DNA from: an uncultured Pseudomonadales bacterium
Lineage (GTDB): Bacteria > Pseudomonadota > Gammaproteobacteria > Pseudomonadales > Azotimanducaceae
Length of the DNA: 64,000 nt
Direction of reading: 5' to 3'
Assembly: GCA_958296405.1 (NCBI GenBank)
Contig: OY282519.1
Coordinates: 976,132 to 1,040,131 of the forward strand
Under the pieces are notes generated by a model. It was given only the letters and a program-made list of their open reading frames with translations, did not search any database and was not told the origin of the DNA. The position numbers and the translations under genes were made by a program. Positions 1 to 64,000 of the stretch are shown here, one piece after another; the first letter of the stretch is position 1; every line of letters starts with the position of its first letter.

Positions 1-1634
1 CTCCAGCCGAGATACAGCATGGCGTTGTCCAGCACGTTCCAACTGAAGATGACGCGGGGCGTCACTTCGTCGAATGACGTATCGATGAAGCAGGTGGTGC
101 CGTCAACCGGGGGGGGCGTTCCTGGGGGGCAGACCAGCGTCGGGTCTGGAATGCCAATGGAGAGGATTTCCGTCCGCTCAAACTCGCGGTCGTCTTCCGT
201 GTAGCGCGCCCCCGCGGTGACGGACCAGTTCTCGGCAAAACGCCAAGTCACTTCGCCGAACACGGCGCGGGAATCGTTGTAGCCATTCATGTACTGGGTG
301 CGGCTGCCGCCGATTTGCACGCCGCCTTGGGCGAACTGGCCGAAGGTGAGGCCGGGAACGAACGACGGCGCGCACCAGATGGGCCAAGTTGCGCAGTCCG
401 GCACGGCGGCGCCGCGCAGAATCGGCACATCGACGATGTTCAGCGCCTCCTCCTCAAAGGCATAGATGCCAACCACCCAATCCAAGGAGTCTTCAAGGGC
501 GGTGCCGGCCAGCCGCAGTTCGTGCGACCACTGCTCGGCAGGGTTGTCGTCCACGCCGAGCACTTCAAGAAACGAAGACGATGTCGCGTTGTCAGACGCC
601 CAGCCCCACGAGCCGTTGAACTCGGTGACATCGCGGTAAGACACGAGGTAGGTGAGGTCTCCAAAGCCAATGTCGAAGTTCATGTCCAAGGTGAAGCTGT
701 AGGCGTCCACTTCGGACTCGGGGTTCGGGTCGTTTTCGCTGGAACGATAGGGGCGCGTGGCGTTGCAGGCCTCGCGAATCTCGTCGTAAACGTTGAAGAC
801 GAAGGCCATGAGCGGCAGAAAAGCGCCGGTTTGCGAGCCGTCCGCCGGCTCCGTCCACTCACAACTGCCGAGGGCGGAGAGCTCGCGGGCGCGCTGTGCC
901 TCGATGATGAAGTCGGCCGTGACGCGGTCGTTCGGCGTGTAGCGGAACGAGAGCCGGGCGCCTTGGGAGTTTTCGTCGTTCCAATCCTCACCGGTGGCGG
1001 TGTTATGGACATAGCCGTCGGACTCGCGGTGCTGGAAGGCGAGGCGGGCGGCCAGCGTGTCGCTGATGGGCACGTTCACCATGGCTTCCGTGGTGAGGAT
1101 GCCGTCGTTGCCGACGCCGGCGCCGACGGAGTAATCGAACTCGTCGCGTGGACGGTTGCTGATGACATGCACGAGGCCGGCGGTGGTGTTGCGCCCGAAC
1201 AGCGTGCCTTGGGGGCCGCGCAGCACTTCCACCCTTTCGATGTCCAGGAAGTCGAACACGCCGCCTTGCGGCCGCCCGAGGTAGATGCCGTCCACGTAGG
1301 TGCCAATCTTCGGGTCATGCACGGGCGCCCAGTTCACTTGGCCGATGCCGCGCAGAAACACCTGCGCCGTGTTCTTGTTCACGCCAGAGTTGAGGAACTG
1401 CAGGTTTGGCGTGACGTTGGTGAGTTCCCGCAGGTCGTGAATGCCGCGGTCGCGCAGCATCTGTTCAGACATGGCAGTGATCGGAATGGGCACGTCCTGT
1501 GCGGATTCCTCGCGGCGGCGGGCGGTGACGATGAGCTCTTCGAGCGGCTGAGCGCCGTCCTCTTGCTGTGCATGGACCGCCGGCAATGTCAGAACGGCGG
1601 CCAAGGCCAAGCCGAGTATGAGTTTGAGACGCAT
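1..1634 (-). CDS. TonB-dependent outer-membrane receptor (3' end outside window)
   Basis: Outer-membrane beta-barrel receptor for TonB/ExbBD-energised uptake; the substrate cannot be told from sequence. The start is an ATG at 1634 followed by a signal peptide (MRLKLILGLALAAVLTLP, ending at VHAQ). A TonB-box/plug start follows (LEELIVTARRREESAQDVPI), then plug motifs DVPIPITAMSEQ, VFLRGIGQ, and VEVLRGPQGTLFGRNTTAG, which is the classic plug signature. The frame stays open to the left edge, about 544 codons, so the C-terminal barrel strands and closing aromatic residue are outside. Family members are commonly 700-900 aa. The start faces an IS481 element whose left end lies about 150 bp upstream, so the native promoter may be separated or altered. 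Confidence 0.93.
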   Translation of the reverse strand, partial: MRLKLILGLALAAVLTLPAVHAQQEDGAQPLEELIVTARRREESAQDVPIPITAMSEQMLRDRGIHDLRELTNVTPNLQFLNSGVNKNTAQVFLRGIGQVNWAPVHDPKIGTYVDGIYLGRPQGGVFDFLDIERVEVLRGPQGTLFGRNTTAGLVHVISNRPRDEFDYSVGAGVGNDGILTTEAMVNVPISDTLAARLAFQHRESDGYVHNTATGEDWNDENSQGARLSFRYTPNDRVTADFIIEAQRARELSALGSCEWTEPADGSQTGAFLPLMAFVFNVYDEIREACNATRPYRSSENDPNPESEVDAYSFTLDMNFDIGFGDLTYLVSYRDVTEFNGSWGWASDNATSSSFLEVLGVDDNPAEQWSHELRLAGTALEDSLDWVVGIYAFEEEALNIVDVPILRGAAVPDCATWPIWCAPSFVPGLTFGQFAQGGVQIGGSRTQYMNGYNDSRAVFGEVTWRFAENWSVTAGARYTEDDREFERTEILSIGIPDPTLVCPPGTPPPVDGTTCFIDTSFDEVTPRVIFSWNVLDNAMLYLGW

Positions 1635-1785
1635 AGGGTTCTCCTCTTGCGCAACTTTGGTGCGAAAGATCGTGCGTGGCTGGGAAAGCCACGGTGACCT
1701 TCGGCATTGTAGCCGCAATCCTCGGCAAAGCCCGACCCTTGGCGAGGCCCGGCATGCAACGTGCGGGTGCGTCGAGTGGTGTCAA

Positions 1786-1790
1786 GAGGC
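1786..1790. repeat. Target-site duplication, left copy (GAGGC)
   Basis: The five bases GAGGC directly precede the left inverted repeat of the IS481 element and recur directly after its right inverted repeat at 2917-2921. This fits a short target duplication made at insertion. Five bases could match by chance in GC-rich DNA, but the position exactly at both ends supports it. Confidence 0.7.
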
Positions 1791-1816
1791 TGAAAGGGAT
1801 CATCACCTTCTGGACA
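1791..1816 (+). repeat. IS481 left terminal inverted repeat
   Basis: 26 bp that match the right end apart from one single-base gap and a few substitutions near the tip; the inner block ACCTTCTGGACA is identical in both ends. Transposase binding site by family analogy. Confidence 0.85.
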
Positions 1817-1818
1817 GT

Positions 1819-1848
1819 GCCGCGCCCAAGGAAGCCCTTGGGCGCGGC
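1819..1848. other. Perfect 13-bp hairpin inside the IS left end
   Basis: GCCGCGCCCAAGG (1819-1831) pairs perfectly with CCTTGGGCGCGGC (1836-1848) around a 4-base loop, between the left inverted repeat and the transposase start. No T-tract follows, so it is not a canonical terminator. In several IS families such hairpins shield the transposase from transcription entering from outside; that role is only inferred here. Confidence 0.6.
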
Positions 1849-1892
1849 GGTTCGGTAGCCTATGAGTTGACAACAACATGGGAGACCGAACG

Positions 1893-2882
1893 ATGCGGAT
1901 GTTGGCACAAGACAGGGCGTTCCACCTGAATTTGCGGGTGGACGGGACGGACGACGCGGAGGCGCTGCGGCGGCTGCGGGAGCTGGAGGGGATCGACCGG
2001 ATCCGGAAGGAGGTGGGTCTGGCGGAGGCTCTGGCGGCGTTCGGGGTGGGGCGGAGCACGTGCTACGCGCGGAGGAAGCGGCTGCTCGAGGAGGGGGTGA
2101 AGGGGCTGGTTCCGCGCAGCAGCCGGCCGCGCAGCCATCCGGGGCGGCGGTGGACGATGGCGGATGCCAGGCGGGTGGTGCGCATCCGCCGCGAGACGCC
2201 GTGGGCGGGGAAGGCGAGGATCGCGCTGGACTTGGCGGAGCGCTGGCCGGAGCGGGCGCTGAGCGAGGCGACGGCAGGGCGCATCCTGCGCTGGGCGGTG
2301 GAGCGCGGGCATGCGCGGCCATGCTCGTTCTGCGAGGGGAGGGCCGCCGCGAAGCGGCGGCGCGACTTCACCGGCGCGCATGCGCGCCGGTGGAAGCCGC
2401 GCGACATGCACTTCGGCGTGCAGTTCGACCACATGACCACGCACATTGACGGCGTGACCCGCAAGGAGTTCCGCGCCGTGTGCCCGCGCACGCGGCTGCA
2501 GTGGGCCAAGGTCTACTCGCGCGCCACGGCGAACACGGCGCGGGCGTTCCTGCGCGAGGCCGTCGGCAAGCTGGACATCCGCGCCGTGCAGGTGGACGGC
2601 GGCTCGGAGTTCATGGCCGCCTTCGAGGAGGAGTGCAGGGCGCTGGGGCTGCCGCTGCTGGTGCTGCCGCCGCGCTCGCCGCAGCTCAACGGCATCGTCG
2701 AGCGCGCCAACCGCACCGCGCGCGTCGAGTGCTGGAGCCAGTACCGGGGAGAGCTCACCTGCGCCGCCATGAACGAGGCGCTCGCCCGCTACCTCGACTA
2801 CTACAACAACCGACGCCGACACCGCTCCCTCGGCATGAAAACGCCCGCCGAGTTCGCTAGGATGATCGAGGCGGCTGCCTGA
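1893..2882 (+). CDS. IS481-family DDE transposase
   Basis: Catalyses cut and strand transfer of its own element. The N-terminal half carries helix-turn-helix DNA-binding segments (about residues 30-140). The rve/RNase H-like catalytic core follows, with acidic residues D179 (QFDHMT), D235 (QVDGGSEF) and E270 (NGIVERANRT); the last two are spaced as in DDE enzymes. The C-terminus has the usual YNNRRRHRSLGMKTPAEF. The ATG at 1893 is preferred over an in-frame ATG at 1878 because a GGGAG ribosome site lies eight bases upstream. Length of 329 aa is normal and the frame is intact. Confidence 0.93.
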   Translation: MRMLAQDRAFHLNLRVDGTDDAEALRRLRELEGIDRIRKEVGLAEALAAFGVGRSTCYARRKRLLEEGVKGLVPRSSRPRSHPGRRWTMADARRVVRIRRETPWAGKARIALDLAERWPERALSEATAGRILRWAVERGHARPCSFCEGRAAAKRRRDFTGAHARRWKPRDMHFGVQFDHMTTHIDGVTRKEFRAVCPRTRLQWAKVYSRATANTARAFLREAVGKLDIRAVQVDGGSEFMAAFEEECRALGLPLLVLPPRSPQLNGIVERANRTARVECWSQYRGELTCAAMNEALARYLDYYNNRRRHRSLGMKTPAEFARMIEAAA

Positions 2883-2889
2883 CCCCAAA

Positions 2890-2916
2890 TGTCCAGAAGG
2901 TCGCTGATCCCCCACA
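2890..2916 (-). repeat. IS481 right terminal inverted repeat
   Basis: 27 bp. Read inward from the right it starts TGTGGGGGATCAGCG and shares ACCTTCTGGACA with the left end. It begins 7 bp after the transposase stop codon. Confidence 0.85.
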
Positions 2917-2921
2917 GAGGC
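2917..2921. repeat. Target-site duplication, right copy (GAGGC)
   Basis: Same GAGGC pentamer as at the left end, immediately outside the right inverted repeat. Confidence 0.7.
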
Positions 2922-3067
2922 GGGCAAGGTGGTGCCGGCGAGCGGTGCGGGGTGGACTTCCCATGTCCTCGCGATGCGCCACCACGTCATCCGGGGTGCC
3001 GGCGCGGTTCGGGTGGGGAGGGTCGCTCGCGCCCCGGCCGCGTTGTCTGCGCCGGCGCCTGCGGGCG

Positions 3068-4336
3068 CTAAGCGCCCACGCCCTTCGGCGCGCGCTGCTT
3101 CATGTAGCCGAACATGTAGCCGGCCACGCGGCGAATCTGAATCTCCTCGGCGCCTTCCGTGATGCGGTAGCGCCGATGGTGCCGGTAGATGTGCTCGAAC
3201 GGTTTGTGGCGCGAATAGCCCAAGCCGCCGTGAACCTGCATGGCGCGGTCTGCCGCTTCGCAGCACAGCCGGTTTGCCTGGTAGTTGCACATGGACACCT
3301 TGTCCGACACCGAAAACGCGCCGTGGGCATCCATCATCCACGCGGTCTTGTGGATCAGTGCCCGCAACATCTCGCATTGCGTGTGCAGCTCGGCTAGCGG
3401 GAACTGGATCGCCTGATTCTCCGCCAGCGGCTTGCCGAATGGCTTGCGCTCTTTGGCGTATGCCACCGCTTGGTCGATGCAGAATTGGGCGGCGCCGAGG
3501 CTGGACGCGGCTTGGCGGATGCGGTTCTCGTTGAAGAAGTGCTGCGCCACCATGAGGCCGCGGCCCTCGCCGCCGAAAATCGCCTCATGCGGCACGCGCA
3601 CATCCTTCATCGACACGCGCCCGTGGTCTGTGGGCATGTTGAACGTCCACAGCATCTCTTCCACCTTGAAGCCGTGGGCGTTGGTTGGCGTGAGGAACGC
3701 CGTGATGCCGCGGCCATCGCCGGCGACGCCGCTGGTGCGCGCCATGATGAGGTCGTACTGCGCCTTGTGGATGCCGGTGTTCCACGTCTTCTCGCCGTTG
3801 ATCACCCACTCGTCGCCGTCGCGCTCGGCGTGGGTGTCCATGTGGGTGGCGTCGGAGCCGTGGCCGGGCTCGGTGATGCCGAAGGCAAAGCCGCGGCGGC
3901 CCTCGGCCAAGTCGTCGATCCATTTGGCCTTTTGATCGTCCGTGCCGTACTCCAACATCAGCAGGAGCCCCACGTTGTTGCCGACGATGGAATGTTCCGT
4001 CTGCAAATCGCAATGCAGCCCCAAGCCCTTGGCCGCGAGGTGCTCCCGAATCACGGCCATGTCCAAGTTGCCGCCGTCGCGCCCGCCATACGCCTTGGGA
4101 AAGGGATAGCGATAGTGGCCGGCGGCGTCCGCCCGGCGCCGCGCTTCGGCGAGCAGCGCTTCCCACCCTTCGTTCGGCAGCCCGCCGCGCTCCCAATCGG
4201 TGCGGGCGTCTTCACGCCGATGGTCAAAGAAGCGGATGTTGTCGGCTTGTTCCTCCAGCGGCTTGATCTCGCGCTCGATGAACGCATCGAGTTCGTCGAG
4301 GTAGCTGCGCAAATGTTCCGGCAGTTCGAAGTTCAT
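3068..4336 (-). CDS. Acyl-CoA dehydrogenase family protein
   Basis: FAD-dependent alpha,beta-dehydrogenation of an acyl-CoA, passing electrons to ETF. The 422-aa protein has the family layout: an N-terminal helical domain, a middle beta-domain with the FAD segment FAFGITEPGHGSDATHM and VINGEKTWNTG, and a C-terminal helical domain ending in the signature around RITEGAEEIQIRRVAGYM, where the conserved glutamate sits. QVHGGLGYSRHKPFEHIYR is the usual flavin-contact stretch. The ATG at 4336 is supported by GGAGAGG just upstream. It is divergent from the cytosine methyltransferase and has no obvious operon partner. Chain-length preference cannot be read from sequence. Confidence 0.93.
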   Translation of the reverse strand: MNFELPEHLRSYLDELDAFIEREIKPLEEQADNIRFFDHRREDARTDWERGGLPNEGWEALLAEARRRADAAGHYRYPFPKAYGGRDGGNLDMAVIREHLAAKGLGLHCDLQTEHSIVGNNVGLLLMLEYGTDDQKAKWIDDLAEGRRGFAFGITEPGHGSDATHMDTHAERDGDEWVINGEKTWNTGIHKAQYDLIMARTSGVAGDGRGITAFLTPTNAHGFKVEEMLWTFNMPTDHGRVSMKDVRVPHEAIFGGEGRGLMVAQHFFNENRIRQAASSLGAAQFCIDQAVAYAKERKPFGKPLAENQAIQFPLAELHTQCEMLRALIHKTAWMMDAHGAFSVSDKVSMCNYQANRLCCEAADRAMQVHGGLGYSRHKPFEHIYRHHRRYRITEGAEEIQIRRVAGYMFGYMKQRAPKGVGA

Positions 4337-4694
4337 GGGCCTCTCCACAAGCGGGTTTCGCCATGATAGGGCAATGCCGCGCATCCCTTGGCGCCTGTCG
4401 CTGCCATTGATTTGGACGGCGGGCGCTGACCGGCTGGCCGGCCGTTTGGATCGAGTGCCTTGCGGACCCCGATGGGCGTTTCCCGCGCTTGGTGGCATGC
4501 ACACCGGCAAGTATGATGGGCCGATTCGCAGCTATTTGGCCCAAAGGGTGCCGTACAACATCTCGGAGGAAAGAAGGGACTGGTATCGTCGCAAGTCGGC
4601 GCGATCCAGGCAGAGAAAGATCGCCGCCAGCAACGGCGACTTGGATTGTGCGCCAAGCCAACTCAACCGCCCTACCTTCAATCCCGCGGCGCTG

Positions 4695-5744
4695 ATGCCC
4701 TCCATCACGCCCCATGGGCTGCGTACGCTGTCTCTGTTCTCAGGTGGCGGCGGACTAGACCTTGGCTTTGAACGGGCCGGATTCAAGCACGTTGCCAGCT
4801 TTGACGTTCTAGACATCTGCGGCGCCACGCTCCGAGAGAGCCGTCCCGCTTGGTCAGTATTCAGCGGCAGCGATGGTGATGTGACACAGCAGCAGTGGTC
4901 ACGCTTCAAGGGGTTGGTGGATGTCATCCACGGCGGGCCGCCTTGCCAACCATTCTCGATTGCAGGAAAGAGGTTCGGAAGCCGCGATGAAAGAGATATG
5001 TGGCCGGCCTTTATTGCCGCTGTTCGCGATGTCGAGCCCGCCGCGTTCGTGGCGGAAAATGTGCCTGGGCTGTTGGACGCGAAGTTTAGCAACTATGTGA
5101 ACGAGACGATTCTCGAACCGTTGGCCGCGAAGTACAAAATAGTCAAGTTCCGCCTCCTCGCCTCAGACTTTGGCGTGCCGCAGGTACGTCGGCGCGTCAT
5201 ATTCGTGGGCTTCCTATCGAACGATGCCTCGCGCCGCTTCGACGTGCCGCTGCCGACGCACCGTTACTCCAGCGATCTTTTCGATGGCGCCAACCGCACT
5301 AGCGGTGCGAGAGCTGCCTTGGGTCTGCCAGACACCGGCTTCGACTGTTGCGCGCCGACGATTCGATCTGGTTTCACGGGGCCAAGAAAGTCGACGAGCA
5401 TCTTGAACAGCCGTGCCAGCCAAGCAGTTTGGGCCAAGCTGCGAATCTGGCCCAACGGTGTGCAACTCAATCGGGCGGCCGCAGCCAGGTTCCCACCGGA
5501 AAACGGCCACTTCCGGCTTGCCGTGCAGGACTGCGCCCTGTTGCAGGGCTTCCCAGAAGACTGGAGCTTCGCCGGAGCGGCCTATCAGGTGATTGGTCAG
5601 ATCGGCAATTCGGTGTGTCCGCCGGTCGCCTATGCCATCGCCAAGTCCGTCGCCATCGCCTTGGGCGCTCGGATGCACAACGCTTGTAGGGAGGCGGCCG
5701 GGCGTGTCAGCACTAGGCTCGCCGCCCCTCAAAGCGCGGCCTGA
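4695..5744 (+). CDS. C5-cytosine DNA methyltransferase
   Basis: Transfers a methyl group from SAM to C5 of cytosine in a specific DNA site. Motifs are in canonical order: motif I LFSGGGGLDLGFERAGF (about 14-30), motif IV GGPPCQPFSIAG with nucleophile C84, motif VI AENVPG (E121), motif VIII QVRRRVIFVGF, and motif X QIGNSVCPPVAYAIAKS. At 349 aa it is a normal monospecific enzyme with a short recognition region. An in-frame ATG at 4497 would add 66 hydrophilic residues; neither start has a good ribosome site. Base composition is a little more AT-rich than its neighbours. It converges on, and overlaps by 32 bp, the tail of the GIY-YIG ORF, suggesting the modification half of the adjacent cluster (inference). 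Confidence 0.92.
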   Translation: MPSITPHGLRTLSLFSGGGGLDLGFERAGFKHVASFDVLDICGATLRESRPAWSVFSGSDGDVTQQQWSRFKGLVDVIHGGPPCQPFSIAGKRFGSRDERDMWPAFIAAVRDVEPAAFVAENVPGLLDAKFSNYVNETILEPLAAKYKIVKFRLLASDFGVPQVRRRVIFVGFLSNDASRRFDVPLPTHRYSSDLFDGANRTSGARAALGLPDTGFDCCAPTIRSGFTGPRKSTSILNSRASQAVWAKLRIWPNGVQLNRAAAARFPPENGHFRLAVQDCALLQGFPEDWSFAGAAYQVIGQIGNSVCPPVAYAIAKSVAIALGARMHNACREAAGRVSTRLAAPQSAA

Positions 5745-6166
5745 GGCGGTAGTGAAGATAGGACTCTAGGAGCGACGGAACTTCCTTCGGCCAATTGGCC
5801 GGGAGCCTGATGTTTGCCCTACCGCAGTTCTGCATGATCCACTCACCTACGTCATCTTTACTGCCTTGGAAGCCGAACTCACGTCGGTTTTTGCAGATGT
5901 CTGTCGCGAGATCACTGACCGTACGATCGATTCCATAATGGTGGTTGGTGAAGCGTGCCGAGTGGCTGGTTTTTTCCGATGCGCAACCACTTGTCATCTA
6001 GAAAGAAAAGATAGACCGCGCTTTCACCCTGCAACAGTCGTGTCGGGCGTGTGTGCGGACACGGTGAGTACTCTAACTTTACATGATTCCAATCGCCGGC
6101 CTCTACCAATTTTGGCACTCTCTTGAAGTCATCCAAAACGGCGCGAATTTGAGCCTCCCTAATCAT
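5713..6166 (-). pseudogene. GIY-YIG-like nuclease ORF, split by a frameshift
   Basis: Two overlapping frames together encode one plausible protein of about 150 aa. The first frame (ATG at 6166) gives ESAVYLFFLDDKWLRIGK. It then runs out of frame at an A6 run (5975-5970 on the minus strand) and stops at 5912. Dropping one A continues as TSHSARFTNHHYGIDRTV and ends in LLESYLHYRLRPRFEG. The joined order (VYLFF...RIGK...ARFTNHHYGI...LLES...PRFEG) resembles a GIY-YIG-type nuclease fold; the exact family is not certain. The start overlaps the SbcC-like stop as ATGA, so it belongs to the same operon. The shift may be a real mutation, phase variation or a sequencing error. The region is AT-richer than its surroundings. 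Confidence 0.6.
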
Positions 6167-9100
6167 GTTTCCGTTAAATCGGACTGTTCAGTGCTTGGCG
6201 CTGATTCGCCGATGGGGTGCCTTTTGATGCACTTGGTGAGGTCTACTGCGTGGGCGTTGTCGGAATGGTCGCCAGTGAGATAGGCGTTGGGGTGGCAGGT
6301 CATGACGACCACTTGGATTTGCTGCGCGGCTTCGTTGAGCAGGCCGCGAATCCATGCCATTCGGTGCGGGTCGGATTGGGTGAGGTGGTCGTCTAGGATC
6401 AGGAAGCTGCCGATGGCTTCGGCGATGGCGAGGCGCAACAGCAGGCCGATTTGTTCTCGGGTGCCGACGGAGACGTCGTTGAAGGAGCGTTCGTCGTCGC
6501 CCAAGCGGATGCCGGTGGCGTCTAGCTGCGGGCCGATGCCCACCGCGCTGTAGCGGCCGTCGGTGAGTGCTGCCATGCGCTCGCTGACGGGTTTCACGAG
6601 GGCGGCGCCGAGATGAGTGGCGTCTTCCTTTTCGGCTTCGACCAGCGTTTCGCGCAACAGTTTCCAACCGCCGTATTCCACCTCTAAGTCGTGCTCACGG
6701 CGGGCGAGGACGATCAGCGCTTCCTTGGCTTGCGCAGCTTGCTCCTCGATGTGTTGGCCGCCGACTTGGCTGAGGGCGCCTTGCGCTGCGCTCAGGGCGT
6801 TGCGCCGCGAGGTCGCTTTGTCGGCGGCGTCTTTGGCGAACTGCTCCAGTTCGGCTAAGTCGTTTGGCGTGTCGTCCACCGCCGGAAGAGCACCCAAGAG
6901 CGCCTGCTGCTTGTCTCGCGCTGCTTGCAAGCCGGGAACGTCCAAATCTTCCGCGATGGTGCGCAGGGTCTCGGCCTGGCCTTGCAGCGTCGCCAGCGCG
7001 TTGTTCGCGTCCTGCAGATGCTGGCGGGCCTCGTCTCTCGCCTTCGTTTTCGCGCTTTCGTCTTGGGTGATTTGGGCGAGGGCTTCGCGTGCGTCTTCGG
7101 TGGCGGCGGTGGCTTCGGCTTGAATGGCGCGGACCTCGGCGTCCACCTTGGCCAGTTCTTCATCTAGTCGCTGTTGGTTCGCCTCCGCTTCGTCCAGCAC
7201 CTCGCACCAGCGTTCGTTTTGGGCGATGGCGTCTTGGATGTCTTGCTGCGCGCGTTCCGCATCCCGGTGGCGGTTGTCGAGTTGTGCGCCACCTTGCTCT
7301 ACTTCGTGGGCTAGCCGGGCGTGCAGCGATTCACGCCGACGCACTTCGTCCTTGAGCGTTTCGATTGCGCGGGCGAGCTCCTCTTCGTCGCCCAGATCGC
7401 CACTTTCTTCGACGTAGTCGTCTACCGAAACGCCCGCTTCCATCCGCTTGGCGGCGGCATCGCGGCGTTGCTGCGCCAAGGCTTCGGCGACCACCGTTTG
7501 CTGTTCGAGTGCATCGACGTTCTCGCTGCCAAGCCGTGCTTGGGTAGCCTTGTTGTCGTGTTCGTCCGCCAGCGCGAGCAGTCTGTCGGCTTCCTGGCGT
7601 TTGTCTTCGAGAGCGCTGGTGGCCTCGACATCGGCGCGCTCAAAGAGGCTGTCTGCATACTTTCGCCAACGATCGGTGGCCGTTTCCGCCTCTTGGCGAA
7701 GATGCCGGCCACCGCCGCGCACCTGCAGCACGCCCACGCCGTCAATGACGAGCCGTAGTTCTCGTTCGGCTTCGTAGCGCACCCGCTCGCCGGCGTTGAA
7801 CTCGCGTGTCCGCGTCTCGCCGTCCAGCGTCACTTCCGCGGTGCTGGCGTTTTCCGGCGTGAACTCGAGGGCGAGCCCCACGGCAAGTTTGCCCTCGGCC
7901 ACGCGGCGTTCCGCGTCTAGCTGTTGGAGTTCGTCGAGCTCCGCTTGCGCGGGGGCGTTCAACCCTTTGGCTTTATCGCGAGCTTCCTGCGCCTGTTCCT
8001 CCCGCGACTTCGCGGTTTTCGCCGATGCCGTCGCTGCGTCGCGTTCAGCGGCGAGTTCGCGCGCTCGTTGGGCGGCAGCGACGTAGCGCGCGCAGTCGCG
8101 GTCGCGCTCCAGCAGCTTGACTTGGCCCTTGTCCGCAGACGTTTTCGCTTCCGCCTCGGCCAGCAAACTGCGTTGTTCCTCAAGCGTTCTAGTGCGCTGT
8201 TCGATGTCTGTCTGGATCTTTTGGGCCGCGGTTTCGCGCTTGGCGATCTTCTGGGCGTCAGCGACCTGCGCTTGCAGTTCCTTTTTCTGCTGCGTCAGCT
8301 TCAATTGCCGGTTCCGTGCCTCCTGTTCGCGCAGTTGCCGGCCCTGTTCGGCGTCTCCAGACTCCAATTGCTGAACGCGCTCCTTGGCTGCCTTGGCCTT
8401 CGGTTGCACGGCAGCGAGGGCCCCCTCTGCCGCCGTGAGCTGCTCGCGCGACGCCTCGACTTCCCTTTTCGCCGCGGCGACCGCGGTCGCTTTCTTGTCC
8501 CGGTTGCGAACTTGTTCCTGTGCTTTCTTCAGTTCGTCTTCTGCGGCGGCAAGCGTCTTTGCGGTGGCGGTGCGCTGCGCTTGCTGTCGCTCGGCCGTTT
8601 GCGCCGCCTGGAGATCGCCGGCGGCTCGTTCAGCTTCTGCGTCGGCTTCAAGGACCTGACTCTGCAGTGCGGCAACGCGCGAACGAGCGGATGCGCTGTC
8701 CTCAACTTGCTGCCGTGCGTCTTGTTCGCGTTGTCTGGCTTCGCTCATGGCGGCCTTGAGCGCGGGCCACGGCGCGCCCTTGGCCGTCTTCTTCTTGCCA
8801 GCGGCGGTGAATGCCTGGGCGACCCGCGCTTGCACGGACGCCAGCACCTGCTTGAAGCGGGGGTCTGCGGCCAGCGCTTGCAACGCTTCCGTCAAGCGCT
8901 CGTGGCCGCTGGCGTTCGGGTCGTCTGTGAGGCTGGCTTCGAGGATGGCATCGATGTTGCGCTGGTCGCCGAGCAGGGCCGTGGTGATGAACGAGGCGGG
9001 CATGCCCCGCTTGCCGCCTTTGCCACCGGGCGGTTCGATGCCCCAGCGCAGGATGTTCTGCAACGAACCTTCCACTTCCCGGCCGCGGCTTTTCTGCGAG

Positions 9101-9423
9101 AACTCCCGTCCGTCGCGTGAAAAGTCGAGATAGGTGTGGCTGCCACTGCCACCGAAGCGCTTGCGCACCCGCAAAATGCGCTGCGGTTCCTGCTCGAAGG
9201 TGAGTTCGACCGAAGGTGGGCCATCCACGTTCCAGGCGCGCAGTGGTTGGGCCGCCGTCGAGCCGACCGGCAGCAGCAACGCTGCGCGGATGGCGTTCAC
9301 CAAGGTGGACTTGCCGAGTTCATTCGGGCCGTGCAGCACGTTCAACCCGGGTTTCATCGCTACGCCGGCAGAGGCGATGCCGGCGCAGTCCTTCACGTTC
9401 AGTTGGCGGATCCACATGGCCAT
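6163..9423 (-). CDS. SbcC/Rad50-like (YhaN-like) coiled-coil ATPase
   Basis: SMC-like ABC ATPase expected to pair with the SbcD-like nuclease encoded just upstream and to act on DNA ends. Walker A GPNELGKST at about 32-40, long alanine/glutamine/arginine-rich coiled coils in between, ABC signature SVGTREQIGLLLRLAIAEA at about 985, Walker B FLILDDH at about 1007 and MTCHPN switch histidine. Size of 1086 aa is normal. Oddly, no CxxC zinc-hook motif occurs anywhere; instead a beta-type insert (LEFTPEN...EVTLDG...LRLVIDGVGVLQVRGGG, about 515-570) sits between the coils. The start TGATG overlaps the SbcD-like stop, and its stop overlaps the next start (ATGA). Confidence 0.88.
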   Translation of the reverse strand: MAMWIRQLNVKDCAGIASAGVAMKPGLNVLHGPNELGKSTLVNAIRAALLLPVGSTAAQPLRAWNVDGPPSVELTFEQEPQRILRVRKRFGGSGSHTYLDFSRDGREFSQKSRGREVEGSLQNILRWGIEPPGGKGGKRGMPASFITTALLGDQRNIDAILEASLTDDPNASGHERLTEALQALAADPRFKQVLASVQARVAQAFTAAGKKKTAKGAPWPALKAAMSEARQREQDARQQVEDSASARSRVAALQSQVLEADAEAERAAGDLQAAQTAERQQAQRTATAKTLAAAEDELKKAQEQVRNRDKKATAVAAAKREVEASREQLTAAEGALAAVQPKAKAAKERVQQLESGDAEQGRQLREQEARNRQLKLTQQKKELQAQVADAQKIAKRETAAQKIQTDIEQRTRTLEEQRSLLAEAEAKTSADKGQVKLLERDRDCARYVAAAQRARELAAERDAATASAKTAKSREEQAQEARDKAKGLNAPAQAELDELQQLDAERRVAEGKLAVGLALEFTPENASTAEVTLDGETRTREFNAGERVRYEAERELRLVIDGVGVLQVRGGGRHLRQEAETATDRWRKYADSLFERADVEATSALEDKRQEADRLLALADEHDNKATQARLGSENVDALEQQTVVAEALAQQRRDAAAKRMEAGVSVDDYVEESGDLGDEEELARAIETLKDEVRRRESLHARLAHEVEQGGAQLDNRHRDAERAQQDIQDAIAQNERWCEVLDEAEANQQRLDEELAKVDAEVRAIQAEATAATEDAREALAQITQDESAKTKARDEARQHLQDANNALATLQGQAETLRTIAEDLDVPGLQAARDKQQALLGALPAVDDTPNDLAELEQFAKDAADKATSRRNALSAAQGALSQVGGQHIEEQAAQAKEALIVLARREHDLEVEYGGWKLLRETLVEAEKEDATHLGAALVKPVSERMAALTDGRYSAVGIGPQLDATGIRLGDDERSFNDVSVGTREQIGLLLRLAIAEAIGSFLILDDHLTQSDPHRMAWIRGLLNEAAQQIQVVVMTCHPNAYLTGDHSDNAHAVDLTKCIKRHPIGESAPSTEQSDLTET

Positions 9424-10595
9424 CAGGCGGCGTCCTGCATCAGCCGATACAGATGATGCAGCGCGCGCTCGGCGTGCTCCTTCTGTTGCGGGTCGCCATC
9501 CTGCGCCAGCGTTTGCAGGCGTTGTGCGGTGGCGCGCAGGACGTCTGGCATGTCGGCGTTGAACTGCTCGATGGCGTCCTCCGTCATCAAACGCAGCCCT
9601 TCCCGATTCACGTTCAGCACGCCGACGCGAGGCGTCGCCGCCAACGAGCCGCCGAGTGACGCCAGCAAGCGTTCGGCTTCGTCGTACTCGCCCATCGGCA
9701 CAGCCATGTTGAGCGTGAGGCGTAGCACGGTCTTGCTCAGCTCGCCTTCGTCGGCCAACGCGCGCAGTTCTGGCATGGAATGGCAGGTTTCCTCGCGCCA
9801 CTTCCAGGCGCCCACTGCCTCCTTGTGAACCAACGGTCGGCGGCGGCGGTCCAAGGGGAAGAACACCACCGCAACGTTGCCGGTGTCCTTTTCGCCGAAA
9901 TTGGTGGCTTCCGGCGCTCCCGGATAGATAGTTGGAGCAGATGCACTGGGTTCCACTTCTCGGAAGGCGTGGGTGTCGCCGATGGCGAGGTAGTCCAAGC
10001 CGCGCTCGGCGGCGCTGCCGCGCGGAATCGGAAAGTTCGTCTGGTGGCCATCGATGTCGAAGGTCTGCCCGTGTACCAAACCGATGCGGATGCGCTCGTC
10101 GCCGGCTTCGCGTTTGGGCAGGGATTCCACCAGTTTGGTGTCGCCGGCGGCAGAGGTGCAGGGGGTTGCCACCACCACGGCATTGTCGCCGAGCGGCAGC
10201 TCCCATCCCGGTTCGTCCACCACATGCACATAGTCTGGCAAGCCGCGGCGAAAAGAATGCGTTGCGTGATAGATGGAGTTTGAGGCCAACGGATCGTGGT
10301 TGCCCGGCAGCAACACCACCGGCCGTTGCCAATGGCGGCGTTGGAACTCCTTTAGCACGCCGCCCCACCAGAGCGGGGCAGGCGCCGGTTCGTCGAAAAG
10401 GTCTCCGGCGCATAGCACGGCGTCCACATTGCGGCTCTCGGCCACATCCAGGATGCGTCCCACCACCTCCAAGCGCGCCCGCGTGAGGCGGGTTTCCTGT
10501 TCACGCTCGAAAGCGGGGAAGCGGCGGCCTAGGTGCCAGTCCGCGGTGTGCAGCAAGGTCAAGGCCACGTCGCTGTCTCCCGGTGCGTTGCTCAT
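9423..10595 (-). CDS. SbcD/Mre11-like (YhaO-like) DNA exonuclease
   Basis: Calcineurin-type metallophosphoesterase, probably a Mn-dependent DNA nuclease working with the SbcC-like ATPase. Metal-binding motifs are in order: TADWHLGRRF (D19, H21), AGDLFDEP (D65), LPGNHDPL (N99-H100-D101), LVHGQTFD, and AIGDTHAFREV in place of the common GHxH. About 390 aa, close to SbcD/Mre11 length; the C-terminal part (about 290-390) lacks an obvious known motif. The ATG at 10595 overlaps the helicase stop as ATGA, and its own TGA overlaps the downstream ATG, implying translational coupling and balanced expression of the complex. Confidence 0.9.
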   Translation of the reverse strand: MSNAPGDSDVALTLLHTADWHLGRRFPAFEREQETRLTRARLEVVGRILDVAESRNVDAVLCAGDLFDEPAPAPLWWGGVLKEFQRRHWQRPVVLLPGNHDPLASNSIYHATHSFRRGLPDYVHVVDEPGWELPLGDNAVVVATPCTSAAGDTKLVESLPKREAGDERIRIGLVHGQTFDIDGHQTNFPIPRGSAAERGLDYLAIGDTHAFREVEPSASAPTIYPGAPEATNFGEKDTGNVAVVFFPLDRRRRPLVHKEAVGAWKWREETCHSMPELRALADEGELSKTVLRLTLNMAVPMGEYDEAERLLASLGGSLAATPRVGVLNVNREGLRLMTEDAIEQFNADMPDVLRATAQRLQTLAQDGDPQQKEHAERALHHLYRLMQDAA

Positions 10596-13500
10596 TCGAT
10601 CACGAATTCCGCGCTCAGCAGGCGCTCGCCCGTCGGCATGGCGTAGCGGCGCTGGTGCGCGTGTTGCTTCCACTTCTGATAGGTCTCGTCCTCGTGGCGG
10701 GCGAGGGCGGCGAGCTCGCTTTCGATTTGCTCCACTTTCTGCTCCAAATCCCGCACGCGAGCTTCGGCTTTGGCGCGATTGTCCGCGCCTACGCTTTGCT
10801 CGCGCCGACGCTCGGCAACCGCGAGGCTCTGCGCCTGTTGGCGCTTGGCGCGGCGCAGCACGAGGATGCGGTCGGCCAGATACTGATCGAGCTGGTTCAC
10901 GGCTTGCTCGAAACCCTGTTGGTTGAGTTCCGCCACGCGCCCCTGTTCTTCAAAGAGCTCTTCGTCCACCACTTCGTCTAGATGTGCGGCAGAAACGCTT
11001 AGCGGTTGCGCGAACTCGGCCACATCTTCGCAAGGCTGGCGCAGCAGTTCCAAGGCCGCTGCGGCGGGGCGCAGCACTTCGGCGTCCTCGAACACCGCAG
11101 TGACGCGCAGCCGTTCTTCGGATTCGAAGCCGTCGTAGCGCACCCGCGTCAGCGCCAAGCGGCCGCGGCTGCCGCGATGTTTGCGGAGGGCGCCGGGGGC
11201 GTTCGGCTGCAAGCGCAAGCGCACGCGGAACTCGCCGGCGCACTGGCCGCGCGCGGAACGCACTGCCGCTTCGATGAGTGGGTGCCCCACATGCAACTGA
11301 TCGGCGCCGGCGGCCAACCCACGGCTGCTGCCGAGTACCACGGTGCCGCCGCGTTCGAACGGTTTGGGGAGCTTGGTTGAAGCGCCGAAGTGCAGCACGT
11401 CTTGGCCGGCTCGTTCGCCTTCTCCCCAAGGCACTGCCTCGGCGTCCAGATAGGCGGCGAGCACGCTCCTCAACTCTGCGTCGAGTTCCTTCAGCGCGGG
11501 CGCCAACTCGCCTTGGATGCGTTCGAACACCTGCCGCACGGAGGCGTCCAGACGCTGCTCGATGAGGCCCATGGTGCGTTCGTGCGCGCGGTCGAGTTCG
11601 CGGCGGCGTTCCTCCATCGTGTCGCGCAGTTGGCGCAGTTCCGCCACCACGTCCTCTTGCGAACGCGCCCGTTCCCAAATGCGTTGCACCTCCGCCTCGA
11701 AATCGGCGCCGAGCGCGGAGGTGAGCGCTGCGGAGGAGTCTTGGCGGGAGGTCTGCAGCACGACGTCTGACATATCCAGCACTTTGCCGAACAGCTCCAG
11801 CTTGCTGCTCAGGATGTCGAACGTGAGTTGCTGCGCCTCGTTGTCTTCGGCAAGGAAGTTGAACACCGTCACGTCGCGTTGCTGCCCGTAGCGGTGGCAG
11901 CGGCCGATGCGCTGTTCAATGCGCTGCGGATTCCACGGCAGGTCGTAGTTCACGATGGTGTCGCAGAACTGCAGATTGAGGCCCTTGGCGCCGGCTTCGG
12001 TGGCAATCATCACCGTCGAGCGGGTGCGGAACTCGTGTACCAGCGCCAGCCGCACCGCCACTGTTGGGCTGGGGCGCAAGTGCTGCGCCATCTCCGCTTC
12101 CACCTCTTCGCGCCAAACGCGCAGCGCCGCGGTCGCCCGGGGCGAATCGTTGACGCCGCGGAACAAGGTGACGTCCTGCTCGCTCAAGGCGGTCTTCTGC
12201 ACCAGCAGTTCACTCAAATAGGCCTGCGTGGTGAGGGATTCGGTGAAGATCAACACCTTGCGGCGGTCCGGCGCGCGATCCATCACCAGTTTGACGACCT
12301 TGACGAAGCTCTCGGCCTTGCTGTCTGCGGGCAGGGCCTTGGCGCGATGCACGAAACCCTCCACCCGTTCGAGTTCCGCTTGGACGGCGGCTTTGTCCAT
12401 GCGCGGCAAGGGTGGGGAGCTTGGACCGTCCGTGAGTGGCGCTGCTGGCGCCGGCGCGCTCTCCGCTGTGGCTGGCTCCTCGGCTTCCTCTTCCAAATCG
12501 TCCAAGTCTTCGGCTTCATCGGCAGTGCCATTGCCGAGCAGCCGCCGCAACCGAGTGGCCACGCTGGTCAAGCTCGCCGCGAGGGCCGCGTTGGAAGAAG
12601 CCATGCGGCGGTGGAATCCGATCAGCAGCATCTTCCGCGCGCGGCCGCTGAATGCGAAGAGCTGCGGTTCCAGCAAGTAATCCGTGACGTCTTCGTAGAG
12701 CGCTTTTTCGGCGGCGCTCATTCGGTAGGAGTACAGCCGTGCCTCGCGGCCCACGAACGGGCGCTCCAAGTACGGCATGGCTTGGCGCCGCAGCGTGCGC
12801 TGCACCACCCGCTTCAGCCGCCGCTGCAATTCGCCGGCCTGCTCCGCGCCGATTCCGCCTTCGTTGTTGAATAGCTGATCGAACGTCGGCTTGTCGCCGA
12901 GCAACGTGCCGGTGCGGTCGATGTAGCCCACCAGCGCCCACAGCTCGTCCAGCGAGTTCTGCATGGGCGTGGCGGTGAGCAGCAGCACCGGCGCCGCGCC
13001 AATCAGCCGCTTCACGCGATGCGCCGTGCGCGCGTGGGGGCTGTCTTCGTCGTAGACGCCGTGCTTGTCGTAGCGCCGATGGATGCTGGCGAACACCTCG
13101 TGGGCTTCGTCGATCAAGCACAGGTCGAACGGCGGCGCTTGGCGCAGCCGCTCGAAGCCGCGCTCGCCGCCGGCGTATTCGCGTCCAGCGATGAAGACGC
13201 CGGGTGCCGCGACATCCACGTCGGCGTCCGCGGCTTCCTGCACTTCCACCCCAAACAACTCGCGCAGCTCGCTCTGCCACTGTCCAAGCAACGGCCGCGG
13301 CACGATGATCAACACTCGGCTCTTGCCTTCCGCCAGCAGTTGGGCGATGACGAGACCAGCCTCGATGGTCTTGCCGAGGCCCACTTCATCCGCAAGGATG
13401 CAGCCGCCTTCAGGGATGCGCCGCAACGCGAACGTCACGGCTTCGATCTGATGCGGGTTCGGGTCCACGCGCCCGCGCCGCTGCGCCGCCACATAGCGGC

Positions 13501-13666
13501 GTTTCTCGCCCGCCCGCCGCAAGCGGACGAGTTCCTCGGCATGGAAGCGGCGATGGATGGGATGCAACGGGTGCGTCAACGTTTCAGCTTGGCGGAAAAA
13601 GCGTAGCAGAAGCCGGGGCGGGCTCGTGCCAAGTGGCGTGGGATCAGCGCTTGGGCGCGTGCCCAC
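10592..13666 (-). CDS. SNF2/RapA-like DEAH helicase
   Basis: ATP-driven DNA translocase or remodeller of the SNF2 group. Motif I ILADEVGLGKTIEAG at about 90-104, motif Ia LIIVPRPLLGQW, motif II DEAH at about 186, motif III LTATPMQN, motif V TEAGAKGLNLQF, motif VI RIEQRIGRCHRYGQQRDV near residue 590. The ADEVGLGKT loop is typical of RapA and the DISARM DrmD helicases. A glutamate/alanine/proline-rich linker separates the two RecA lobes, and the last 350 residues are largely coiled coil. No ATG exists near the N-terminus; GTG at 13666 is chosen, TTG at 13714 is possible, and neither has a ribosome site. First gene of the coupled cluster. Confidence 0.85.
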   Translation of the reverse strand: MGTRPSADPTPLGTSPPRLLLRFFRQAETLTHPLHPIHRRFHAEELVRLRRAGEKRRYVAAQRRGRVDPNPHQIEAVTFALRRIPEGGCILADEVGLGKTIEAGLVIAQLLAEGKSRVLIIVPRPLLGQWQSELRELFGVEVQEAADADVDVAAPGVFIAGREYAGGERGFERLRQAPPFDLCLIDEAHEVFASIHRRYDKHGVYDEDSPHARTAHRVKRLIGAAPVLLLTATPMQNSLDELWALVGYIDRTGTLLGDKPTFDQLFNNEGGIGAEQAGELQRRLKRVVQRTLRRQAMPYLERPFVGREARLYSYRMSAAEKALYEDVTDYLLEPQLFAFSGRARKMLLIGFHRRMASSNAALAASLTSVATRLRRLLGNGTADEAEDLDDLEEEAEEPATAESAPAPAAPLTDGPSSPPLPRMDKAAVQAELERVEGFVHRAKALPADSKAESFVKVVKLVMDRAPDRRKVLIFTESLTTQAYLSELLVQKTALSEQDVTLFRGVNDSPRATAALRVWREEVEAEMAQHLRPSPTVAVRLALVHEFRTRSTVMIATEAGAKGLNLQFCDTIVNYDLPWNPQRIEQRIGRCHRYGQQRDVTVFNFLAEDNEAQQLTFDILSSKLELFGKVLDMSDVVLQTSRQDSSAALTSALGADFEAEVQRIWERARSQEDVVAELRQLRDTMEERRRELDRAHERTMGLIEQRLDASVRQVFERIQGELAPALKELDAELRSVLAAYLDAEAVPWGEGERAGQDVLHFGASTKLPKPFERGGTVVLGSSRGLAAGADQLHVGHPLIEAAVRSARGQCAGEFRVRLRLQPNAPGALRKHRGSRGRLALTRVRYDGFESEERLRVTAVFEDAEVLRPAAAALELLRQPCEDVAEFAQPLSVSAAHLDEVVDEELFEEQGRVAELNQQGFEQAVNQLDQYLADRILVLRRAKRQQAQSLAVAERRREQSVGADNRAKAEARVRDLEQKVEQIESELAALARHEDETYQKWKQHAHQRRYAMPTGERLLSAEFVIE

Positions 13667-13751
13667 ATGGCGTTGGAGAGTTCCGGTAGTGGACTTGCCG
13701 CGCCCGCCGCCCAATAATCGAGCGTGAACTCACCACTGCGGAGAAGAGCGC

Positions 13752-14228
13752 ATGTCCACCTTCCACGAGCTCACCATGCCCACGGCGGGTGGCGAGCAAC
13801 TGAGCTTCCGCCAATACAAGGGCCAAGCCTGCTTGGTTGTGAACCTCGCCAGCCAATGAGGCCTTACCCCGCAGTACGCAGGTCTGCGTGCATTGCAAGA
13901 ACAAGGCGCCGTGACGGTGTTGGGGTTCCCGTGCAACCAGTTCGGTGCCCAAGAACCGGGCACGAACGAAGAGATCCTTGAGTTCGCGCGCTCGCAGTAC
14001 GACGCGAACTTCGACATCTTCGCCAAGATCGAGGTGAACGGCGACGGCGCTTGCGAGCTGTACCGCCTCCTGAAGGCTGAACAGCCCAAGGAAGACGGCA
14101 ACGCCGACATCGCTTGGAACTTCACCAAGTTCCTAGTGGATGGCGAAGGCCAAGTATTGGTGCGCTATGAGCCGCAGGTGTCGCCGCAAGACATTGGCGC
14201 GGACATCGCAACACGGCTGAACGGATAG
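13752..14228 (+). CDS. Glutathione peroxidase, selenoprotein (in-frame TGA read as Sec36)
   Basis: Thiol/seleno-peroxidase of the GPx family, reducing hydroperoxides. Reading through TGA at 13857-13859 gives a full 158-aa GPx: VVNLASQ-U-GLTPQYAGL, then FPCNQFGAQEPGT (Q63) and AWNFTKFLVDGEG (W122, N123), so the U/Q/W/N catalytic set is complete. TGA falls exactly where other GPx have Cys or Sec, and a SECIS-like hairpin follows. No other stop or frameshift interrupts the frame. The ATG at 13752 has GGAGA seven bases upstream. Without Sec insertion only a 35-residue peptide is made. It diverges from the helicase gene. Confidence 0.88.
13871..13896 (+). promoter_or_regulatory. Bacterial SECIS element of the GPx gene
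   Basis: GTACGCA (13874-13880) pairs with TGCGTGC (13885-13891) around the loop GGTC, with a lower GCA/TGC pair (13871-13873 with 13894-13896) past a 2-base bulge. The apex GCAGGTCTGC matches the SelB-binding apex of the E. coli fdhF SECIS as I recall it. The loop begins 21 bases after the TGA, within the spacing SelB-mediated insertion tolerates. Confidence 0.82.
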
Positions 14229-14229
14229 T

Positions 14230-14251
14230 GCCGGCGCGTCGCCGCGCCGGC
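14230..14251. terminator. GC-rich hairpin after the GPx gene
   Basis: Perfect 9-bp stem GCCGGCGCG/CGCGCCGGC with a 4-base loop, two bases after the GPx stop codon. There is no T-run on either strand, so intrinsic termination is uncertain. Confidence 0.45.
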
Positions 14252-14280
14252 CGTCAAACGCCCGTCTAGGCCCGGCGGGC

Positions 14281-14299
14281 GGCTCGCCATAGGCGAGCC
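14281..14299. other. Second hairpin between GPx and RRM genes
   Basis: GGCTCGCC-ATA-GGCGAGCC, an 8-bp perfect stem with 3-base loop, extendable outwards by imperfect GC pairs. It lies in the gap between two convergent genes, a likely bidirectional transcript end, without a T-tract. Confidence 0.4.
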
Positions 14300-14359
14300 C
14301 GCCACGCCGGGGCCAACGGCCGCCCCGCCGTGTTCCAGCGTGCGCTGAAGGTGGCGCGA

Positions 14360-14623
14360 TCAGTGCCTTCGTGGACGGTCTCCGCGCGGACGCGCCTGAT
14401 TGACGGTGAGCATGCGGCCGCTGATCGGCGTCGCGTTCAGCGCCTTGATGGCTTGGTCCGCTTCTGAGTTGTTGGGCATGTCGACAAAGCCGAAGCCCTT
14501 CGAGCGCCCCGTCTCTCGGTCCATGATGACGGTTGCCTCCTGCACGTGCCCGTACTCGCCGAACAGCGTAGTGAGGTCGTCGGAGGTGGTGCTGTACGGC
14601 ATGTTGCCGACGTAGATCTTCAA
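14360..14623 (-). CDS. Single-RRM RNA-binding protein
   Basis: Small RNA-binding protein of the bacterial/cyanobacterial Rbp type, often stress- or cold-induced. An 87-aa single RRM: RNP2 IYVGNMPY at residues 3-10 and RNP1 KGFGFVDM around 44-51, followed by a short basic tail RPRGDRPRRH. The start is a TTG at 14623, chosen because GGGAGAGA lies just upstream and the domain begins immediately after it; the longer upstream reading is arginine-rich and unlike a protein. Transcribed towards the GPx gene. The 370 bp upstream are non-coding and could hold a long leader. Confidence 0.87.
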   Translation of the reverse strand: MKIYVGNMPYSTTSDDLTTLFGEYGHVQEATVIMDRETGRSKGFGFVDMPNNSEADQAIKALNATPISGRMLTVNQARPRGDRPRRH

Positions 14624-14993
14624 ATCGTCTCTCCCGAATCGGTTGGTTGTCGTTGACCGGTGCCTTCGCTCAGCGCCTGCCGGCGCCACCTCCGCCCCTT
14701 GGCCGCGCCGCGCCAGCGGCCGTCCGCCATGCGGCATCCGCAATCCCACGCGGCGCTCCATGCGAAGCGATGCGCGGCCACACGGTTGCAGGGCGACGAA
14801 TGAACACTGGGGAACGTGGGCGAGAGGGCGATGATCGATCCTGGCAGGAAGCGAAAGCTGCCGAAGTCAACGCGGCTATGATAACACGATACGACGTGGC
14901 GCCGAGCGGCTGTCCGACAGTGCCACAACACGCTGCCCAAGGCCGTTGGGCAAGCAGCTAGGTGCCACCGGCAACAGGCTACCATAGCCGCCG
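14624..14993. other. Intergenic region, no gene recognised
   Basis: About 370 bp between the divergent RRM gene and the MFS remnant/modABC operon. I see no ORF with family features and no tRNA. An AT-rich patch, GGCTATGATAACACGATA (14874-14891), contains a -10-like TATGAT on the plus strand and TATCAT on the minus strand, but no convincing -35 at correct spacing. The stretch next to the RRM start may be a structured 5' leader. Confidence 0.5.
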
Positions 14994-15170
14994 ATGAGCG
15001 AAGCCGCTTCCTTGGACGCCGCGCCACGCCGCGAGTTTTCCACCCGCCATCGGATTTGCGTCCTCGGCGCGCTGATGGGCATGAACCTCTTCAACTACAT
15101 GGATCGCTCGATTTTGGGTGTGCTCATCGAGCTCCGGGAAGCGCCGCCGAACGCAGCGTCTGCGCCATGA
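14994..15170 (+). pseudogene. MFS transporter 5' remnant
   Basis: A 58-codon ORF whose residues 20-45 read like the first transmembrane segment of an MFS permease (ICVLGALMGMNLFNYMDRSI, then LGVLIE). The sequence then turns into unrelated residues (LREAPPNAASAP) and stops. The remaining eleven transmembrane segments are absent. Its stop overlaps the modA ATG (ATGA). The simplest reading is a deletion or rearrangement joining the 5' end of an MFS gene to modABC, which may now borrow its promoter and translation initiation. Confidence 0.7.
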
Positions 15171-15970
15171 TGGGCAGTGCGCCGTCCGCCGGGGCACTGT
15201 TGCTGGCTGTGCTGGCGCACGGCGTTGCGGGCGACGAAGCGTTGGTGGCCGTCGCCGCCAATTTCGCGCAGCCGGCCGAGCGCATCGAAGCGGCGTTTGA
15301 GGCGGCATCCGGGCATCGCGTGGCCTTGGTCATCGGCTCGACGGGCAAGCTCTTTGCCCAAATCACCCACGGTGCGCCCTTCGACGTGTTGCTTGCGGCG
15401 GACCGTGAGCGGCCGCGCAAGTTGGAGGAGGCGGGGCTTGTCGTGCCGGGTTCGCGCCGCACCTACGCCCTCGGGCGGCTCGCGTTGTGGAGCGCGGATG
15501 CCGGCCGCATCCGCGCCGATGGCGTGCGGACGTTGGGCGAGGGGGTGTACAAGCACCTCGCCATTGCCAATCCGCGCCTCGCTCCGTATGGCGCCGCGGC
15601 GGTGCAGACGCTCAAGGCGCTCGGCCTTTTCGACGCCAACGCCGGGCGGCTGGTGATGGGCGAGAACGTGGGCCAAGCCCATGCCTTGGTAGCCACTGGT
15701 GCCGCCGAACTCGGCTTCGTGGCAGTCTCATATGTGCTGGATGGCGAGCGCCAAGGCAGCCGTTGGGATGTGCCGGCGGCATTGCATCAGCCAGTGCGCC
15801 AAGACGCAGCATTGCTGCGCCGCGCCGCCGGCAAAGCCGCCCCCCGCGCATTCATGGCGTTCCTGTTCGGTGCGCAAGCCAAGCGGATCATCATCGCAAG
15901 CGGCTACGACGCGCCGACTGGCGCCGACACGGAGGATGTCGTCCGGTGGAAACCGACGCCATCTGGCTGA
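15167..15970 (+). CDS. modA: Molybdate ABC transporter substrate-binding protein
   Basis: Periplasmic molybdate/tungstate-binding protein feeding ModBC. A cleavable signal peptide (MMGSAPSAGALLLAVLAHGVAGDE) leads into the ModA signature: VAVAANFAQPAERIEAAFE, VALVIGSTGKLFAQI, GAPFDVLLAADRERPRKLEEAG, then YALGRLALWS, ANPRLAPYGAAAVQTL, and a C-terminal MAFLFGAQAKRIIIASGY. 267 aa, normal for the family. The start overlaps the stop of the MFS remnant and has only a weak ribosome site, so coupling to that reading is likely. Followed by modB with 25 bp overlap. Confidence 0.93.
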   Translation: MMGSAPSAGALLLAVLAHGVAGDEALVAVAANFAQPAERIEAAFEAASGHRVALVIGSTGKLFAQITHGAPFDVLLAADRERPRKLEEAGLVVPGSRRTYALGRLALWSADAGRIRADGVRTLGEGVYKHLAIANPRLAPYGAAAVQTLKALGLFDANAGRLVMGENVGQAHALVATGAAELGFVAVSYVLDGERQGSRWDVPAALHQPVRQDAALLRRAAGKAAPRAFMAFLFGAQAKRIIIASGYDAPTGADTEDVVRWKPTPSG

Positions 15971-16614
15971 CGTTCAGGCTGGCCGGCGTCACCACTTTGG
16001 CGCTGTTGGTCTTGGGCGCCCCGCTCGCTTGGTGGCTTGCGAGGACGCGCTCGGCCATCAAACCGGTCATCGAGGCCGTCACGGCGCTGCCGTTGGTGCT
16101 GCCGCCCACGGTGCTCGGCTTTTACCTCTTGATCCTGTTCAATCCAGAGGCCCCCATCGGGCGCCTGTGGGTTCAGCTCAGCGGCGACACGCTCACGTTT
16201 TCGTTCGAGGGCTTGGTGGCGGCGTCCATCCTGTACTCCTTGCCCTTCATGGTGCAGCCGCTGCAGAGCGCCTTCACGGCGGTGGGCCGGGCGCCGTTGG
16301 AAGCCGCCGCCAGCTTGCGCGCGCATCCGCTGGATGCCTTCCTCACCGTGGCGGCGCCGCTGGCCGGGCGCGGCTTCCTTACCGCGACGGTGCTCACCTT
16401 CGCGCACACCGTGGGCGAGTTCGGCGTCGTGTTGATGGTTGGCGGCAACATCCCCGGCGAGACGCGCGTGGTGTCCATCGCCATCTATGAGCAGGTGGAG
16501 ACATTGCGCTACGCGGATGCCCATGCGCTGGCCGCAGCGCTGTTGACGTTCTGCGCCATTGCGCTGTTGGCGGTGTATGCCGCCAATCGAAAGTTCCCGA
16601 CCCATGTCGGCTGA
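15946..16614 (+). CDS. modB: Molybdate ABC transporter permease
   Basis: Inner-membrane channel subunit for molybdate import. 222 aa with about five transmembrane segments; the EAA loop contacting the ATPase is seen in EAAASLRAHPLDAFLTVAAPLAGRG, and AHTVGEFGVVLMVGGNIPGETR is typical of ModB. The GTG at 15946, with GGAGG about ten bases upstream, is the best start and lies inside the end of modA. The 3' end overlaps modC by 11 bp, so all three subunits are translated together. Confidence 0.93.
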   Translation: METDAIWLTFRLAGVTTLALLVLGAPLAWWLARTRSAIKPVIEAVTALPLVLPPTVLGFYLLILFNPEAPIGRLWVQLSGDTLTFSFEGLVAASILYSLPFMVQPLQSAFTAVGRAPLEAAASLRAHPLDAFLTVAAPLAGRGFLTATVLTFAHTVGEFGVVLMVGGNIPGETRVVSIAIYEQVETLRYADAHALAAALLTFCAIALLAVYAANRKFPTHVG

Positions 16615-17734
16615 TTTCCGCGGCGGCGCTGCGCGGGCGGCGGCTGCCAGCGCCGGTGCGCTGGCCTTGGACATCGACATCGAACTGCCGCTCGGCAACT
16701 TCCACTTGCAGTGTGCCGAGCGCCTGCAGATGGATGGCGTCACCGCGGTGTTTGGGCCCAGCGGTGCCGGCAAGAGCGCGTTGCTGCGTTCGATTGCCGG
16801 CTTCGAGCCGGCCACCGGGCGGGTGGCGCTGGGCGACGATGTTTGGTTGGACACCGCTGCGGGGGTGCGCGTGCCGGCGCATCGGCGCTCGGTTGGCTAC
16901 ATGTTCCAAGATGCGCGGCTGTTCCCCCATCTGAGCGTGGGCGGCAATCTGCGCTACGCCGCGCGCCGCGCCCGAGGCGGGGCGCCCAGCTTCGACGACG
17001 TGGTGGCGGCGCTTGATTTGGCGGCGTTGTTGCGGCGCCGGCCGAGCGCCCTCTCTGGCGGTGAGCGGCAGCGCGTGGCGCTGGGGCGCACGCTGTTGGC
17101 GAAGCCGGCGCTGCTGTTGCTCGATGAGCCGTTGGCGGCGTTGGACAGCGCCCGCAAAGCGGACATCCTGCCCTATCTGGAAGCGTTGCCGGCGCAGTTC
17201 GGCATGCCGACGCTGTATGTGAGCCACGCCATCGATGAAGTGGCGCGCTTGGCGCGGCGCACGCTGGTGCTGGCGCAGGGCCGCGCCCGCGCCTTCGGCC
17301 CAACGGCCGCGGTGCTGCAGCGCTTGGATGTGCAGTCCATTGCCGGGCCCATTGAGGCGAGCGTGTTGGTGCAGGCGCGGGTGACGCGGCACGACCTGCA
17401 CTACCGGCTGACTTGGCTTGAGCTTGGCGGCCAGCCCATCGCCACCCCGCTCAATGGCAGCTTGGCGCCGGGCGCCTTGGCGCAGGTGCGCATTCGCGCG
17501 CGGGATGTGGCGTTGGCGACGGCGCGGCCAACGGCTTTGAGCATCCGCAATGTCTTCGCCGGAAGGCTCACTGAACTCGTCGCCCAGGCGGATTCGCCCT
17601 TCGCGGAAGCGGCGGTTGACGTCGCCGGCCAGTGCTTGCGCGCCCGCATCACCCGCGCCGCCGCGGACGACCTCGGCCTTGCCGTGGGCATGAACGTCTA
17701 CGCGCTGGTGAAGAGCGTGTCCTTCGACGCATGA
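16604..17734 (+). CDS. modC: Molybdate ABC transporter ATP-binding protein
   Basis: ATPase driving ModAB. Walker A FGPSGAGKS (about 51-59), Q-loop YMFQDARLFPHL, signature LSGGERQRVALGR, Walker B ALLLLDEPLAALD, H-loop YVSHAIDEV. The C-terminal third (about 290-376) is a Mop/TOBE molybdate-binding domain, e.g. SIRNVFAGRL. Length of 376 aa agrees with ModC. Molybdenum import fits with the moeA gene elsewhere in the window. Confidence 0.94.
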   Translation: MSADFRGGAARAAAASAGALALDIDIELPLGNFHLQCAERLQMDGVTAVFGPSGAGKSALLRSIAGFEPATGRVALGDDVWLDTAAGVRVPAHRRSVGYMFQDARLFPHLSVGGNLRYAARRARGGAPSFDDVVAALDLAALLRRRPSALSGGERQRVALGRTLLAKPALLLLDEPLAALDSARKADILPYLEALPAQFGMPTLYVSHAIDEVARLARRTLVLAQGRARAFGPTAAVLQRLDVQSIAGPIEASVLVQARVTRHDLHYRLTWLELGGQPIATPLNGSLAPGALAQVRIRARDVALATARPTALSIRNVFAGRLTELVAQADSPFAEAAVDVAGQCLRARITRAAADDLGLAVGMNVYALVKSVSFDA

Positions 17735-17804
17735 CGGCGCGGGTTTGAAGTGCGCCGGGCGCGGGTACAATTTCCCTGAGCGTTAGGCAGAGGCAAAATG
17801 GGCA

Positions 17805-18236
17805 ATGGCGATCAGGAGCATCTTCGCTGCGGTTGAGGCGGCAAAACAGGGCATCCAGAACCTGAGCGTCGAAGACCTCAAGCGGGAGGTTGAAGCGAAC
17901 CCGGACACGCTGCTGCTCGACATCCGTGAGTTGCAGGAGCAGGTTGATCTCGGCACGATCCCCGGCGCCAAACATGCGCCGCGGGGAATGCTTGAGTTCT
18001 GGGCAGACCCGGAGAGCCCCTACTACCGGGATTGGTTCCAAGAAGGCCGCCGCATGGTGCTGTTTTGCGCGGCCGGGGGGCGTTCGGCCCTCGCGGCTCA
18101 GGCGCTGCAGGACATGGGGTTCGCCAATGTCGCCCATTTGGAGGCTGGCTTTGCCGGTTGGCAGCAGGCCGGCGAGGCGATTGAGGATGTGAGCGCCACC
18201 AGCCGCTGGGTGCGTCGCGAGAAACCGGCGGAGTAG
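17805..18236 (+). CDS. Rhodanese-domain sulfurtransferase
   Basis: Single-domain rhodanese moving sulfane sulfur through an active-site cysteine. DTLLLDIRELQEQVDLGTIPGAKHAPRGMLE is the entry motif and MVLFCAAGGRSALAA the catalytic loop (Cys near residue 88, with GGRS). 143 aa, cytoplasmic, no signal peptide. Preceded by GAGGC about twelve bases from the ATG. It stands alone after modC, convergent with polB. The sulfur acceptor is unknown. Confidence 0.87.
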   Translation: MAIRSIFAAVEAAKQGIQNLSVEDLKREVEANPDTLLLDIRELQEQVDLGTIPGAKHAPRGMLEFWADPESPYYRDWFQEGRRMVLFCAAGGRSALAAQALQDMGFANVAHLEAGFAGWQQAGEAIEDVSATSRWVRREKPAE

Positions 18237-18279
18237 CTTCTTGGCAGCTTAAGCGCCGGTCTGACGGGCCGCGGCCCGG

Positions 18280-20601
18280 TTAGAACAGCGCGAGCTGCGT
18301 GTCGTCGCCGATCACTTGCTCGAAGTGGAGGCCCAAGGCTTCCAACACGGGCTCGGCCACTGGGCGTACCTGCTTTTGCACATAGTGCTCGCGGTCTAGC
18401 TCGGCCGTCACGTTGTCCAACGGTTCCGGGCCCGCTTGGGTGATCACATAGGACACCATCCGCCCGGGGCTTGAGCGGGATTTGCGCGCCGCGGCGACGT
18501 GTGGCGGCGTGTTCTTGTCGTAGGCGTCCAGACCTTTCCTCAAGCCCTTGCGATAGACGAGGGCGGCGTCCGCCTCGCCGGCGCGCACCGCGCGCACCAC
18601 GTTCGCCAAGTAATCGGCCACCGGCGCTTCCTTGAAGAGCCGGGCGTAAAGCTCCCGCTGCACCGTCTTGGCGAGTTCGGTCCAGTCGCGGCGCACCACT
18701 TCCATGCCGACGAAGTCCAACGCTTGGCCGTCTTCCAAGGCGCCGACGTAGCGCTTGCGCGCGCCGCCGGCGCCGTGCCGCACCGCCGGCAGGAAGAGCC
18801 GCGCGTACACCTTCTCGAACTCCAGCTCCAAGCGGCTTTCCACGCGCCAGCGCTCGCGCACATGGTCTGCGACGGCGGCGTTCAACTCCTCGGTCAACCC
18901 TTCCCCCAGCGCTCGCGCATGTGCCGTGTCAGCGGCGCCAGACAACACGAACAGGCTGTCTGTGTCGCCGTACAGCACCGTGAAGCCACGCGCCTCGAAC
19001 CAACCCTTGGCCCAGAGGAGGAAATGCCGGCTTTGGCCGGTGATGGCGTTGGCGATGGCCACGTTGTGGAAGCGGCAGGCCGGTGTGCCGAGTACGCCGT
19101 AGAACGAGTTCATGAGGATTTTGATGGCCTGCGAGGCGATGTCGTCGTTGCCGCGCTTGGCGGCCTCCCGCGCAGCCGCGAGGCGATCCAACATCTTCGG
19201 CAGGATGGCTTCGCCGCGGCGGAAGGCGGCGCCTGTGACGGTGCGCACCACGTCGTCCTGTGCGTTGGGGTCTGCCACGAACGCGAGCGGATCGATGTTG
19301 AAGGTGCGCATCACGCTGGGGTAGAGGCTCTTGAAGTCGAACACGCAAACGTTGTCGTGCAGCCCTTGTTTGGGTTCGAGCACATGCCCGCCGCCCTGCG
19401 CGACGGACACCCGCGCGTCGCTCCCCCGCGCCGTGGGCGCGACGATGCCGCGTTTGCCGAGCTCGGCGAGATAGACGAAGTCGAACGAGGCGATGCTGGC
19501 GGCCACCCGGTCTGGCGTCATGCCCGTGAGGCGGCTGCGGGCGAGGGCCAACGGCACCAAGTTCATCGCCTCGACGATTTCCAGGGCAAGGCGGGCGTCG
19601 GTGCGGGCATAACGGGCGAAGCCCTCTAGATCGTCTCGATAGCGGGCCATGATTTCCCCGGCGCGGTCGCGGACATCGCCCTCGATGGCTTTGCCTTCCC
19701 CCAGCACGCGCCGGGCCACGGCGTCCAACGAATAGTCGTCGAAGCGCACGAAAGCGCCGCGCAGCAGATCCATGCCGTCCAGCACCACGCGCCCGGGGAT
19801 GTTGGCTTGGCCGCTGCCAAAGTAGCCTTGGGCGGCGCGGATGCGCATTGCGCCCGGCGTTCTGCCCAACTCGAACGGGCGCTTCAAGCGCTTGGCGATG
19901 CGCGCCATCACACTGAGGTCGAAGTCGATGACGTTCCAGCCGGTGAGCACGTCTGGGTTGGCTTCGCGCACACGCTGGACGAATGCCTCCAAAGCCTCGC
20001 CTTCGTCCACCGCAGCGTGAGCGCGCGCCGGCATGGGCCGTCCTTCGGCGTCCACCACATGCACTTCGTCCAAGCCGCAGCCGTAAAGGGCGATGGCCAA
20101 CAACTGTTCCGCGTTCGCATCCGTTTCGATGTCGAAGGACAGCACGCGGGGGGTGATGTCGACGTGCGCGGGGCGGGCATCGGGTTCGTTGAACACCCAG
20201 TCAATGCCGTCGCCCGGCTGCGCTTCGCCTTCGATTTCGACGCCGCCCTTGATGTCTCGATCGATGAGCCAGCGCACCGCGAACCGCACATCCGCCTCGA
20301 ACGTGTCGATGCCTTGTTCGTGCAAGCGATCCCGCAGCGGCGGCGCGTCGGGCGGGGTGGCCACCTCGACGACCACCATCGGTTCGCCGGCGAAGTTGCG
20401 GCGCTCGGTGGGGCGCTGGCGCGTGGCGCCGGCGGCGTGGGCACGGTCCGCGTCGGCGGCGCGCACGAAGAAGCACGGCGTGGCGCGGGCGTCCCGGATG
20501 AGAAAGGTGGCGCCGTCTTCCAAGCGGCCGAACAAGTGCAGCACCGGCGCGCCGCCCAAGATGCGGTAGCTCGCCTGCATGACGAAGCCGCGCGCCTTCA
20601 T
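18280..20601 (-). CDS. polB: DNA polymerase II (family B)
   Basis: Replication-restart and damage-tolerance polymerase with 3'-5' proofreading. Exo I LSFDIETDAN, Exo II around GWNVIDFDLSV, Exo III with YARTDARLALEI, Pol A DFKSLYPSVMRTF, Pol B KILMNSFYGVLG, Pol C YGDTDSLFVL. All catalytic acids are present. The extreme C-terminus DDTQLALF carries a QLxLF sliding-clamp-binding motif as in E. coli Pol II. 773 aa from the ATG at 20601. In E. coli it is SOS-controlled; no LexA box was recognised here. Confidence 0.95.
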   Translation of the reverse strand: MKARGFVMQASYRILGGAPVLHLFGRLEDGATFLIRDARATPCFFVRAADADRAHAAGATRQRPTERRNFAGEPMVVVEVATPPDAPPLRDRLHEQGIDTFEADVRFAVRWLIDRDIKGGVEIEGEAQPGDGIDWVFNEPDARPAHVDITPRVLSFDIETDANAEQLLAIALYGCGLDEVHVVDAEGRPMPARAHAAVDEGEALEAFVQRVREANPDVLTGWNVIDFDLSVMARIAKRLKRPFELGRTPGAMRIRAAQGYFGSGQANIPGRVVLDGMDLLRGAFVRFDDYSLDAVARRVLGEGKAIEGDVRDRAGEIMARYRDDLEGFARYARTDARLALEIVEAMNLVPLALARSRLTGMTPDRVAASIASFDFVYLAELGKRGIVAPTARGSDARVSVAQGGGHVLEPKQGLHDNVCVFDFKSLYPSVMRTFNIDPLAFVADPNAQDDVVRTVTGAAFRRGEAILPKMLDRLAAAREAAKRGNDDIASQAIKILMNSFYGVLGTPACRFHNVAIANAITGQSRHFLLWAKGWFEARGFTVLYGDTDSLFVLSGAADTAHARALGEGLTEELNAAVADHVRERWRVESRLELEFEKVYARLFLPAVRHGAGGARKRYVGALEDGQALDFVGMEVVRRDWTELAKTVQRELYARLFKEAPVADYLANVVRAVRAGEADAALVYRKGLRKGLDAYDKNTPPHVAAARKSRSSPGRMVSYVITQAGPEPLDNVTAELDREHYVQKQVRPVAEPVLEALGLHFEQVIGDDTQLALF

Positions 20602-20682
20602 GGGGGCAGTGTACTCGCGCGCCACGGCGACGCCGCGCTGCGGGGTGCCGCCGGGCGTTGGGTTAAGGCGTGGCGCGGTGGC

Positions 20683-21465
20683 CTAACGCCACATATGGGT
20701 GCCGCCGCACACCGCGATGGCTTGCCCGGTGACATAGGCGCTCGCGTCTGAAGCCAGGAACACGGCGATGCCCTTCAAGTCCTCCGGTTCGCCCAAGCGC
20801 CGCAGCGGCGTTGTCGTCTCGGCAGCCTTCTTCGCCTCTGGGTTGTCCCACAGGGCGCGGGCAAAGTCTGTCTTGATGAGGCCGGGGCAGATGGCGTTCA
20901 CGCGCACGCCCTTGGGGCCGTACTCCAGCGCGAGATTGCGCACCAAGCCGATGTCCGCGAGTTTCGAGATGCTGTAGGTGCCGAGGAACTCCGAAGGGCT
21001 GAACGCGCCGGTGGACGACGTGATCATCATGCTGCCGCGCCCCTTCTCCGCCATGTCCTGCGCCGCCATCTGGCACAGCCAGTGGTTGGAGCGGACGTTG
21101 GAGTTCATGATCTTGTCGAAGGCGGCGTCTGGAATCTTCGACATCGGGCCGTAGAACGGGTTCACCCCGGCGTTGGCGACCAAGATGTCGATGGGCCCCA
21201 ATCGGCTATGGGTCTCGGCGACCAAGGCCTCCAACTGCTCCTTGTAGCCGATGTTGCAGGCAACGGCGATGGCGGCGTCGCGACCGCACTGCTCGTTGAT
21301 TTCCTGCGCCGTGGCTTCGCATTGGTCGAGCTTGCGGCTCGACACCACCACGGACGCGCCGTGTTCCGCGAGGCCGGCGGCCATGTAGCGCCCCATGCCC
21401 TTGGACGCGCCAGTGAGCAGCGCCACGCGCCCGGTTAAATCGAAGAGATTGGTCTCCACCCCCAT
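20683..21465 (-). CDS. SDR-family oxidoreductase
   Basis: Classical short-chain dehydrogenase/reductase using NAD(P)H. TGASKGMGRYMA (TGxxxGxG nucleotide loop, about 18-25), NAGVNPFYG, catalytic serine in ITSSTGAF, YSISK (Tyr and Lys), and NAICPGLIKTDF after the active site. 260 aa. AAGGGA precedes the ATG at 21465. Substrate cannot be deduced. Confidence 0.92.
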   Translation of the reverse strand: MGVETNLFDLTGRVALLTGASKGMGRYMAAGLAEHGASVVVSSRKLDQCEATAQEINEQCGRDAAIAVACNIGYKEQLEALVAETHSRLGPIDILVANAGVNPFYGPMSKIPDAAFDKIMNSNVRSNHWLCQMAAQDMAEKGRGSMMITSSTGAFSPSEFLGTYSISKLADIGLVRNLALEYGPKGVRVNAICPGLIKTDFARALWDNPEAKKAAETTTPLRRLGEPEDLKGIAVFLASDASAYVTGQAIAVCGGTHMWR

Positions 21466-21500
21466 CGTCGTTCCCTTTGAGTGCGTCAAAGACGCCAAGG

Positions 21501-22322
21501 TTACGGCAATGCGCGAAGGTGAGGAAAGGCCGCTGTGGTCGTCGCCGGAGCGCGAGCCGCTCTGTGCTGGTTGTCCGCCCACCACTTTGCATCGGTGTCT
21601 CTTGTGGTCGGGTACTCCAGCCATTGTCGGCCATCGAGGGTGTTTCCGCCGGCCTTTGGCGTGCGGCCGCCCCACTGCTTGAAGAAAAATGCCACGCGCT
21701 GCCGTTGGCACGCATCGCGGAGTTCGCGCAGCCAATCCACCTCGACCGGTCGCGCTCCGGGGCCGCTTTCCCCGCCGGCGATCACCCAATGAATGTCGCG
21801 CAGATCGACTTCGCCGATGGGCCCGATGAGCGGCTCGAAGGAGACGAAACGCACCGTCGCCTTGGTTTCCTTCAGGTGGCGCAGGCGGCTCAAGGCTCGC
21901 TCGTCCTCGATGGACACGCCCAGCCAGATGTGCGCCGGCGGCTGCCGATTGGCATAGCGGGCGTTCACGAATCGCCGCATCAGCGAACTGCGCTTCGTCA
22001 GCACTTGAAAGGTATGCCAGTCTGCCTGCTCCATCGTCTCGAACACGCTACCGATGAAGCCCGCCGGGATGTTCTTATGGAACAGGTCGCTCATGGAGTT
22101 CACGAAGATCAGGCGTGGGCGCCGCCAGAGGGTGGGCTGATCCAGACGCTCGGGGCGGAGCGTCAGGTCGAACCCTGGCTCGAACGGGTGCCCAACCACG
22201 CCTCGAAAGCGCTCCGCAAACCGCTCGGCGTAGCAGTGGTCGCAACCTGCGCTTAGCTTGGTGCATCCGGTGACGGGATTCCAAGAGGCGTTCGTCCACT
22301 CGATGGCGCTGCTGTCGGACAT
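21501..22322 (-). CDS. Phage Gp37/Gp68 family protein (DUF5131-like)
   Basis: Family first noted in phages; biochemical role unsettled, with a cysteine cluster suggesting metal or Fe-S chemistry. The N-terminus IEWTNASWNPVTGCTKLSAG, then CDHCYAE, is diagnostic; later LIFVNSMSDLFHKNIP, WHTFQVLTKRS, HIWLGVSIED, WVIAGGESGPGARP and FFFKQWGG agree. 273 aa, full length. It starts 13 bp after the adenine methyltransferase stop on the same strand, so the two form a small operon. The usual three-Cys-motif partner (TcmP) is not next to it here. Confidence 0.87.
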   Translation of the reverse strand: MSDSSAIEWTNASWNPVTGCTKLSAGCDHCYAERFAERFRGVVGHPFEPGFDLTLRPERLDQPTLWRRPRLIFVNSMSDLFHKNIPAGFIGSVFETMEQADWHTFQVLTKRSSLMRRFVNARYANRQPPAHIWLGVSIEDERALSRLRHLKETKATVRFVSFEPLIGPIGEVDLRDIHWVIAGGESGPGARPVEVDWLRELRDACQRQRVAFFFKQWGGRTPKAGGNTLDGRQWLEYPTTRDTDAKWWADNQHRAARAPATTTAAFPHLRALP

Positions 22323-22335
22323 CTGCAGCCGATCC

Positions 22336-23331
22336 TTATCTGCTCATGCCGACAACGGCTTCGGCTCGGAGATGTACTGCCGCGGGCGGGCGGTGCTGCG
22401 GATTCCTTCGTCGCGCGAACAACGGCTCGGACGTGATGACGATCTCGGACATTTGATTGTGGTGGCCGTTTTTCATCGACAGGCACACCGCGTTGAAGTT
22501 GTGCTCGCGCACCAAGTCGATGATCTCTGGGGCAGCGTCGTAGGTCATCAGGAAATTGGCATCGGTTTCGGCCAGCATGGCGAACAGCGCGGCGTGGTCT
22601 AGGCTCGAATGTGCGTAGAGGCGCGACCCGGCGCGCTTGCCGCCTTGCGCCGTGTAGGGCGGATCGAGGAATACCGCGGCCTTCCGGCCCCACCCGCCCA
22701 ACATCAGCGGCAGGAGCTTCATGCCGTCTCCTTCGTAGAAGGCGATTCGGTCTGCGTGTTGCTGAATCGCGGCCAGCCGCGTCGTCAGCGTTTTTGGATA
22801 CCAGCGCGAGAGCAGCCCGCGCCCGTTCTCTCCATTGCGGCTGAAGGATGCGCCAGGCGCCAAGACTCCGCCGCGCCGGGTGCGGTTGAGCACCAGCGTG
22901 CGGAAGCCGTGCTCCGTCACCGTTGCCGGGATCGCCCGCTCCAACTCGCGGAGACGTTCGATGGTCGGCTCGAATTGACCGATCCACTTCTGCAAGGTCG
23001 CTCCGCTTTCCAACGCCGAGCGCCAGAAGGCTGCGACATCGCGGTCTAGCTCGACCATCACAGCCGCGTTCACGAGGCGTTCCATCACCGCTGTGAGCGA
23101 GGTGATGGCGCCGCCGGCGAACGGCTCGATCAGGATTTCAGGACGGGTTTTCCGCAGCCACTCGCGAATATGCGGGATCAGCCATGTCTTGCCGCCCGGA
23201 TAGCGCAGCGGGCTCCGCTGCGGGACAGTGGCGACGTTGACGACCGGAATGCGCGAGGTGGGGAACGCTTCGGTTTGCACCGCGCTCAACCCCTGCGCTT
23301 GGCTCGACAGCCCATTGCCCGACATCCGCAT
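22336..23331 (-). CDS. D12-class adenine-specific DNA methyltransferase
   Basis: SAM-dependent N6-adenine methyltransferase of the Dam/D12 class. SAM motif SPLRYPGGKTWLIPHI, motif I EPFAGGAITSLT, GFRTLVLNRTRRGGVLAPGA in the recognition/variable part, catalytic motif IV FLDPPYTAQGG, and LMTYDAAPEII. 331 aa from an ATG at 23331; an ATG at 23325 and internal sites before RSPLRYPGGK are alternatives, with no clear ribosome site. Coupled to the Gp37/Gp68 gene. An AT-rich leader with a LexA-like box lies upstream. No restriction endonuclease is beside it, so it looks like an orphan or phage-derived methylase. Confidence 0.88.
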   Translation of the reverse strand: MRMSGNGLSSQAQGLSAVQTEAFPTSRIPVVNVATVPQRSPLRYPGGKTWLIPHIREWLRKTRPEILIEPFAGGAITSLTAVMERLVNAAVMVELDRDVAAFWRSALESGATLQKWIGQFEPTIERLRELERAIPATVTEHGFRTLVLNRTRRGGVLAPGASFSRNGENGRGLLSRWYPKTLTTRLAAIQQHADRIAFYEGDGMKLLPLMLGGWGRKAAVFLDPPYTAQGGKRAGSRLYAHSSLDHAALFAMLAETDANFLMTYDAAPEIIDLVREHNFNAVCLSMKNGHHNQMSEIVITSEPLFARRRNPQHRPPAAVHLRAEAVVGMSR

Positions 23332-23341
23332 ACGATTCGTT

Positions 23342-23361
23342 GCATGTTTATTTTTACAGTA
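23342..23361 (-). promoter_or_regulatory. Possible LexA (SOS) box upstream of the D12 methylase
   Basis: On the gene's strand it reads TACTGTAAAAATAAACATGC: CTGT-N8-ACAT, against the gammaproteobacterial LexA consensus CTGT-N8-ACAG, in an otherwise GC-rich region. It is 11 bp or more before the start and next to a -35-like TTGATA, though no good -10 was found. Tentative. Confidence 0.35.
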
Positions 23362-23441
23362 TCAATTGGTGTGGCCGCTGTCCAGCGCTTCCGCCCGTCC
23401 CTTGCTGCGACTTCCGGTGATCCTCCGTTCTGCGCCAACCC

Positions 23442-23927
23442 TCAAGCGAAGGTGAAGCGGGTTGCGTCCTTGTAGAGCAAGTTCCAAACGAGGGCCTTGC
23501 GGGGGCGGAAGATGAGCGTCTCGCCTTGGTAGGCGGAGACGGGCGCGCTGGCCCACTCGTACTTGCCGTTGGCTTGGTCATGGAGGGTGGCGGCGAGGGC
23601 AGCGTCCGGCGTGGTCTTGCCCACCCGACCTTCGAGGATGACGGCGCGTTCGCCGTCTTCAAGATGGAGGCTCGCTTCGGGGTTCGCTTCCAAGGCGCGT
23701 CGCCAGAGGGAAGCGGGGTCGCCGGAGAAGTAGAGGCAGTTGCCCACCCACATGCCATCGATGGGCCTCGTGATTGGTCTGCCATTGCCGAGCACCAAGG
23801 CAATCCAGTAGTGCAAGGCCGCGGCGAGGCGTTCGTGTACTTCGCCCCAAGCGATGAGCGGCGAGCCCTCGGGCAAGCCATAGCCAGAAGGGAGGCGCGG
23901 GTGGCTGGCAATCGGATCGGCGGACAT
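23442..23927 (-). CDS. PPOX-class flavin-binding protein
   Basis: Resembles pyridoxamine-5'-phosphate-oxidase-like split-barrel proteins: GRPITRPIDGMWVGNCLYFSG, then ALEANPEASLHLEDGERAVILEGRV, the usual paired strands that hold FMN or F420. 161 aa. WHYW-like N-terminal helix (ALHYWIALVLG). The actual cofactor and substrate are unknown. Same direction as, but about 110 bp from, the methylase gene. Confidence 0.72.
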   Translation of the reverse strand: MSADPIASHPRLPSGYGLPEGSPLIAWGEVHERLAAALHYWIALVLGNGRPITRPIDGMWVGNCLYFSGDPASLWRRALEANPEASLHLEDGERAVILEGRVGKTTPDAALAATLHDQANGKYEWASAPVSAYQGETLIFRPRKALVWNLLYKDATRFTFA

Positions 23928-24041
23928 GGGCGGCCTTCCTCAATGACAGTGGTTCCCAACCTACCGAGCGGCAAGCGCCGTTAAGACCAACCGGCGAGAG
24001 TGGGCGGCCGGTGCGCACAGTCGCAGCGCACCGCACCGGGC

Positions 24042-24641
24042 TCAGACCTCATCTGTCTCCATCGCGAGCGCGCGCTGGCAAGCCGGCCGCTCCATGCAGC
24101 GCTCGCGGTAGGCTTCAAGAGCCGGCACGTCCGGCAGCAGCCCGAACGCCTTCATGAAATGTGCGCTCGAACCGAGCATCACGTCGGCAGCGCTGAACTC
24201 GTCGCCGAGAATCCACGGGCTGTCGCCCAAGCCGGCGACGAGGGTTTCGATCATGGCGTCGAAATCTCCCCAGCCGGAGGAAAGGCGGTTCGGCGTCATC
24301 TTGTTGAGATGCTCCGCGATGGCGGGCTCGATGACGCCCGGCGTGTACACCATCCAATAGAGGTAGGCGCCGCGGCGCGGGTCGTCCACTGCCGGCGCCA
24401 AGCCACAGCTTGGGTAGCGATCGGCGAGATACATGCAGATCGCTGCGGAGTCGGCCAGCCCCACCGCGCCGTCCGCCAGCGCCGGCACCTTGCCCATCGG
24501 GCTCGCCGCGGCGAAGCGCGGGTCTCGCGGGACGTTTGGGTCGCGGATGTCGATGGTCACGCGCTCATAGTCGAGCCCCGTCTCCTCAAGCATCCACGCT
24601 CCGCGTTGCGCCCGGGTTCCCGGGCACCAAAAAAGTTGCAT
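24042..24641 (-). CDS. Glutathione S-transferase family protein
   Basis: Cytosolic GST with a thioredoxin-like N-terminal domain (MQLFWCPGTRAQRGAWMLEE, PMGKVPALADG with cis-proline, ADSAAICMYLADRYP binding the gamma-glutamyl part) and a helical C-terminal domain (WILGDEFSAADVMLG, the N-capping box). 199 aa, full length. GAGGAA lies just upstream of the ATG. Likely detoxification or an isomerase-type role; substrate unknown. Confidence 0.9.
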   Translation of the reverse strand: MQLFWCPGTRAQRGAWMLEETGLDYERVTIDIRDPNVPRDPRFAAASPMGKVPALADGAVGLADSAAICMYLADRYPSCGLAPAVDDPRRGAYLYWMVYTPGVIEPAIAEHLNKMTPNRLSSGWGDFDAMIETLVAGLGDSPWILGDEFSAADVMLGSSAHFMKAFGLLPDVPALEAYRERCMERPACQRALAMETDEV

Positions 24642-24816
24642 GTGCTTTCCTCTTCGAACTCAAGCGAGTGTAGGGCAAACCGCGGGCGACGTTTGGCGAG
24701 GGGTCGGCTTCGTTTGCGGCATGGGATCGAGTGGCGCCGTGAGGGAACCGCGCGCCCGGCGTTTCCGCCGCCCGGCGGATGGGTGACAATGCCGCTGTCA
24801 ATCCGTGGGAGGAACC

Positions 24817-25815
24817 ATGCCAGACACGCTGACGTTGCGCCCAGACACTTGGCTGAGCTTGGTGCAGGAAGAGATCGTGGATCCGGGGCGCCCCATCATC
24901 GACCCGCACCATCACCTGTGGGAGCGGCCATTGCGGTTTGGTGCCTACGCCTTGGCGGACCTGCGCGCCGACGCCGCATCCGGGCACAACATCGTCAAGA
25001 CGGTATTCATCGACTGCGGCGCCAGTTACCGAGAGGACGGGCCGGAACACCTTCGGCCCGTGGGCGAAACGGAGTTCGTCGCTCGGGCCGCAGGGCAGAG
25101 CGAAGGCCTGATCGCCGGCATCGTGAGCCACGCGAACCTCCTCGCCGGCGAGGCCCTCGAGGAGGCGTTGGCGGCCCATGAGGCTGCCGGCGATGGCCTC
25201 TTCCGGGGCATTCGCCACGCCGGCGCCCACGACGCCACGGGTACGCTCTGGAACCGGGGCCGCGGCGAGCCGTGCCCCTATGGCGACGCCAGCTTCCGTG
25301 CCGGCGCGCGCACCTTGGGCCGCCTTGGCTACACCTACGACACCTGGCATTTCTTCCACCAGAACAAGGAGTTCTTGGCGTTGGCCCGCGCTGTGCCGGA
25401 AACGACGATGATCCTCGACCACTTCGGCACGCCGCTCGGCGTCGGCGCGTACGCCGGCAAGCAAGAGGAGATCTTCACGCAGTGGCGGGAAGACATTGCC
25501 GCCATCGCCGAGTGCCCCAATGTGGTGGCCAAGCTCGGTGGCCTCGCCATGCCGGACAACGGCTTCGGCTGGCACGAGCGCGAGCGCCCGCCCACTTCCG
25601 ACGAGTTCGTCGCCGCGCAGAAGCGCTACTACCTGCACGCGATCGAGTGCTTCGGGCCGGAGCGCTGCATGTTCGAGAGCAACTTCCCCGTCGATAAGCT
25701 CTCCATCTCGTACCATGTGATGTGGAACGGCATGAAGAAGCTCGTCGCGGACTTCAGCGAGGACGAGCAGCGCGCGATGTTCCATGGCGTGGCCGAACGG
25801 GTCTATCGCTTATGA
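24817..25815 (+). CDS. Amidohydrolase-family (TIM-like) metal-dependent hydrolase
   Basis: Amidohydrolase_2-type enzyme. The metal motif PIIDPHHHLWERP is at about 29-41, then GIRHAGAHD, MILDHFGTPLG (metal ligand histidine), NVVAKLGGLAMP and a C-terminal ERCMFESNFPVDK with the conserved aspartate. 332 aa. The ATG at 24817 follows GGAGGA closely; a GTG at 24805 is less likely. Members act on lactones, decarboxylations or aromatic-ring products; the exact reaction is not readable. Confidence 0.88.
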   Translation: MPDTLTLRPDTWLSLVQEEIVDPGRPIIDPHHHLWERPLRFGAYALADLRADAASGHNIVKTVFIDCGASYREDGPEHLRPVGETEFVARAAGQSEGLIAGIVSHANLLAGEALEEALAAHEAAGDGLFRGIRHAGAHDATGTLWNRGRGEPCPYGDASFRAGARTLGRLGYTYDTWHFFHQNKEFLALARAVPETTMILDHFGTPLGVGAYAGKQEEIFTQWREDIAAIAECPNVVAKLGGLAMPDNGFGWHERERPPTSDEFVAAQKRYYLHAIECFGPERCMFESNFPVDKLSISYHVMWNGMKKLVADFSEDEQRAMFHGVAERVYRL

Positions 25816-25922
25816 CGCTGCCCCGCTGTCGGGCGTCGGGCGTTTGCGGGATGGCCGTGAGCGTTCGCCCGCCGAGGCGTCCGCCCGCTGCCGCCGGCCC
25901 AGCCGCTCGTTGAGGCGCCGCC

Positions 25923-26441
25923 ATGTCTGGCAATGTCTTTCTCATCGGCATGCCGGCTTCGGGCAAGACGACCGTTGGCCGCCGCGTGGCGCAGGCGCTT
26001 GGGCTGCCGTTCAGAGACACAGACCGCGAGATTGAAGCGCGCGCGGGGGCGGACGTGGCTTGGATTTTCGATGTGGAGGGCGAAGACGGCTTCCGCGACC
26101 GCGAAGAGGCGGTGCTGGACGAACTGACGCAAGCCGATGGCGTGGTGGTGGCCACCGGCGGCGGCGCGATTCTGCGTGAGGCGAACCGACGTCGCCTGCG
26201 TGAGCGGGGGATGGTGGTGTATCTCAACGCGCCGGTGGAACGCCTGCTGGCGCGGGTGCGTCACGACGACCGGCGGCCCTTGCTGAAGGGCGTAGACCGA
26301 GAAGCTGTGTTTCGGCGCTTGAGTTCAGAGCGGGTGGAACTCTATCGTCAAACGGCGCACATCGATGTGTGCGTGGCCGCGGGTTCCGCGCGCGCCGTCT
26401 CGGAAGACATCGTGGCGCGGCTCGCCACGCGCAACGCATGA
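25923..26441 (+). CDS. aroK: Shikimate kinase
   Basis: Phosphorylates shikimate at O3 in aromatic amino-acid synthesis. Walker A GMPASGKTTVG (about 9-19), RDTDREIE (shikimate-binding Asp), FRDREEAVLDEL, VVATGGGAILRE, and lid RRPLLKG. 172 aa. The stop overlaps the aroB start (ATGA), the common proteobacterial aroKB pair. Confidence 0.95.
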   Translation: MSGNVFLIGMPASGKTTVGRRVAQALGLPFRDTDREIEARAGADVAWIFDVEGEDGFRDREEAVLDELTQADGVVVATGGGAILREANRRRLRERGMVVYLNAPVERLLARVRHDDRRPLLKGVDREAVFRRLSSERVELYRQTAHIDVCVAAGSARAVSEDIVARLATRNA

Positions 26442-27541
26442 AAGGCGCCGAAACACTCATTGTCGACCTCGGCGAGCGCACCTATCCGATTTGGATTGGG
26501 GCCGGGCTCTTGGGCCGCGCCGGGCTGTTGGAGCGCCACATTGAAGGCGCCGAGGCGCTCGTCGTCACCAACGAAGCAGTGGCGGCCCACTACCTTGAGC
26601 CCCTGCTCAAGAGCTTGCCGGCAAGTGTGCGCGCGGATGTCATCACCATCGGCGATGGCGAAGCGTTGAAGACGCTCGATGCCGTTGCCGCCATCATCGA
26701 CAAGTTGGTGGCCGCCCGGCACAGCCGCGCCACCACGGTGGTGGCGCTGGGCGGCGGCGTGGTGGGCGATGTCGCCGGCTTCGCTGCGGCCATCTATCAG
26801 CGGGGCGTGCGCTTCGTGCAGGTGCCCACCACGTTGCTGTCCTTGGTGGATGCGTCGGTGGGCGGCAAAACCGGCGTGAACCATCCCGGCGGCAAGAACT
26901 TGATCGGCGCGTTCCATCAGCCGAGTTGCGTCCTCGCGGACGTGGCAACGCTTGACACCTTGCCGCCCCGGGAGTTCAGCGCTGGGCTTGCGGAAGTGGT
27001 GAAGTATGGCGTCATCCACGACGCCGAGTTCTTTGCGTGGATTGAAGCCAATGTCGTGGCGCTGCGCGCGCGGGACCCGGCGGCGCTGGTCCGCGCCATT
27101 CGCCGTTCCTGCGAGATCAAGGCGGCGGTGGTGCAGGCAGACGAGCGCGAAGCCGGCGCGCGCATGATCCTGAATTTCGGCCACACGTTCGGCCACGCGC
27201 TGGAAGCGCTGACGCACTACCAAACGCTGCTGCACGGCGAAGCCGTGGCCATCGGCATGGTGATGGCCGCGCACTTGGCCGCGCAGCTTGGCCGCTTGGG
27301 CGCGGATGATGTGAACCACATTCGCGCCCTGTTGCGGCGCTGCGGCCTGCCGGTGACGCCGCCACCCCTAGAAAGCGACGCCATCATCGAGGCGATGGCC
27401 ATGGACAAGAAGGCGTTCGGCGGGCGCGTCCGCTTGGTGCTGCCGAGGGCGATTGGCGCTGTGTTCGTGACCACCGACATCCCGCAGCAGGCCATCTTCG
27501 AAACGTTGGAGACGTTCCGCGCCCAAGTGGGCGGTTCCTGA
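26438..27541 (+). CDS. aroB: 3-dehydroquinate synthase
   Basis: Converts DAHP to 3-dehydroquinate using NAD and a divalent metal. GGGVVGDVAGFAAAIYQRGV, QVPTTLLSLVDASVGGKTGVN, LGNLIGAFHQP-type segment, GLAEVVKYGVI (Glu ligand) and NFGHTFGHALE (His ligands) are all present. 367 aa from the ATG at 26438, translationally coupled to aroK. Confidence 0.96.
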   Translation: MKGAETLIVDLGERTYPIWIGAGLLGRAGLLERHIEGAEALVVTNEAVAAHYLEPLLKSLPASVRADVITIGDGEALKTLDAVAAIIDKLVAARHSRATTVVALGGGVVGDVAGFAAAIYQRGVRFVQVPTTLLSLVDASVGGKTGVNHPGGKNLIGAFHQPSCVLADVATLDTLPPREFSAGLAEVVKYGVIHDAEFFAWIEANVVALRARDPAALVRAIRRSCEIKAAVVQADEREAGARMILNFGHTFGHALEALTHYQTLLHGEAVAIGMVMAAHLAAQLGRLGADDVNHIRALLRRCGLPVTPPPLESDAIIEAMAMDKKAFGGRVRLVLPRAIGAVFVTTDIPQQAIFETLETFRAQVGGS

Positions 27542-27613
27542 AGGCGCTCCCGCCAATGGGCGGTTTGGCGCTTGAAGTTGGCTAAGCCCAGCCGCTCGGG
27601 TTGCGCGTTGCGC

Positions 27614-30259
27614 TTAGGCCGGCTGCAGCACGCGCACCGTGCCGGCCGCGCCATCCACCTCCACGCGCTGGCCGTCGTTGAATTGCTGGGTCACATCCTG
27701 GATGCCGGTGACGCAGGGCTTGCCATATTCCCGCGCCACCAAGGCGCCGTGCTGCAGCTCGCCGCCATGCTCCAGAATCACCGCGGCGGCATTGATGAAG
27801 AGCGGCGTCCAGCCGGGGTCGGTCGTCACGGCCACCAGCACGTCTCCGGGATGAATGGGCTTCTCGAACGGGTCGTTGAGCACTTTCACCGGCCCGCTGG
27901 CGACGCCTGGGGACACGGCGGTGCCCACCAAGGCGCCATCTTGGATCACTGGTGGCGCGCGCAGGATGCGTCCGCGTGAATCGATGAACATCGGGAAGTG
28001 GCGCACGGACGTGAGCTTTCGATAGTGGGCGCCGCGCTCGGCCACCGCGGCGCGCAAATCGAAGGTTGCGTCTTGGCGGGCGCGCTCCACGTCCTCCGTG
28101 GTCAGCTCGAAGATCTGCTCGGGGCGATCGAGCCGTCCCGCCTGCGTGAACGCCTCGGCTTGGTGCAGCAGCAAGCCCCGCGCTCGCGCGTACACCTGCA
28201 TGACGTGATGCTTGAAGAGTTCCCGCGCCGCGCCGTATTTCGCGCTGCCGGCGAGGCTCTTGCGCAGCCGACGCGCCTTGCGCGGGGAGAGCGCGGCAAG
28301 CAATCCCGCAAGGGCCGCTTGGCGGCGCTCGGCTTGCTGCCGCGCCAATGCGTGGGGGTCTCCGGCGCCGGCTTCCACGAGGCTGGCCATTTGCCGCAGG
28401 GCGATCTTCGGTTCGTCGCCGTACTTGGGATTGGCGAGCTCCATCTCCAAGGGGCCGCGGCAGCCGTATTGGGACAGGAATTCGTCCCACTTGGCCAAAA
28501 ACGTTGCTGGCAACCGGCGTTCACGGAGCTTGCCCTCCAAGGCGGCGATGTCATCGAACTCGGCCGGCGGCAACAGCTTCGCCATGTCGTGCAGGAGCAT
28601 GCTCATCTGCACGATCATGTCCTCTTGGTAGGGCGTGGACAGCGTGTTCGCCCAAGCGACCTGCTCCGCGGACTTGCGATTGGCCAACTTGCGAATGCGC
28701 CACTGGTGATAAAGGCAGTACGCGAACGCCGGCAAGGACGACACGGCGATGGCGTCGCCGGCGCGGCGCATGTTCTCCAGCACGTCATCGGCAATGGGCC
28801 TTGCATGGTCGAGGGGCCGGGTAATCCAAGCGTTGAAGTCCTCGATGGCGCGCTCGTAGGTGGCTTGGAAGCGCTGCGGCCGCAGCGCCGCCGCGAACAG
28901 CCCAAACAAGACGCCGCGCATGCGCCAATACATCCCCAGCATCGCGCCGACCACACGCAGGGTGCGGGCGTGGGGCAGGGGCTTGGCGGGCCGATAACGC
29001 TGCGTTTCCGGCGCGGCGAGGAGCGCAGCGGCCATCGGGTTCTTCAACGCGGACGCCTCGGCCATGCCGGGCGCCGTCATCAAGTGCAGGTACATCGAGA
29101 CATCGAGGTAAAGGCGGCACTTCATGGTGTGCATGCCGACGCGCGCCGCGTTGGCGTCCGTGTACGGGGCGCCAAACATCCACTCCACCATCAGTTTGTA
29201 CATGAGGGCGGTCACATCCTCGGACATCGGCGTGATGGCGGTGCTCATGGTGATGGCATCGGTGAGGTAACCGTCGGCGTAGAGCCGCCGCGGCGCGCCG
29301 GGTTCGGTGAGCAAGGACTCGTGCAGCGGCACCCACGCCGTCACCGGCCGCGCCTGCAGCAAGTGCAAGCGCCCGCCGGCGAAGGCCCACTCGACATCCA
29401 CGGGATCGTCGAACAACGCTTCGACGCGCCGCATCGCCGCCAAGATGGCGTCGATCTGCTTGGGAGCGAGGCAGAGTGCGTCTGGGCGGTCTCCCCCTTT
29501 GTCGCCCGCTTGTTGCGAGACGATGGCGCCTTGCACCTTGTCCACCACGATGGAATCCGGCGTCACGGCGCCGCTCACCAGCGCTTCGCCAAGCCCCCAA
29601 CTCGCGTTGATGAGCAACTCGTCGTAGTCGTTGGTGAGGGGGTTGATGGAAAACGCCACGCCGGAAACGTCGCTGGCGACTTGGCATTGGGCGATGACGG
29701 CGATGCCGGGGTCCAAGTCGGCTACGCCACGTTCGAGTTTGTAACGCAGCACCCGTTCGCTCAAGCAGGCGGCGAAGCATTGGCGCACCGCCGCTTCGAG
29801 GGTGTTTGGCGTCGCGTCGAGCACCGTCTCATAGAGGCCGGCGAAGGAAGCGGCGGCTTGGTCTTCCTGCGGTGACGACGAGCGGACGGCGTAAGCCTCG
29901 GCGCCGAGCTGGGGCGCAATCGCGTCGAGGAGGGCTTGGCGCTCGGCATCAAGGGGCAGGGCTAACGCTTGGCGCTGCGCCGCCGCGCAGGCTTGGGCGA
30001 GCGCATCGCCGGCCGCCGCCGAGCGCGCTGCGGCAAGCGCCGCCTGCCACGCCTCGTGGGCCGCCATCGCTTGGAGCCACGGGGCGAAGAACGCTGTCGT
30101 CAGGGCGACGCCGGCTGGCACTTCCAATCCGGCTTGGCAGAGCCGGGCCAGCCCTGCCGCCTTGCTGCCGATAACCTCTGCGCTGAACGCCGCGGCGGCG
30201 TCCAATGGCACTGAAAGCGGCACGGATGCGGGCTGATCGCCAGCTTTCATGGTCGGCAT
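27614..30259 (-). CDS. PEP-utilising enzyme, rifamycin-phosphotransferase-like
   Basis: Three-part dikinase. N-terminal PEP/pyruvate-type ATP-binding domain (GSKAAGLARLCQAGLEVPAG, YAVRSSSPQEDQAAASFAG, INASWGLGEALVSG, up to about 320); a long helical middle section (about 330-750); and a C-terminal swivelling phosphohistidine domain with LEHGGELQHGALVAREYGKP (His near 837). This order and 881 aa match rifampicin phosphotransferase (RPH) better than PEP synthase, which has a C-terminal TIM barrel absent here. Whether the substrate is a rifamycin is unknown. The ATG at 30250 is an alternative start. Confidence 0.82.
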   Translation of the reverse strand: MPTMKAGDQPASVPLSVPLDAAAAFSAEVIGSKAAGLARLCQAGLEVPAGVALTTAFFAPWLQAMAAHEAWQAALAAARSAAAGDALAQACAAAQRQALALPLDAERQALLDAIAPQLGAEAYAVRSSSPQEDQAAASFAGLYETVLDATPNTLEAAVRQCFAACLSERVLRYKLERGVADLDPGIAVIAQCQVASDVSGVAFSINPLTNDYDELLINASWGLGEALVSGAVTPDSIVVDKVQGAIVSQQAGDKGGDRPDALCLAPKQIDAILAAMRRVEALFDDPVDVEWAFAGGRLHLLQARPVTAWVPLHESLLTEPGAPRRLYADGYLTDAITMSTAITPMSEDVTALMYKLMVEWMFGAPYTDANAARVGMHTMKCRLYLDVSMYLHLMTAPGMAEASALKNPMAAALLAAPETQRYRPAKPLPHARTLRVVGAMLGMYWRMRGVLFGLFAAALRPQRFQATYERAIEDFNAWITRPLDHARPIADDVLENMRRAGDAIAVSSLPAFAYCLYHQWRIRKLANRKSAEQVAWANTLSTPYQEDMIVQMSMLLHDMAKLLPPAEFDDIAALEGKLRERRLPATFLAKWDEFLSQYGCRGPLEMELANPKYGDEPKIALRQMASLVEAGAGDPHALARQQAERRQAALAGLLAALSPRKARRLRKSLAGSAKYGAARELFKHHVMQVYARARGLLLHQAEAFTQAGRLDRPEQIFELTTEDVERARQDATFDLRAAVAERGAHYRKLTSVRHFPMFIDSRGRILRAPPVIQDGALVGTAVSPGVASGPVKVLNDPFEKPIHPGDVLVAVTTDPGWTPLFINAAAVILEHGGELQHGALVAREYGKPCVTGIQDVTQQFNDGQRVEVDGAAGTVRVLQPA

Positions 30260-30329
30260 GGCCAGCGCTTTCTGTGGGCGTCGCTGCCGGCCCTCGCCGC
30301 TCGCGGCATTGGGCTGGCCACCGGCTGCT

Positions 30330-32360
30330 CTACTCGTCTTCGGAACGGAAAGACTTCACGAGGGCCGCCTGTTCCGCGGCTGGCACTTGGGCGTAGTGGC
30401 TGAAGGCGATGGTGAAGTTGCCTTCTCCGCCGGAGAGGGATTTCAAGCGCGAGTGGTAGCCCTGAATCTCCTTCAGGGGCGCTTGCCCCGCGATTTCGGT
30501 GCGGCCACCGGGCAACACGTTGGCGCCCTTCACCGAACCGCGCATGCCGGAAAGGTCTCCAGCGACGTCGCCCATGCATTGCTCCGGCACCGTGATCGAA
30601 ACGTCCACCACCGGTTCCATGACGATGGGCGACGCCTTCTGCACGGCATCGACGAAGGCGCGCTTGCCGGCCTGCACGAAGGCGATCTCCTTGGAGTCCA
30701 CCGAATGGTGCTTGCCGTCATGCACCGTGACGCGCACGTCCTGCAGCGGGTTGCCGGAAATGGCGCCTTCATCAAGCACTTCCCGAACGCCCTTCTCCAC
30801 CGCTGGGATGAACTGGGACGGAATGACGCCGCCAACCACTTGGTCGACGAACTCGAAGCCGCCGCCGGGCATCGGCTCGACGCGCAGATACACCTCGCCG
30901 AACTGGCCGGCGCCGCCGGTTTGCTTCTTGTGGCGATGATGCCCCTCGGCATTGCGGGTGATGGTTTCCCGGTAGGCGATGGAAGGCAGCGCCGTCGTCA
31001 CCTGCACGCCGTGGCGTTCCGCCACGTCGTCTAAAGCAGTGCGCAGGTGGATTTCGCCGATGGCGCGCAGCACCGTCTCGTTCATGGCGGCAATGTGGTC
31101 TAGGCGCAAAGACGGATCCTCGGCGCACAACACGGCAAGGGCTTCATTCGCCTTCTGCGCGTCCGCGTCCGTGTCGGCGCTGATGGCGCGGCCATACATT
31201 GGTTCCGGCAATGGCATCAGCGCGAGGCGAATGTCGTCCTCGTCATGGGAATCGTGCAGCAAGTCGCCGAAGGACAGCTCCTCTGCGCGGGGGACGGCGC
31301 AAATGTCCCCGGCCGCGGCGGCATCGACTTCTTCATGGTGGGCGCCGTTCAGCTTCAGAATGTGCGCCACCTTGATGGGCTTGCGCGCGTCGCCCACGAA
31401 CAACTGCCCGCCCCGACGCACCGTGCCCTGATGGATGCGGAAGGTGGCCAAGCGGCCCCGAAACGGGTCGATTTCGACCTTCACCACATGGGCGACGACG
31501 GATTTGTTCGCATCCGGGGACACCGCGGCTGAGTCGATGGCGTCGCCGCGCGCGAAGGGTGGTGGATTGCCTTCGAGGGGCGAGGGCATGAACTTCTCGA
31601 ACACGTCCAGAAGCTCGGCAACGCCGGCGCCGGTGGCGGCGGAAACGAAGCAGATGGGCAGCAGGTGGCCTTCGCGCAGCGCCTTCTCGAAGGCTTCGTG
31701 CAGCCGCTCCGGGGCCACCTCGCCCTGCTCCAAGTACTCCTCCATGAGGTCGTCATCCACCTCGACGACTTGATCGACGATGCGTTCGTGCGCGTCTTCC
31801 ACGGCGCCGAAGTCCGTTTCCGCGCCGCCATCCTGAAAGAACACGTCGACGACGTTTGCGCCGCCCCCGGCCGGCAGGTTGATTGGCAGGCATTCCGCGC
31901 CGAATGTCTCTTGAATCTGCGCCGCGACCGCGCCTGCATCCGCGCCTTCGGCGTCGATCTTGTTGACGATGATCATGCGGCAGAGGTGGCGTTCCTTGGC
32001 GGCCTCCATCACGCGCTGCGTCATGGTCTCAACGCCGGCCGCGGCGTTCACCACCACGGCGACGGTTTCCACCGCTGCCAGCACAGACAACATCCGCCCT
32101 TGGAAGTCTGGATAGCCTGGCGTGTCGATGAGGTTGATGTGGACGTCGGCGTGGTCGAGGTGACAGAACGATGCGTTGAGCGAGTGTTTGAGGGCTTGTT
32201 CGCGGGGGCTTGCGTCGGCAACGGTGGTGCCCGCATCAACGGAGCCTTTGGTGGGGATCTTGCCGGCGGCGTGCAGCAGCGCTTCGGTGAGCTCCGTCTT
32301 GCCGCTGCCGGCGTGGCCGGCGAGCGCAACGTTACGGATCGTGTTGGTCGTGTAGGCCAC
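30330..32360 (-). CDS. Elongation factor G paralogue
   Basis: Translational GTPase of the EF-G family. G1 GHAGSGKTELTE, G2 region around TTVADASPREQ, G3 DTPGYPDF, G4 NKID, domain IV with HHRHKKQTGGAGQFGEVYLRVEP, and domain V with MEPVVDVSITVPEQCMGDVAGDLSGMRG. 676 aa, slightly shorter than housekeeping FusA, with the AGSGKT loop of EF-G-like paralogues. The start is GTG at 32360 after a strong GGGAGGGG. No ribosomal-protein genes nearby, so this is not the str-operon fusA. Confidence 0.9.
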   Translation of the reverse strand: MAYTTNTIRNVALAGHAGSGKTELTEALLHAAGKIPTKGSVDAGTTVADASPREQALKHSLNASFCHLDHADVHINLIDTPGYPDFQGRMLSVLAAVETVAVVVNAAAGVETMTQRVMEAAKERHLCRMIIVNKIDAEGADAGAVAAQIQETFGAECLPINLPAGGGANVVDVFFQDGGAETDFGAVEDAHERIVDQVVEVDDDLMEEYLEQGEVAPERLHEAFEKALREGHLLPICFVSAATGAGVAELLDVFEKFMPSPLEGNPPPFARGDAIDSAAVSPDANKSVVAHVVKVEIDPFRGRLATFRIHQGTVRRGGQLFVGDARKPIKVAHILKLNGAHHEEVDAAAAGDICAVPRAEELSFGDLLHDSHDEDDIRLALMPLPEPMYGRAISADTDADAQKANEALAVLCAEDPSLRLDHIAAMNETVLRAIGEIHLRTALDDVAERHGVQVTTALPSIAYRETITRNAEGHHRHKKQTGGAGQFGEVYLRVEPMPGGGFEFVDQVVGGVIPSQFIPAVEKGVREVLDEGAISGNPLQDVRVTVHDGKHHSVDSKEIAFVQAGKRAFVDAVQKASPIVMEPVVDVSITVPEQCMGDVAGDLSGMRGSVKGANVLPGGRTEIAGQAPLKEIQGYHSRLKSLSGGEGNFTIAFSHYAQVPAAEQAALVKSFRSEDE

Positions 32361-32441
32361 GTCCGTCCCCTCCCATTTTATGAACGGGCGAATATAACCG
32401 CATTTGGCCGGGCCGCGCTTGGTGTGGCGGCCAATGGCGCG

Positions 32442-33914
32442 CTAGGGCAGGGTGGTTGCGCCGGTTAGGAAACGGTCGATCTCGCGGGCGGCTTCGCGGC
32501 CTTCGTTGATGGCGCGCACCACCAGCGATTGGCCGCCGCGGCAATCGCCAGCGGCGAACACGTTGGGCCGGCTGGTCTGATAGAGGCCCTTCTCGGCGTG
32601 GTAGTTGGAGCGTTCGTCGTAGGCGAGGCCCAGCCGATCGGACACGGCGTGTTCGGGGCCGAGGAAGCCCAAGGACAGGAACACCAAGTCCGCGGGCCAA
32701 GTGCGCTGCGTGCCTTCCAGATTCTCGAACTTGCCGTCGCGCAAGCGCACATCCACGGTTCTCACCCCAGCGAGGCGGCCACGGCCATCGTCCACGAACT
32801 CCACCGAGGAGAGAGAAAAGGTGCGCGGGTCTTCGCCAAACTTCGCGGCGGACTCCTGATGCGCGTAGTCCGCGCGAAAGATGACAGGCCAAGTCGGCCA
32901 AGGATTGCCGGCGGCGCGTTCATCCGGTGGCCGCGGGAAGAGTTCGAAGTTCACCAGCGACCGGCAGCCGTGACGCAGCGCAGTGCCGATGCAGTCGGCG
33001 CCGGTGTCGCCGCCGCCGATGACCACGACGTCCTTGTCCTTGGCCGACAAGCCGCCGCTCGCGGCCGGCGCGCAGGACGCTTCGCTCAGCAATTGCTTGG
33101 TGCTGGCGGTGAGGTATTCCATGGCGAAATGCACGCCGGCGAGTTGGCGGCCGGGAATGGACAAATCCCGCGGCACGGTGGCGCCGGTGGCGAGCAGCAG
33201 CGCATCGTGATCATCGCATAAGCGCGCGGCGTCCAAGGCGTTGTCGCGGCCGTCGCCGACGGCTGCGTTGGCGCGAAACTCGATGCCCTCGGCGCGCAGC
33301 AAGGCAAGCCGCCGTTCCACCACCTCGCGCTTGTCAAGCTTCATGTTGGGGATGCCATAGGTGAGCAGGCCGCCGATGCGGTCTTCGCGCTCAAAGACGG
33401 TCACGCTGTGCCCCACCTTGTTGAGCTGCGCCGCCGCGGCGAGGCCGGCGGGCCCCGAACCCACAATGGCCACCCGCTTGCCTGTTCGCTGCGGCGGTGG
33501 CGTGGGCGTTACCCAGCCCTCCTCGAAGCCCCGGTCGATGATCGCCGCCTCGATGTTCTTGATCGTCACCGGCGGGTCTGTGATGCCGAGCACGCAGGCG
33601 CCCTCACACGGCGCTGGGCAGACGCGGCCCGTGAACTCCGGGAAGTTGTTCGTCTCGTGCAGGCGGTCCAGCGCGTCGCGCCAGTGGCCGCGATACACCA
33701 GGTCGTTCCACTCGGGGATCAAGTTGTGGATGGGGCAGCCGTCGCCGGATTGGCAGAACGGCACGCCGCAATCCATGCAGCGGGCGCCTTGACGAGCCAG
33801 CCGCCCGGCATCGAGGGGCGTGTAGATCTCCTTGAAGTCCAAGATGCGGGCGGCGGCATCCCGATAGGGCGCCGCTTCGCGCTCGAACTCCGTGAAGCCA
33901 GTGGGCTTGCCCAT
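32442..33914 (-). CDS. gltD: Glutamate synthase [NADPH] small subunit
   Basis: NADPH-oxidising flavoprotein passing electrons to GltB. N-terminal Fe-S region CMDCGVPFCQSGDGCPIHN and CPAPCEGACVLG; FAD site VAIVGSGPAGLAAAAQLNKVGHSVTVFE; NADPH site VVVIGGGDTGADCIGTAL; C-terminal FAAGDCRGGQSLVVRAINEGREAA. 490 aa. Starts 16 bp after gltB. Confidence 0.96.
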   Translation of the reverse strand: MGKPTGFTEFEREAAPYRDAAARILDFKEIYTPLDAGRLARQGARCMDCGVPFCQSGDGCPIHNLIPEWNDLVYRGHWRDALDRLHETNNFPEFTGRVCPAPCEGACVLGITDPPVTIKNIEAAIIDRGFEEGWVTPTPPPQRTGKRVAIVGSGPAGLAAAAQLNKVGHSVTVFEREDRIGGLLTYGIPNMKLDKREVVERRLALLRAEGIEFRANAAVGDGRDNALDAARLCDDHDALLLATGATVPRDLSIPGRQLAGVHFAMEYLTASTKQLLSEASCAPAASGGLSAKDKDVVVIGGGDTGADCIGTALRHGCRSLVNFELFPRPPDERAAGNPWPTWPVIFRADYAHQESAAKFGEDPRTFSLSSVEFVDDGRGRLAGVRTVDVRLRDGKFENLEGTQRTWPADLVFLSLGFLGPEHAVSDRLGLAYDERSNYHAEKGLYQTSRPNVFAAGDCRGGQSLVVRAINEGREAAREIDRFLTGATTLP

Positions 33915-33930
33915 CGTCCTGGCGCGCAGC

Positions 33931-36900
33931 CTAGCTGGCGGCGGCAGCGCGCGTTTGCGCGTCGCGTCGCGCTTCCAACACGCGTTTGTAATCCAGCGGC
34001 ATCACTTTGACGAACTGGCCGACGGCGCCGTTCCAATTGTCAAGCAGCCGCCGCGCCACCGCAGAGCCCGTTTGCTCGGCGTGGCGTTCGACGAGGTTGA
34101 GCAGCTCCGCGATGTCGCCGGCCGCATGGAGCGGCGTGAGTTCCACCATCTCCACATTGCAGCGGGTGCGGAAATCTCCTTTGGGATCCCACACATAGGC
34201 GACGCCGCCGCTCATGCCGGCGGCGAAGTTGCGTCCGGTGGCGCCAAGCACCACGGCGCACCCGCCCGTCATGTATTCGCAGCCGTGGTCGCCGACGCCT
34301 TCCACCACGGCGCGGGCGCCGGAGTTGCGCACGCAGAAGCGTTCCGCCGCGATGCCGCGGAAGAAGCACTCGCCGCCGGTGGCGCCATACAGCGCGACGT
34401 TGCCGATGAGCACCTGCTCTTCGGCGTTGAAGGGGCTGGACTGCGGTGGATAGATGATGAGCCGGCCGCCGGAGAGCCCCTTGCCCACATAGTCGTTGGC
34501 GTCTCCCTCCACCTCCAGCGTCACGCCCTTGGCCAGCCATGCGCCGAAACTCTGCCCCGCGGAGCCGGCGAACTTGAAGTGGATGGTGCCGTCGGCCAGC
34601 CCAGCCGCGCCATGCCGCTGGGTGATGGCGTGGGACAACATGCCGCCCACGACGCGGTTGACGTTCTTGATGGGGAGTTCCACGCGCACCGGCTCGCCAG
34701 CCTCGATGGCCGGTTCGGCCAAGCGGATGAGTTCGTTGTCGAGCGCCGCCGCCAAGCCGTGGTCCTGCGCGTCGGTCGCATACACGCCGAGGCAATCCTC
34801 CGGCTCGACCGCCGGTGCCAAGATGTTCGACAGATCGAGGCCGGCCGCCTTCCAGCTTGCCACGGCGATGTCTGTGTCGAGCATGTCCACGCGCCCGATC
34901 ATCTCGTTCACGGTGCGCAAGCCCAAGCCGGCCATGATGCCGCGCAGCTCTTCCGCCACGAGGAAGAAGTAGTTCACCACATGCGCCGGCTCGCCGGCGA
35001 ACTTGGCGCGCAGCGCGGCATCCTGCGTGGCGATGCCGACCGGGCAGGTGTTCAAGTGGCACTTGCGCATCATGATGCAGCCTAGGGCCACCAGCGGCGC
35101 CGTGGCGAAGCCAAACTCCTCTGCGCCGAGCAACGCGGCCACGGCGACGTCGCGCCCGGTCTTCAATTGGCCATCGGTCTGCAGGATGACGCGGGAACGG
35201 AGGTTGTTCATCACCAGCGTTTGGTGCGTCTCCGCCACGCCGAGCTCCCAAGGGACGCCGGCGTGCTTGATGGAGGTGAGGGGCGATGCGCCGGTGCCGC
35301 CGGTGTCTCCCGCGATGACCAAGTGGTCGCTGCGCGCCTTGGTGACCCCGGCGGCCACCGCGCCGACGCCGATGGCGGCGCCGAGCTTGACGGAGATGCG
35401 CGCCGTCGGGTTGGCGTTCTTCAAATCGTGAATGAGTTGCGCGATGTCCTCGATGGAGTAGATGTCGTGGTGTGGCGGCGGGCTGATCAACCCCACCCCC
35501 GGCGTGGAGTGGCGGATGCCGGCAATGAAGTCATCCACTTTGCGGCCGGGCAACTCGCCGCCCTCTCCCGGCTTGGCGCCCTGCACGATCTTGATTTGCA
35601 GTTCATCGGCGTTGCTCAGGTAATTGATGGTGACGCCGAAACGGCCGCTCGCCACCTGCTTGATGGCGGAGCGCTTGGAATCGCCGTTGGCCAGCGGCGT
35701 GAAGCGGGCTTCGTCCTCGCCGCCTTCACCAGTGTTCGATTTGCCGCCGATGCGGTTCATGGCGAGCGCCAAGGATTCGTGCGCCTCGGCGGAAATGGAG
35801 CCGAAGCTCATGGCGCCGGTTGCGAAGCGCTTGACGATCTTGCGCGCCGGCTCCACCTCGTCGAGCGCGACGGGGCCGGCGCTGGGCTTGAACTTGAACA
35901 AGCCGCGCAGCGCGCCGGCGCGGGTGGTGACGGCGTTCACATGGTCCGCGAAGCGGCGATAGGCGTCAGTGCTGTTGGTGCGCGCCGCGACCTGCAGGCC
36001 GGCCACGGCGTCTGGATCCCACATGTGGGCATCGCCGCCGCGGCGCCAGTGGAAGTCCCCAGCGTTGGGCAGCACGGGCAACGCCGCCACCGGGCGCGGT
36101 GGATAACCGATGGCATGGCGGCGGCGCATCTCTTCGGCCAACACGTCAAAGCCCACACCCTGCACACGGCTTGCGGTGCCGGCGAAGCAGCGCTCCACGA
36201 CTTCATCGGCGAGGCCGATGGCCTCGAAGATTTGCGCGCCCTTGTAGGATTGCAGCGTGGAGATGCCCATCTTCGCCATCACCTTGAGCATGCCCTTGCC
36301 GACGCCCTTGCGGTATGCCGCCACGACGTCTGCGTCGTTGGCCACATGGGGCGCGTCATCCAGGTGGCCGCGGCGGCGCGCATCCCACAGCGCCTCGAAC
36401 GCGAGGTAGGGGTTGATGGCGTCCGCGCCGTAGCCGATGAGCAGGCAGTGATGGTGAACTTCCCGCGCCTCCCCGGTCTCCACGATGAGGCCGATGCGGG
36501 TGCGGGCGTGGGTGCGCACGAGGTGGTGGTGGACGGCGCCGACGGCAAGCAGAGCGCTGACGGGAATGTGCGTCGCGTTGGCGGCGCGGTCCGACAACAC
36601 CAGCAGGCTGTCGCCGGCGGCAATGGCGGCGCTCGCCTGTTCGCAGAGGCGGTGCAGCGCCTTCAGCAAGCCGGCCTTGCCGGCGCTGGCTGGGAACGTC
36701 GCATCCAACTTGCTCGTGCGCCAGCCGCGGTGGTGCATCGCGGCAAGGGCTGCCAGCTCTTCGTTGGAGAGGATGGGATGCGGGACGCGCAGCCGGGCAG
36801 CCGCCGCCGCGGTCGGTTCGAGCAGATTCCGCTCCGGGCCGATGTAGCATTCCAGCGCCATGATGACTTCCTCGCGGATGGAATCGATCGCGGGGTTGGT

Positions 36901-38520
36901 CACTTGGGCGAATAGCTGCTTGAAGTAGTCGTAGAGCAGGCGCGGCCGGTCCGACATCACCGCCAACGCGGCGTCGTTGCCCATGGAGCCAAGCGGGTCG
37001 CGCAGCTCCTGCACCAGCGGCAAGAGCATGAACTGCATCGTTTCGGTGGTGTAGCCGAATGTCTGCATGCGCGCCATGAGCGTTGCCGCGTCGAGGCCGG
37101 GAGCGGCCGCGGGGGGGATGTCTTCGAGTTCGAGCTTCTCGCGGGTGAGCCAAGCGCGGTAGGGCTTCGCCGCCGCCCACTCGGCCTTGATCTCCTCGTC
37201 TGGGATCATGCGGCCGCGCTCGAAGTCGATGAGGAAGATCTTGCCGGGCTGCAGGCGGCCCTTCTCCACCACTTGGCTTGGCGCCACCGGCACCACCCCG
37301 ACTTCTGAAGCCATGATGCAGCGCCCGTCGTCCGTGATGTAGTAGCGTGATGGGCGCAGGCCGTTGCGGTCCAGCACGGCGCCGATGTAGGTGCCATCGG
37401 TGAATGCGATGGAAGCGGGGCCATCCCACGGTTCCATCAGGCAAGAGTGGTATTCGTAGAAGGCGCGCTTGGCGTCCGACATGTCGGCGTGCTGCTGCCA
37501 AGCCTCCGGGATCATCATGAGCACTGCTTCCTGCAGCGTGCGCCCGGCCATCAGCAGGAACTCGAGGACGTTGTCGAAGGTGCCGGAATCCGAGCAATCC
37601 GGTTCCACGATGGGGAAGAGCTTCGCCAAGTCTGCCCCGAACAGGTCGCTCGCCAACACGCCTTGCCGGGCATTCATCCAGTTCACGTTGCCGAGCAGCG
37701 TGTTGATTTCGCCGTTGTGGCTCATGAACCGATTGGGTTGCGCCCGATCCCACGACGGGAAGGTGTTGGTGGAGAAGCGGGAGTGCGACATCGCTAGGTG
37801 CGAGGCGTAGTCCGGCGCGTTGAGGTCTGTGTAGAACGGCGCCAGCTGATGCGGCGTCAACATGCCCTTGTAGACGATGATCTTCGACGACAGGCTGCAG
37901 GCGTAGAAGAGCTGGCGCTCGGCGAGGGCGACATCGCCCCGCAACTGGTGCGTGGCGTGCTTGCGGATGAGGTACAGGCGCCGCTCCAGCGCGTCCCCCG
38001 CCAGGCCGGGCGCGGCGGCGATGAAGAGCTGCTCCATGTGGGGCATGGCGGCGCGCGCGGCGTTGCCGATGTTGGCGCCGTCTGGGTCGATGGGCAGCGC
38101 GCGCCAGCCGATGAGGGTTTGCCCCGCCGCTGCCACGGCCGCTTCCACCACGCGCTTGCAGTGCGCGCGCTCGGCGGCGTCGCGCGGCAGAAAGACATTG
38201 CCGACGCCGTAGCTGCCCGGCGGCGGCAATGTGGCCCCCAAGGCTGCTTCGGCCACGCGGCGCAGAAAGGCGTGGGGCAGCCCAGTGAGCATGCCGGCGC
38301 CGTCGCCGGTGTTCTGCTCGTAGCCCAACCCGCCACGATGCACCATGCAGCAGTTCATGTGGTTCGCATCGAGGACGATCTGGCGGCTGGGGCGGCCTTG
38401 GATGTCGCAGACGAAGCCGACGCCGCAACCGTCCTTCTCGAACTCCGGTCGATAGAGGCCGCGCGCTTTGGGCAGCCCCAGCGTCAACTGACCTTTCAGG
38501 TCCTGCGGCTCGTGTCCCAT
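33931..38520 (-). CDS. gltB: Glutamate synthase [NADPH] large subunit
   Basis: Makes two glutamates from glutamine and 2-oxoglutarate. After a 31-residue propeptide, DGCGVGFVCDIQ exposes the catalytic Cys32 (N-terminal nucleophile amidotransferase). The central domain and FMN/2-oxoglutarate synthase domain follow (RFATGAMSFGSISAEAHE, AGDTGGTGASP), then Fe-S cysteines CIMMRKCHLNTCPVG, and the C-terminal beta-helix (GGECFFRGIAAERFCVRNSGA). 1529 aa. The ATG at 38520 fits the family better than a TTG at 38565. Confidence 0.97.
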   Translation of the reverse strand: MGHEPQDLKGQLTLGLPKARGLYRPEFEKDGCGVGFVCDIQGRPSRQIVLDANHMNCCMVHRGGLGYEQNTGDGAGMLTGLPHAFLRRVAEAALGATLPPPGSYGVGNVFLPRDAAERAHCKRVVEAAVAAAGQTLIGWRALPIDPDGANIGNAARAAMPHMEQLFIAAAPGLAGDALERRLYLIRKHATHQLRGDVALAERQLFYACSLSSKIIVYKGMLTPHQLAPFYTDLNAPDYASHLAMSHSRFSTNTFPSWDRAQPNRFMSHNGEINTLLGNVNWMNARQGVLASDLFGADLAKLFPIVEPDCSDSGTFDNVLEFLLMAGRTLQEAVLMMIPEAWQQHADMSDAKRAFYEYHSCLMEPWDGPASIAFTDGTYIGAVLDRNGLRPSRYYITDDGRCIMASEVGVVPVAPSQVVEKGRLQPGKIFLIDFERGRMIPDEEIKAEWAAAKPYRAWLTREKLELEDIPPAAAPGLDAATLMARMQTFGYTTETMQFMLLPLVQELRDPLGSMGNDAALAVMSDRPRLLYDYFKQLFAQVTNPAIDSIREEVIMALECYIGPERNLLEPTAAAAARLRVPHPILSNEELAALAAMHHRGWRTSKLDATFPASAGKAGLLKALHRLCEQASAAIAAGDSLLVLSDRAANATHIPVSALLAVGAVHHHLVRTHARTRIGLIVETGEAREVHHHCLLIGYGADAINPYLAFEALWDARRRGHLDDAPHVANDADVVAAYRKGVGKGMLKVMAKMGISTLQSYKGAQIFEAIGLADEVVERCFAGTASRVQGVGFDVLAEEMRRRHAIGYPPRPVAALPVLPNAGDFHWRRGGDAHMWDPDAVAGLQVAARTNSTDAYRRFADHVNAVTTRAGALRGLFKFKPSAGPVALDEVEPARKIVKRFATGAMSFGSISAEAHESLALAMNRIGGKSNTGEGGEDEARFTPLANGDSKRSAIKQVASGRFGVTINYLSNADELQIKIVQGAKPGEGGELPGRKVDDFIAGIRHSTPGVGLISPPPHHDIYSIEDIAQLIHDLKNANPTARISVKLGAAIGVGAVAAGVTKARSDHLVIAGDTGGTGASPLTSIKHAGVPWELGVAETHQTLVMNNLRSRVILQTDGQLKTGRDVAVAALLGAEEFGFATAPLVALGCIMMRKCHLNTCPVGIATQDAALRAKFAGEPAHVVNYFFLVAEELRGIMAGLGLRTVNEMIGRVDMLDTDIAVASWKAAGLDLSNILAPAVEPEDCLGVYATDAQDHGLAAALDNELIRLAEPAIEAGEPVRVELPIKNVNRVVGGMLSHAITQRHGAAGLADGTIHFKFAGSAGQSFGAWLAKGVTLEVEGDANDYVGKGLSGGRLIIYPPQSSPFNAEEQVLIGNVALYGATGGECFFRGIAAERFCVRNSGARAVVEGVGDHGCEYMTGGCAVVLGATGRNFAAGMSGGVAYVWDPKGDFRTRCNVEMVELTPLHAAGDIAELLNLVERHAEQTGSAVARRLLDNWNGAVGQFVKVMPLDYKRVLEARRDAQTRAAAAS

Positions 38521-38607
38521 GAACGAGTGCCGTGTGGGCAGCGGAAACGGCAAAGAATGTCCCAAACGCCGGTGATTGGCAAGCGACGCTGGGCTGAAAT
38601 TGTCGCT

Positions 38608-38636
38608 AATATAGGAAAATACTCTTTATATTTCAT
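38608..38636 (-). promoter_or_regulatory. Candidate sigma-70 promoter of gltBD
   Basis: On the minus strand ATGAAA (-35, 38636-38631), a 17-base spacer, then TATATT (-10, 38613-38608), in a markedly AT-rich patch in GC-rich DNA, about 90 bp before the gltB ATG. Spacing is ideal, -10 matches five of six, -35 four of six. Confidence 0.5.
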
Positions 38637-38702
38637 AGCGTTATAAAGGTGCTTCCACCCGGGTGGCGGGCCGCTGGCCATGCGTCGGAAACCAACTAAG
38701 CA

Positions 38703-38918
38703 TGGCCCAAGGAGCGCCTCGAAGCCAACGCCCTCGAGTTCGCAGAGCGGATCGCCAATGGCTCGGCAGATCACTTGGCGATGCTCAAGCTCATGGCGCC
38801 ACTCACCGAATGGGCGTACCAGTTCGGCGAGTCCGTGGCGCAGGATAGCTTGCAGGATGCGTTTCTGAAGCGCGATGCGCCGTACCGCGGCAACGAGGGC
38901 TTCCGCGGCAAGGAGTGA
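38703..38918 (+). pseudogene. Enoyl-CoA hydratase C-terminal remnant
   Basis: A 71-codon open stretch without a start codon, preceded in frame by a TAA: WPKERLEANALEFAERIANG, then LTEWAYQFGESVAQDSLQDA and FLKRDAPYRGNEGFRGKE before TGA. It resembles the last third of enoyl-CoA hydratase/isomerase proteins (the PKERLEA..ALE.A..IA helix and AFLxKR tail). The catalytic crotonase core is missing. Likely residue of a deleted gene; too short to be sure. Confidence 0.45.
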
Positions 38919-38931
38919 GCCCGCGCGGCGA

Positions 38932-39738
38932 TCACAAGTGTCGTAGGAACGACTCCGGGTGGTTCAGGAATGCCCGCGTCAAACTGACGTGCTCCACTTC
39001 GCTCCAAGCGACCGGCTCTGGCGGCGAGGCGTCCACGTTGAGGATCACGGCACCGGGCAGCGCCATCAGGATGGGCGCATGGGTGGCGATGATGAATTGG
39101 GCGCCGCGGCCGGCGGCGGCGAGAATCATGGCAAGCAGCGCGATCTGATTGGTGGGCGAGAGCGGCGCTTCCGGCTCGTCCATGAGATACAGGCCCGGAG
39201 CGGTCACGCGGGATTGGAACAGGGATAGGAACAACTCTCCGTGTGATTGCGCGAAGGGGTTCTCGCCGTAGCGTTCTGCCAACGCGCTCGCTTGCGCCTG
39301 CGCCATGCCCACGGCGCGGTCCCGTCCCCAACCCGGCGGCAACTCATCGGCGAAGCGCCCGGCGAGCTGCCGATGCTCTTGAGCGCTGCGCTGCACCGCC
39401 TGCAAGAAGCCCACCACGTCGTCCGCGCGGAAGAAGAAGCCGCCACGCCGCCGGCCCCGGCCAGTGGCCGCCGCCCCGCGTGCGAAGCGAAACGCCTTGG
39501 CCGCTTCGCGGGCAGATTCCATCAATGGATGTGCGGCGACTTGGCGCTGGGTGAGCGAGGGCAAGCGCAGGCCGGCGGCGATGATTTCCAACAGCGTGGA
39601 CTTGCCGCAGCCGTTCTCGCCGACCAGAAACGTCACCGGCGTCGTGAAGGTGAGCGTGTCGAAGCGCGCGAAGACCGGCAGCGAAAGCGGGAACTCCGCG
39701 CCGGGGGCATCAAGCCGCAGCGTTTGCAGGAACAGCAT
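38932..39738 (-). CDS. AAA/ABC-type ATP-binding protein
   Basis: Small soluble ATPase of the RecF/ABC-like group. Walker A FLVGENGCGKSTLLE (about 38-52), Walker B GLYLMDEPEAPLS, and ATHAPILMALPGA after it. 268 aa without membrane segments. The order fits the predicted ATP-binding proteins sometimes found beside toxin or defence genes, but the neighbours here give no hint. Function unknown. Confidence 0.78.
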   Translation of the reverse strand: MLFLQTLRLDAPGAEFPLSLPVFARFDTLTFTTPVTFLVGENGCGKSTLLEIIAAGLRLPSLTQRQVAAHPLMESAREAAKAFRFARGAAATGRGRRRGGFFFRADDVVGFLQAVQRSAQEHRQLAGRFADELPPGWGRDRAVGMAQAQASALAERYGENPFAQSHGELFLSLFQSRVTAPGLYLMDEPEAPLSPTNQIALLAMILAAAGRGAQFIIATHAPILMALPGAVILNVDASPPEPVAWSEVEHVSLTRAFLNHPESFLRHL

Positions 39739-39818
39739 CGGAGTGGTGGCAGGCGCACGATCGGTGCGAGGCTACCACGCGGTGCCTCGCCGCCGTGATG
39801 TCATGCACCGCCGGGGCG

Positions 39819-41366
39819 CTAAACCATTGCTTCAATCAGGTAGGGGCCGTCACTCGCCAACGCCTTGCCCAAAACGGCGTCGAACTCTTCGCAAGTGGCC
39901 GCGCGCTCGCCGGGCACCCCTTGGCTGGCCGCCAAGCGCACCCAATCGATGGCCGGATTGCCGAGGTCGAAGAGGCTTGCCGCCTTCTCGCCGACATCGT
40001 TCACGCCCAAGCGTCGGTACTCCACGTCCAAAATGTTGTATTGGCCGTTGTTGAAGATCACGCTGACGATGTTCAATCCCTCCCGCGCCGCCGTCCACAG
40101 GTACTGGTTCGTGTACATGGCGCCGCCATCCCCCAGCAGGGCGAAAACCTGACGGTCTGGGCACGCGATGGCGGCGCCGACCGCCACCGGGCCGCCGTCG
40201 CCGATGCTGCCGCCCGTGAGGTTGAGCCAAGTGTGGCGCACACTCTGCTGCAGCAGCGGGCCAGCCGCGCCGCCACCGCCGGAGTCCGTGGCGAAGATGC
40301 TATGTTCCGGCGCCCGGGCGGCGAGCACTTGGGCCACGCCGAATGCGCTGAGTCGCCCGGTGGGAAGCGCTGGCCGCGCGCCGCCGGGGATCGGTGCCGG
40401 GTGCGCATCCAAGGTGCCTGCCAAGTCTATGAGGGCGGCTTCCACATCTTCATGCCGATGCGCCAAGCGCACCACGTCGCAATGGGATGGCACGAGGTAG
40501 CTGGCTTGGTTCCGATACGCAAAAAAGCTCACCGGCGGCTCGCCGCCAGCCAGCACCAGCGTTTTCACGCTGGCGAAGACGTCGTGAATCTGCTCCGGAA
40601 AATACGGCAGCCGTTGCACCGCCGGCAGTTCTGGCCCGGCCTCGACCCGCGCCGGGAAGGTGGGTGTGAACAGGCGGCAGCCAGTTGCGGCAGCGACGCG
40701 GCCGGCGGCGCGGATGCCAGCTTCGGTGAGGCCATTGCCGTCGATCATCAGCATGGCGTCCGCGTTCAATTGCTTGGCTGCTTGGTGAATGGCGTCGGCA
40801 TGGATCGGCGGCCGGCGCAAAGCGTCGATGAAGGGTTGGCGCGGTTGGGCGCGGCCATCTCCCCAAGCGCAGTCCGCCGGCACGATCAATGTCGCCACGC
40901 CGCCGCGGGGGTTGGGCCGGGGCGTCAGAGCCGCGCGCACCGCATCGACGCCATCAAGGGCCAGCCCTTCCGAGGTGCGCGATGTCCTGATCCAAGCCGA
41001 CACCGGCTTCGCCACAGCTTCAATGTCGGCCGTCAAAGGCGCGTCGTAGGCGACGTGATGGATGGCATGGTCGCCCACCACGTTGATGAGCGGTGTGCCG
41101 GCGCGGCGGCAGTTGTGCAGGTTGGCAATGCCGTTGCCTAAGCCGGCGCCCAAGTGCAGCAATGTGGCCGCGGGGGTGCCGCGCAGGCGCGCGTAGCCGT
41201 CAGCGGCGCCGGTGCAAACGCCCTCGAACAGGCACAGCACCGGGCGACATTCCGCCACGGCGTCGATGGCCTGCACCAAGTGCATCTCGGAGGTGCCGGG
41301 ATTCGCGAAGTGGACGGTGACGTCGTGCGCGGCCAAGGTGCGAATCAGGCTCTCCGCGCCGTTCAT
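39819..41366 (-). CDS. Thiamine-pyrophosphate enzyme, acetolactate-synthase-like
   Basis: TPP-dependent carboligase/decarboxylase. N-terminal Pyr domain (FANPGTSEMHLVQAI, then LFEGVCTGAADGYARL with catalytic Glu), middle domain, and C-terminal PP domain with LLGDGGAMYTNQYLW...IFNNGQYNILD, the GDG(X)NN TPP-Mg motif. 515 aa, shorter than IlvB, without a regulatory subunit beside it, so probably not branched-chain biosynthesis. Actual substrate unknown. Confidence 0.85.
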   Translation of the reverse strand: MNGAESLIRTLAAHDVTVHFANPGTSEMHLVQAIDAVAECRPVLCLFEGVCTGAADGYARLRGTPAATLLHLGAGLGNGIANLHNCRRAGTPLINVVGDHAIHHVAYDAPLTADIEAVAKPVSAWIRTSRTSEGLALDGVDAVRAALTPRPNPRGGVATLIVPADCAWGDGRAQPRQPFIDALRRPPIHADAIHQAAKQLNADAMLMIDGNGLTEAGIRAAGRVAAATGCRLFTPTFPARVEAGPELPAVQRLPYFPEQIHDVFASVKTLVLAGGEPPVSFFAYRNQASYLVPSHCDVVRLAHRHEDVEAALIDLAGTLDAHPAPIPGGARPALPTGRLSAFGVAQVLAARAPEHSIFATDSGGGGAAGPLLQQSVRHTWLNLTGGSIGDGGPVAVGAAIACPDRQVFALLGDGGAMYTNQYLWTAAREGLNIVSVIFNNGQYNILDVEYRRLGVNDVGEKAASLFDLGNPAIDWVRLAASQGVPGERAATCEEFDAVLGKALASDGPYLIEAMV

Positions 41367-41543
41367 TGGGGCATCCTCATCGATGGGAGCGGCAGCTTAT
41401 CACGCAGGGGCGCCACGTCCCTTGGCATGACGCGGCTGCGCTCGGCGCATGCCGGCCGTCCCCTTCCGAGCGCTGGGCCGAAGCGTTGTGCGCATCCAAG
41501 GATGTGCTGTAATCCGAGCAGTTGGCTCACGCGGTGCGGCTTC

Positions 41544-42128
41544 ATGGACACCTTCGCATTCTTACGCCTCAAGGGTCAGCGTCAGGATTGGCGGGCGCTG
41601 CACGCGGCGCTCACCGCGGAACTGGCGCCGGAACGGCTCTGGGGCGCGTTCTTCGGCCTCTTTGGCGTGGGTTCCGACGAACTCATGGCCATCACTGTCG
41701 GCAGCGCAGCGCAAGTCGAGGAGACCATTGCGGCGGCGCAACGTTTGGACGGAGCGAACTGCCTGTCGGCGCTGCCGCTGTCGCCCACGGCACGGCCCAC
41801 GACTGCCGCACCGTTGCAGCGCGAGGGCCTCCATGTCTTGCGCTTCTTCGCCGTGGCGCCGGCGGACTACGACGAGTTCTTGGACCTGTCGCGAACCGCT
41901 TGGGAAACCTTCGAGACCACCGACGCCTACCGCGCCGAACCCCAAGGGCTCTTTTGCCGGCCTGATCCAACCGACGAGGACGGCGCGATGTTGTTGGTGA
42001 CGTGGTACGACGGCCTCGGTTCGTGGCAAGCGTCCCGGCGGCCGCCAGCGGCGGCGCGGCAGCGCTTCGCGCGGCGTGGCGAGCTCACGCGCAGCACCGT
42101 CGCCTACGCCACCCGCTTGATCGCCTAG
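41544..42128 (+). CDS. Conserved hypothetical protein (NIPSNAP/antibiotic-monooxygenase-like)
   Basis: 194 aa without signal peptide or membrane segment. Two alpha-beta stretches, FAFLRLKGQRQDW...LWGAFFGLFGVGSDELMAITV and LHVLRFFAVAPADYDEFLDLSRTAW ... MLLVTWYDGL, look like a duplicated ferredoxin-like dimeric barrel as in NIPSNAP proteins. ATG at 41544 chosen since the preceding frame is low-complexity. Followed 30 bp later by a NUDIX gene. Function not recognised. Confidence 0.65.
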   Translation: MDTFAFLRLKGQRQDWRALHAALTAELAPERLWGAFFGLFGVGSDELMAITVGSAAQVEETIAAAQRLDGANCLSALPLSPTARPTTAAPLQREGLHVLRFFAVAPADYDEFLDLSRTAWETFETTDAYRAEPQGLFCRPDPTDEDGAMLLVTWYDGLGSWQASRRPPAAARQRFARRGELTRSTVAYATRLIA

Positions 42129-42158
42129 TTGGCGCTCGGCCGGGCGGCGGCGTCTGTC

Positions 42159-42575
42159 ATGCCTGAGCGGACGCTGCATCGGGTGATCGCGCACACCTTC
42201 GTGTTCGATGCCGAGGGGCGCTTGCTGCTGCTGCGGCGCGCCAACACAGGCTTTCTGGACGGTGCCTACACGTTGCCGGGCGGCCACGTGGACAAGGGTG
42301 AAGCGGTGGCCGCCGCCGCGGTGCGCGAGGTTGCGGAGGAAACCGGCGTTGAGGTGCTGGACATCGAACCGCTGATTGCGATGCCCTACCGCGGCGGGGT
42401 GGACTTCATCTTTGAAGCCCGCAAATGGCGCGGCGCCGCGGCCATCGGTGAGCCGGAGCTATGTGACGACCTTGCTTGGGCGCTGCCCACGCAGTTGCCA
42501 GCCGCCACGGCCCCGTTCGTCGCCAAGGCCCTCGCGTTGCGCGCCGCCGGCACTTGGTTTCACGAGTTCCGCTGA
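42159..42575 (+). CDS. NUDIX hydrolase
   Basis: Hydrolyses a nucleoside-diphosphate-linked compound. The Nudix box GGHVDKGEAVAAAAVREVAEETGV (about 42-65) has all the consensus acids. 138 aa. Start MPERTLHRVIAHTFVF chosen at 42159. Substrate unknown; the protein resembles small 8-oxo-dGTP/ADP-ribose type NUDIX. Confidence 0.9.
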   Translation: MPERTLHRVIAHTFVFDAEGRLLLLRRANTGFLDGAYTLPGGHVDKGEAVAAAAVREVAEETGVEVLDIEPLIAMPYRGGVDFIFEARKWRGAAAIGEPELCDDLAWALPTQLPAATAPFVAKALALRAAGTWFHEFR

Positions 42576-42661
42576 ACCCGGCCAAGGTCGGCGCCACCCG
42601 CTAGCGGCGCTGCTGCCCTTGCTAGAATGCGCGGCCTTTCTTCAGGTTGGGGGCGGAGCGG

Positions 42662-43636
42662 ATGACGGAGCCTGTGCGGGTCGCTGTCACTGGCGGAGCG
42701 GGGCAAATCGGGTATGCGTTGGCATTCCGCATCGCTTCTGGCCAGATGCTTGGCGCAGACACGCCCGTCTCGCTGCGGCTCTTGGAAATCCCGCCGGCGA
42801 TGGATGCGGCGCGCGGCGTCATCATGGAAATCGAAGACTGCGCCTTCCCGCTGGTCGCCGGCGTGACGGCCACGGACGACGCGGAAGAGGCATTCGACGG
42901 CGTCGACGTGGCGCTGTTGGTGGGCGCCCGCCCGCGCGCGGCCGGCATGGAGCGTGGCGACCTGCTGGAGGCGAACGCCGCCATCTTCTCGGTGCAGGGC
43001 AAAGCATTGAACGACCGTGCCGCCAGGGACGTGAAGGTGTTGGTGGTGGGCAACCCCGCGAACACGAATTGCCTGATCGCGCAGCGCAACGCGCCAGACC
43101 TGCCGCCGCGCAACTTCACCGCCATGACGCGGCTGGACCACAACCGCGCCCTCGCCCAGCTAGCGGCGCACACGGGCGCCGATGTCAGCGACATCGCGGG
43201 GCTCGCCATCTGGGGCAACCACTCCGCCACGCAGTATCCGGCGCTGCAGGCCGCCACGGTGCGCGGCTCGTCGGCGATGGATCAGATCAACATGGCTTGG
43301 TACGAAAACGAGTTCATCCCCGCGGTGCAACAGCGCGGCGCCGCCATCATCCAAGCGCGTGGCGCGTCAAGCGCCGCCTCGGCCGCCAGCGCCGCCATCG
43401 ACCATGTGCGCGACTGGGTGCTCGGCACGGACGGCGTTGTCAGCATGGGCGTCTACGCCGATGGCAGCTACGGCGTGGCGCCGGGCCTCATCTACTCGTT
43501 CCCCGTCACCTGCTCGGATGGGGATTGGCAGATCGTCCAAGGCCTCGACATCGACGATTTCAGCCGCGCCAAGATGGCGGAGACCGAGCACGAGCTCACC
43601 GCGGAGCGCGACGCCGTGGCGCATCTATTGCCTTGA
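42662..43636 (+). CDS. mdh: Malate dehydrogenase
   Basis: NAD-dependent oxidation of malate in the TCA cycle. N-terminal [80 protein letters not shown] and catalytic-His segment [12 protein letters not shown]. 324 aa of the MDH type 2 subgroup. GGAG lies shortly upstream of the ATG. Confidence 0.96.
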
Positions 43637-43673
43637 GCCGGCCCGCGACGCACAGGGCCGGCCCGCTCGGCCC

Positions 43674-44354
43674 TCAGCCCATCACCTGCTTCCAAGCGGC
43701 GGCATCGGCGATCGCGAGGTAAGCGTTGCGTTGCTTCGCTTCGCCGAGCGTGGCGTTCGGCACCGCGCTGTAGTTGTGGCCCGGCAGCAGCAGCGTGTCG
43801 TCCGGCAATGACTTGAGCTTCTGCAGGCTGTGATACATCTCGGCGGGGTCGGAGCCGGGCAAGTCCACCCGCCCGCAGCCGTCGATGAAGAGCGTGTCGC
43901 CGGACACCAAGGTGTTCTTCACGCGGAAGCACTGCGACCCCGGCGTGTGGCCCGGCGTGTGCAGGAACTCGATCTCGACGTCGCCCACCGTGAGCGCATC
44001 GCCGGAATCCACCTTCACCATGTCTGTGTCGGAGATGCCGGTCACCTTCTTCACGCCGTCCGCTTCGTACTTGTGCGCGTAGAGCTTGACGGGTTGCTTT
44101 TCCAGCAATTCGGCGAAGCCGGCGATGTTGTGCCCGCGCATGCCGCCGCCGATGTGGTCTGGGTGGTAGTGCGTGGCCAGCGCGGCGACGAGTTGATAGT
44201 CGCGCTCCTCGATGTGCTTGAGCAGCCCGTCGATGTCCCATGCTGGGTCGACGATCGCCACTTTGCGGGTGCTCCGTGAACCGACGAGGTAGGTGAAGTT
44301 GGCCATGGGGCCGATTTCGATCTGTTCGATGATGAGTTCGTTCTCTGCGCTCAC
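43674..44354 (-). CDS. Metallo-beta-lactamase fold hydrolase
   Basis: MBL-fold enzyme of the glyoxalase II / persulfide dioxygenase group. THYHPDHIGGGM (metal-binding HxHxDH), HTPGHTPGSQCF, VSGDTLFIDGCGRVDLPGSD, LLPGHNY (C-terminal His). The GRxDLPGSD stretch favours a persulfide-dioxygenase/ETHE1-like or glyoxalase enzyme. 226 aa. GTG start with AGGAG eight bases upstream. Confidence 0.87.
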   Translation of the reverse strand: MSAENELIIEQIEIGPMANFTYLVGSRSTRKVAIVDPAWDIDGLLKHIEERDYQLVAALATHYHPDHIGGGMRGHNIAGFAELLEKQPVKLYAHKYEADGVKKVTGISDTDMVKVDSGDALTVGDVEIEFLHTPGHTPGSQCFRVKNTLVSGDTLFIDGCGRVDLPGSDPAEMYHSLQKLKSLPDDTLLLPGHNYSAVPNATLGEAKQRNAYLAIADAAAWKQVMG

Positions 44355-44520
44355 GATGCGCTCCTGCGGGGCCTAAGCGTTCAACCCTATCACGGTGCTT
44401 GGGGCGCTGCCTTCGCCCCGCTTGGCGAAGCGCCTTGATAAGCTGACCGGCCGAAACCGACCGCGCTCGGTGCTTCGCAACGGGACGCGGCGCGGCCAAT
44501 GAATGGACAAGGATTTGATC

Positions 44521-45003
44521 ATGGAGACCACGCATTACACGCTAGTGCCGAGCCCGGTGGGAACGCTGTTGTTGGCGTCGCGGGACGATTCCCTCGCAAC
44601 GATTCGCTTTTGCGGCGCGGAGGCGCCGAACCCCGAGCCGGATTGGGTGCGCGATGACAGCGCCTGCGACGAGGCCCGCGCGCAACTGGCGGAGTACTTC
44701 GACGGGCGCCGCCGGCAGTTCGCCTTGACGATGCATTTCACGTGCACGGAGTTTCAGATGGCGGTGCTCGACGCGCTGCGGGCGATTCCCTACGGCGAGA
44801 CGCGCACCTACGGGGAGATCGCTTGGCAAATCGGGCGCCCGCGCGCGGTGCGGGCGGTGGGCGCGGCGAATGGACGCAATCCGCTGCCCATCATCATTCC
44901 CTGCCACCGCGTCATTGGCAGCGATGGCAGCCTCACGGGCTTTGGCGGGGGATTGGAGGTGAAACGGCAGCTACTGGCACTGGAAGCGGGCACCATCCAT
45001 TGA
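44521..45003 (+). CDS. ogt: Methylated-DNA--protein-cysteine methyltransferase
   Basis: Removes O6-alkylguanine damage by self-alkylation. Active-site IIPCHRVIGSDGSLTGFGGG (PCHRV), preceded by the HTH-like TYGEIAWQIGRPRAVRAVG. 160 aa. The ATG at 44521 is preferred over 44503 because AAGGA lies eight bases upstream. Short form as in Ogt, lacking the Ada regulatory domain. Confidence 0.94.
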   Translation: METTHYTLVPSPVGTLLLASRDDSLATIRFCGAEAPNPEPDWVRDDSACDEARAQLAEYFDGRRRQFALTMHFTCTEFQMAVLDALRAIPYGETRTYGEIAWQIGRPRAVRAVGAANGRNPLPIIIPCHRVIGSDGSLTGFGGGLEVKRQLLALEAGTIH

Positions 45004-45005
45004 GC

Positions 45006-46298
45006 GTGGGCCAGCGGCGCCACACTGGCTTGGCCCGGCGTTCGGCAACTGTGACGCGACGCGGCGCATGGCGGCGGCGCGCTTTGATGGCATTGGCCTG
45101 CTTGACGGGTTTGGGCGCCCACGGCGTGCCGGCGAAGGCCGAGGGTGAGGCGGCGGGCTTAGAGGAGCGCGCCCGAGCCCTGGCGGCGCAGCTCCTCATC
45201 GTCGACACGCACATCGACTTTCCCATTCGCCGCCTCATGCAGCCGGATGCTGTGGGGCCGCTCGCGTCCAGCGGCCAGTTCGACTACCCGCGGGCGCGGC
45301 TTGGCGGGCTCGACGTCGCGTTCATGTCCATCTTCACGTCGCCGTCGGCGCCCGCGCCGAAACGCCACGCCGACGCCTTGATCGACCTCATGGAGCAGAT
45401 GGCGGCGTCGATGCCGGAACGGTTTGGCATTGCCACTTGCGCCGCGGACGTTGCCGCGTTGCGCGCGAGTGGCCGGCTGGCGCTGCCCCTCGGCATGGAG
45501 AACGGCAGCCCGCTCGGCGCCGGCTTGGTCAATCTCGACCACTTCATGGCGCGTGGCGTGCGCTATGTGACGCTGGCGCATGGGCGCTCCAATGCGCTCG
45601 CGGATTCGAGCTACGACGCCGAGGCGCGGTGGCGTGGGTTGTCGCCGCTTGGCCAGCGGGCTGTGGCAGCGCTCAACGCTTGGGGCGTGATGATCGATGT
45701 GTCGCACTTGTCGGACGCCGCCGCTTGGCAGGCGCTGGAGCGCTCGACCGCGCCGGTGATCGCTTCACATTCTTCGCTGCGCCACTTCCTGCCGGGCTTC
45801 CACCGCAACATGGACGATGTGCTGGTGCGCGCCGTTGCCGAGGGCGGGGGCGTCGTGCAGATCAACTTCGGCAGCGGCTTCGTCTCCAATGCGGCGCGGC
45901 GGTGGGCTGAGCGCGCCGCCGCGGCCTACATGAAGGAACACGGCGGAGCGCAGGACCGCGAGCGTCAGCGCGCCTTCCAGGCAGCGTATCGGCAAGCGCA
46001 TCCCTACCCCTACGCGACCGTGGACACCGTCATTGACCACATCGACCGGGTGGTCGCCATCGCCGGCATCGAGCATGTCGGCATCGGTTCGGACTACGAC
46101 GGCGTTGGCGACACGCTGCCTGTCGGCCTAAAGGACGTGGCCGACTTTCCGAACCTCATCGCCGGCTTGCTGCGGCGTGGCTATGGCGAGCCGGACCTGG
46201 AGCGCATCTTGGGCGCCAACCTGATGCGCGTGTGGCGCGCCGCCGAGGACGTTGCGGCATCGCAAGGCCGTGCGCCCCAGTGTCGCCATGCGGGATGA
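45006..46298 (+). CDS. Membrane dipeptidase (peptidase M19)
   Basis: Zinc dipeptidase of the renal dipeptidase family. LLIVDTHIDFP (HxD), LPLGMENGSPLG (bridging Glu), VIDVSHLSDAA, VIASHSSLRHF and HVGIGSDYDGVG. A basic N-terminus followed by a hydrophobic stretch RRRALMALACLTGLGAHGVPAKA looks like a signal peptide, so it is exported. Start uncertain: GTG at 45006 (immediately after ogt) or ATG at 45087. About 430 aa from the GTG. Confidence 0.9.
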   Translation: MGQRRHTGLARRSATVTRRGAWRRRALMALACLTGLGAHGVPAKAEGEAAGLEERARALAAQLLIVDTHIDFPIRRLMQPDAVGPLASSGQFDYPRARLGGLDVAFMSIFTSPSAPAPKRHADALIDLMEQMAASMPERFGIATCAADVAALRASGRLALPLGMENGSPLGAGLVNLDHFMARGVRYVTLAHGRSNALADSSYDAEARWRGLSPLGQRAVAALNAWGVMIDVSHLSDAAAWQALERSTAPVIASHSSLRHFLPGFHRNMDDVLVRAVAEGGGVVQINFGSGFVSNAARRWAERAAAAYMKEHGGAQDRERQRAFQAAYRQAHPYPYATVDTVIDHIDRVVAIAGIEHVGIGSDYDGVGDTLPVGLKDVADFPNLIAGLLRRGYGEPDLERILGANLMRVWRAAEDVAASQGRAPQCRHAG

Positions 46299-46328
46299 GC
46301 GTCGCCACGCGGGTTGACGGCAACCCGT

Positions 46329-46946
46329 TCAGGCCGCCGGCCCGCTTGGCTCGCCCCCCAGTGCGGCCCGCTCTGGATGCAGGAAGGGTGACGCGGGCTG
46401 CAAAGCGTTGAGGAAGGCGCCGAGAGACGGGGCAACCGTGCGCAGCGGTTTGTAGCCGGGCCGTTCCAGCACCACCTGCCCGGTGTCGTTCTGCACCGAT
46501 AGGAAGAGTTCCGAGTTCGCCTCTGTGCAGGCGAAGAACACGCTGAACGGCGCCCGCGCCCGCTGCTTGGCCAGCGCGTGTCCGATGAGGTTCTCGGTGA
46601 GCCGTTCGGCATCTGCTTGATTCCACAACAGAATGAGGCTCACGTGCCCTTCGTTGGCAACCGCTTCGAGCCCGCCGGACCAAAATGCACCGTAGTAGGC
46701 CTTGATGTCTGCGTGGATGGTCGTCTCCAAGGCGTTTTCGAGGCCGGCGAAATCCTCGGCGTAGCGGCGCTCCACTGGGCGCCACCGCACCACCTGCGTG
46801 CCGTCTGGCCAGGCATGGGGCTCGCCCACCTCGCAAGGCGAGCGCCACGTTGGATCGTGGATTTCGTAGAGGTGTGGGAACGCTTCCAGATAACGGGCGA
46901 CGAACCCGTTCAGCGCGCGGCCAACGTCGGACAAGTCGCTGGGCAT
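46329..46946 (-). CDS. syd: SecY-interacting protein Syd
   Basis: Cytosolic protein reported to bind SecY and survey misassembled translocons. Diagnostic features: WRSPCEVGE, VRWRPVERRYAEDFAGLENALE, HADIKAYYGAFWSGGLEA, TENLIGHALAKQRARAPFSVFFAC and GAFLNALQP. 205 aa; ATG at 46946 selected. Syd is largely gammaproteobacterial, which helps to place the organism. Confidence 0.85.
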   Translation of the reverse strand: MPSDLSDVGRALNGFVARYLEAFPHLYEIHDPTWRSPCEVGEPHAWPDGTQVVRWRPVERRYAEDFAGLENALETTIHADIKAYYGAFWSGGLEAVANEGHVSLILLWNQADAERLTENLIGHALAKQRARAPFSVFFACTEANSELFLSVQNDTGQVVLERPGYKPLRTVAPSLGAFLNALQPASPFLHPERAALGGEPSGPAA

Positions 46947-47027
46947 CCCAAAATGATGGTGGCGGGATGGTAGCAAGGGATGGCGACAAGGCGTCCGATC
47001 GGTGCCGGCCTGACGCCTTCGCGCGAG

Positions 47028-48017
47028 TTAGGTCGCCAAGGCGCCCAACTTGGCAGCAGTGTGGAAGCGGCCCCGATCGGTGATCCATGCGGTCACCAAT
47101 TCCGCCGGGGTCACGTCGAAGGCGGGGTTGCGCGCGGCAACGCCGGTTGGCGCAGGAATTGGCCCGGTCACCTCGCTGGCATCGCGTTCCTCAATGACCA
47201 CCGCGGCACCGTTGGCCGCGTCCGGGTCGAACGTTGAGGCCGGCAGGGCGACGTAAAACGGCACGCCGTGGTAGCGGCTCACGATGGCCAGCGCCCGCGT
47301 GCCGATCTTGTTCACCACGTCGCCATTGGCCGCCACGCGGTCGGCACCGACGATCACCAAGTCGATGTTGCCTTCAGCCATCAAGTGCGCGGCGGCGCTG
47401 TCGCAGATGAGCGTCACATCCAAGCCGGCGCGCAGCAGCTCCCACGCGGTGAGGCGGGCGCCTTGGAGCGCTGGGCGGGTTTCGTCCACGAACACGCTGA
47501 ACCGCTTGCCGGCCGCATGGGCCAAGTAGAGCGGCGCCGTGGCTGTGCCGAGGGTGGAGACCGCCAAGGCGCCGGCATTGCAGTGCGTGAGCGCCGCGCA
47601 ACCGTCCTCGATGAGGCCGACGCCGTTGGCGCCAATCGCTTGGCACATGGCGACGTCTTCTTGGTGAATCGCCACCGCCGCCGCCTCTGGCGACGGCGCC
47701 GCCAACACGCGCTGCACCGCCCACGCGAGGTTCACCGCAGTGGGCCGGGCGGCGATCAGCGTCGCCGCGGCGGCTGGCAGTGGCTCGCCGGCCTTGGCGG
47801 CGAGGGCCATGCCATAGGCAGCCGCGATGCCGATGGCCGGTGCGCCGCGCACCGTCATTTGCGCGATGGCGGCGGCGACGTCGCGCGCGCTGCGTTGTTC
47901 CTCATAGACCACGGCGTCTGGCAGCTTGCGTTGATCGAGGAGCCAAAGCCGCCCGTCGCGCCAGCGAATCGACGCCGGCGCATTGACGCCTCCTTTCGCG
48001 TCCCGCTCACGGCTCAT
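47028..48017 (-). CDS. mtnA: Methylthioribose-1-phosphate isomerase
   Basis: Converts 5-methylthioribose-1-P to the ribulose form in methionine salvage. TVRGAPAIGIAAAYGMAL, the catalytic ALTHCNAGALA (Cys) and IVGADRVAANGDVVNKIG (Asp). 329 aa. The ATG overlaps the last base of the preceding class II aldolase gene (TGATG), so the two are co-translated. Confidence 0.95.
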   Translation of the reverse strand: MSRERDAKGGVNAPASIRWRDGRLWLLDQRKLPDAVVYEEQRSARDVAAAIAQMTVRGAPAIGIAAAYGMALAAKAGEPLPAAAATLIAARPTAVNLAWAVQRVLAAPSPEAAAVAIHQEDVAMCQAIGANGVGLIEDGCAALTHCNAGALAVSTLGTATAPLYLAHAAGKRFSVFVDETRPALQGARLTAWELLRAGLDVTLICDSAAAHLMAEGNIDLVIVGADRVAANGDVVNKIGTRALAIVSRYHGVPFYVALPASTFDPDAANGAAVVIEERDASEVTGPIPAPTGVAARNPAFDVTPAELVTAWITDRGRFHTAAKLGALAT

Positions 48018-48673
48018 CAGGAAGGTTGAACGTCGCCGGCGGCGAAGGCCCGCGCCAAGGTGGCGATGAGCAACGAACCCACCGCATCGGCGTCGTCGCC
48101 GCAGGCAAACACGCCGTCTTCATGCCCTAGGCTCACGAACACGAGCGGACGGGTGGCGTGGCGTTCCATGAGCGTGGCGACGGCCGCCGCCATCTGCGGC
48201 GTGCCGTACTCGACGTCGGCGGCCACCGTTGGCAGCGCAAGGGCCTTGGCAGCGGCAAAGATGTCTGGGGAGTGGCCGTGGAACACCCAGCGCACGCCGG
48301 CGTCTGCGCGGTAGATCGCCGCGTGGGTGAGGGCTTCGGAAGAGGGCGCCGACGTGCCTTCGGCGGTGGCGGCGAAGCGCTCCAAGTCGACGCTGACGAC
48401 CCGGGCGAACGCCGGCGCCGGCAACGATTCCAAGGCGCCGGTTTGCGTGCCGGTGATGAGGAACGAGGCGTCGCCGGGGCCTTCTCGGGCCGAAACGTTG
48501 CCAAAGCCGTAGCCAGCATAGCGATCCGGCGTTTGGCCGAGCAAACCCACTCCCCGCAGTATCCGTCGCCAAGCGTTCAGGGCGCTTAACGGGCGGGAGG
48601 GGAAAGGAGCGTCTGGCGGACGCAGCGCGTAGCGGAACCGTATGACGCCTTCGGTGGGCGCGGCCATGTCCAT
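48017..48673 (-). CDS. Class II aldolase/adducin family protein (possible MtnB)
   Basis: Zinc-type aldolase fold. AGYGFGNVSAREG, SFLITGTQTGAL, YRADAGVRWVFHGHSPDIF (HxH metal site) and VSLGHEDGVFACG (third His). 218 aa. MtnB, methylthioribulose-1-P dehydratase, is of this fold and size and often clusters with MtnA, and these two are translationally coupled here, so MtnB or an MtnB substitute is inferred. Sequence motifs alone do not settle the substrate. ATG at 48667 is an alternative start. Confidence 0.8.
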   Translation of the reverse strand: MDMAAPTEGVIRFRYALRPPDAPFPSRPLSALNAWRRILRGVGLLGQTPDRYAGYGFGNVSAREGPGDASFLITGTQTGALESLPAPAFARVVSVDLERFAATAEGTSAPSSEALTHAAIYRADAGVRWVFHGHSPDIFAAAKALALPTVAADVEYGTPQMAAAVATLMERHATRPLVFVSLGHEDGVFACGDDADAVGSLLIATLARAFAAGDVQPS

Positions 48674-48690
48674 GGGCGCTCGATGCTTGG

Positions 48691-49029
48691 CTATGCCTGG
48701 AAGCTCGCGGCCGCTTCCTCCACCTCGGCGAAGAGCTGCAGGAAACGCGAAAAGCCGCTCACCTCCAACACCTCGCGAATGCGATCTGGCGTGCCGGACA
48801 TCACCAGCCTGCCGCCGCCGGCGTTGGCCTTCTTCAACGCCACCAGCAAGGCGCGCAACCCGGCGCTGCTCAGGAACGTAAGTTCGCGGCAATCGAGCAC
48901 GACGCGGTGGTCGCCGTCTTCCAAGGCACGGATGAGCGCATTCTCGAAGTCCTGGGCGGTGGATGAATCCACGCGCCCGGTGACAGCCGCGAGCGCAACG
49001 GCCGCGGAGTGGTCGGTGGTGACTTGCAT
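48691..49029 (-). CDS. STAS-domain protein (anti-sigma-factor antagonist type)
   Basis: SpoIIAA-like STAS domain: VTGRVDSSTAQDFENAL, DHRVVLDCRELTFLSSAGLRALL with the candidate phospho-serine in LSSAGLR, then GGGRLVMSGTPDRIREVLEVSGF. 112 aa. Start at ATG 49029 or 49062. No anti-sigma kinase or phosphatase is visible nearby. It is transcribed in the same direction as glnE and the aldolase. Confidence 0.88.
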   Translation of the reverse strand: MQVTTDHSAAVALAAVTGRVDSSTAQDFENALIRALEDGDHRVVLDCRELTFLSSAGLRALLVALKKANAGGGRLVMSGTPDRIREVLEVSGFSRFLQLFAEVEEAAASFQA

Positions 49030-49126
49030 TGGTAGTGGCGGCTCTGGTGAGACGAAAGGCATTCTATCCGGGTGGTGGACCGGCGCGTGGCGCGGTGCTC
49101 AGGCTCGTCGCCCGGCGGCGGTGCGC

Positions 49127-51994
49127 TCAGGCGAGATACTGTTGCCAAGCCGCCGCGCCCGCCGCTTGGACGTCGCGCAGGCGTTGGGTGAGGGCATCAA
49201 AGGTGTCGCACTCCAACGCCTGCGCCAGGCGGCTCTTGAGCGCCGGCGGCGCTTCCCACACATGCCGCTCGGCGGCGTCCGCCAGCGTCAGGCGCAGAAA
49301 GTCCTGCACCGCGCGCTGCAGACGGTAGGCGTCCGCGAGGGCCTGCGCCGGCGCGGCGGGCATGGCGCCGGCCGCTGCCAAGGCCTCAAAAATTGCGCTG
49401 GCGCTTAGGCCCCGCGCCAGCGCATCGGGCGCGGTGCCCGCGTGGGCGAGTTGCAGGGTTCTGGCGGCCACGTCCAAATCGAGGACGCCGCCCTGGGTCT
49501 GGCTGAGCGCGAACGGATCGTCTGAGGGTGGGCCATCGGCCAGCTGTTGGCGCAAGGCGCGCATCGCTTCCCGCAAGGGCGTCGCCGGCCGGGGCCGTTC
49601 GAGTGCGCCGCGCAGTGCTGCCGCTGTCTCGTCCATCAGCGTGGCGTCGCCGCAAATGACCTTGGAGCGGGTGAGTGCCACCAAGCCGGCCGTCTCCTCG
49701 CTCGACGCCATGCCGGCAGCGTCGAGCGCGCCTTGCACTGCCGCCAACGTCGTCTCGCGAACCTTGGCGGCGTACATCTGCCCTGCTCCCGCGTTGCGGC
49801 GCAGCGCCGCGCCGAGGCGTCGCGCCATGCGCGCGCCCGCGGCCGCGTCGCTGGTGTTGAACACGAGCAGCAGGTCAAGCCCGGAGCCGAAGATCATGTC
49901 GTCGGCGCCGAGGTCGCCGAACGCGACGAGGGCGCACGCCGGTGCGTCCGTGTCTCGGCGCTGCCGCAGGTCCGCTTGCATGTCGGTGAGCAGCGTCTCG
50001 ATGGCGGCTGCCGCCACCTGCGACCGGGAAGCGCTTGCTTCGGTGAACGTGGCGAGGTATTGCAACGTCTGCACGCCGATGCGGAAGCGCTGGTCATCAG
50101 CCCACCGCGCCACGCGATCGACGCGGCCGCGGAAGGACGCCAGCGTGCCCAAGCGTTCATCCAGTTCTGCCAGCAGGGTTGGCTGGTCTGGCATGGGCAG
50201 GAAGAAGGACGGGTCCAGCACGGCTTGCAGGAGCCGCGGGTTGGCGGCCAGCCGATCGGCGATGCGGGGCGCCCCACCCATCACCACGGCGATGAGGCTC
50301 GAAAGCCAAGCGTTGGCGCGGAGCATGGAGAAGAAGGCGATGTCCTCGGGGAGCGCCGCCAGAAAGCCATCCAGCCGGGCCAAGGCGCGGTCCGGATCAG
50401 GCGTTTTGCCGAGCGCTTCAACGAGGTCATGCATGACGGCGCGAATGATGTCCCGCGCTGCGTCAGCCGCCGTGGCGGGGTGTCGGCCCTCCGCCCAGCC
50501 GCGCAGCACCTCGAAGGCCGCCTCGGCGTCTTGGAAGCCAGTCGCCCGCAGGCGCTGTAGAGCGTCCGGCAAGCCCTCGGGGCCGGTGAGCACGGTCGCC
50601 GCGATGTCGTGCTCGCGCTCCGGCACGTTGAAACGCGCCAAGTACAGCGCATGCACTTCCCGCGCCGCGCCGCCGAGGCGGGCGCCGAGTTCCTCCACCG
50701 ACGCTGCGCCCATGAACCGCGCCATGTGCGCCACGCCGTCGTCCGCGGCGGGCAGCGTCTGCGTTTGGTTGTCGTTGGTCATCTGCAGCCGATGCTCGAC
50801 TCGCCGCAGCAGCAGGTAGGCGTTGCGCAGCGTCTCGGCTTCGCTCGGCAGGATGTGGTGTTCGCGTTCCAACGTCGCGAGCATTGGCAACACTTGGGTG
50901 CCGCGCAGGCGCGGGCTCAAGCCGCCGTGCGCCAGTTGATGCATGTGGACGAAGAACTCGATCTCGCGGATGCCGCCACGCCCCAGCTTGACGTTCCAGC
51001 CGCCGAGCTTGATGTCGCCGTGGCCGTGAAAGTCATGGATTTGCTCGCTCATGGAGCGGATTTCCTCCACCGAGCGGAAGTCCAGCGCCTCATCCCACAC
51101 AAACGGCGCCAAGCGCTCAAGGAAGCGTTGCCCCGCTCGGATGTCCCCGGCCACCGGGCGCGCCTTAATCATGGCGGCGCGCTCCCAAGTGCGCCCCATG
51201 CGCTGGTAGTAATCCAAGGCGAAGTCCACGGCGACGGCCGGCGGCGTTGAAGACGGGTTGGGACGTAGGCGCAGGTCGGTGCGGAACACATAGCCCTCCG
51301 CGGTGCGCGTTTCCAACAGACCGATGAGCTCCCGCGTCAAGCGCGCGAAGAACTCGCGCAATGGCCGCTGACCTTGGTAGCGGCAAACGTCCGGCTCGTA
51401 AAGGACGATGAGATCGATGTCTGAAGAGTAGTTGAGCTCCCGCGAGCCGTGCTTGCCCATCGCCAGCGCGAAGTAGCCCCAAGCGTCTTGTTCCGGCGCC
51501 TCAAGCTCGCCACGCTCGACGCCGTGCCAAAGCAAATGCGACACGGCAAGGCGGGTAGCGTGGTCCGCCATGTCGGAGAGCAGCCTCGCGCACCGCATGA
51601 CATCCCAAACGTCAAAGCAGTCGCACAGCCCCGCCATCACGGCGACGCGATTGCGCTGAATGCGCAACAGCCGCATGAGCGCGTCCCGTTCCATGCGCGG
51701 GTCCGCTTGGGCCAGGGCGCCTTGGATACTCGCTTCGATGGCGTCGGCGGCGGTGGTGGCCAGCGTCTGCGTGAAGGCCACGTCGCGCAGCAGCAAAGCG
51801 GTGAGGTGCGGGCTGTTGCCGAACACGAAGGCGAAGAACGCCTCTCCCGCGGCGGTGTCCAGCGCTTCGAGCAAGGCCTCCGCGGCGTCGCGCTGGGCCG
51901 CCTCCCGCAGGCGGTTCAGGCCGGCGCGGGCACCGTCCTCTCGATGCGGTCGCAGGGCCTCGAAACCTGGCGCTGCTGCGGCCAGCGCCAACAT
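49127..51994 (-). CDS. glnE: Bifunctional glutamine synthetase adenylyltransferase/adenylyl-removing enzyme
   Basis: Controls glutamine synthetase by adenylylation. The N-terminal (adenylyl-removing) nucleotidyltransferase has ALAMGKHGSRELNYSSDIDL intact. In the C-terminal (adenylyltransferase) half the equivalent reads AFGDLGADDMIFGSGLDLLL: the first aspartate of SDLDL is glycine and GKLGG is GDLGA, so that activity may be impaired. The rest, including RIREIEFFVHMHQLAHGG-type and the linker domain, looks normal. 955 aa. ATG at 51994 has GGGGAG upstream; earlier TTG at 52135 is less likely. Confidence 0.94.
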   Translation of the reverse strand: MLALAAAAPGFEALRPHREDGARAGLNRLREAAQRDAAEALLEALDTAAGEAFFAFVFGNSPHLTALLLRDVAFTQTLATTAADAIEASIQGALAQADPRMERDALMRLLRIQRNRVAVMAGLCDCFDVWDVMRCARLLSDMADHATRLAVSHLLWHGVERGELEAPEQDAWGYFALAMGKHGSRELNYSSDIDLIVLYEPDVCRYQGQRPLREFFARLTRELIGLLETRTAEGYVFRTDLRLRPNPSSTPPAVAVDFALDYYQRMGRTWERAAMIKARPVAGDIRAGQRFLERLAPFVWDEALDFRSVEEIRSMSEQIHDFHGHGDIKLGGWNVKLGRGGIREIEFFVHMHQLAHGGLSPRLRGTQVLPMLATLEREHHILPSEAETLRNAYLLLRRVEHRLQMTNDNQTQTLPAADDGVAHMARFMGAASVEELGARLGGAAREVHALYLARFNVPEREHDIAATVLTGPEGLPDALQRLRATGFQDAEAAFEVLRGWAEGRHPATAADAARDIIRAVMHDLVEALGKTPDPDRALARLDGFLAALPEDIAFFSMLRANAWLSSLIAVVMGGAPRIADRLAANPRLLQAVLDPSFFLPMPDQPTLLAELDERLGTLASFRGRVDRVARWADDQRFRIGVQTLQYLATFTEASASRSQVAAAAIETLLTDMQADLRQRRDTDAPACALVAFGDLGADDMIFGSGLDLLLVFNTSDAAAGARMARRLGAALRRNAGAGQMYAAKVRETTLAAVQGALDAAGMASSEETAGLVALTRSKVICGDATLMDETAAALRGALERPRPATPLREAMRALRQQLADGPPSDDPFALSQTQGGVLDLDVAARTLQLAHAGTAPDALARGLSASAIFEALAAAGAMPAAPAQALADAYRLQRAVQDFLRLTLADAAERHVWEAPPALKSRLAQALECDTFDALTQRLRDVQAAGAAAWQQYLA

Positions 51995-52216
51995 GCTGCG
52001 CTGCTCCCCTTGCGTCTTGGGCGCTAACGGCACGGGCGGGGTGGCGCCGTCGGAACTGGCGCGGCGCGGCGGTGGGATTGTCTTGGCCAAGGTTCGCCCG
52101 CCACGATGCACTGCAACGTCAAGGCTCTGAGCCAACCATCATACAACCTGCAAAGGCTGGCCGAGCGAGGGGAGCAGGAGCGCGTCCAAGGCCATGCGCC
52201 AGCATAGAATGGCGGC

Positions 52217-53038
52217 ATGAAGGCCAAGCAAGCGGCTGGCGCGCTCGGCGCTTGGGTGGAAGTGGACTTGCGCCAAGCGGCGCGGTCGGCGGCGCTCTTT
52301 GCCGAACTGGAGGCGGCGCTGTTGCGCCACGAAGTGTTGTTCGCGCGGGATCAGTCACTCGCGCCGGATGACCTCAAGCGCCTCGGCGAGCGCTTTGGCG
52401 ACATAGAGGAGCATCCGGCTTACCCCACGTTGGCCGAGGCGCCGGGCGTGCAAGTCTTGGAGAGCACGGCTTCTGCGCCGACGAAGATCGAAGCGTGGCA
52501 TTCGGACATGACGTTTCGCGCCAGGCCGCCGGGGGTGACGGTGCTGGCAGCCGAGATCCTCCCCGCGTTCGGGGGCGACACGTTGTGGGCCAGTGCCAGC
52601 GCGGCGCACGACGGCCTCTCCGCACCAATGCGCCGCCTTGTGGATGGCCTTGCGGCGACCCACGACTTCGCCAGCGGCTTCAAGGAAAGCCTCGCGGAAC
52701 CGGGCGGTTGGGAACGGCTGCGCGGGGCTTTGGCGGAGCATCCTGCAGTCACGCATCCAGTGGTGCGCACACACCCTGCGTCTGGCAGGAAAGCCATCTA
52801 TGTGAACCGCCTCTTCACCACCCGCATCAACGGCCTCGCGCCGCGCGAGAGCGAGGCGCTGCTTGAGTTCTTGTGCGCCGAAGTGGTGACGGTGGAGTAC
52901 ACGGTGCGCTTGGCTTGGCAGCCGGGCACCGTCGCCATCTGGGACAACCGCGCGACGCAGCACAAGCCCGTGAACGATTACTTCCCGCAGCATCGAAGGA
53001 TGCATCGCGTCACGGTTGCCGGGGAGCGGCCGCAGTAG
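52217..53038 (+). CDS. TauD/TfdA-family Fe(II)/2-oxoglutarate dioxygenase
   Basis: Non-haem iron oxygenase. RHEVLFARDQSLAPDDLKRLG at the start, the iron facial triad begins in AWHSDMTF (HxD), PGVTVLAAEILPAFGGDTLWAS, then VAIWDNRATQHKPVNDYF (distal His) and RRMHRVTV (2-OG-binding Arg). 273 aa, as for TauD-type enzymes. Substrate unknown: taurine, alkyl sulfate or herbicide-like. Confidence 0.92.
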   Translation: MKAKQAAGALGAWVEVDLRQAARSAALFAELEAALLRHEVLFARDQSLAPDDLKRLGERFGDIEEHPAYPTLAEAPGVQVLESTASAPTKIEAWHSDMTFRARPPGVTVLAAEILPAFGGDTLWASASAAHDGLSAPMRRLVDGLAATHDFASGFKESLAEPGGWERLRGALAEHPAVTHPVVRTHPASGRKAIYVNRLFTTRINGLAPRESEALLEFLCAEVVTVEYTVRLAWQPGTVAIWDNRATQHKPVNDYFPQHRRMHRVTVAGERPQ

Positions 53039-53175
53039 CGGCGGCCGCACCGCAAGGTCTCTCGGCGAGCCCGCGGCCCATGCGTGGACTGCGCGCGGGG
53101 TCGGCGGCGGGCGCATCGACAGCGCGATGCTGCCCTTACAATTGCGCCCACCAACGCCACTCTCGCTGAGCAACG

Positions 53176-54327
53176 ATGACGACGGGCCGGTTCGATCCGA
53201 CGATTACGCTGGGCGTGGAAGAGGAGTTTTTCCTCATCGACCCTGAAACGCGGGATCTTGTCGCCGACCCCGACGTGGCGATCCTCGATGCGTGTCGGCG
53301 GGCCGCTGGGGAACACAAGGTGGTGCCGGAGTTTCTGCGGGCGCAGATTGAAACCAACACCCGCGTGTGTTCCTCCATCGCAGACCTCCGCGCCGCGCTT
53401 GTCGAGACGCGCCGGCTTGTCATCGATGCCGCCAACGCGCACGGCACTGAAGTGCTTGCCGCCTCCACGCATCCCTTCGCGGAATGGCATGCCCAAGCGA
53501 CCACCGCGCGCGAGCGCTACCGGCGCCTCGCCATGACTTATCAGGAGAGCGTGCGGCGCTTCTTGGTGGGCGGCATGCACATCCATGCCGGCTTCGGCGA
53601 CGCGGACTCCCGGGTGCGCGTGATGACGGCGCTGCGGCGCTACCTGCCGGTGCTGCACGCGCTCTCCGCCTCCTCGCCGTTCAACGCGGGGCGTGAAACG
53701 GGCTTCAAATCCTACCGGCTGAGCCTCATCGGCGTGTTGCCGCGCACCAGCTTGCCGCCGCCGCTCTTGGACCATGCGGAATATCAACGCTTGGTGGAGG
53801 ACTATCGCTCGCTCAGCTTCATTCAGGATGGCAGCGAACTATGGTGGGACATTCGCCCGTCCGCGAGCTTCCCCACCGTGGAGATGCGCATCTGCGACAT
53901 TTGCACACGCGTTGAGGATGCGCTGGCCATTGCCGCCCTCTATGCGTCGCTCATCCGCATGTTGTTGCGTCGTCGCGCCGAAGATGGCTTGCCGTCTGAA
54001 CCGCCCACCGAGATCATCGCCGAGAACCGCTGGCTGGCCTCGCGCTACGGGGTGTTGGCCTTCTTGGGCGATCCCACGTTCGGCGAGCGCGTGGACATCG
54101 AGGACTACGCGAACCGGCTCATCGAAGATCTCGCCGAAGACGCGCAAGCGTTGGATTGCGTTGCGGAACTCGGGCACATCGCCACGATCATCAGGGAGGG
54201 CACCAGCGCAGACCGGCAGATCGATCTCTTCCGTCTGCGGCGGCTCGAGGGGGATGACGAGGCCGAAGCGCTGCGCGCGGTGGTGGACGCGGCCATCGCG
54301 GAGACGCGCGAAGAGGTGATGGCGTAG
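53176..54327 (+). CDS. YbdK-type carboxylate-amine ligase (weak gamma-glutamylcysteine ligase)
   Basis: ATP-dependent glutamate-cysteine ligase type 2 family. TLGVEEEFFLIDPETRDLV (EEEFF metal/ATP motif at about 14-18), VPEFLRAQIETNT, LAASTHPFAEW, LVGGMHIHAGF and LWWDIRPSASFPTVEMRICD. 383 aa, full length. Physiological amide product not established for the family. The gene follows the TauD-type gene by about 140 bp. Confidence 0.92.
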   Translation: MTTGRFDPTITLGVEEEFFLIDPETRDLVADPDVAILDACRRAAGEHKVVPEFLRAQIETNTRVCSSIADLRAALVETRRLVIDAANAHGTEVLAASTHPFAEWHAQATTARERYRRLAMTYQESVRRFLVGGMHIHAGFGDADSRVRVMTALRRYLPVLHALSASSPFNAGRETGFKSYRLSLIGVLPRTSLPPPLLDHAEYQRLVEDYRSLSFIQDGSELWWDIRPSASFPTVEMRICDICTRVEDALAIAALYASLIRMLLRRRAEDGLPSEPPTEIIAENRWLASRYGVLAFLGDPTFGERVDIEDYANRLIEDLAEDAQALDCVAELGHIATIIREGTSADRQIDLFRLRRLEGDDEAEALRAVVDAAIAETREEVMA

Positions 54328-54389
54328 CGTGGGGGAACGCAGCCGGTTGCAGTGCCCCGCAGCCGCGATGGGCTAGGCCGGCGTCGTCT

Positions 54390-56942
54390 TCAGCGCCATG
54401 TCGTCGCGTCGTTCCACAACTCAGCGCGCGCCAAGAAGGCGGCGTTGTCCTCGCGCCACTGCGGATAGCCGATGTCGCCGCTGGCCGTCAGCCACCGAAT
54501 CCGGTCATTCAAGCAGGCCAGCAGGTCTGCATTCTCGATGGCCACGGTGAAGCCGCCGTATTCGGCTTGAGGGTCCAACGCGGTGACGGCGAAGCGCCCG
54601 TCGGATGCCGTGGCGGCGTCGCTGTTGCCAATCTCACCGCGCGCCACGGCGTCGATGCTGCCATCGGCCAACGCGGCGAGCAGTTCCAATTCGCCGGAAA
54701 CGTCGCCGAGGTAGATGACTTGCGGCATTGACACATTCGGGGGCAGCAACTGTTGGCGGCCATCCAAGTTCGCGGTGGCGCCGGCAGGATGGATGCGGTA
54801 CGCCGCGCTGCCGTCGGCCACCACTTCCCCACGCGGCGTCATCACACGGGTGCCGGCGGCCAATGCGCCGGCGCTGTCCACGATGCCGGTGAGCTCAAGC
54901 AAGCGAAACTCCCCGGTCGTCCCGGCCAGCGCTCCGACGCGCGCGTCTTCGGTGAGGGCCGCGTGGTTCGGAAACCGCGCTGCGTCCGCGGCGCGCACCA
55001 AGAGCGATTGGCGGAACGCGATGTGGCCGTCGGTGAACGCGACCACCTGCGCGCCGGCGGCGTTGCGCGTGCGGCTCTCCAAGATGGTGATGCCGCCGCC
55101 GACGATGTCATGTTCGGTGGCGGAGCGCAGCCAGATGCCGGGCCAAATTGAGATGGCGCGCCGGTTGAACGTGAAGCCGCTGTCTTGCATCGCTTCCAAG
55201 GCAGTGAGCAAATCCGCTTCGAAGCCGCGATGCGAATTGAACCCCGGAGCGGTTGGGTCTGCGTCTGCGCTGGCGCTGACAGGCTCGAAAAAGGCGTAGA
55301 AGCCGACGTCGAGCATGCGTCCATCGGTGACGCAGGCGCGCCGGCGCGAGACCACTTCGGCTGCCTCGGCGCCGCAGCCGCCCACCACCTTGCATGCGTT
55401 GACGACGCGAATGTCGTCAAGCAGCGCATCGACGCTGCCGCCCTCGGCACGGAACACGAACGGACGGGTGACATTGCCAAGTTCCAAGCTAACGCCACTG
55501 CTCTCGCCCGTGAGATCGGCGAACTTGACGGAGTGCGCGCGCCACTCGTTGAGGCCGAGGCGCTGCCGCGGCAATGCAAGGCGCGGGCCTTGCGGGTAGC
55601 CAGCGTCCATGCCGATGGCGATGCGGGTGTCAGAGGCGATCTCCTGAATCAACAGGTTGAACGCCACCTCGCCGACAGGCTCGCTGCCGGACCCTGGCAA
55701 GCGGTTGCCAGAGAAGTCAAAGCCGGTTTGCCTGGCGTCGTCTTGCGAGACGTTTGGCGCCGCCAGATACGCTTCGCCGGTGCCGCCCAATGCGACGCGC
55801 CAGACGGTGCCGGCCGGATCGGCGGCGTCGGTTGCGTTGAGCTCGCTCTGCGCCAACGCGCCGTCGTCGGCCCAGGCGCCGTCGATCAACGTGGTGTCCA
55901 CGGGCGTTCCGGCCACCGGCGCCGGCACGGTGGCGGGCCCATCGACGTAGAGGTCCAACCGCTGGCGATGCGGCTTCGCCGTCTCGCGTCCGGCCAGCGC
56001 CCCGCCGTCGCCGTCGCGCAAGGGCGTCACGTCGGCGTCGGCGCGCCCGCACCCCTCGCCGCCCTGGGTGGCGCCGGCGCACTCAAGCACCCGCACAGAC
56101 TCCACTTCCAAACGCGCCACGGCGTCGCCGGCATTGGCGTCGCGCGCAAACTCGATGGCGAGATGGAACGGTTGGTCGAACGGCGGCGAGCCGCCTGCCA
56201 AACGGTAGGGGCCAAGCGCGTCGTAACGCCGCTCGGCATCGGCGGCGTAGTAGGCGTACCACTCGGCTGAGGACTGCGTTTGCACATGAACGCCATCGAG
56301 GAAGAAGCGCAGTTCGTTCCAATCCCACTCCACGGCGTACTCCACGGTGGCAGCGTCCGCGGCTCGCCCTAGGTCATACTCCGCGGCCGCGCCGTGGAAG
56401 GGCGGCGTCGGCAGACCATAGCGGGTGATGCTGTGCACCGCGCCGGCGTCATCGCCTTCGGCAATGCCGATCTCTCCGGCCGAGGGCTGCGGCCCATACG
56501 TCGATGCGTCGGCTGGCAGCAGGCGAATCGAAGGCTGCAGGCCATGCCCGGTCGGGAGCCGCGCAGCCACTTCCACCCGGCCGTACTGAAAATCGAGGTT
56601 GCCGTTGGTGTGGACGGCGCCGGCGATCAACTCCGCGGCATCTGCCGCGCCGGGTTCGATGATGAGCGCTCCGTCGCGAATGGAGACGCTTTGCTCGCTG
56701 TACTGCTTTGGCGCCGCGCCGCCACACAGTTGCGGGCAGCCGTCGCCGGTGGCGACGTTCCAATTGGCTGCGTCGAGGGAACTGCCGCTGAAGTCATCCT
56801 CGAAGATGACCCGGTACTCCGGTGGGGGCGGCACGGGCGGCGACGAGCGGCCACCAGAGTCGCACCCGGACAGGGCGAGCGCCACGACGATGGCGGTGGC
56901 GCGGCAACCTTGGGAGAGACGCGTCGTCACATTGACCCTCAA
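54390..56942 (-). CDS. Lipoprotein fusing a GH16-like domain to a solute-binding domain
   Basis: Lipoprotein signal with lipobox VVALALSGC. Residues about 40-300 form a concanavalin-type GH16 domain (RVIFEDDFSGSSLDAANWNV, YGRVEVAARLPTGHGLQPSIRLL, WDWNELRFFLDG), but the catalytic EIDxxE box reads GEIGIAEGDD: both glutamates present, the aspartate replaced by glycine. After a jelly-roll-like linker (about 380-540), the C-terminal 300 residues look like a type-3 periplasmic solute-binding domain (MLDVGFYAFFEPV, GFEADLLTALEAM, IWLRSATEHDIVGGGITI). Coupled to the transporter gene by start/stop overlap. Start TTG at 56942 or GTG at 56930. Confidence 0.75.
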   Translation of the reverse strand: MRVNVTTRLSQGCRATAIVVALALSGCDSGGRSSPPVPPPPEYRVIFEDDFSGSSLDAANWNVATGDGCPQLCGGAAPKQYSEQSVSIRDGALIIEPGAADAAELIAGAVHTNGNLDFQYGRVEVAARLPTGHGLQPSIRLLPADASTYGPQPSAGEIGIAEGDDAGAVHSITRYGLPTPPFHGAAAEYDLGRAADAATVEYAVEWDWNELRFFLDGVHVQTQSSAEWYAYYAADAERRYDALGPYRLAGGSPPFDQPFHLAIEFARDANAGDAVARLEVESVRVLECAGATQGGEGCGRADADVTPLRDGDGGALAGRETAKPHRQRLDLYVDGPATVPAPVAGTPVDTTLIDGAWADDGALAQSELNATDAADPAGTVWRVALGGTGEAYLAAPNVSQDDARQTGFDFSGNRLPGSGSEPVGEVAFNLLIQEIASDTRIAIGMDAGYPQGPRLALPRQRLGLNEWRAHSVKFADLTGESSGVSLELGNVTRPFVFRAEGGSVDALLDDIRVVNACKVVGGCGAEAAEVVSRRRACVTDGRMLDVGFYAFFEPVSASADADPTAPGFNSHRGFEADLLTALEAMQDSGFTFNRRAISIWPGIWLRSATEHDIVGGGITILESRTRNAAGAQVVAFTDGHIAFRQSLLVRAADAARFPNHAALTEDARVGALAGTTGEFRLLELTGIVDSAGALAAGTRVMTPRGEVVADGSAAYRIHPAGATANLDGRQQLLPPNVSMPQVIYLGDVSGELELLAALADGSIDAVARGEIGNSDAATASDGRFAVTALDPQAEYGGFTVAIENADLLACLNDRIRWLTASGDIGYPQWREDNAAFLARAELWNDATTWR

Positions 56943-58480
56943 GCCTTCGTCCCTTCTTCCGTTGCCGCGACGCGCACTCCCCGGCGTTCGAGCCGCGCGC
57001 GGATCCGCACCTGCCGCTCCTCGGTGAGCGGATAGCGCCAGATGAACGGCAACGCGATGAACTTGAGGCCGGCGGGAATGATGGAATAGGCCAGCGCGAG
57101 CACGATGAGCGACGTGCTCGAATTGCCTTCCGGCGTGCGCGCGAGCGACGGGTCGGCCGTGGCGTCAAACCCGAACAAGCCGACGACGAGCAGCGCCAGC
57201 GCCCCGCCGATGGCGACGCCGCCCTTCTGCAGCATCCCCCACAGAGAGAAGTACATGCCGGCACGTTGCTCGCCGGTGCGCGCCGAGTCGATGTCCACCA
57301 CATCGGCGGCCATCGCCGCGGGGATGGCGAGCATGGCGCCTTCCGTGCAGCCCTTCATCGTCATGATGAACAAGAATGCGCCAAACCAGCCCGCCGGAAT
57401 GAAGGGAATGAAGGATGCCCACACGCTGTACCAGATAACGAGCACGATGAAGGCGCGATGCTTGCCGATCTTGCCGGCAAGCCATGTCCAGAAGAACAAT
57501 CCGAGCGTGGATGCGAGGTAGTACACAAGCAGGTACAGCGAGTACCACTCGCCGGCATCGATGACATGCTTGCAGAAGAAAAAGGACAACGCGCCCGTCA
57601 TGGCGCCGCCGACGGTGCTGACTGTGTAGCAGACCACCAGCCGCACATACGGGCCATTGCGCCGCACCACCCTGAGGCTCGCCAAGAAGCGCAGCTTGCG
57701 GCGGGGAATCACCACCTGATCCGGCTCGCGCACGAATGCGAGGGCCACAAACACCATCACCGGCAGCGCGAACAGCACGAACGTGGCGAGCCAATCCAGA
57801 ATGACGTCCAAGTTGCCGGCATGTGTGTCCATCACTGCGCCGAGCTCTCCAGAAAGGTCTCCCAACAAGCCTGAGAAGGTGTTCCCGGCGACGCTGAGGT
57901 AGATGAGGATGCCGGCCGTCAAGGGCAGGGCCGTGGCGATGACCACGCCCAGATAGTGGAACTGTTCTCGTCGCCCGGTGACTTTGGTGCGCTCGTTGTA
58001 GTCGGGGGTGAGCTCCGCGCCCCAAGCGAGATAAGGTAGGTTCACCAAGGTGAAGGCGAAGTAGATCGCCACCACCCAGAAGCCGAAGTACAGGGCCGTC
58101 GGGTTCTCTGGCGGCCGGAACAGCATGTAGATGGACACCATCAACAGCGGCGTGCCGGCCAGAATCCAAGGCTTGCGGCGGCCGATGCGCGTGCGCAACT
58201 TGTCCGAGAAAATGCCGATCAGCGGGTCGGTGATGAGGTCCGTACACCGCGCGAGGAGGATGATGAGGGCGATCACCGACAGGCCGATGCCCAACTCGGC
58301 ATAGTGCGGTTGGACGTACACCCCCACCGGCAACAGCGCCACGGACAGCGGCAGATACATGGCGGAATAGCTGGAAACGCGCCATTCGCCGATCATGCCG
58401 CCGTCGGCCTTGGCTTTGGATCTGCCAGATGGCGCTGCGCCCCGCGGCGCGGCCTCCGTGGCACTGCCGGCATTGTCCAT
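56939..58480 (-). CDS. GPH/MFS-type sugar:cation symporter
   Basis: Twelve-segment transporter of the glycoside-pentoside-hexuronide (MelB/XylP-like) type. Signature DPLIGIFSDKLRTRIGRRKPWILAGTPLL (loop 2-3), LPYLAWGAELTPDYNERTKVTG, and the long central loop followed by transmembrane segments to FIWRYPLTEERQVRI. 513 aa. ATG at 58480 with GGGGAGA upstream. It precedes and overlaps the GH16-like lipoprotein gene, suggesting uptake of an oligosaccharide breakdown product. Confidence 0.9.
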   Translation of the reverse strand: MDNAGSATEAAPRGAAPSGRSKAKADGGMIGEWRVSSYSAMYLPLSVALLPVGVYVQPHYAELGIGLSVIALIILLARCTDLITDPLIGIFSDKLRTRIGRRKPWILAGTPLLMVSIYMLFRPPENPTALYFGFWVVAIYFAFTLVNLPYLAWGAELTPDYNERTKVTGRREQFHYLGVVIATALPLTAGILIYLSVAGNTFSGLLGDLSGELGAVMDTHAGNLDVILDWLATFVLFALPVMVFVALAFVREPDQVVIPRRKLRFLASLRVVRRNGPYVRLVVCYTVSTVGGAMTGALSFFFCKHVIDAGEWYSLYLLVYYLASTLGLFFWTWLAGKIGKHRAFIVLVIWYSVWASFIPFIPAGWFGAFLFIMTMKGCTEGAMLAIPAAMAADVVDIDSARTGEQRAGMYFSLWGMLQKGGVAIGGALALLVVGLFGFDATADPSLARTPEGNSSTSLIVLALAYSIIPAGLKFIALPFIWRYPLTEERQVRIRARLERRGVRVAATEEGTKA

Positions 58481-58582
58481 AACCCGTATCTCCCCGCTGC
58501 CCCGGCTGCAAGCTACCGCATCCCATCTGCCGCTGCTAGGCTTCCCGCCCATGCTTGTGGCAAAGACGCGCAGTTCCAGCCC

Positions 58583-59806
58583 GTGTTGAGCCCGGATGCG
58601 GCGCGGCAGCGCATTGTCGCCGCGGTGGAACCCGTGGCCGGCGTCGAGACCATCTCGACCGCCGCGGCATTGGGCCGCATCGCTGCCGCGGATGCGCGCG
58701 CTCCCATCGATCTGCCGCCGTTCCGTTCCTCAGCGATGGATGGCTATGCCGTTTGCGCCGCGGACATCGCGGCGCCAGCCCCCATCGAGCTCACCGTGGT
58801 TGGGCAGAGCGCCGCCGGACATCCTTCGAGCCAGCGCGTGGCGGGCCGGCAGGCGCTGCGCATCTTCACCGGCGCGATGATGCCCGCCGGCGCCGATGCG
58901 GTGGTGCTGCAGGAGGACGTGGAGCGACTCGGCAGCGGCGCCATCGTCGCCAACGAGCGCCCGCGCCCGGGGCAGCATGTGCGTCCGCGTGGCCACGATG
59001 TGGCGCGGGGCGCAATCATCGTTGCGCGAGGAGATCAACTCGACGCTTATGCACTGGCTTGGCTGACTGCCTGCGGCGTGGCCCAAGTGGAGGTGGTGCG
59101 CCGCGTGCGGGTGGCCGTGTTCGCCACCGGCGACGAGTTGGCGGATCCGGGCGCGGCACTCGGCCCCGGGCAGATATACGACTCCAACCGCTTCGCATTG
59201 CTCAGGCTCATGCGCGGGTTGCCGGTTGTGCCGCGCGACATGGGCCGCTTGCCGGACGACCCCGACGCGACCCGCCGGGCGCTTAAGGACGCGGCCAAGG
59301 ATGCGGACGTCATCATCGGCAGCGGCGGCGTTTCCGTTGGCGATGCAGACTTTGTGAAGGCCGCGGTGGAGGACATCGGCACACTCGATTTCTGGCGCAT
59401 CGCGCTGAAGCCGGGCAAGCCCCTTGCGGTGGGCAAGGTGGGCGGCGCCGATTTTTTTGGCCTGCCGGGCAACCCGGTTTCCACCATCGTCACGTTCTTG
59501 CTGTTCGTCGTTCCCGCCATCCTGGCCCGCGCCGGAGGCGCCCCCAAGGAACCCCTCAGGGTGCCGGCGAAGCTCGCCCAGGACATCTCGCACACCCGCG
59601 GGCGCCGCGAATATCAGCGCGGCCAGGTGGTGGCCGAGGATGGTGGCTTGGTGGTGGTGCCCACCGGCGACCAAGGATCGAACCGCTTGGCGACGTTCGC
59701 TGGCGCCAACTGCTTGATTGAGGTGCCGGCGCACCGCGCCGGGCTCGCGGCGGGGGAGACCGTGCAGGCACTCATGCTCTCGGCGGACAGCGGGCGGCTG
59801 TTGTGA
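58583..59806 (+). CDS. moeA: Molybdopterin molybdenumtransferase
   Basis: Inserts molybdenum into molybdopterin. PPFRSSAMDGYAV (about 44-56), GRALRIFTGAMMPAGADAVVLQED-type motif, RPGQHVRPRGHDVARG, VFATGDELADPG, GQIYDSNRFAL, IGSGGVSVGDADF and FFGLPGNPVST. 407 aa counting from a GTG at 58583 (or TTG at 58586); no ribosome site is clear. Fits with modABC. Confidence 0.94.
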   Translation: MLSPDAARQRIVAAVEPVAGVETISTAAALGRIAAADARAPIDLPPFRSSAMDGYAVCAADIAAPAPIELTVVGQSAAGHPSSQRVAGRQALRIFTGAMMPAGADAVVLQEDVERLGSGAIVANERPRPGQHVRPRGHDVARGAIIVARGDQLDAYALAWLTACGVAQVEVVRRVRVAVFATGDELADPGAALGPGQIYDSNRFALLRLMRGLPVVPRDMGRLPDDPDATRRALKDAAKDADVIIGSGGVSVGDADFVKAAVEDIGTLDFWRIALKPGKPLAVGKVGGADFFGLPGNPVSTIVTFLLFVVPAILARAGGAPKEPLRVPAKLAQDISHTRGRREYQRGQVVAEDGGLVVVPTGDQGSNRLATFAGANCLIEVPAHRAGLAAGETVQALMLSADSGRLL

Positions 59807-59982
59807 GGCTGGCTGGGTCGCCTTAGCTGGCTGGCCGCGGCCGCGGCGTTGCCATAGGCGCCGCGGCTGCGTTCTGGCAGCATGGTGGGAGCTTGAAGCT
59901 TCGCCTTGGGGCGGCCTGTGACACTGCGTTTTGCCGCGTTGCGCCGCTGGTTTGAAGCCGGAAAACACAAGGAGACACAGCC

Positions 59983-60783
59983 ATGACGCCACGCGCACAC
60001 CTCGTTGTCGGCGGCTTTCCGCCCGGTGAGCCGGCCGGCCACGACATGGACTTCGCCCGTCTTTCTCTATTGCGCTGCCTCGGCGAACACGCCGATGGCG
60101 CAACGACGGTCGCGAACGACTTTCAAGATCTTGAGCGTTGGCTCGATGGCGCGTCGCTGCTCGTCACCTACGTTGCCGGGCCGTTCCCGACCGGCGCGCA
60201 AATCGAGGCGCTCAAGCGCTGGCTCCACGATGGCGGCCGCTGGTTCGCGCTGCATGGCACCAGCGGCGGCCGCGCCGCGCGCATCGACGGCGGGCGGCGG
60301 CGCATGGTGCGGGAAGCGCACCACGAAACGCTGGGTTGCTTCTTCCTGAATCACCCGCCGGTGCGGCGCTTTGAGGTGCAGGTGCGGGCAGGGCACCCGC
60401 TCACCGCCGGCTTGCCACCCACCTTCGAGACGGTGGACGAGCTCTATCTGGTGGAACCCATCGGTGCCAGCGAAACGCTGCTCACCACGGAGCTGCCGCA
60501 GGACCCGTCGCCGCCGGGGTTCGGCTTCCAATACGATGCGGACGCAGCGGCGCCGCCAGATGGCAAGACGCGCGCCTTGGGGCATGTGAAGGATGTCGGC
60601 AAGGGCAGCGTCGCCTATGTGGCGCTTGGCCACTGTCACGACCCCCGTTCCAACTCCCAACCGTTCGTGGATGCGTCTGCGGCTGCCGACGGCGTGACGC
60701 CGAAGACGTTCCGGGGCAGCTGGGAGACGCCAGCGTTTCAGACCCTCCTGCGCAACGCCGCCGCATGGGGCTGCGCCCGCTGA
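59983..60783 (+). CDS. ThuA-like domain protein
   Basis: ThuA (trehalose-utilisation) family with a glutamine-amidotransferase-like fold. LVTYVAGPFPTGAQIEALKRWLHDGGRWFALHGTSGG, then HPLTAGLPPTFETVDELYLVEP, GKGSVAYVALGHCHDPRS (conserved GH). 266 aa. AGGAG eight bases before the ATG. No trehalose genes nearby; the family's catalytic role is poorly defined. Confidence 0.86.
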   Translation: MTPRAHLVVGGFPPGEPAGHDMDFARLSLLRCLGEHADGATTVANDFQDLERWLDGASLLVTYVAGPFPTGAQIEALKRWLHDGGRWFALHGTSGGRAARIDGGRRRMVREAHHETLGCFFLNHPPVRRFEVQVRAGHPLTAGLPPTFETVDELYLVEPIGASETLLTTELPQDPSPPGFGFQYDADAAAPPDGKTRALGHVKDVGKGSVAYVALGHCHDPRSNSQPFVDASAAADGVTPKTFRGSWETPAFQTLLRNAAAWGCAR

Positions 60784-60886
60784 CAAGCTGCTGAGGATCG
60801 CTCCTTGGCGGTGTCCGCCCGGCCAGAGCGGTGCGAGTGGCCCGTCTGAGGCTGGCGCGGCGCCGCCTCGCGGCCGGCGCTGGCCG

Positions 60887-62095
60887 CTAGGCGAGCATGC
60901 GATGCGTCGGGGCGCAGAACTGGGCCACCGGAATCTCGAACGGGCAAGCGCTGGCGCACGGTTGACCGTCGCAGCCTAGGCAGGCGGCGGCGTTGACGTC
61001 GAGCTTCGCGTATTCCTCTCTCGCAAAGCGCGTGTCGCCGTAGTCCGTGGCGTACATGCGCGTGCGCAAGACGTCTGGGATCGGCACGCCGTAGGGGCAG
61101 GCGTCGTCACATTGCGAGCAACCGTGGCGGCAGTAGGCGCCGCCGTTCTGGTTGGCGTAGCGTTCCAGCAGGGCGATGTCCGCGCTGGTCGGCGCCGCCG
61201 CCCCAGACGCGCCTAAGAACTCATCGATCTGCTCTGGCGCTGTCATGGTGATGATGAGGCCATCCACCTTGGGGTCGTGCAGCACCCAGCGGAACGCGGC
61301 TTGGGCGAAGGTGCTCCCATCGCGCTCGAAGGGGCGCATGTCGTTCAGGCGCGCCCCCATGAGCGTCTTCATGGCGATGACGCCCACGTTCTTGGCTTTG
61401 GCCTTGGCCAAGACGCGCGGCAAGTCTGGCTGCATCGCCACCCAGTCCAACGAACGGGTGATGTTGGCGTAGAAGGCAGGGTCTTGGCCAAAGTGATAAG
61501 CGATCAGCACGGCGTCCACCATGTCTTCGTCCAAGGCGTGGTCCAAGCACTCGATGAGCCGTCCGCCATGGCCGGACATGCCGAGAAAGCGCACCTTGCC
61601 TTGCTGCTTCGCGCGCGCCGCGAACTCGTGCCACTCCGGGTTGGTGAGCCGCTCCAGGTCGTTCACGGCGTGGCTGAAGTAGACGTCGATGTAGTCCGTT
61701 CGAAGGCGCCGCAAGGAGGTGTCCAGCGAGCGCATCAGGGACTCGCGGTCGCGGTTCGCCCGCGCCATGGTCTTGGACGCGATGATGACGTTGTCGCGCT
61801 TGCCGGCCAAGGCCCGGCCCATCGCATTCTCGGATGCGCCGCCGGTATAGTCCTCGGCGGTGTCGAAGTAATTGATGCCCTTATCCAAGGCGTGATGCAC
61901 GAGGCGTTCGCCGCCGCGCCTGAGGCGCGCCGAGCCGAAGGAGATGTCCGAGATTTCGAGGCCCGTGCGGCCGAGCCGGCTGTAGCGGCGCACCTCGCCG
62001 GTTGCCGGCGGCGTGTGGTCTTGGGCGGCAGCGAGCGGCGCGAGGCCAGCGACGGCGCCGAACCGCAGCATGTCCCGCCGAGCCAGTTTCGTCAT
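60887..62095 (-). CDS. Tat-exported aldo/keto reductase with C-terminal Fe-S motifs
   Basis: N-terminal twin-arginine signal (LARRDMLRFGAVAGLAPLAAAQ) then an AKR barrel: RTGLEISDISFGSARL, YFDTAEDYTGGASENAMG (Asp/Tyr), VIIASKTMA (Lys) and DVYFSHAVND (His). The C-terminus holds two cysteine clusters, CRHGCSQCDDACPYGVP and CLGCDGQPCASACPFEIP, as in 4Fe-4S ferredoxins. 402 aa. ATG at 62095 follows GGGAGGG. Probably a membrane-linked or periplasmic reductase. Confidence 0.9.
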   Translation of the reverse strand: MTKLARRDMLRFGAVAGLAPLAAAQDHTPPATGEVRRYSRLGRTGLEISDISFGSARLRRGGERLVHHALDKGINYFDTAEDYTGGASENAMGRALAGKRDNVIIASKTMARANRDRESLMRSLDTSLRRLRTDYIDVYFSHAVNDLERLTNPEWHEFAARAKQQGKVRFLGMSGHGGRLIECLDHALDEDMVDAVLIAYHFGQDPAFYANITRSLDWVAMQPDLPRVLAKAKAKNVGVIAMKTLMGARLNDMRPFERDGSTFAQAAFRWVLHDPKVDGLIITMTAPEQIDEFLGASGAAAPTSADIALLERYANQNGGAYCRHGCSQCDDACPYGVPIPDVLRTRMYATDYGDTRFAREEYAKLDVNAAACLGCDGQPCASACPFEIPVAQFCAPTHRMLA

Positions 62096-62349
62096 GGGGC
62101 ACCCTCCCTTGCAATGCGGCAAAGGGTAAGCCGCGGACGTGCCGCTGTCACGCGCTTGCCGCCGTTTCGCCCTTGGCGTCTTGCTGATGACGGGGTAGGT
62201 TCTCGCATCGCTGTGAGACATGGCTGAAATTGCGCCTGAGCCCTTGAAGCGGCGTCCGAACACTGAGAGAGTGCGCCTGAACTCTGGACATAAACGTTGG
62301 AAGAGTGCGCTGCCGTGGGAGCAATCGATCATCCGCGGAGGCGAGAACC

Positions 62350-63027
62350 ATGACGTACGCCATCGACACACACGCCGTCGTCGCCGATCTTGAGGCGACT
62401 GGCTTGGCGCGCGGCCAAGCGGAGAGCATTGTGGCTGCCATTGTCAGCGCCGCGGACGCGCACCTGACGAAGGCGGACTTGACGGTTGCGCTGGCCGACG
62501 TTGCAAGAAAGACGGATTTGGAGCGATTTGCGACCAAGGCCGACCTTGAGCGCTGTGCCACGAAGGCCGACCTTGAGCGATTTGCGACGAAGGCGGACTT
62601 GGAGCGCTGCGCCACGAAGGCCGACCTTGAGCGATTTGCCATGAAGGCTGACTTGGAGCGGTTTGCCACGAAGGCTGACCTTGAGCGGTTTGCCACGAAG
62701 GAAGATTTGGAGCGATTTGCCACGAAGGAGGACTTCGAGCGCTGCGCCACCAAAGCCGACCTTGAACGATATGCGGCGAAGGCCGACCTTGAGCGGTCTG
62801 CCTTGAAGGAAGACTTGAAGCGATATGCAACCAAAGCCGACCTAAAGGAAGCGCTGGCGGATTACGTCACCAAGGAAGACCTGCGCTTGGCGCTGGCGGA
62901 TGTGGTGCGCACGGCGGACTTGGAGGCCGCGATTCAGAAGGCAACGAGCAAGCTGATGGCCATGCAGTCAACGCTCTTTGTGACGCTCGTGGTTGTCATG
63001 CTTGGTGGTTTGAGGCTCTTCCTCTGA
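62350..63027 (+). CDS. Membrane-anchored coiled-coil repeat protein (DUF1640-like)
   Basis: 225 aa. A short N-terminal segment (VVADLEATGLARGQAESIVAAIVSAADA) resembles the DUF1640/MCUR1-like family; then twelve tandem 9-residue units of the type K-[AET]-D-L-E-R-x-A-T (about 54-161), and a C-terminal hydrophobic anchor LMAMQSTLFVTLVVVMLGGLRLFL. Nine residues per unit means 18 per two units, i.e. five helix turns, a straight stripe rather than a heptad coil. GGAGG lies eight bases upstream. Role unknown. Confidence 0.82.
   Translation: MTYAIDTHAVVADLEATGLARGQAESIVAAIVSAADAHLTKADLTVALADVARKTDLERFATKADLERCATKADLERFATKADLERCATKADLERFAMKADLERFATKADLERFATKEDLERFATKEDFERCATKADLERYAAKADLERSALKEDLKRYATKADLKEALADYVTKEDLRLALADVVRTADLEAAIQKATSKLMAMQSTLFVTLVVVMLGGLRLFL
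62509..62832 (+). repeat. Twelve tandem 27-bp coding repeats
   Basis: Consecutive 27-bp units, each encoding a 9-residue K..DLER.AT block, in the coding frame of the membrane-anchored protein. Units are related but not identical (e.g. KADLERFAT, KADLERCAT, KEDFERCAT). Reads as in-gene expansion; copy number could vary between strains. Confidence 0.9.
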
Positions 63028-63136
63028 GCCCCTTGCTCGCTTGAGCGGCTGGTTGGGCGAACAGGCGAGGCGGCGCCGCCCGTCGTCGTTGCCCCGGCGT
63101 GGGGTGGCAGGGCATCCGCGCCGAGTCAGCGCCTGT

Positions 63137-63781
63137 CTACTGCTTGGCGCGGGCGCGATCGGCTTGCCGCCAACGCTCGTGGAACTCACCTGTCGTGTTG
63201 ACGCGCGGGTAGGGTTTGTCCGGCACGCTCACGCCGAGGGCCCGGCAAAGCGGCGCCCAGCCGTCCCGCGAGTCGAAGACGATCAGGCGTTCCGGCGGCA
63301 CCACAGCGGGAACCCGCGCGACATTCGCTTCGTAGACGGCGATGGCGTTGGCCTTGTCGTCTAGGTCGCCGCCGAATGTGCCCTCGACGATGATGTCGTT
63401 GGCCATCGCGAGACGCTTGCGGCGCACTGGATCGTCGGCGCGCAAGCCTTCCTGCATGGATCGAAAGATCGTGGCTGCCGCGCTTTCGTACCAACTGGCC
63501 GCGTCCCGCATTGTGAGGATGACCCGCGCCTCCGGATAGAAGGCCATGAGGGGCTCCCAGAACGCCGCCGCCGGCCAGTCCACCGCCGCGGCGTAGCCGT
63601 CGAACAGCGTCTCCCACGGCTCCTCGCCGCGCCAAGCGGCCTGCCAGAGTGCTGCATGATGTGGCTGCTCCACCACTGCCATCATGTGGTAGCACTTGGC
63701 GAAGCCGAGGCGCTCCAGCGCGAACTTCAAGGACAACGTGCCGGTGCGGCCGAAGCCAGCGCCGATGAGTTTGAGGGTCAT
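63137..63781 (-). CDS. Sulfotransferase family protein
   Basis: PAPS-dependent sulfotransferase-type fold. The phosphosulfate loop is LIGAGFGRTGTLSLKFALERLGF, followed by MAVVEQPHHAALWQAAWRGEE, RVILTMRDAASWYES (3'-phosphate site), and VPPERLIVFDSRDGWAPLC. 214 aa from the ATG at 63781. The ATG overlaps the stop of the preceding MtfA-like gene (ATGA). Acceptor unknown. Confidence 0.88.
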   Translation of the reverse strand: MTLKLIGAGFGRTGTLSLKFALERLGFAKCYHMMAVVEQPHHAALWQAAWRGEEPWETLFDGYAAAVDWPAAAFWEPLMAFYPEARVILTMRDAASWYESAAATIFRSMQEGLRADDPVRRKRLAMANDIIVEGTFGGDLDDKANAIAVYEANVARVPAVVPPERLIVFDSRDGWAPLCRALGVSVPDKPYPRVNTTGEFHERWRQADRARAKQ

Positions 63782-64000
63782 GGCATTGTTCTCCCAAGTT
63801 TGAGCGGATCTTCGCCGAAGAGCTGCGCCAGCTGGGCATGAACGGCCGGCCACGGCTCGGCGACGATCCAGGGTGCTGTGAAAAACGCTTCCACCAACAC
63901 CGCGAAGAACTCGGCGGGGCTTTGCGCCGCATAGTCGTCGAGGGGTGCCGCCGCGCCGCGGTCAAGCGCCTTGCACAGCGCGTCGAAGGCCACCGAAAGC
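63778..64000 (-). CDS. MtfA-like (M90) zinc peptidase, C-terminal part
   Basis: Only the last 74 codons are in the window; the 5' part lies to the right of it. DDYAAQSPAEFFAVLVEAFFTAPWIVAEPWPAVHAQLAQLFGEDPLKLG matches the end of the MtfA/M90 family, whose YxxxxPAEFFA block lies after the zinc site. The HExxH motif is outside. In E. coli MtfA modulates Mlc and glucose uptake. Coupled to the sulfotransferase gene by a 4-bp overlap. Confidence 0.75.
   Translation of the reverse strand, partial: LSVAFDALCKALDRGAAAPLDDYAAQSPAEFFAVLVEAFFTAPWIVAEPWPAVHAQLAQLFGEDPLKLGRTMP

Follow-up and report, generated by a model that had tools for sequence, protein, structure and literature searches.

Rad50/SMC-like ATPases form the core of Wadjet and Lamassu, and the phosphoesterase SbcD carries GHxH as its canonical motif V. 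Related phosphoesterase and ATPase genes also occur as two-gene pairs, which we take to be YhaO/YhaN-like. As partners of the Wadjet and Lamassu ATPases, PMC10586767 describes JetD or a variety of LmuA effectors, and a BREX census (PMC12839542) describes BrxHII also as RapA-like. We compared with these systems a locus in a window of 64,000 nucleotides (positions 976132-1040131 of the single 3.83 Mb contig that makes up the host genome, an uncultured member of the Azotimanducaceae), where a SNF2 helicase gene precedes SbcD-like and SbcC-like genes. We found no description of an SNF2-SbcD-SbcC operon in searches of open-licence papers, including the consulted portions of PMC12839542, PMC10586767, PMC10853773, PMC7824862, PMC7159879, PMC3710099, PMC2587704 and PMC12715929; in the BREX census, the section on auxiliary nucleases does not contain this operon, and SbcC, Mre11 and metallophos- are absent from the main text. 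The three-gene unit is apparently unnamed.

The three genes lie on the minus strand. The SNF2/RapA/DrmD-like helicase gene comes first (10592..13579, with a TTG start; a GTG at 13666 is also open), followed by an SbcD/Mre11-like phosphoesterase gene (9423..10595) and an SbcC/Rad50-like coiled-coil ABC ATPase gene (6163..9423). A sequence-only reading had proposed that they are chained by overlapping ends, which the translations bear out, with an overlap of 4 bp between SNF2 and SbcD and of 1 nt between SbcD and SbcC. An ORF listed at 6163-10413 was rejected as an over-extension of the SbcC-like gene. Scans of the window for tRNAs and Rfam families returned nothing.

By searching for the same gene order in other genomes, we found that the trio is, as judged from sequence comparison, a conserved unit recurring in very different bacteria. 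First, a close SbcD (68-100% identity) was present in 13 of 206 genomes of the family, host included, and SNF2 adjoined it in all 13; a contig end truncates the SNF2 gene in G198, and in G194 and G195 it is split over two frames. SbcC adjoined in 11 of the 12 other family genomes; it is partial in G194, and the G195 contig ends inside SbcD. Second, of 398 genomes sampled evenly over the phylum, the host genome was the only one with a close SbcD or SNF2; G597 carries a 34% SbcD without an SNF2 match. Third, a scan of GTDB genome contigs, from which the best 80 loci were kept, gave at least 21 loci matching at 44% or higher over most of the protein. Five of those 21 were family genomes already counted and 16 lay outside the family, in 15 genomes (the match at L070 being in two segments), with titles naming Bryobacterales, Vicinamibacteria, Acidobacteria, Planctomycetota, Verrucomicrobiota, Rokuibacteriota, delta proteobacterium and Myxococcota lineages. 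At these 16 loci among the best 80, SNF2 adjoined SbcD in 15 (missing at L068) and SbcC was matched in 15 (missing at L057); genes are split over frames at L060 and L070. Among the matches listed, none of the 57 loci L075-L131 had an SNF2 match. Finally, a sample of the phylum of a Kofleriaceae MAG (G610) had a strong SbcD match in 5 of 282 genomes: the trio is present in G610 itself (locus L067), G823, G780 and G711, and G799 has SbcD-SbcC without an SNF2 match.

With starts chosen by script, SNF2 and SbcD overlap by exactly 4 bp in 16 of the 25 loci where SNF2, SbcD and SbcC are all present, and the pairwise distances of the three proteins correlate over 17 loci (Spearman 0.79-0.84), as expected of a unit inherited together. 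Of the five-gene cluster that the sequence-only reading had put forward, the trio part recurs in unrelated genomes; the five genes together were not found at the other trio loci compared.

The phosphoesterase matches Pfam Metallophos, and Mre11/SbcD structures are among its PDB matches. Together with its relatives it has the motifs DWH(L/I)G, GD(L/I)FD, GNHD and, as motif V, GDTH. GD(L/I)FD is present in 27 of 28 trio-type SbcD proteins, and both GNHD and GDTH in all 28; GDTH was also found in three further trio members from the phylum of G610, and GDHH in G799. Among 79 non-trio relatives, motif V was GHxH in 59, GD(W/R)H in 14 and neither in six, so that the change from H to D is common to a wider subgroup. 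In the ATPase, Walker A reads GPN(E/D)LGKS and Walker B contains LDD, and Rad50 is among its PDB matches. A zinc-hook CxxC is absent from its coiled coil: in 26 ATPases checked, some of them partial sequences, CxxC occurs in two, in both cases next to the N-terminus (index 5-6). The phosphoesterase scored 63.3 bits against the NCBIfam sbcd cut-off of 77.65; indeed, the trio proteins reach no NCBIfam cut-off, and their PADLOC matches are scattered over families with no single system emerging. Besides that of the trio, the host genome encodes two SbcD-like proteins, both having GHxH; an ATPase-like ORF containing a Walker A motif comes after one of them, so that the genome is not limited to the pair in the trio. 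On the score, the GDTH motif, the missing zinc hook and these other SbcD-like proteins, we rejected the possibility that the trio is a housekeeping SbcCD.

The SNF2 protein contains the Pfam domains SNF2-rel_dom and Helicase_C. Its best PADLOC match is DrmD (4e-118), at scores below both NCBIfam DrmD cut-offs (398.6 against 950 bits and 221.7 against 610 bits). By sequence, the nearest solved structures are RapA. RapA was also nearest in a Foldseek search (TM-scores 0.23-0.31), and since the AlphaFold model is only moderate (mean pLDDT 68.6, pTM 0.40) and the TM-scores are low, this structural match serves only as support for the sequence result.

Downstream of SbcC, on the plus strand and outside the trio, lies a gene for a 349-aa C5-cytosine DNA methyltransferase (4695..5744; Pfam DNA_methylase, 4e-52). 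This gene had been correctly recognised in the sequence-only reading, and its PCQ, ENV, QxRxR and GNSV motifs are intact. The single GIY-YIG ORF placed between the methylase and SbcC did not hold up, the region being two minus-strand ORFs in different frames: an N-terminal piece of 84 aa (5912..6166), with a 48% match to an intact 155-aa relative, and a C-terminal piece of 94 aa (5713..5997), 73% identical to it. Both overlaps reported for that ORF exist, the first piece overlapping SbcC at the start of the piece and the second overlapping the methylase by 32 bp; what fails is that one ORF would share them. The intact relative, in G205 (L164:5768-6235), matches both pieces in one frame. Neither piece matched a GIY-YIG model in Pfam, NCBIfam or PADLOC, two intact relatives had no such match in Pfam, and phmmer with one intact relative against the PDB returned nothing relevant; the GIY-YIG label is one of motifs read by eye.

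The sequence-only reading had proposed that all five genes act as one system, in which the methylase marks self while the helicase and nucleases attack unmarked DNA. Adjacency and the small overlaps at 5713-5744 and 6163-6166 speak for such a system, and in the sister genome G205 another DNA methyltransferase (L035:4945-5841) likewise converges on the SbcC end. Three comparisons go against it. First, there is an empty site in the closest relative (G189, locus L034; SbcD identity 96%), where the trio and its two neighbours are present without the methylase and the GIY-like gene. By blastn the match between window and L034 stops at 4425 and restarts at 6188, so that 1762 bp (4426..6187, holding the methylase and the GIY-like pieces) stand against 65 bp. 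Second, 50 loci or flank stretches surrounding other trios gave no match to the GIY-like gene and a single match to the methylase, partial and at 35%, at L035. Third, the GIY-like frame is broken, and relatives of the two genes occur apart from each other. Relatives of the N-terminal piece were found in 3 of 205 other family genomes, with no significant methylase match in the 9-12 kb read around them; methylase relatives (E <= 1e-40) were found in 8 of 205, and the loci compared around them, which reach some 1.5 kb to either side or less where a contig stops, gave no match to the trio or to the GIY-like gene.

Other features of the stretch were as follows. Its GC content is 0.59, against values of 0.653 for the trio and 0.666 for the whole window; only short, chance-like repeats were found at its edges, and the N-terminal piece had no match in plasmids. 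In four genomes (G003, G004, G006 and G009) the methylase relative is followed by a shared ORF of 232-248 aa with an ELK stretch. By eye this ORF resembles a PD-(D/E)XK nuclease; PADLOC gave no match for the two examples run. As for a Type II restriction-modification system, the C5 motifs of the methylase are intact, and no intact cognate restriction enzyme was found, the candidate being in two frames and relatives of both genes being unpaired.

Given the empty site and the unlinked relatives, the five-gene chain is better described as a trio next to an insertion. Judged from these genome comparisons, the methylase and the broken GIY-like gene are a separate 1762-bp insertion beside the trio, and are not components of it. 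Self/non-self marking by the methylase is likewise unsupported, because of the empty site, the near-absence of the gene at other trios and the broken GIY-like frame. The five genes as a conserved system are, on sequence evidence, already contradicted; we rejected that system as a candidate, and regard it as a highly improbable explanation of the locus.

We then considered the context of the other trio copies. In the Kofleriaceae MAG (L067/L180), the genes BrxE-BrxA-BrxB-BrxC-PDC-S27-PglX-PDC-S02-PglZ-BrxD-BrxHI are followed directly by the trio, which forms the 3' end of the BREX operon, with BrxHI and SNF2 overlapping by 4 bp. We take this gene set to fit BREX type 6. Such a copy raises the possibility of an accessory role, in which the trio would be a module of BREX or DISARM type and would depend for its action on a modification system encoded at another place in the genome. 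In the same direction point the resemblance of SNF2 to DrmD in PADLOC and the methyltransferase genes that adjoin the trio in the window and at L035. Against it, no BREX protein was matched at E <= 1e-8 in the other trio loci compared, and no DISARM gene was present in ten scanned sequences, eight of them neighbours in the window. We consider this reading improbable. The BREX-embedded copy offers a direct experimental entry.

Apart from this operon, counts of PADLOC families (E <= 1e-20) showed no enrichment of defence genes in trio flanks over controls. Counting families rather than genes, and with controls drawn only from the window's own family, 94 families were matched in 110 control proteins (Cas1, Hma and DrmD models included), versus 29 in 87 proteins of family flanks and 11 in 90 proteins of other flanks, the BREX proteins of L067 left out; thus the controls matched more families. 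The flanks came from 24 loci, with L044, L045, L062 and L066 left out, and the scan covered 87 of the 90 proteins from family flanks, 90 of the 106 from other flanks and 110 of the 127 from controls. Called genes below 100 aa or above 1600 aa had been dropped before the scan, and three BREX proteins of L067 were counted apart. Flank genes were called with a codon-based caller and gap filling, by which atypical genes may be missed; in wider flanks, the scan covered seven proteins at L180 and two at L181. Among the families counted in the flanks are AbiEi, AbiEii, MTase_II and GajB-type helicases. We also observed an AbiLi-like neighbour at L074 and a PD-T4-6-like protein near the trio at L201.

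This lack of enrichment makes a repair role possible. Under that explanation, which is the main rival to a foreign-DNA role (the accessory module comes third), the trio would serve accessory DNA repair or chromosome maintenance: the RapA-like translocase would clear stalled RNA polymerase or other roadblocks, and the Mre11-Rad50-like pair would process the cell's own broken ends. It agrees with the structures closest to the three proteins, RapA for SNF2 and Mre11/Rad50 for its partners, and with the results of our searches of mobile elements. Close relatives of the trio were found neither on plasmids (259 records, all below 60% identity), nor on phages (8 records), nor on viral contigs (28 loci, at most 35%), and we therefore rejected the trio as cargo of known phages or plasmids of a close kind. 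On the other hand, its rare and patchy spread over the family, the phylum sample and the phylum of G610 (13/206, the host alone of 398, and 5/282 genomes, respectively) argues against repair, as do the copy that ends a BREX operon and the two other SbcD-like proteins of the host. Taken together, we regard repair as rather unlikely.

The patchiness is visible even within the genus, where four of nine genomes have the trio; among the five that lack it, two have a completeness of 97% and 100%, and the remaining three are less complete. In G183, the trio is on a contig that ends about 2 kb beyond SbcC, and the counterparts of the two genes that flank the trio in the window are on different contigs. 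Trio neighbours mostly differ between family loci, the exception being G202 (L040), where the upstream neighbour in the window has a 73% relative at a distance of about 5.7 kb from the trio. The SbcD proteins of an Acidobacteria copy (L059) and a delta-proteobacterium copy (L074) share 72% identity, which hints at transfer.

We give an even chance to the reading that the trio is an SNF2-Mre11-Rad50-like unit aimed at foreign DNA. In this foreign-DNA reading, the RapA/DrmD-type SNF2 protein would load onto duplex DNA, translocate and strip bound proteins; a Rad50-like dimer would sense ends or unusual DNA structures, and the Mre11-like subunit would next cut the invading DNA. Co-transcription of the trio, complex formation, nuclease activity and the foreign-DNA target are all inferred here. 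More specifically, the trio could be an undescribed defence family in which the SNF2 protein feeds foreign DNA to a dedicated Mre11-Rad50-like nuclease whose metal-site motif is altered to GDTH, either alone or as a BREX effector, a proposal that we find plausible at somewhat short of an even chance. If true, it would be a bacterial immune counterpart of Mre11-Rad50 end-processing.

As to known systems, the SNF2 protein of the trio matches the DrmD models of DISARM best, but remains below both cut-offs noted above, and neither drmA, drmB, drmC nor any other DISARM gene appeared in the ten sequences Pfam-scanned, eight of them window neighbours. One copy sits inside a BREX operon, but no BREX match was found beside the trio of the window or at the other trio loci compared; the proteins scanned at the window locus include neither pglX nor pglZ, both of which are present in L067/L180 only. 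As in Lamassu, a predicted nuclease shares an operon with a Rad50-like ATPase; the LmuB match of the trio is weak (2.5e-8), its nuclease is of Mre11 type, and neither LmuA nor LmuC is among the PADLOC matches listed (the best 25 for two proteins). YhaO/YhaN-like pairs share the phosphoesterase and ATPase, and the 14 of 79 non-trio relatives with GDWH or GDRH share the altered motif V, but the YhaO/YhaN-like loci L046-L051 have no SNF2 match (E < 1e-5) and a smaller ATPase of 782-892 aa. Finally, the trio belongs with the broad Mre11-Rad50 superfamily, having its pair of phosphoesterase and Rad50-type ABC ATPase genes, and it shares with SbcCD/Mre11-Rad50 the order of phosphoesterase then coiled-coil ABC ATPase, the folds and most motifs. 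It departs from them in having GDTH instead of GHxH, no zinc-hook CxxC and an sbcd score under the NCBIfam cut-off, in its patchy spread, and in the SNF2 helicase gene in front. A conserved operon of Mre11-type, Rad50-type and SNF2 genes would be an example of a repair-type machine for end-processing that has become specialised as a unit of its own.

Beside the locus of the SNF2 helicase, SbcD-like and SbcC-like genes (the trio), we found that window positions 1737-2987, which hold an IS481-like transposase gene (1893-2882, plus strand; Pfam rve_3), correspond to 100 bp in L034, the closest relative. This stretch represents a second insertion, or a loss, adjoining the locus. A family B DNA polymerase gene (18280-20625, minus strand) is located upstream of the trio, at a distance of about 4.7 kb. 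At 6001-10000, a stretch spanning the SbcC-like gene, the AT skew is strong (about -0.3), perhaps owing to the codon content of the coiled coil of this gene.

In a sister genome (L035), a DNA methyltransferase gene other than the window's (4945-5841, plus strand; PADLOC MTase_II) runs convergently towards the end of SbcC, in the same position as the window's methylase. Directly after relatives of the latter in other loci of the family, we noticed a common ORF of 232-248 aa (L219:2480-3178 and L218:712-1458). By eye, its ELK stretch makes it look like a PD-(D/E)XK restriction enzyme; the two ORFs scanned had no PADLOC match.

A trio-type SbcD-SbcC pair (about 45% identity, motif GDHH) is found at L205:3521-8519, a locus where no SNF2 match was obtained, and is followed by a 374-aa ORF for which the PADLOC scan returned no match. 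Finally, in the Kofleriaceae locus L180 (335-19900)/L067 (27-15000), the SNF2-SbcD-SbcC trio forms the final three genes of a BREX operon, within which PDC-S27 and PDC-S02 genes also lie.
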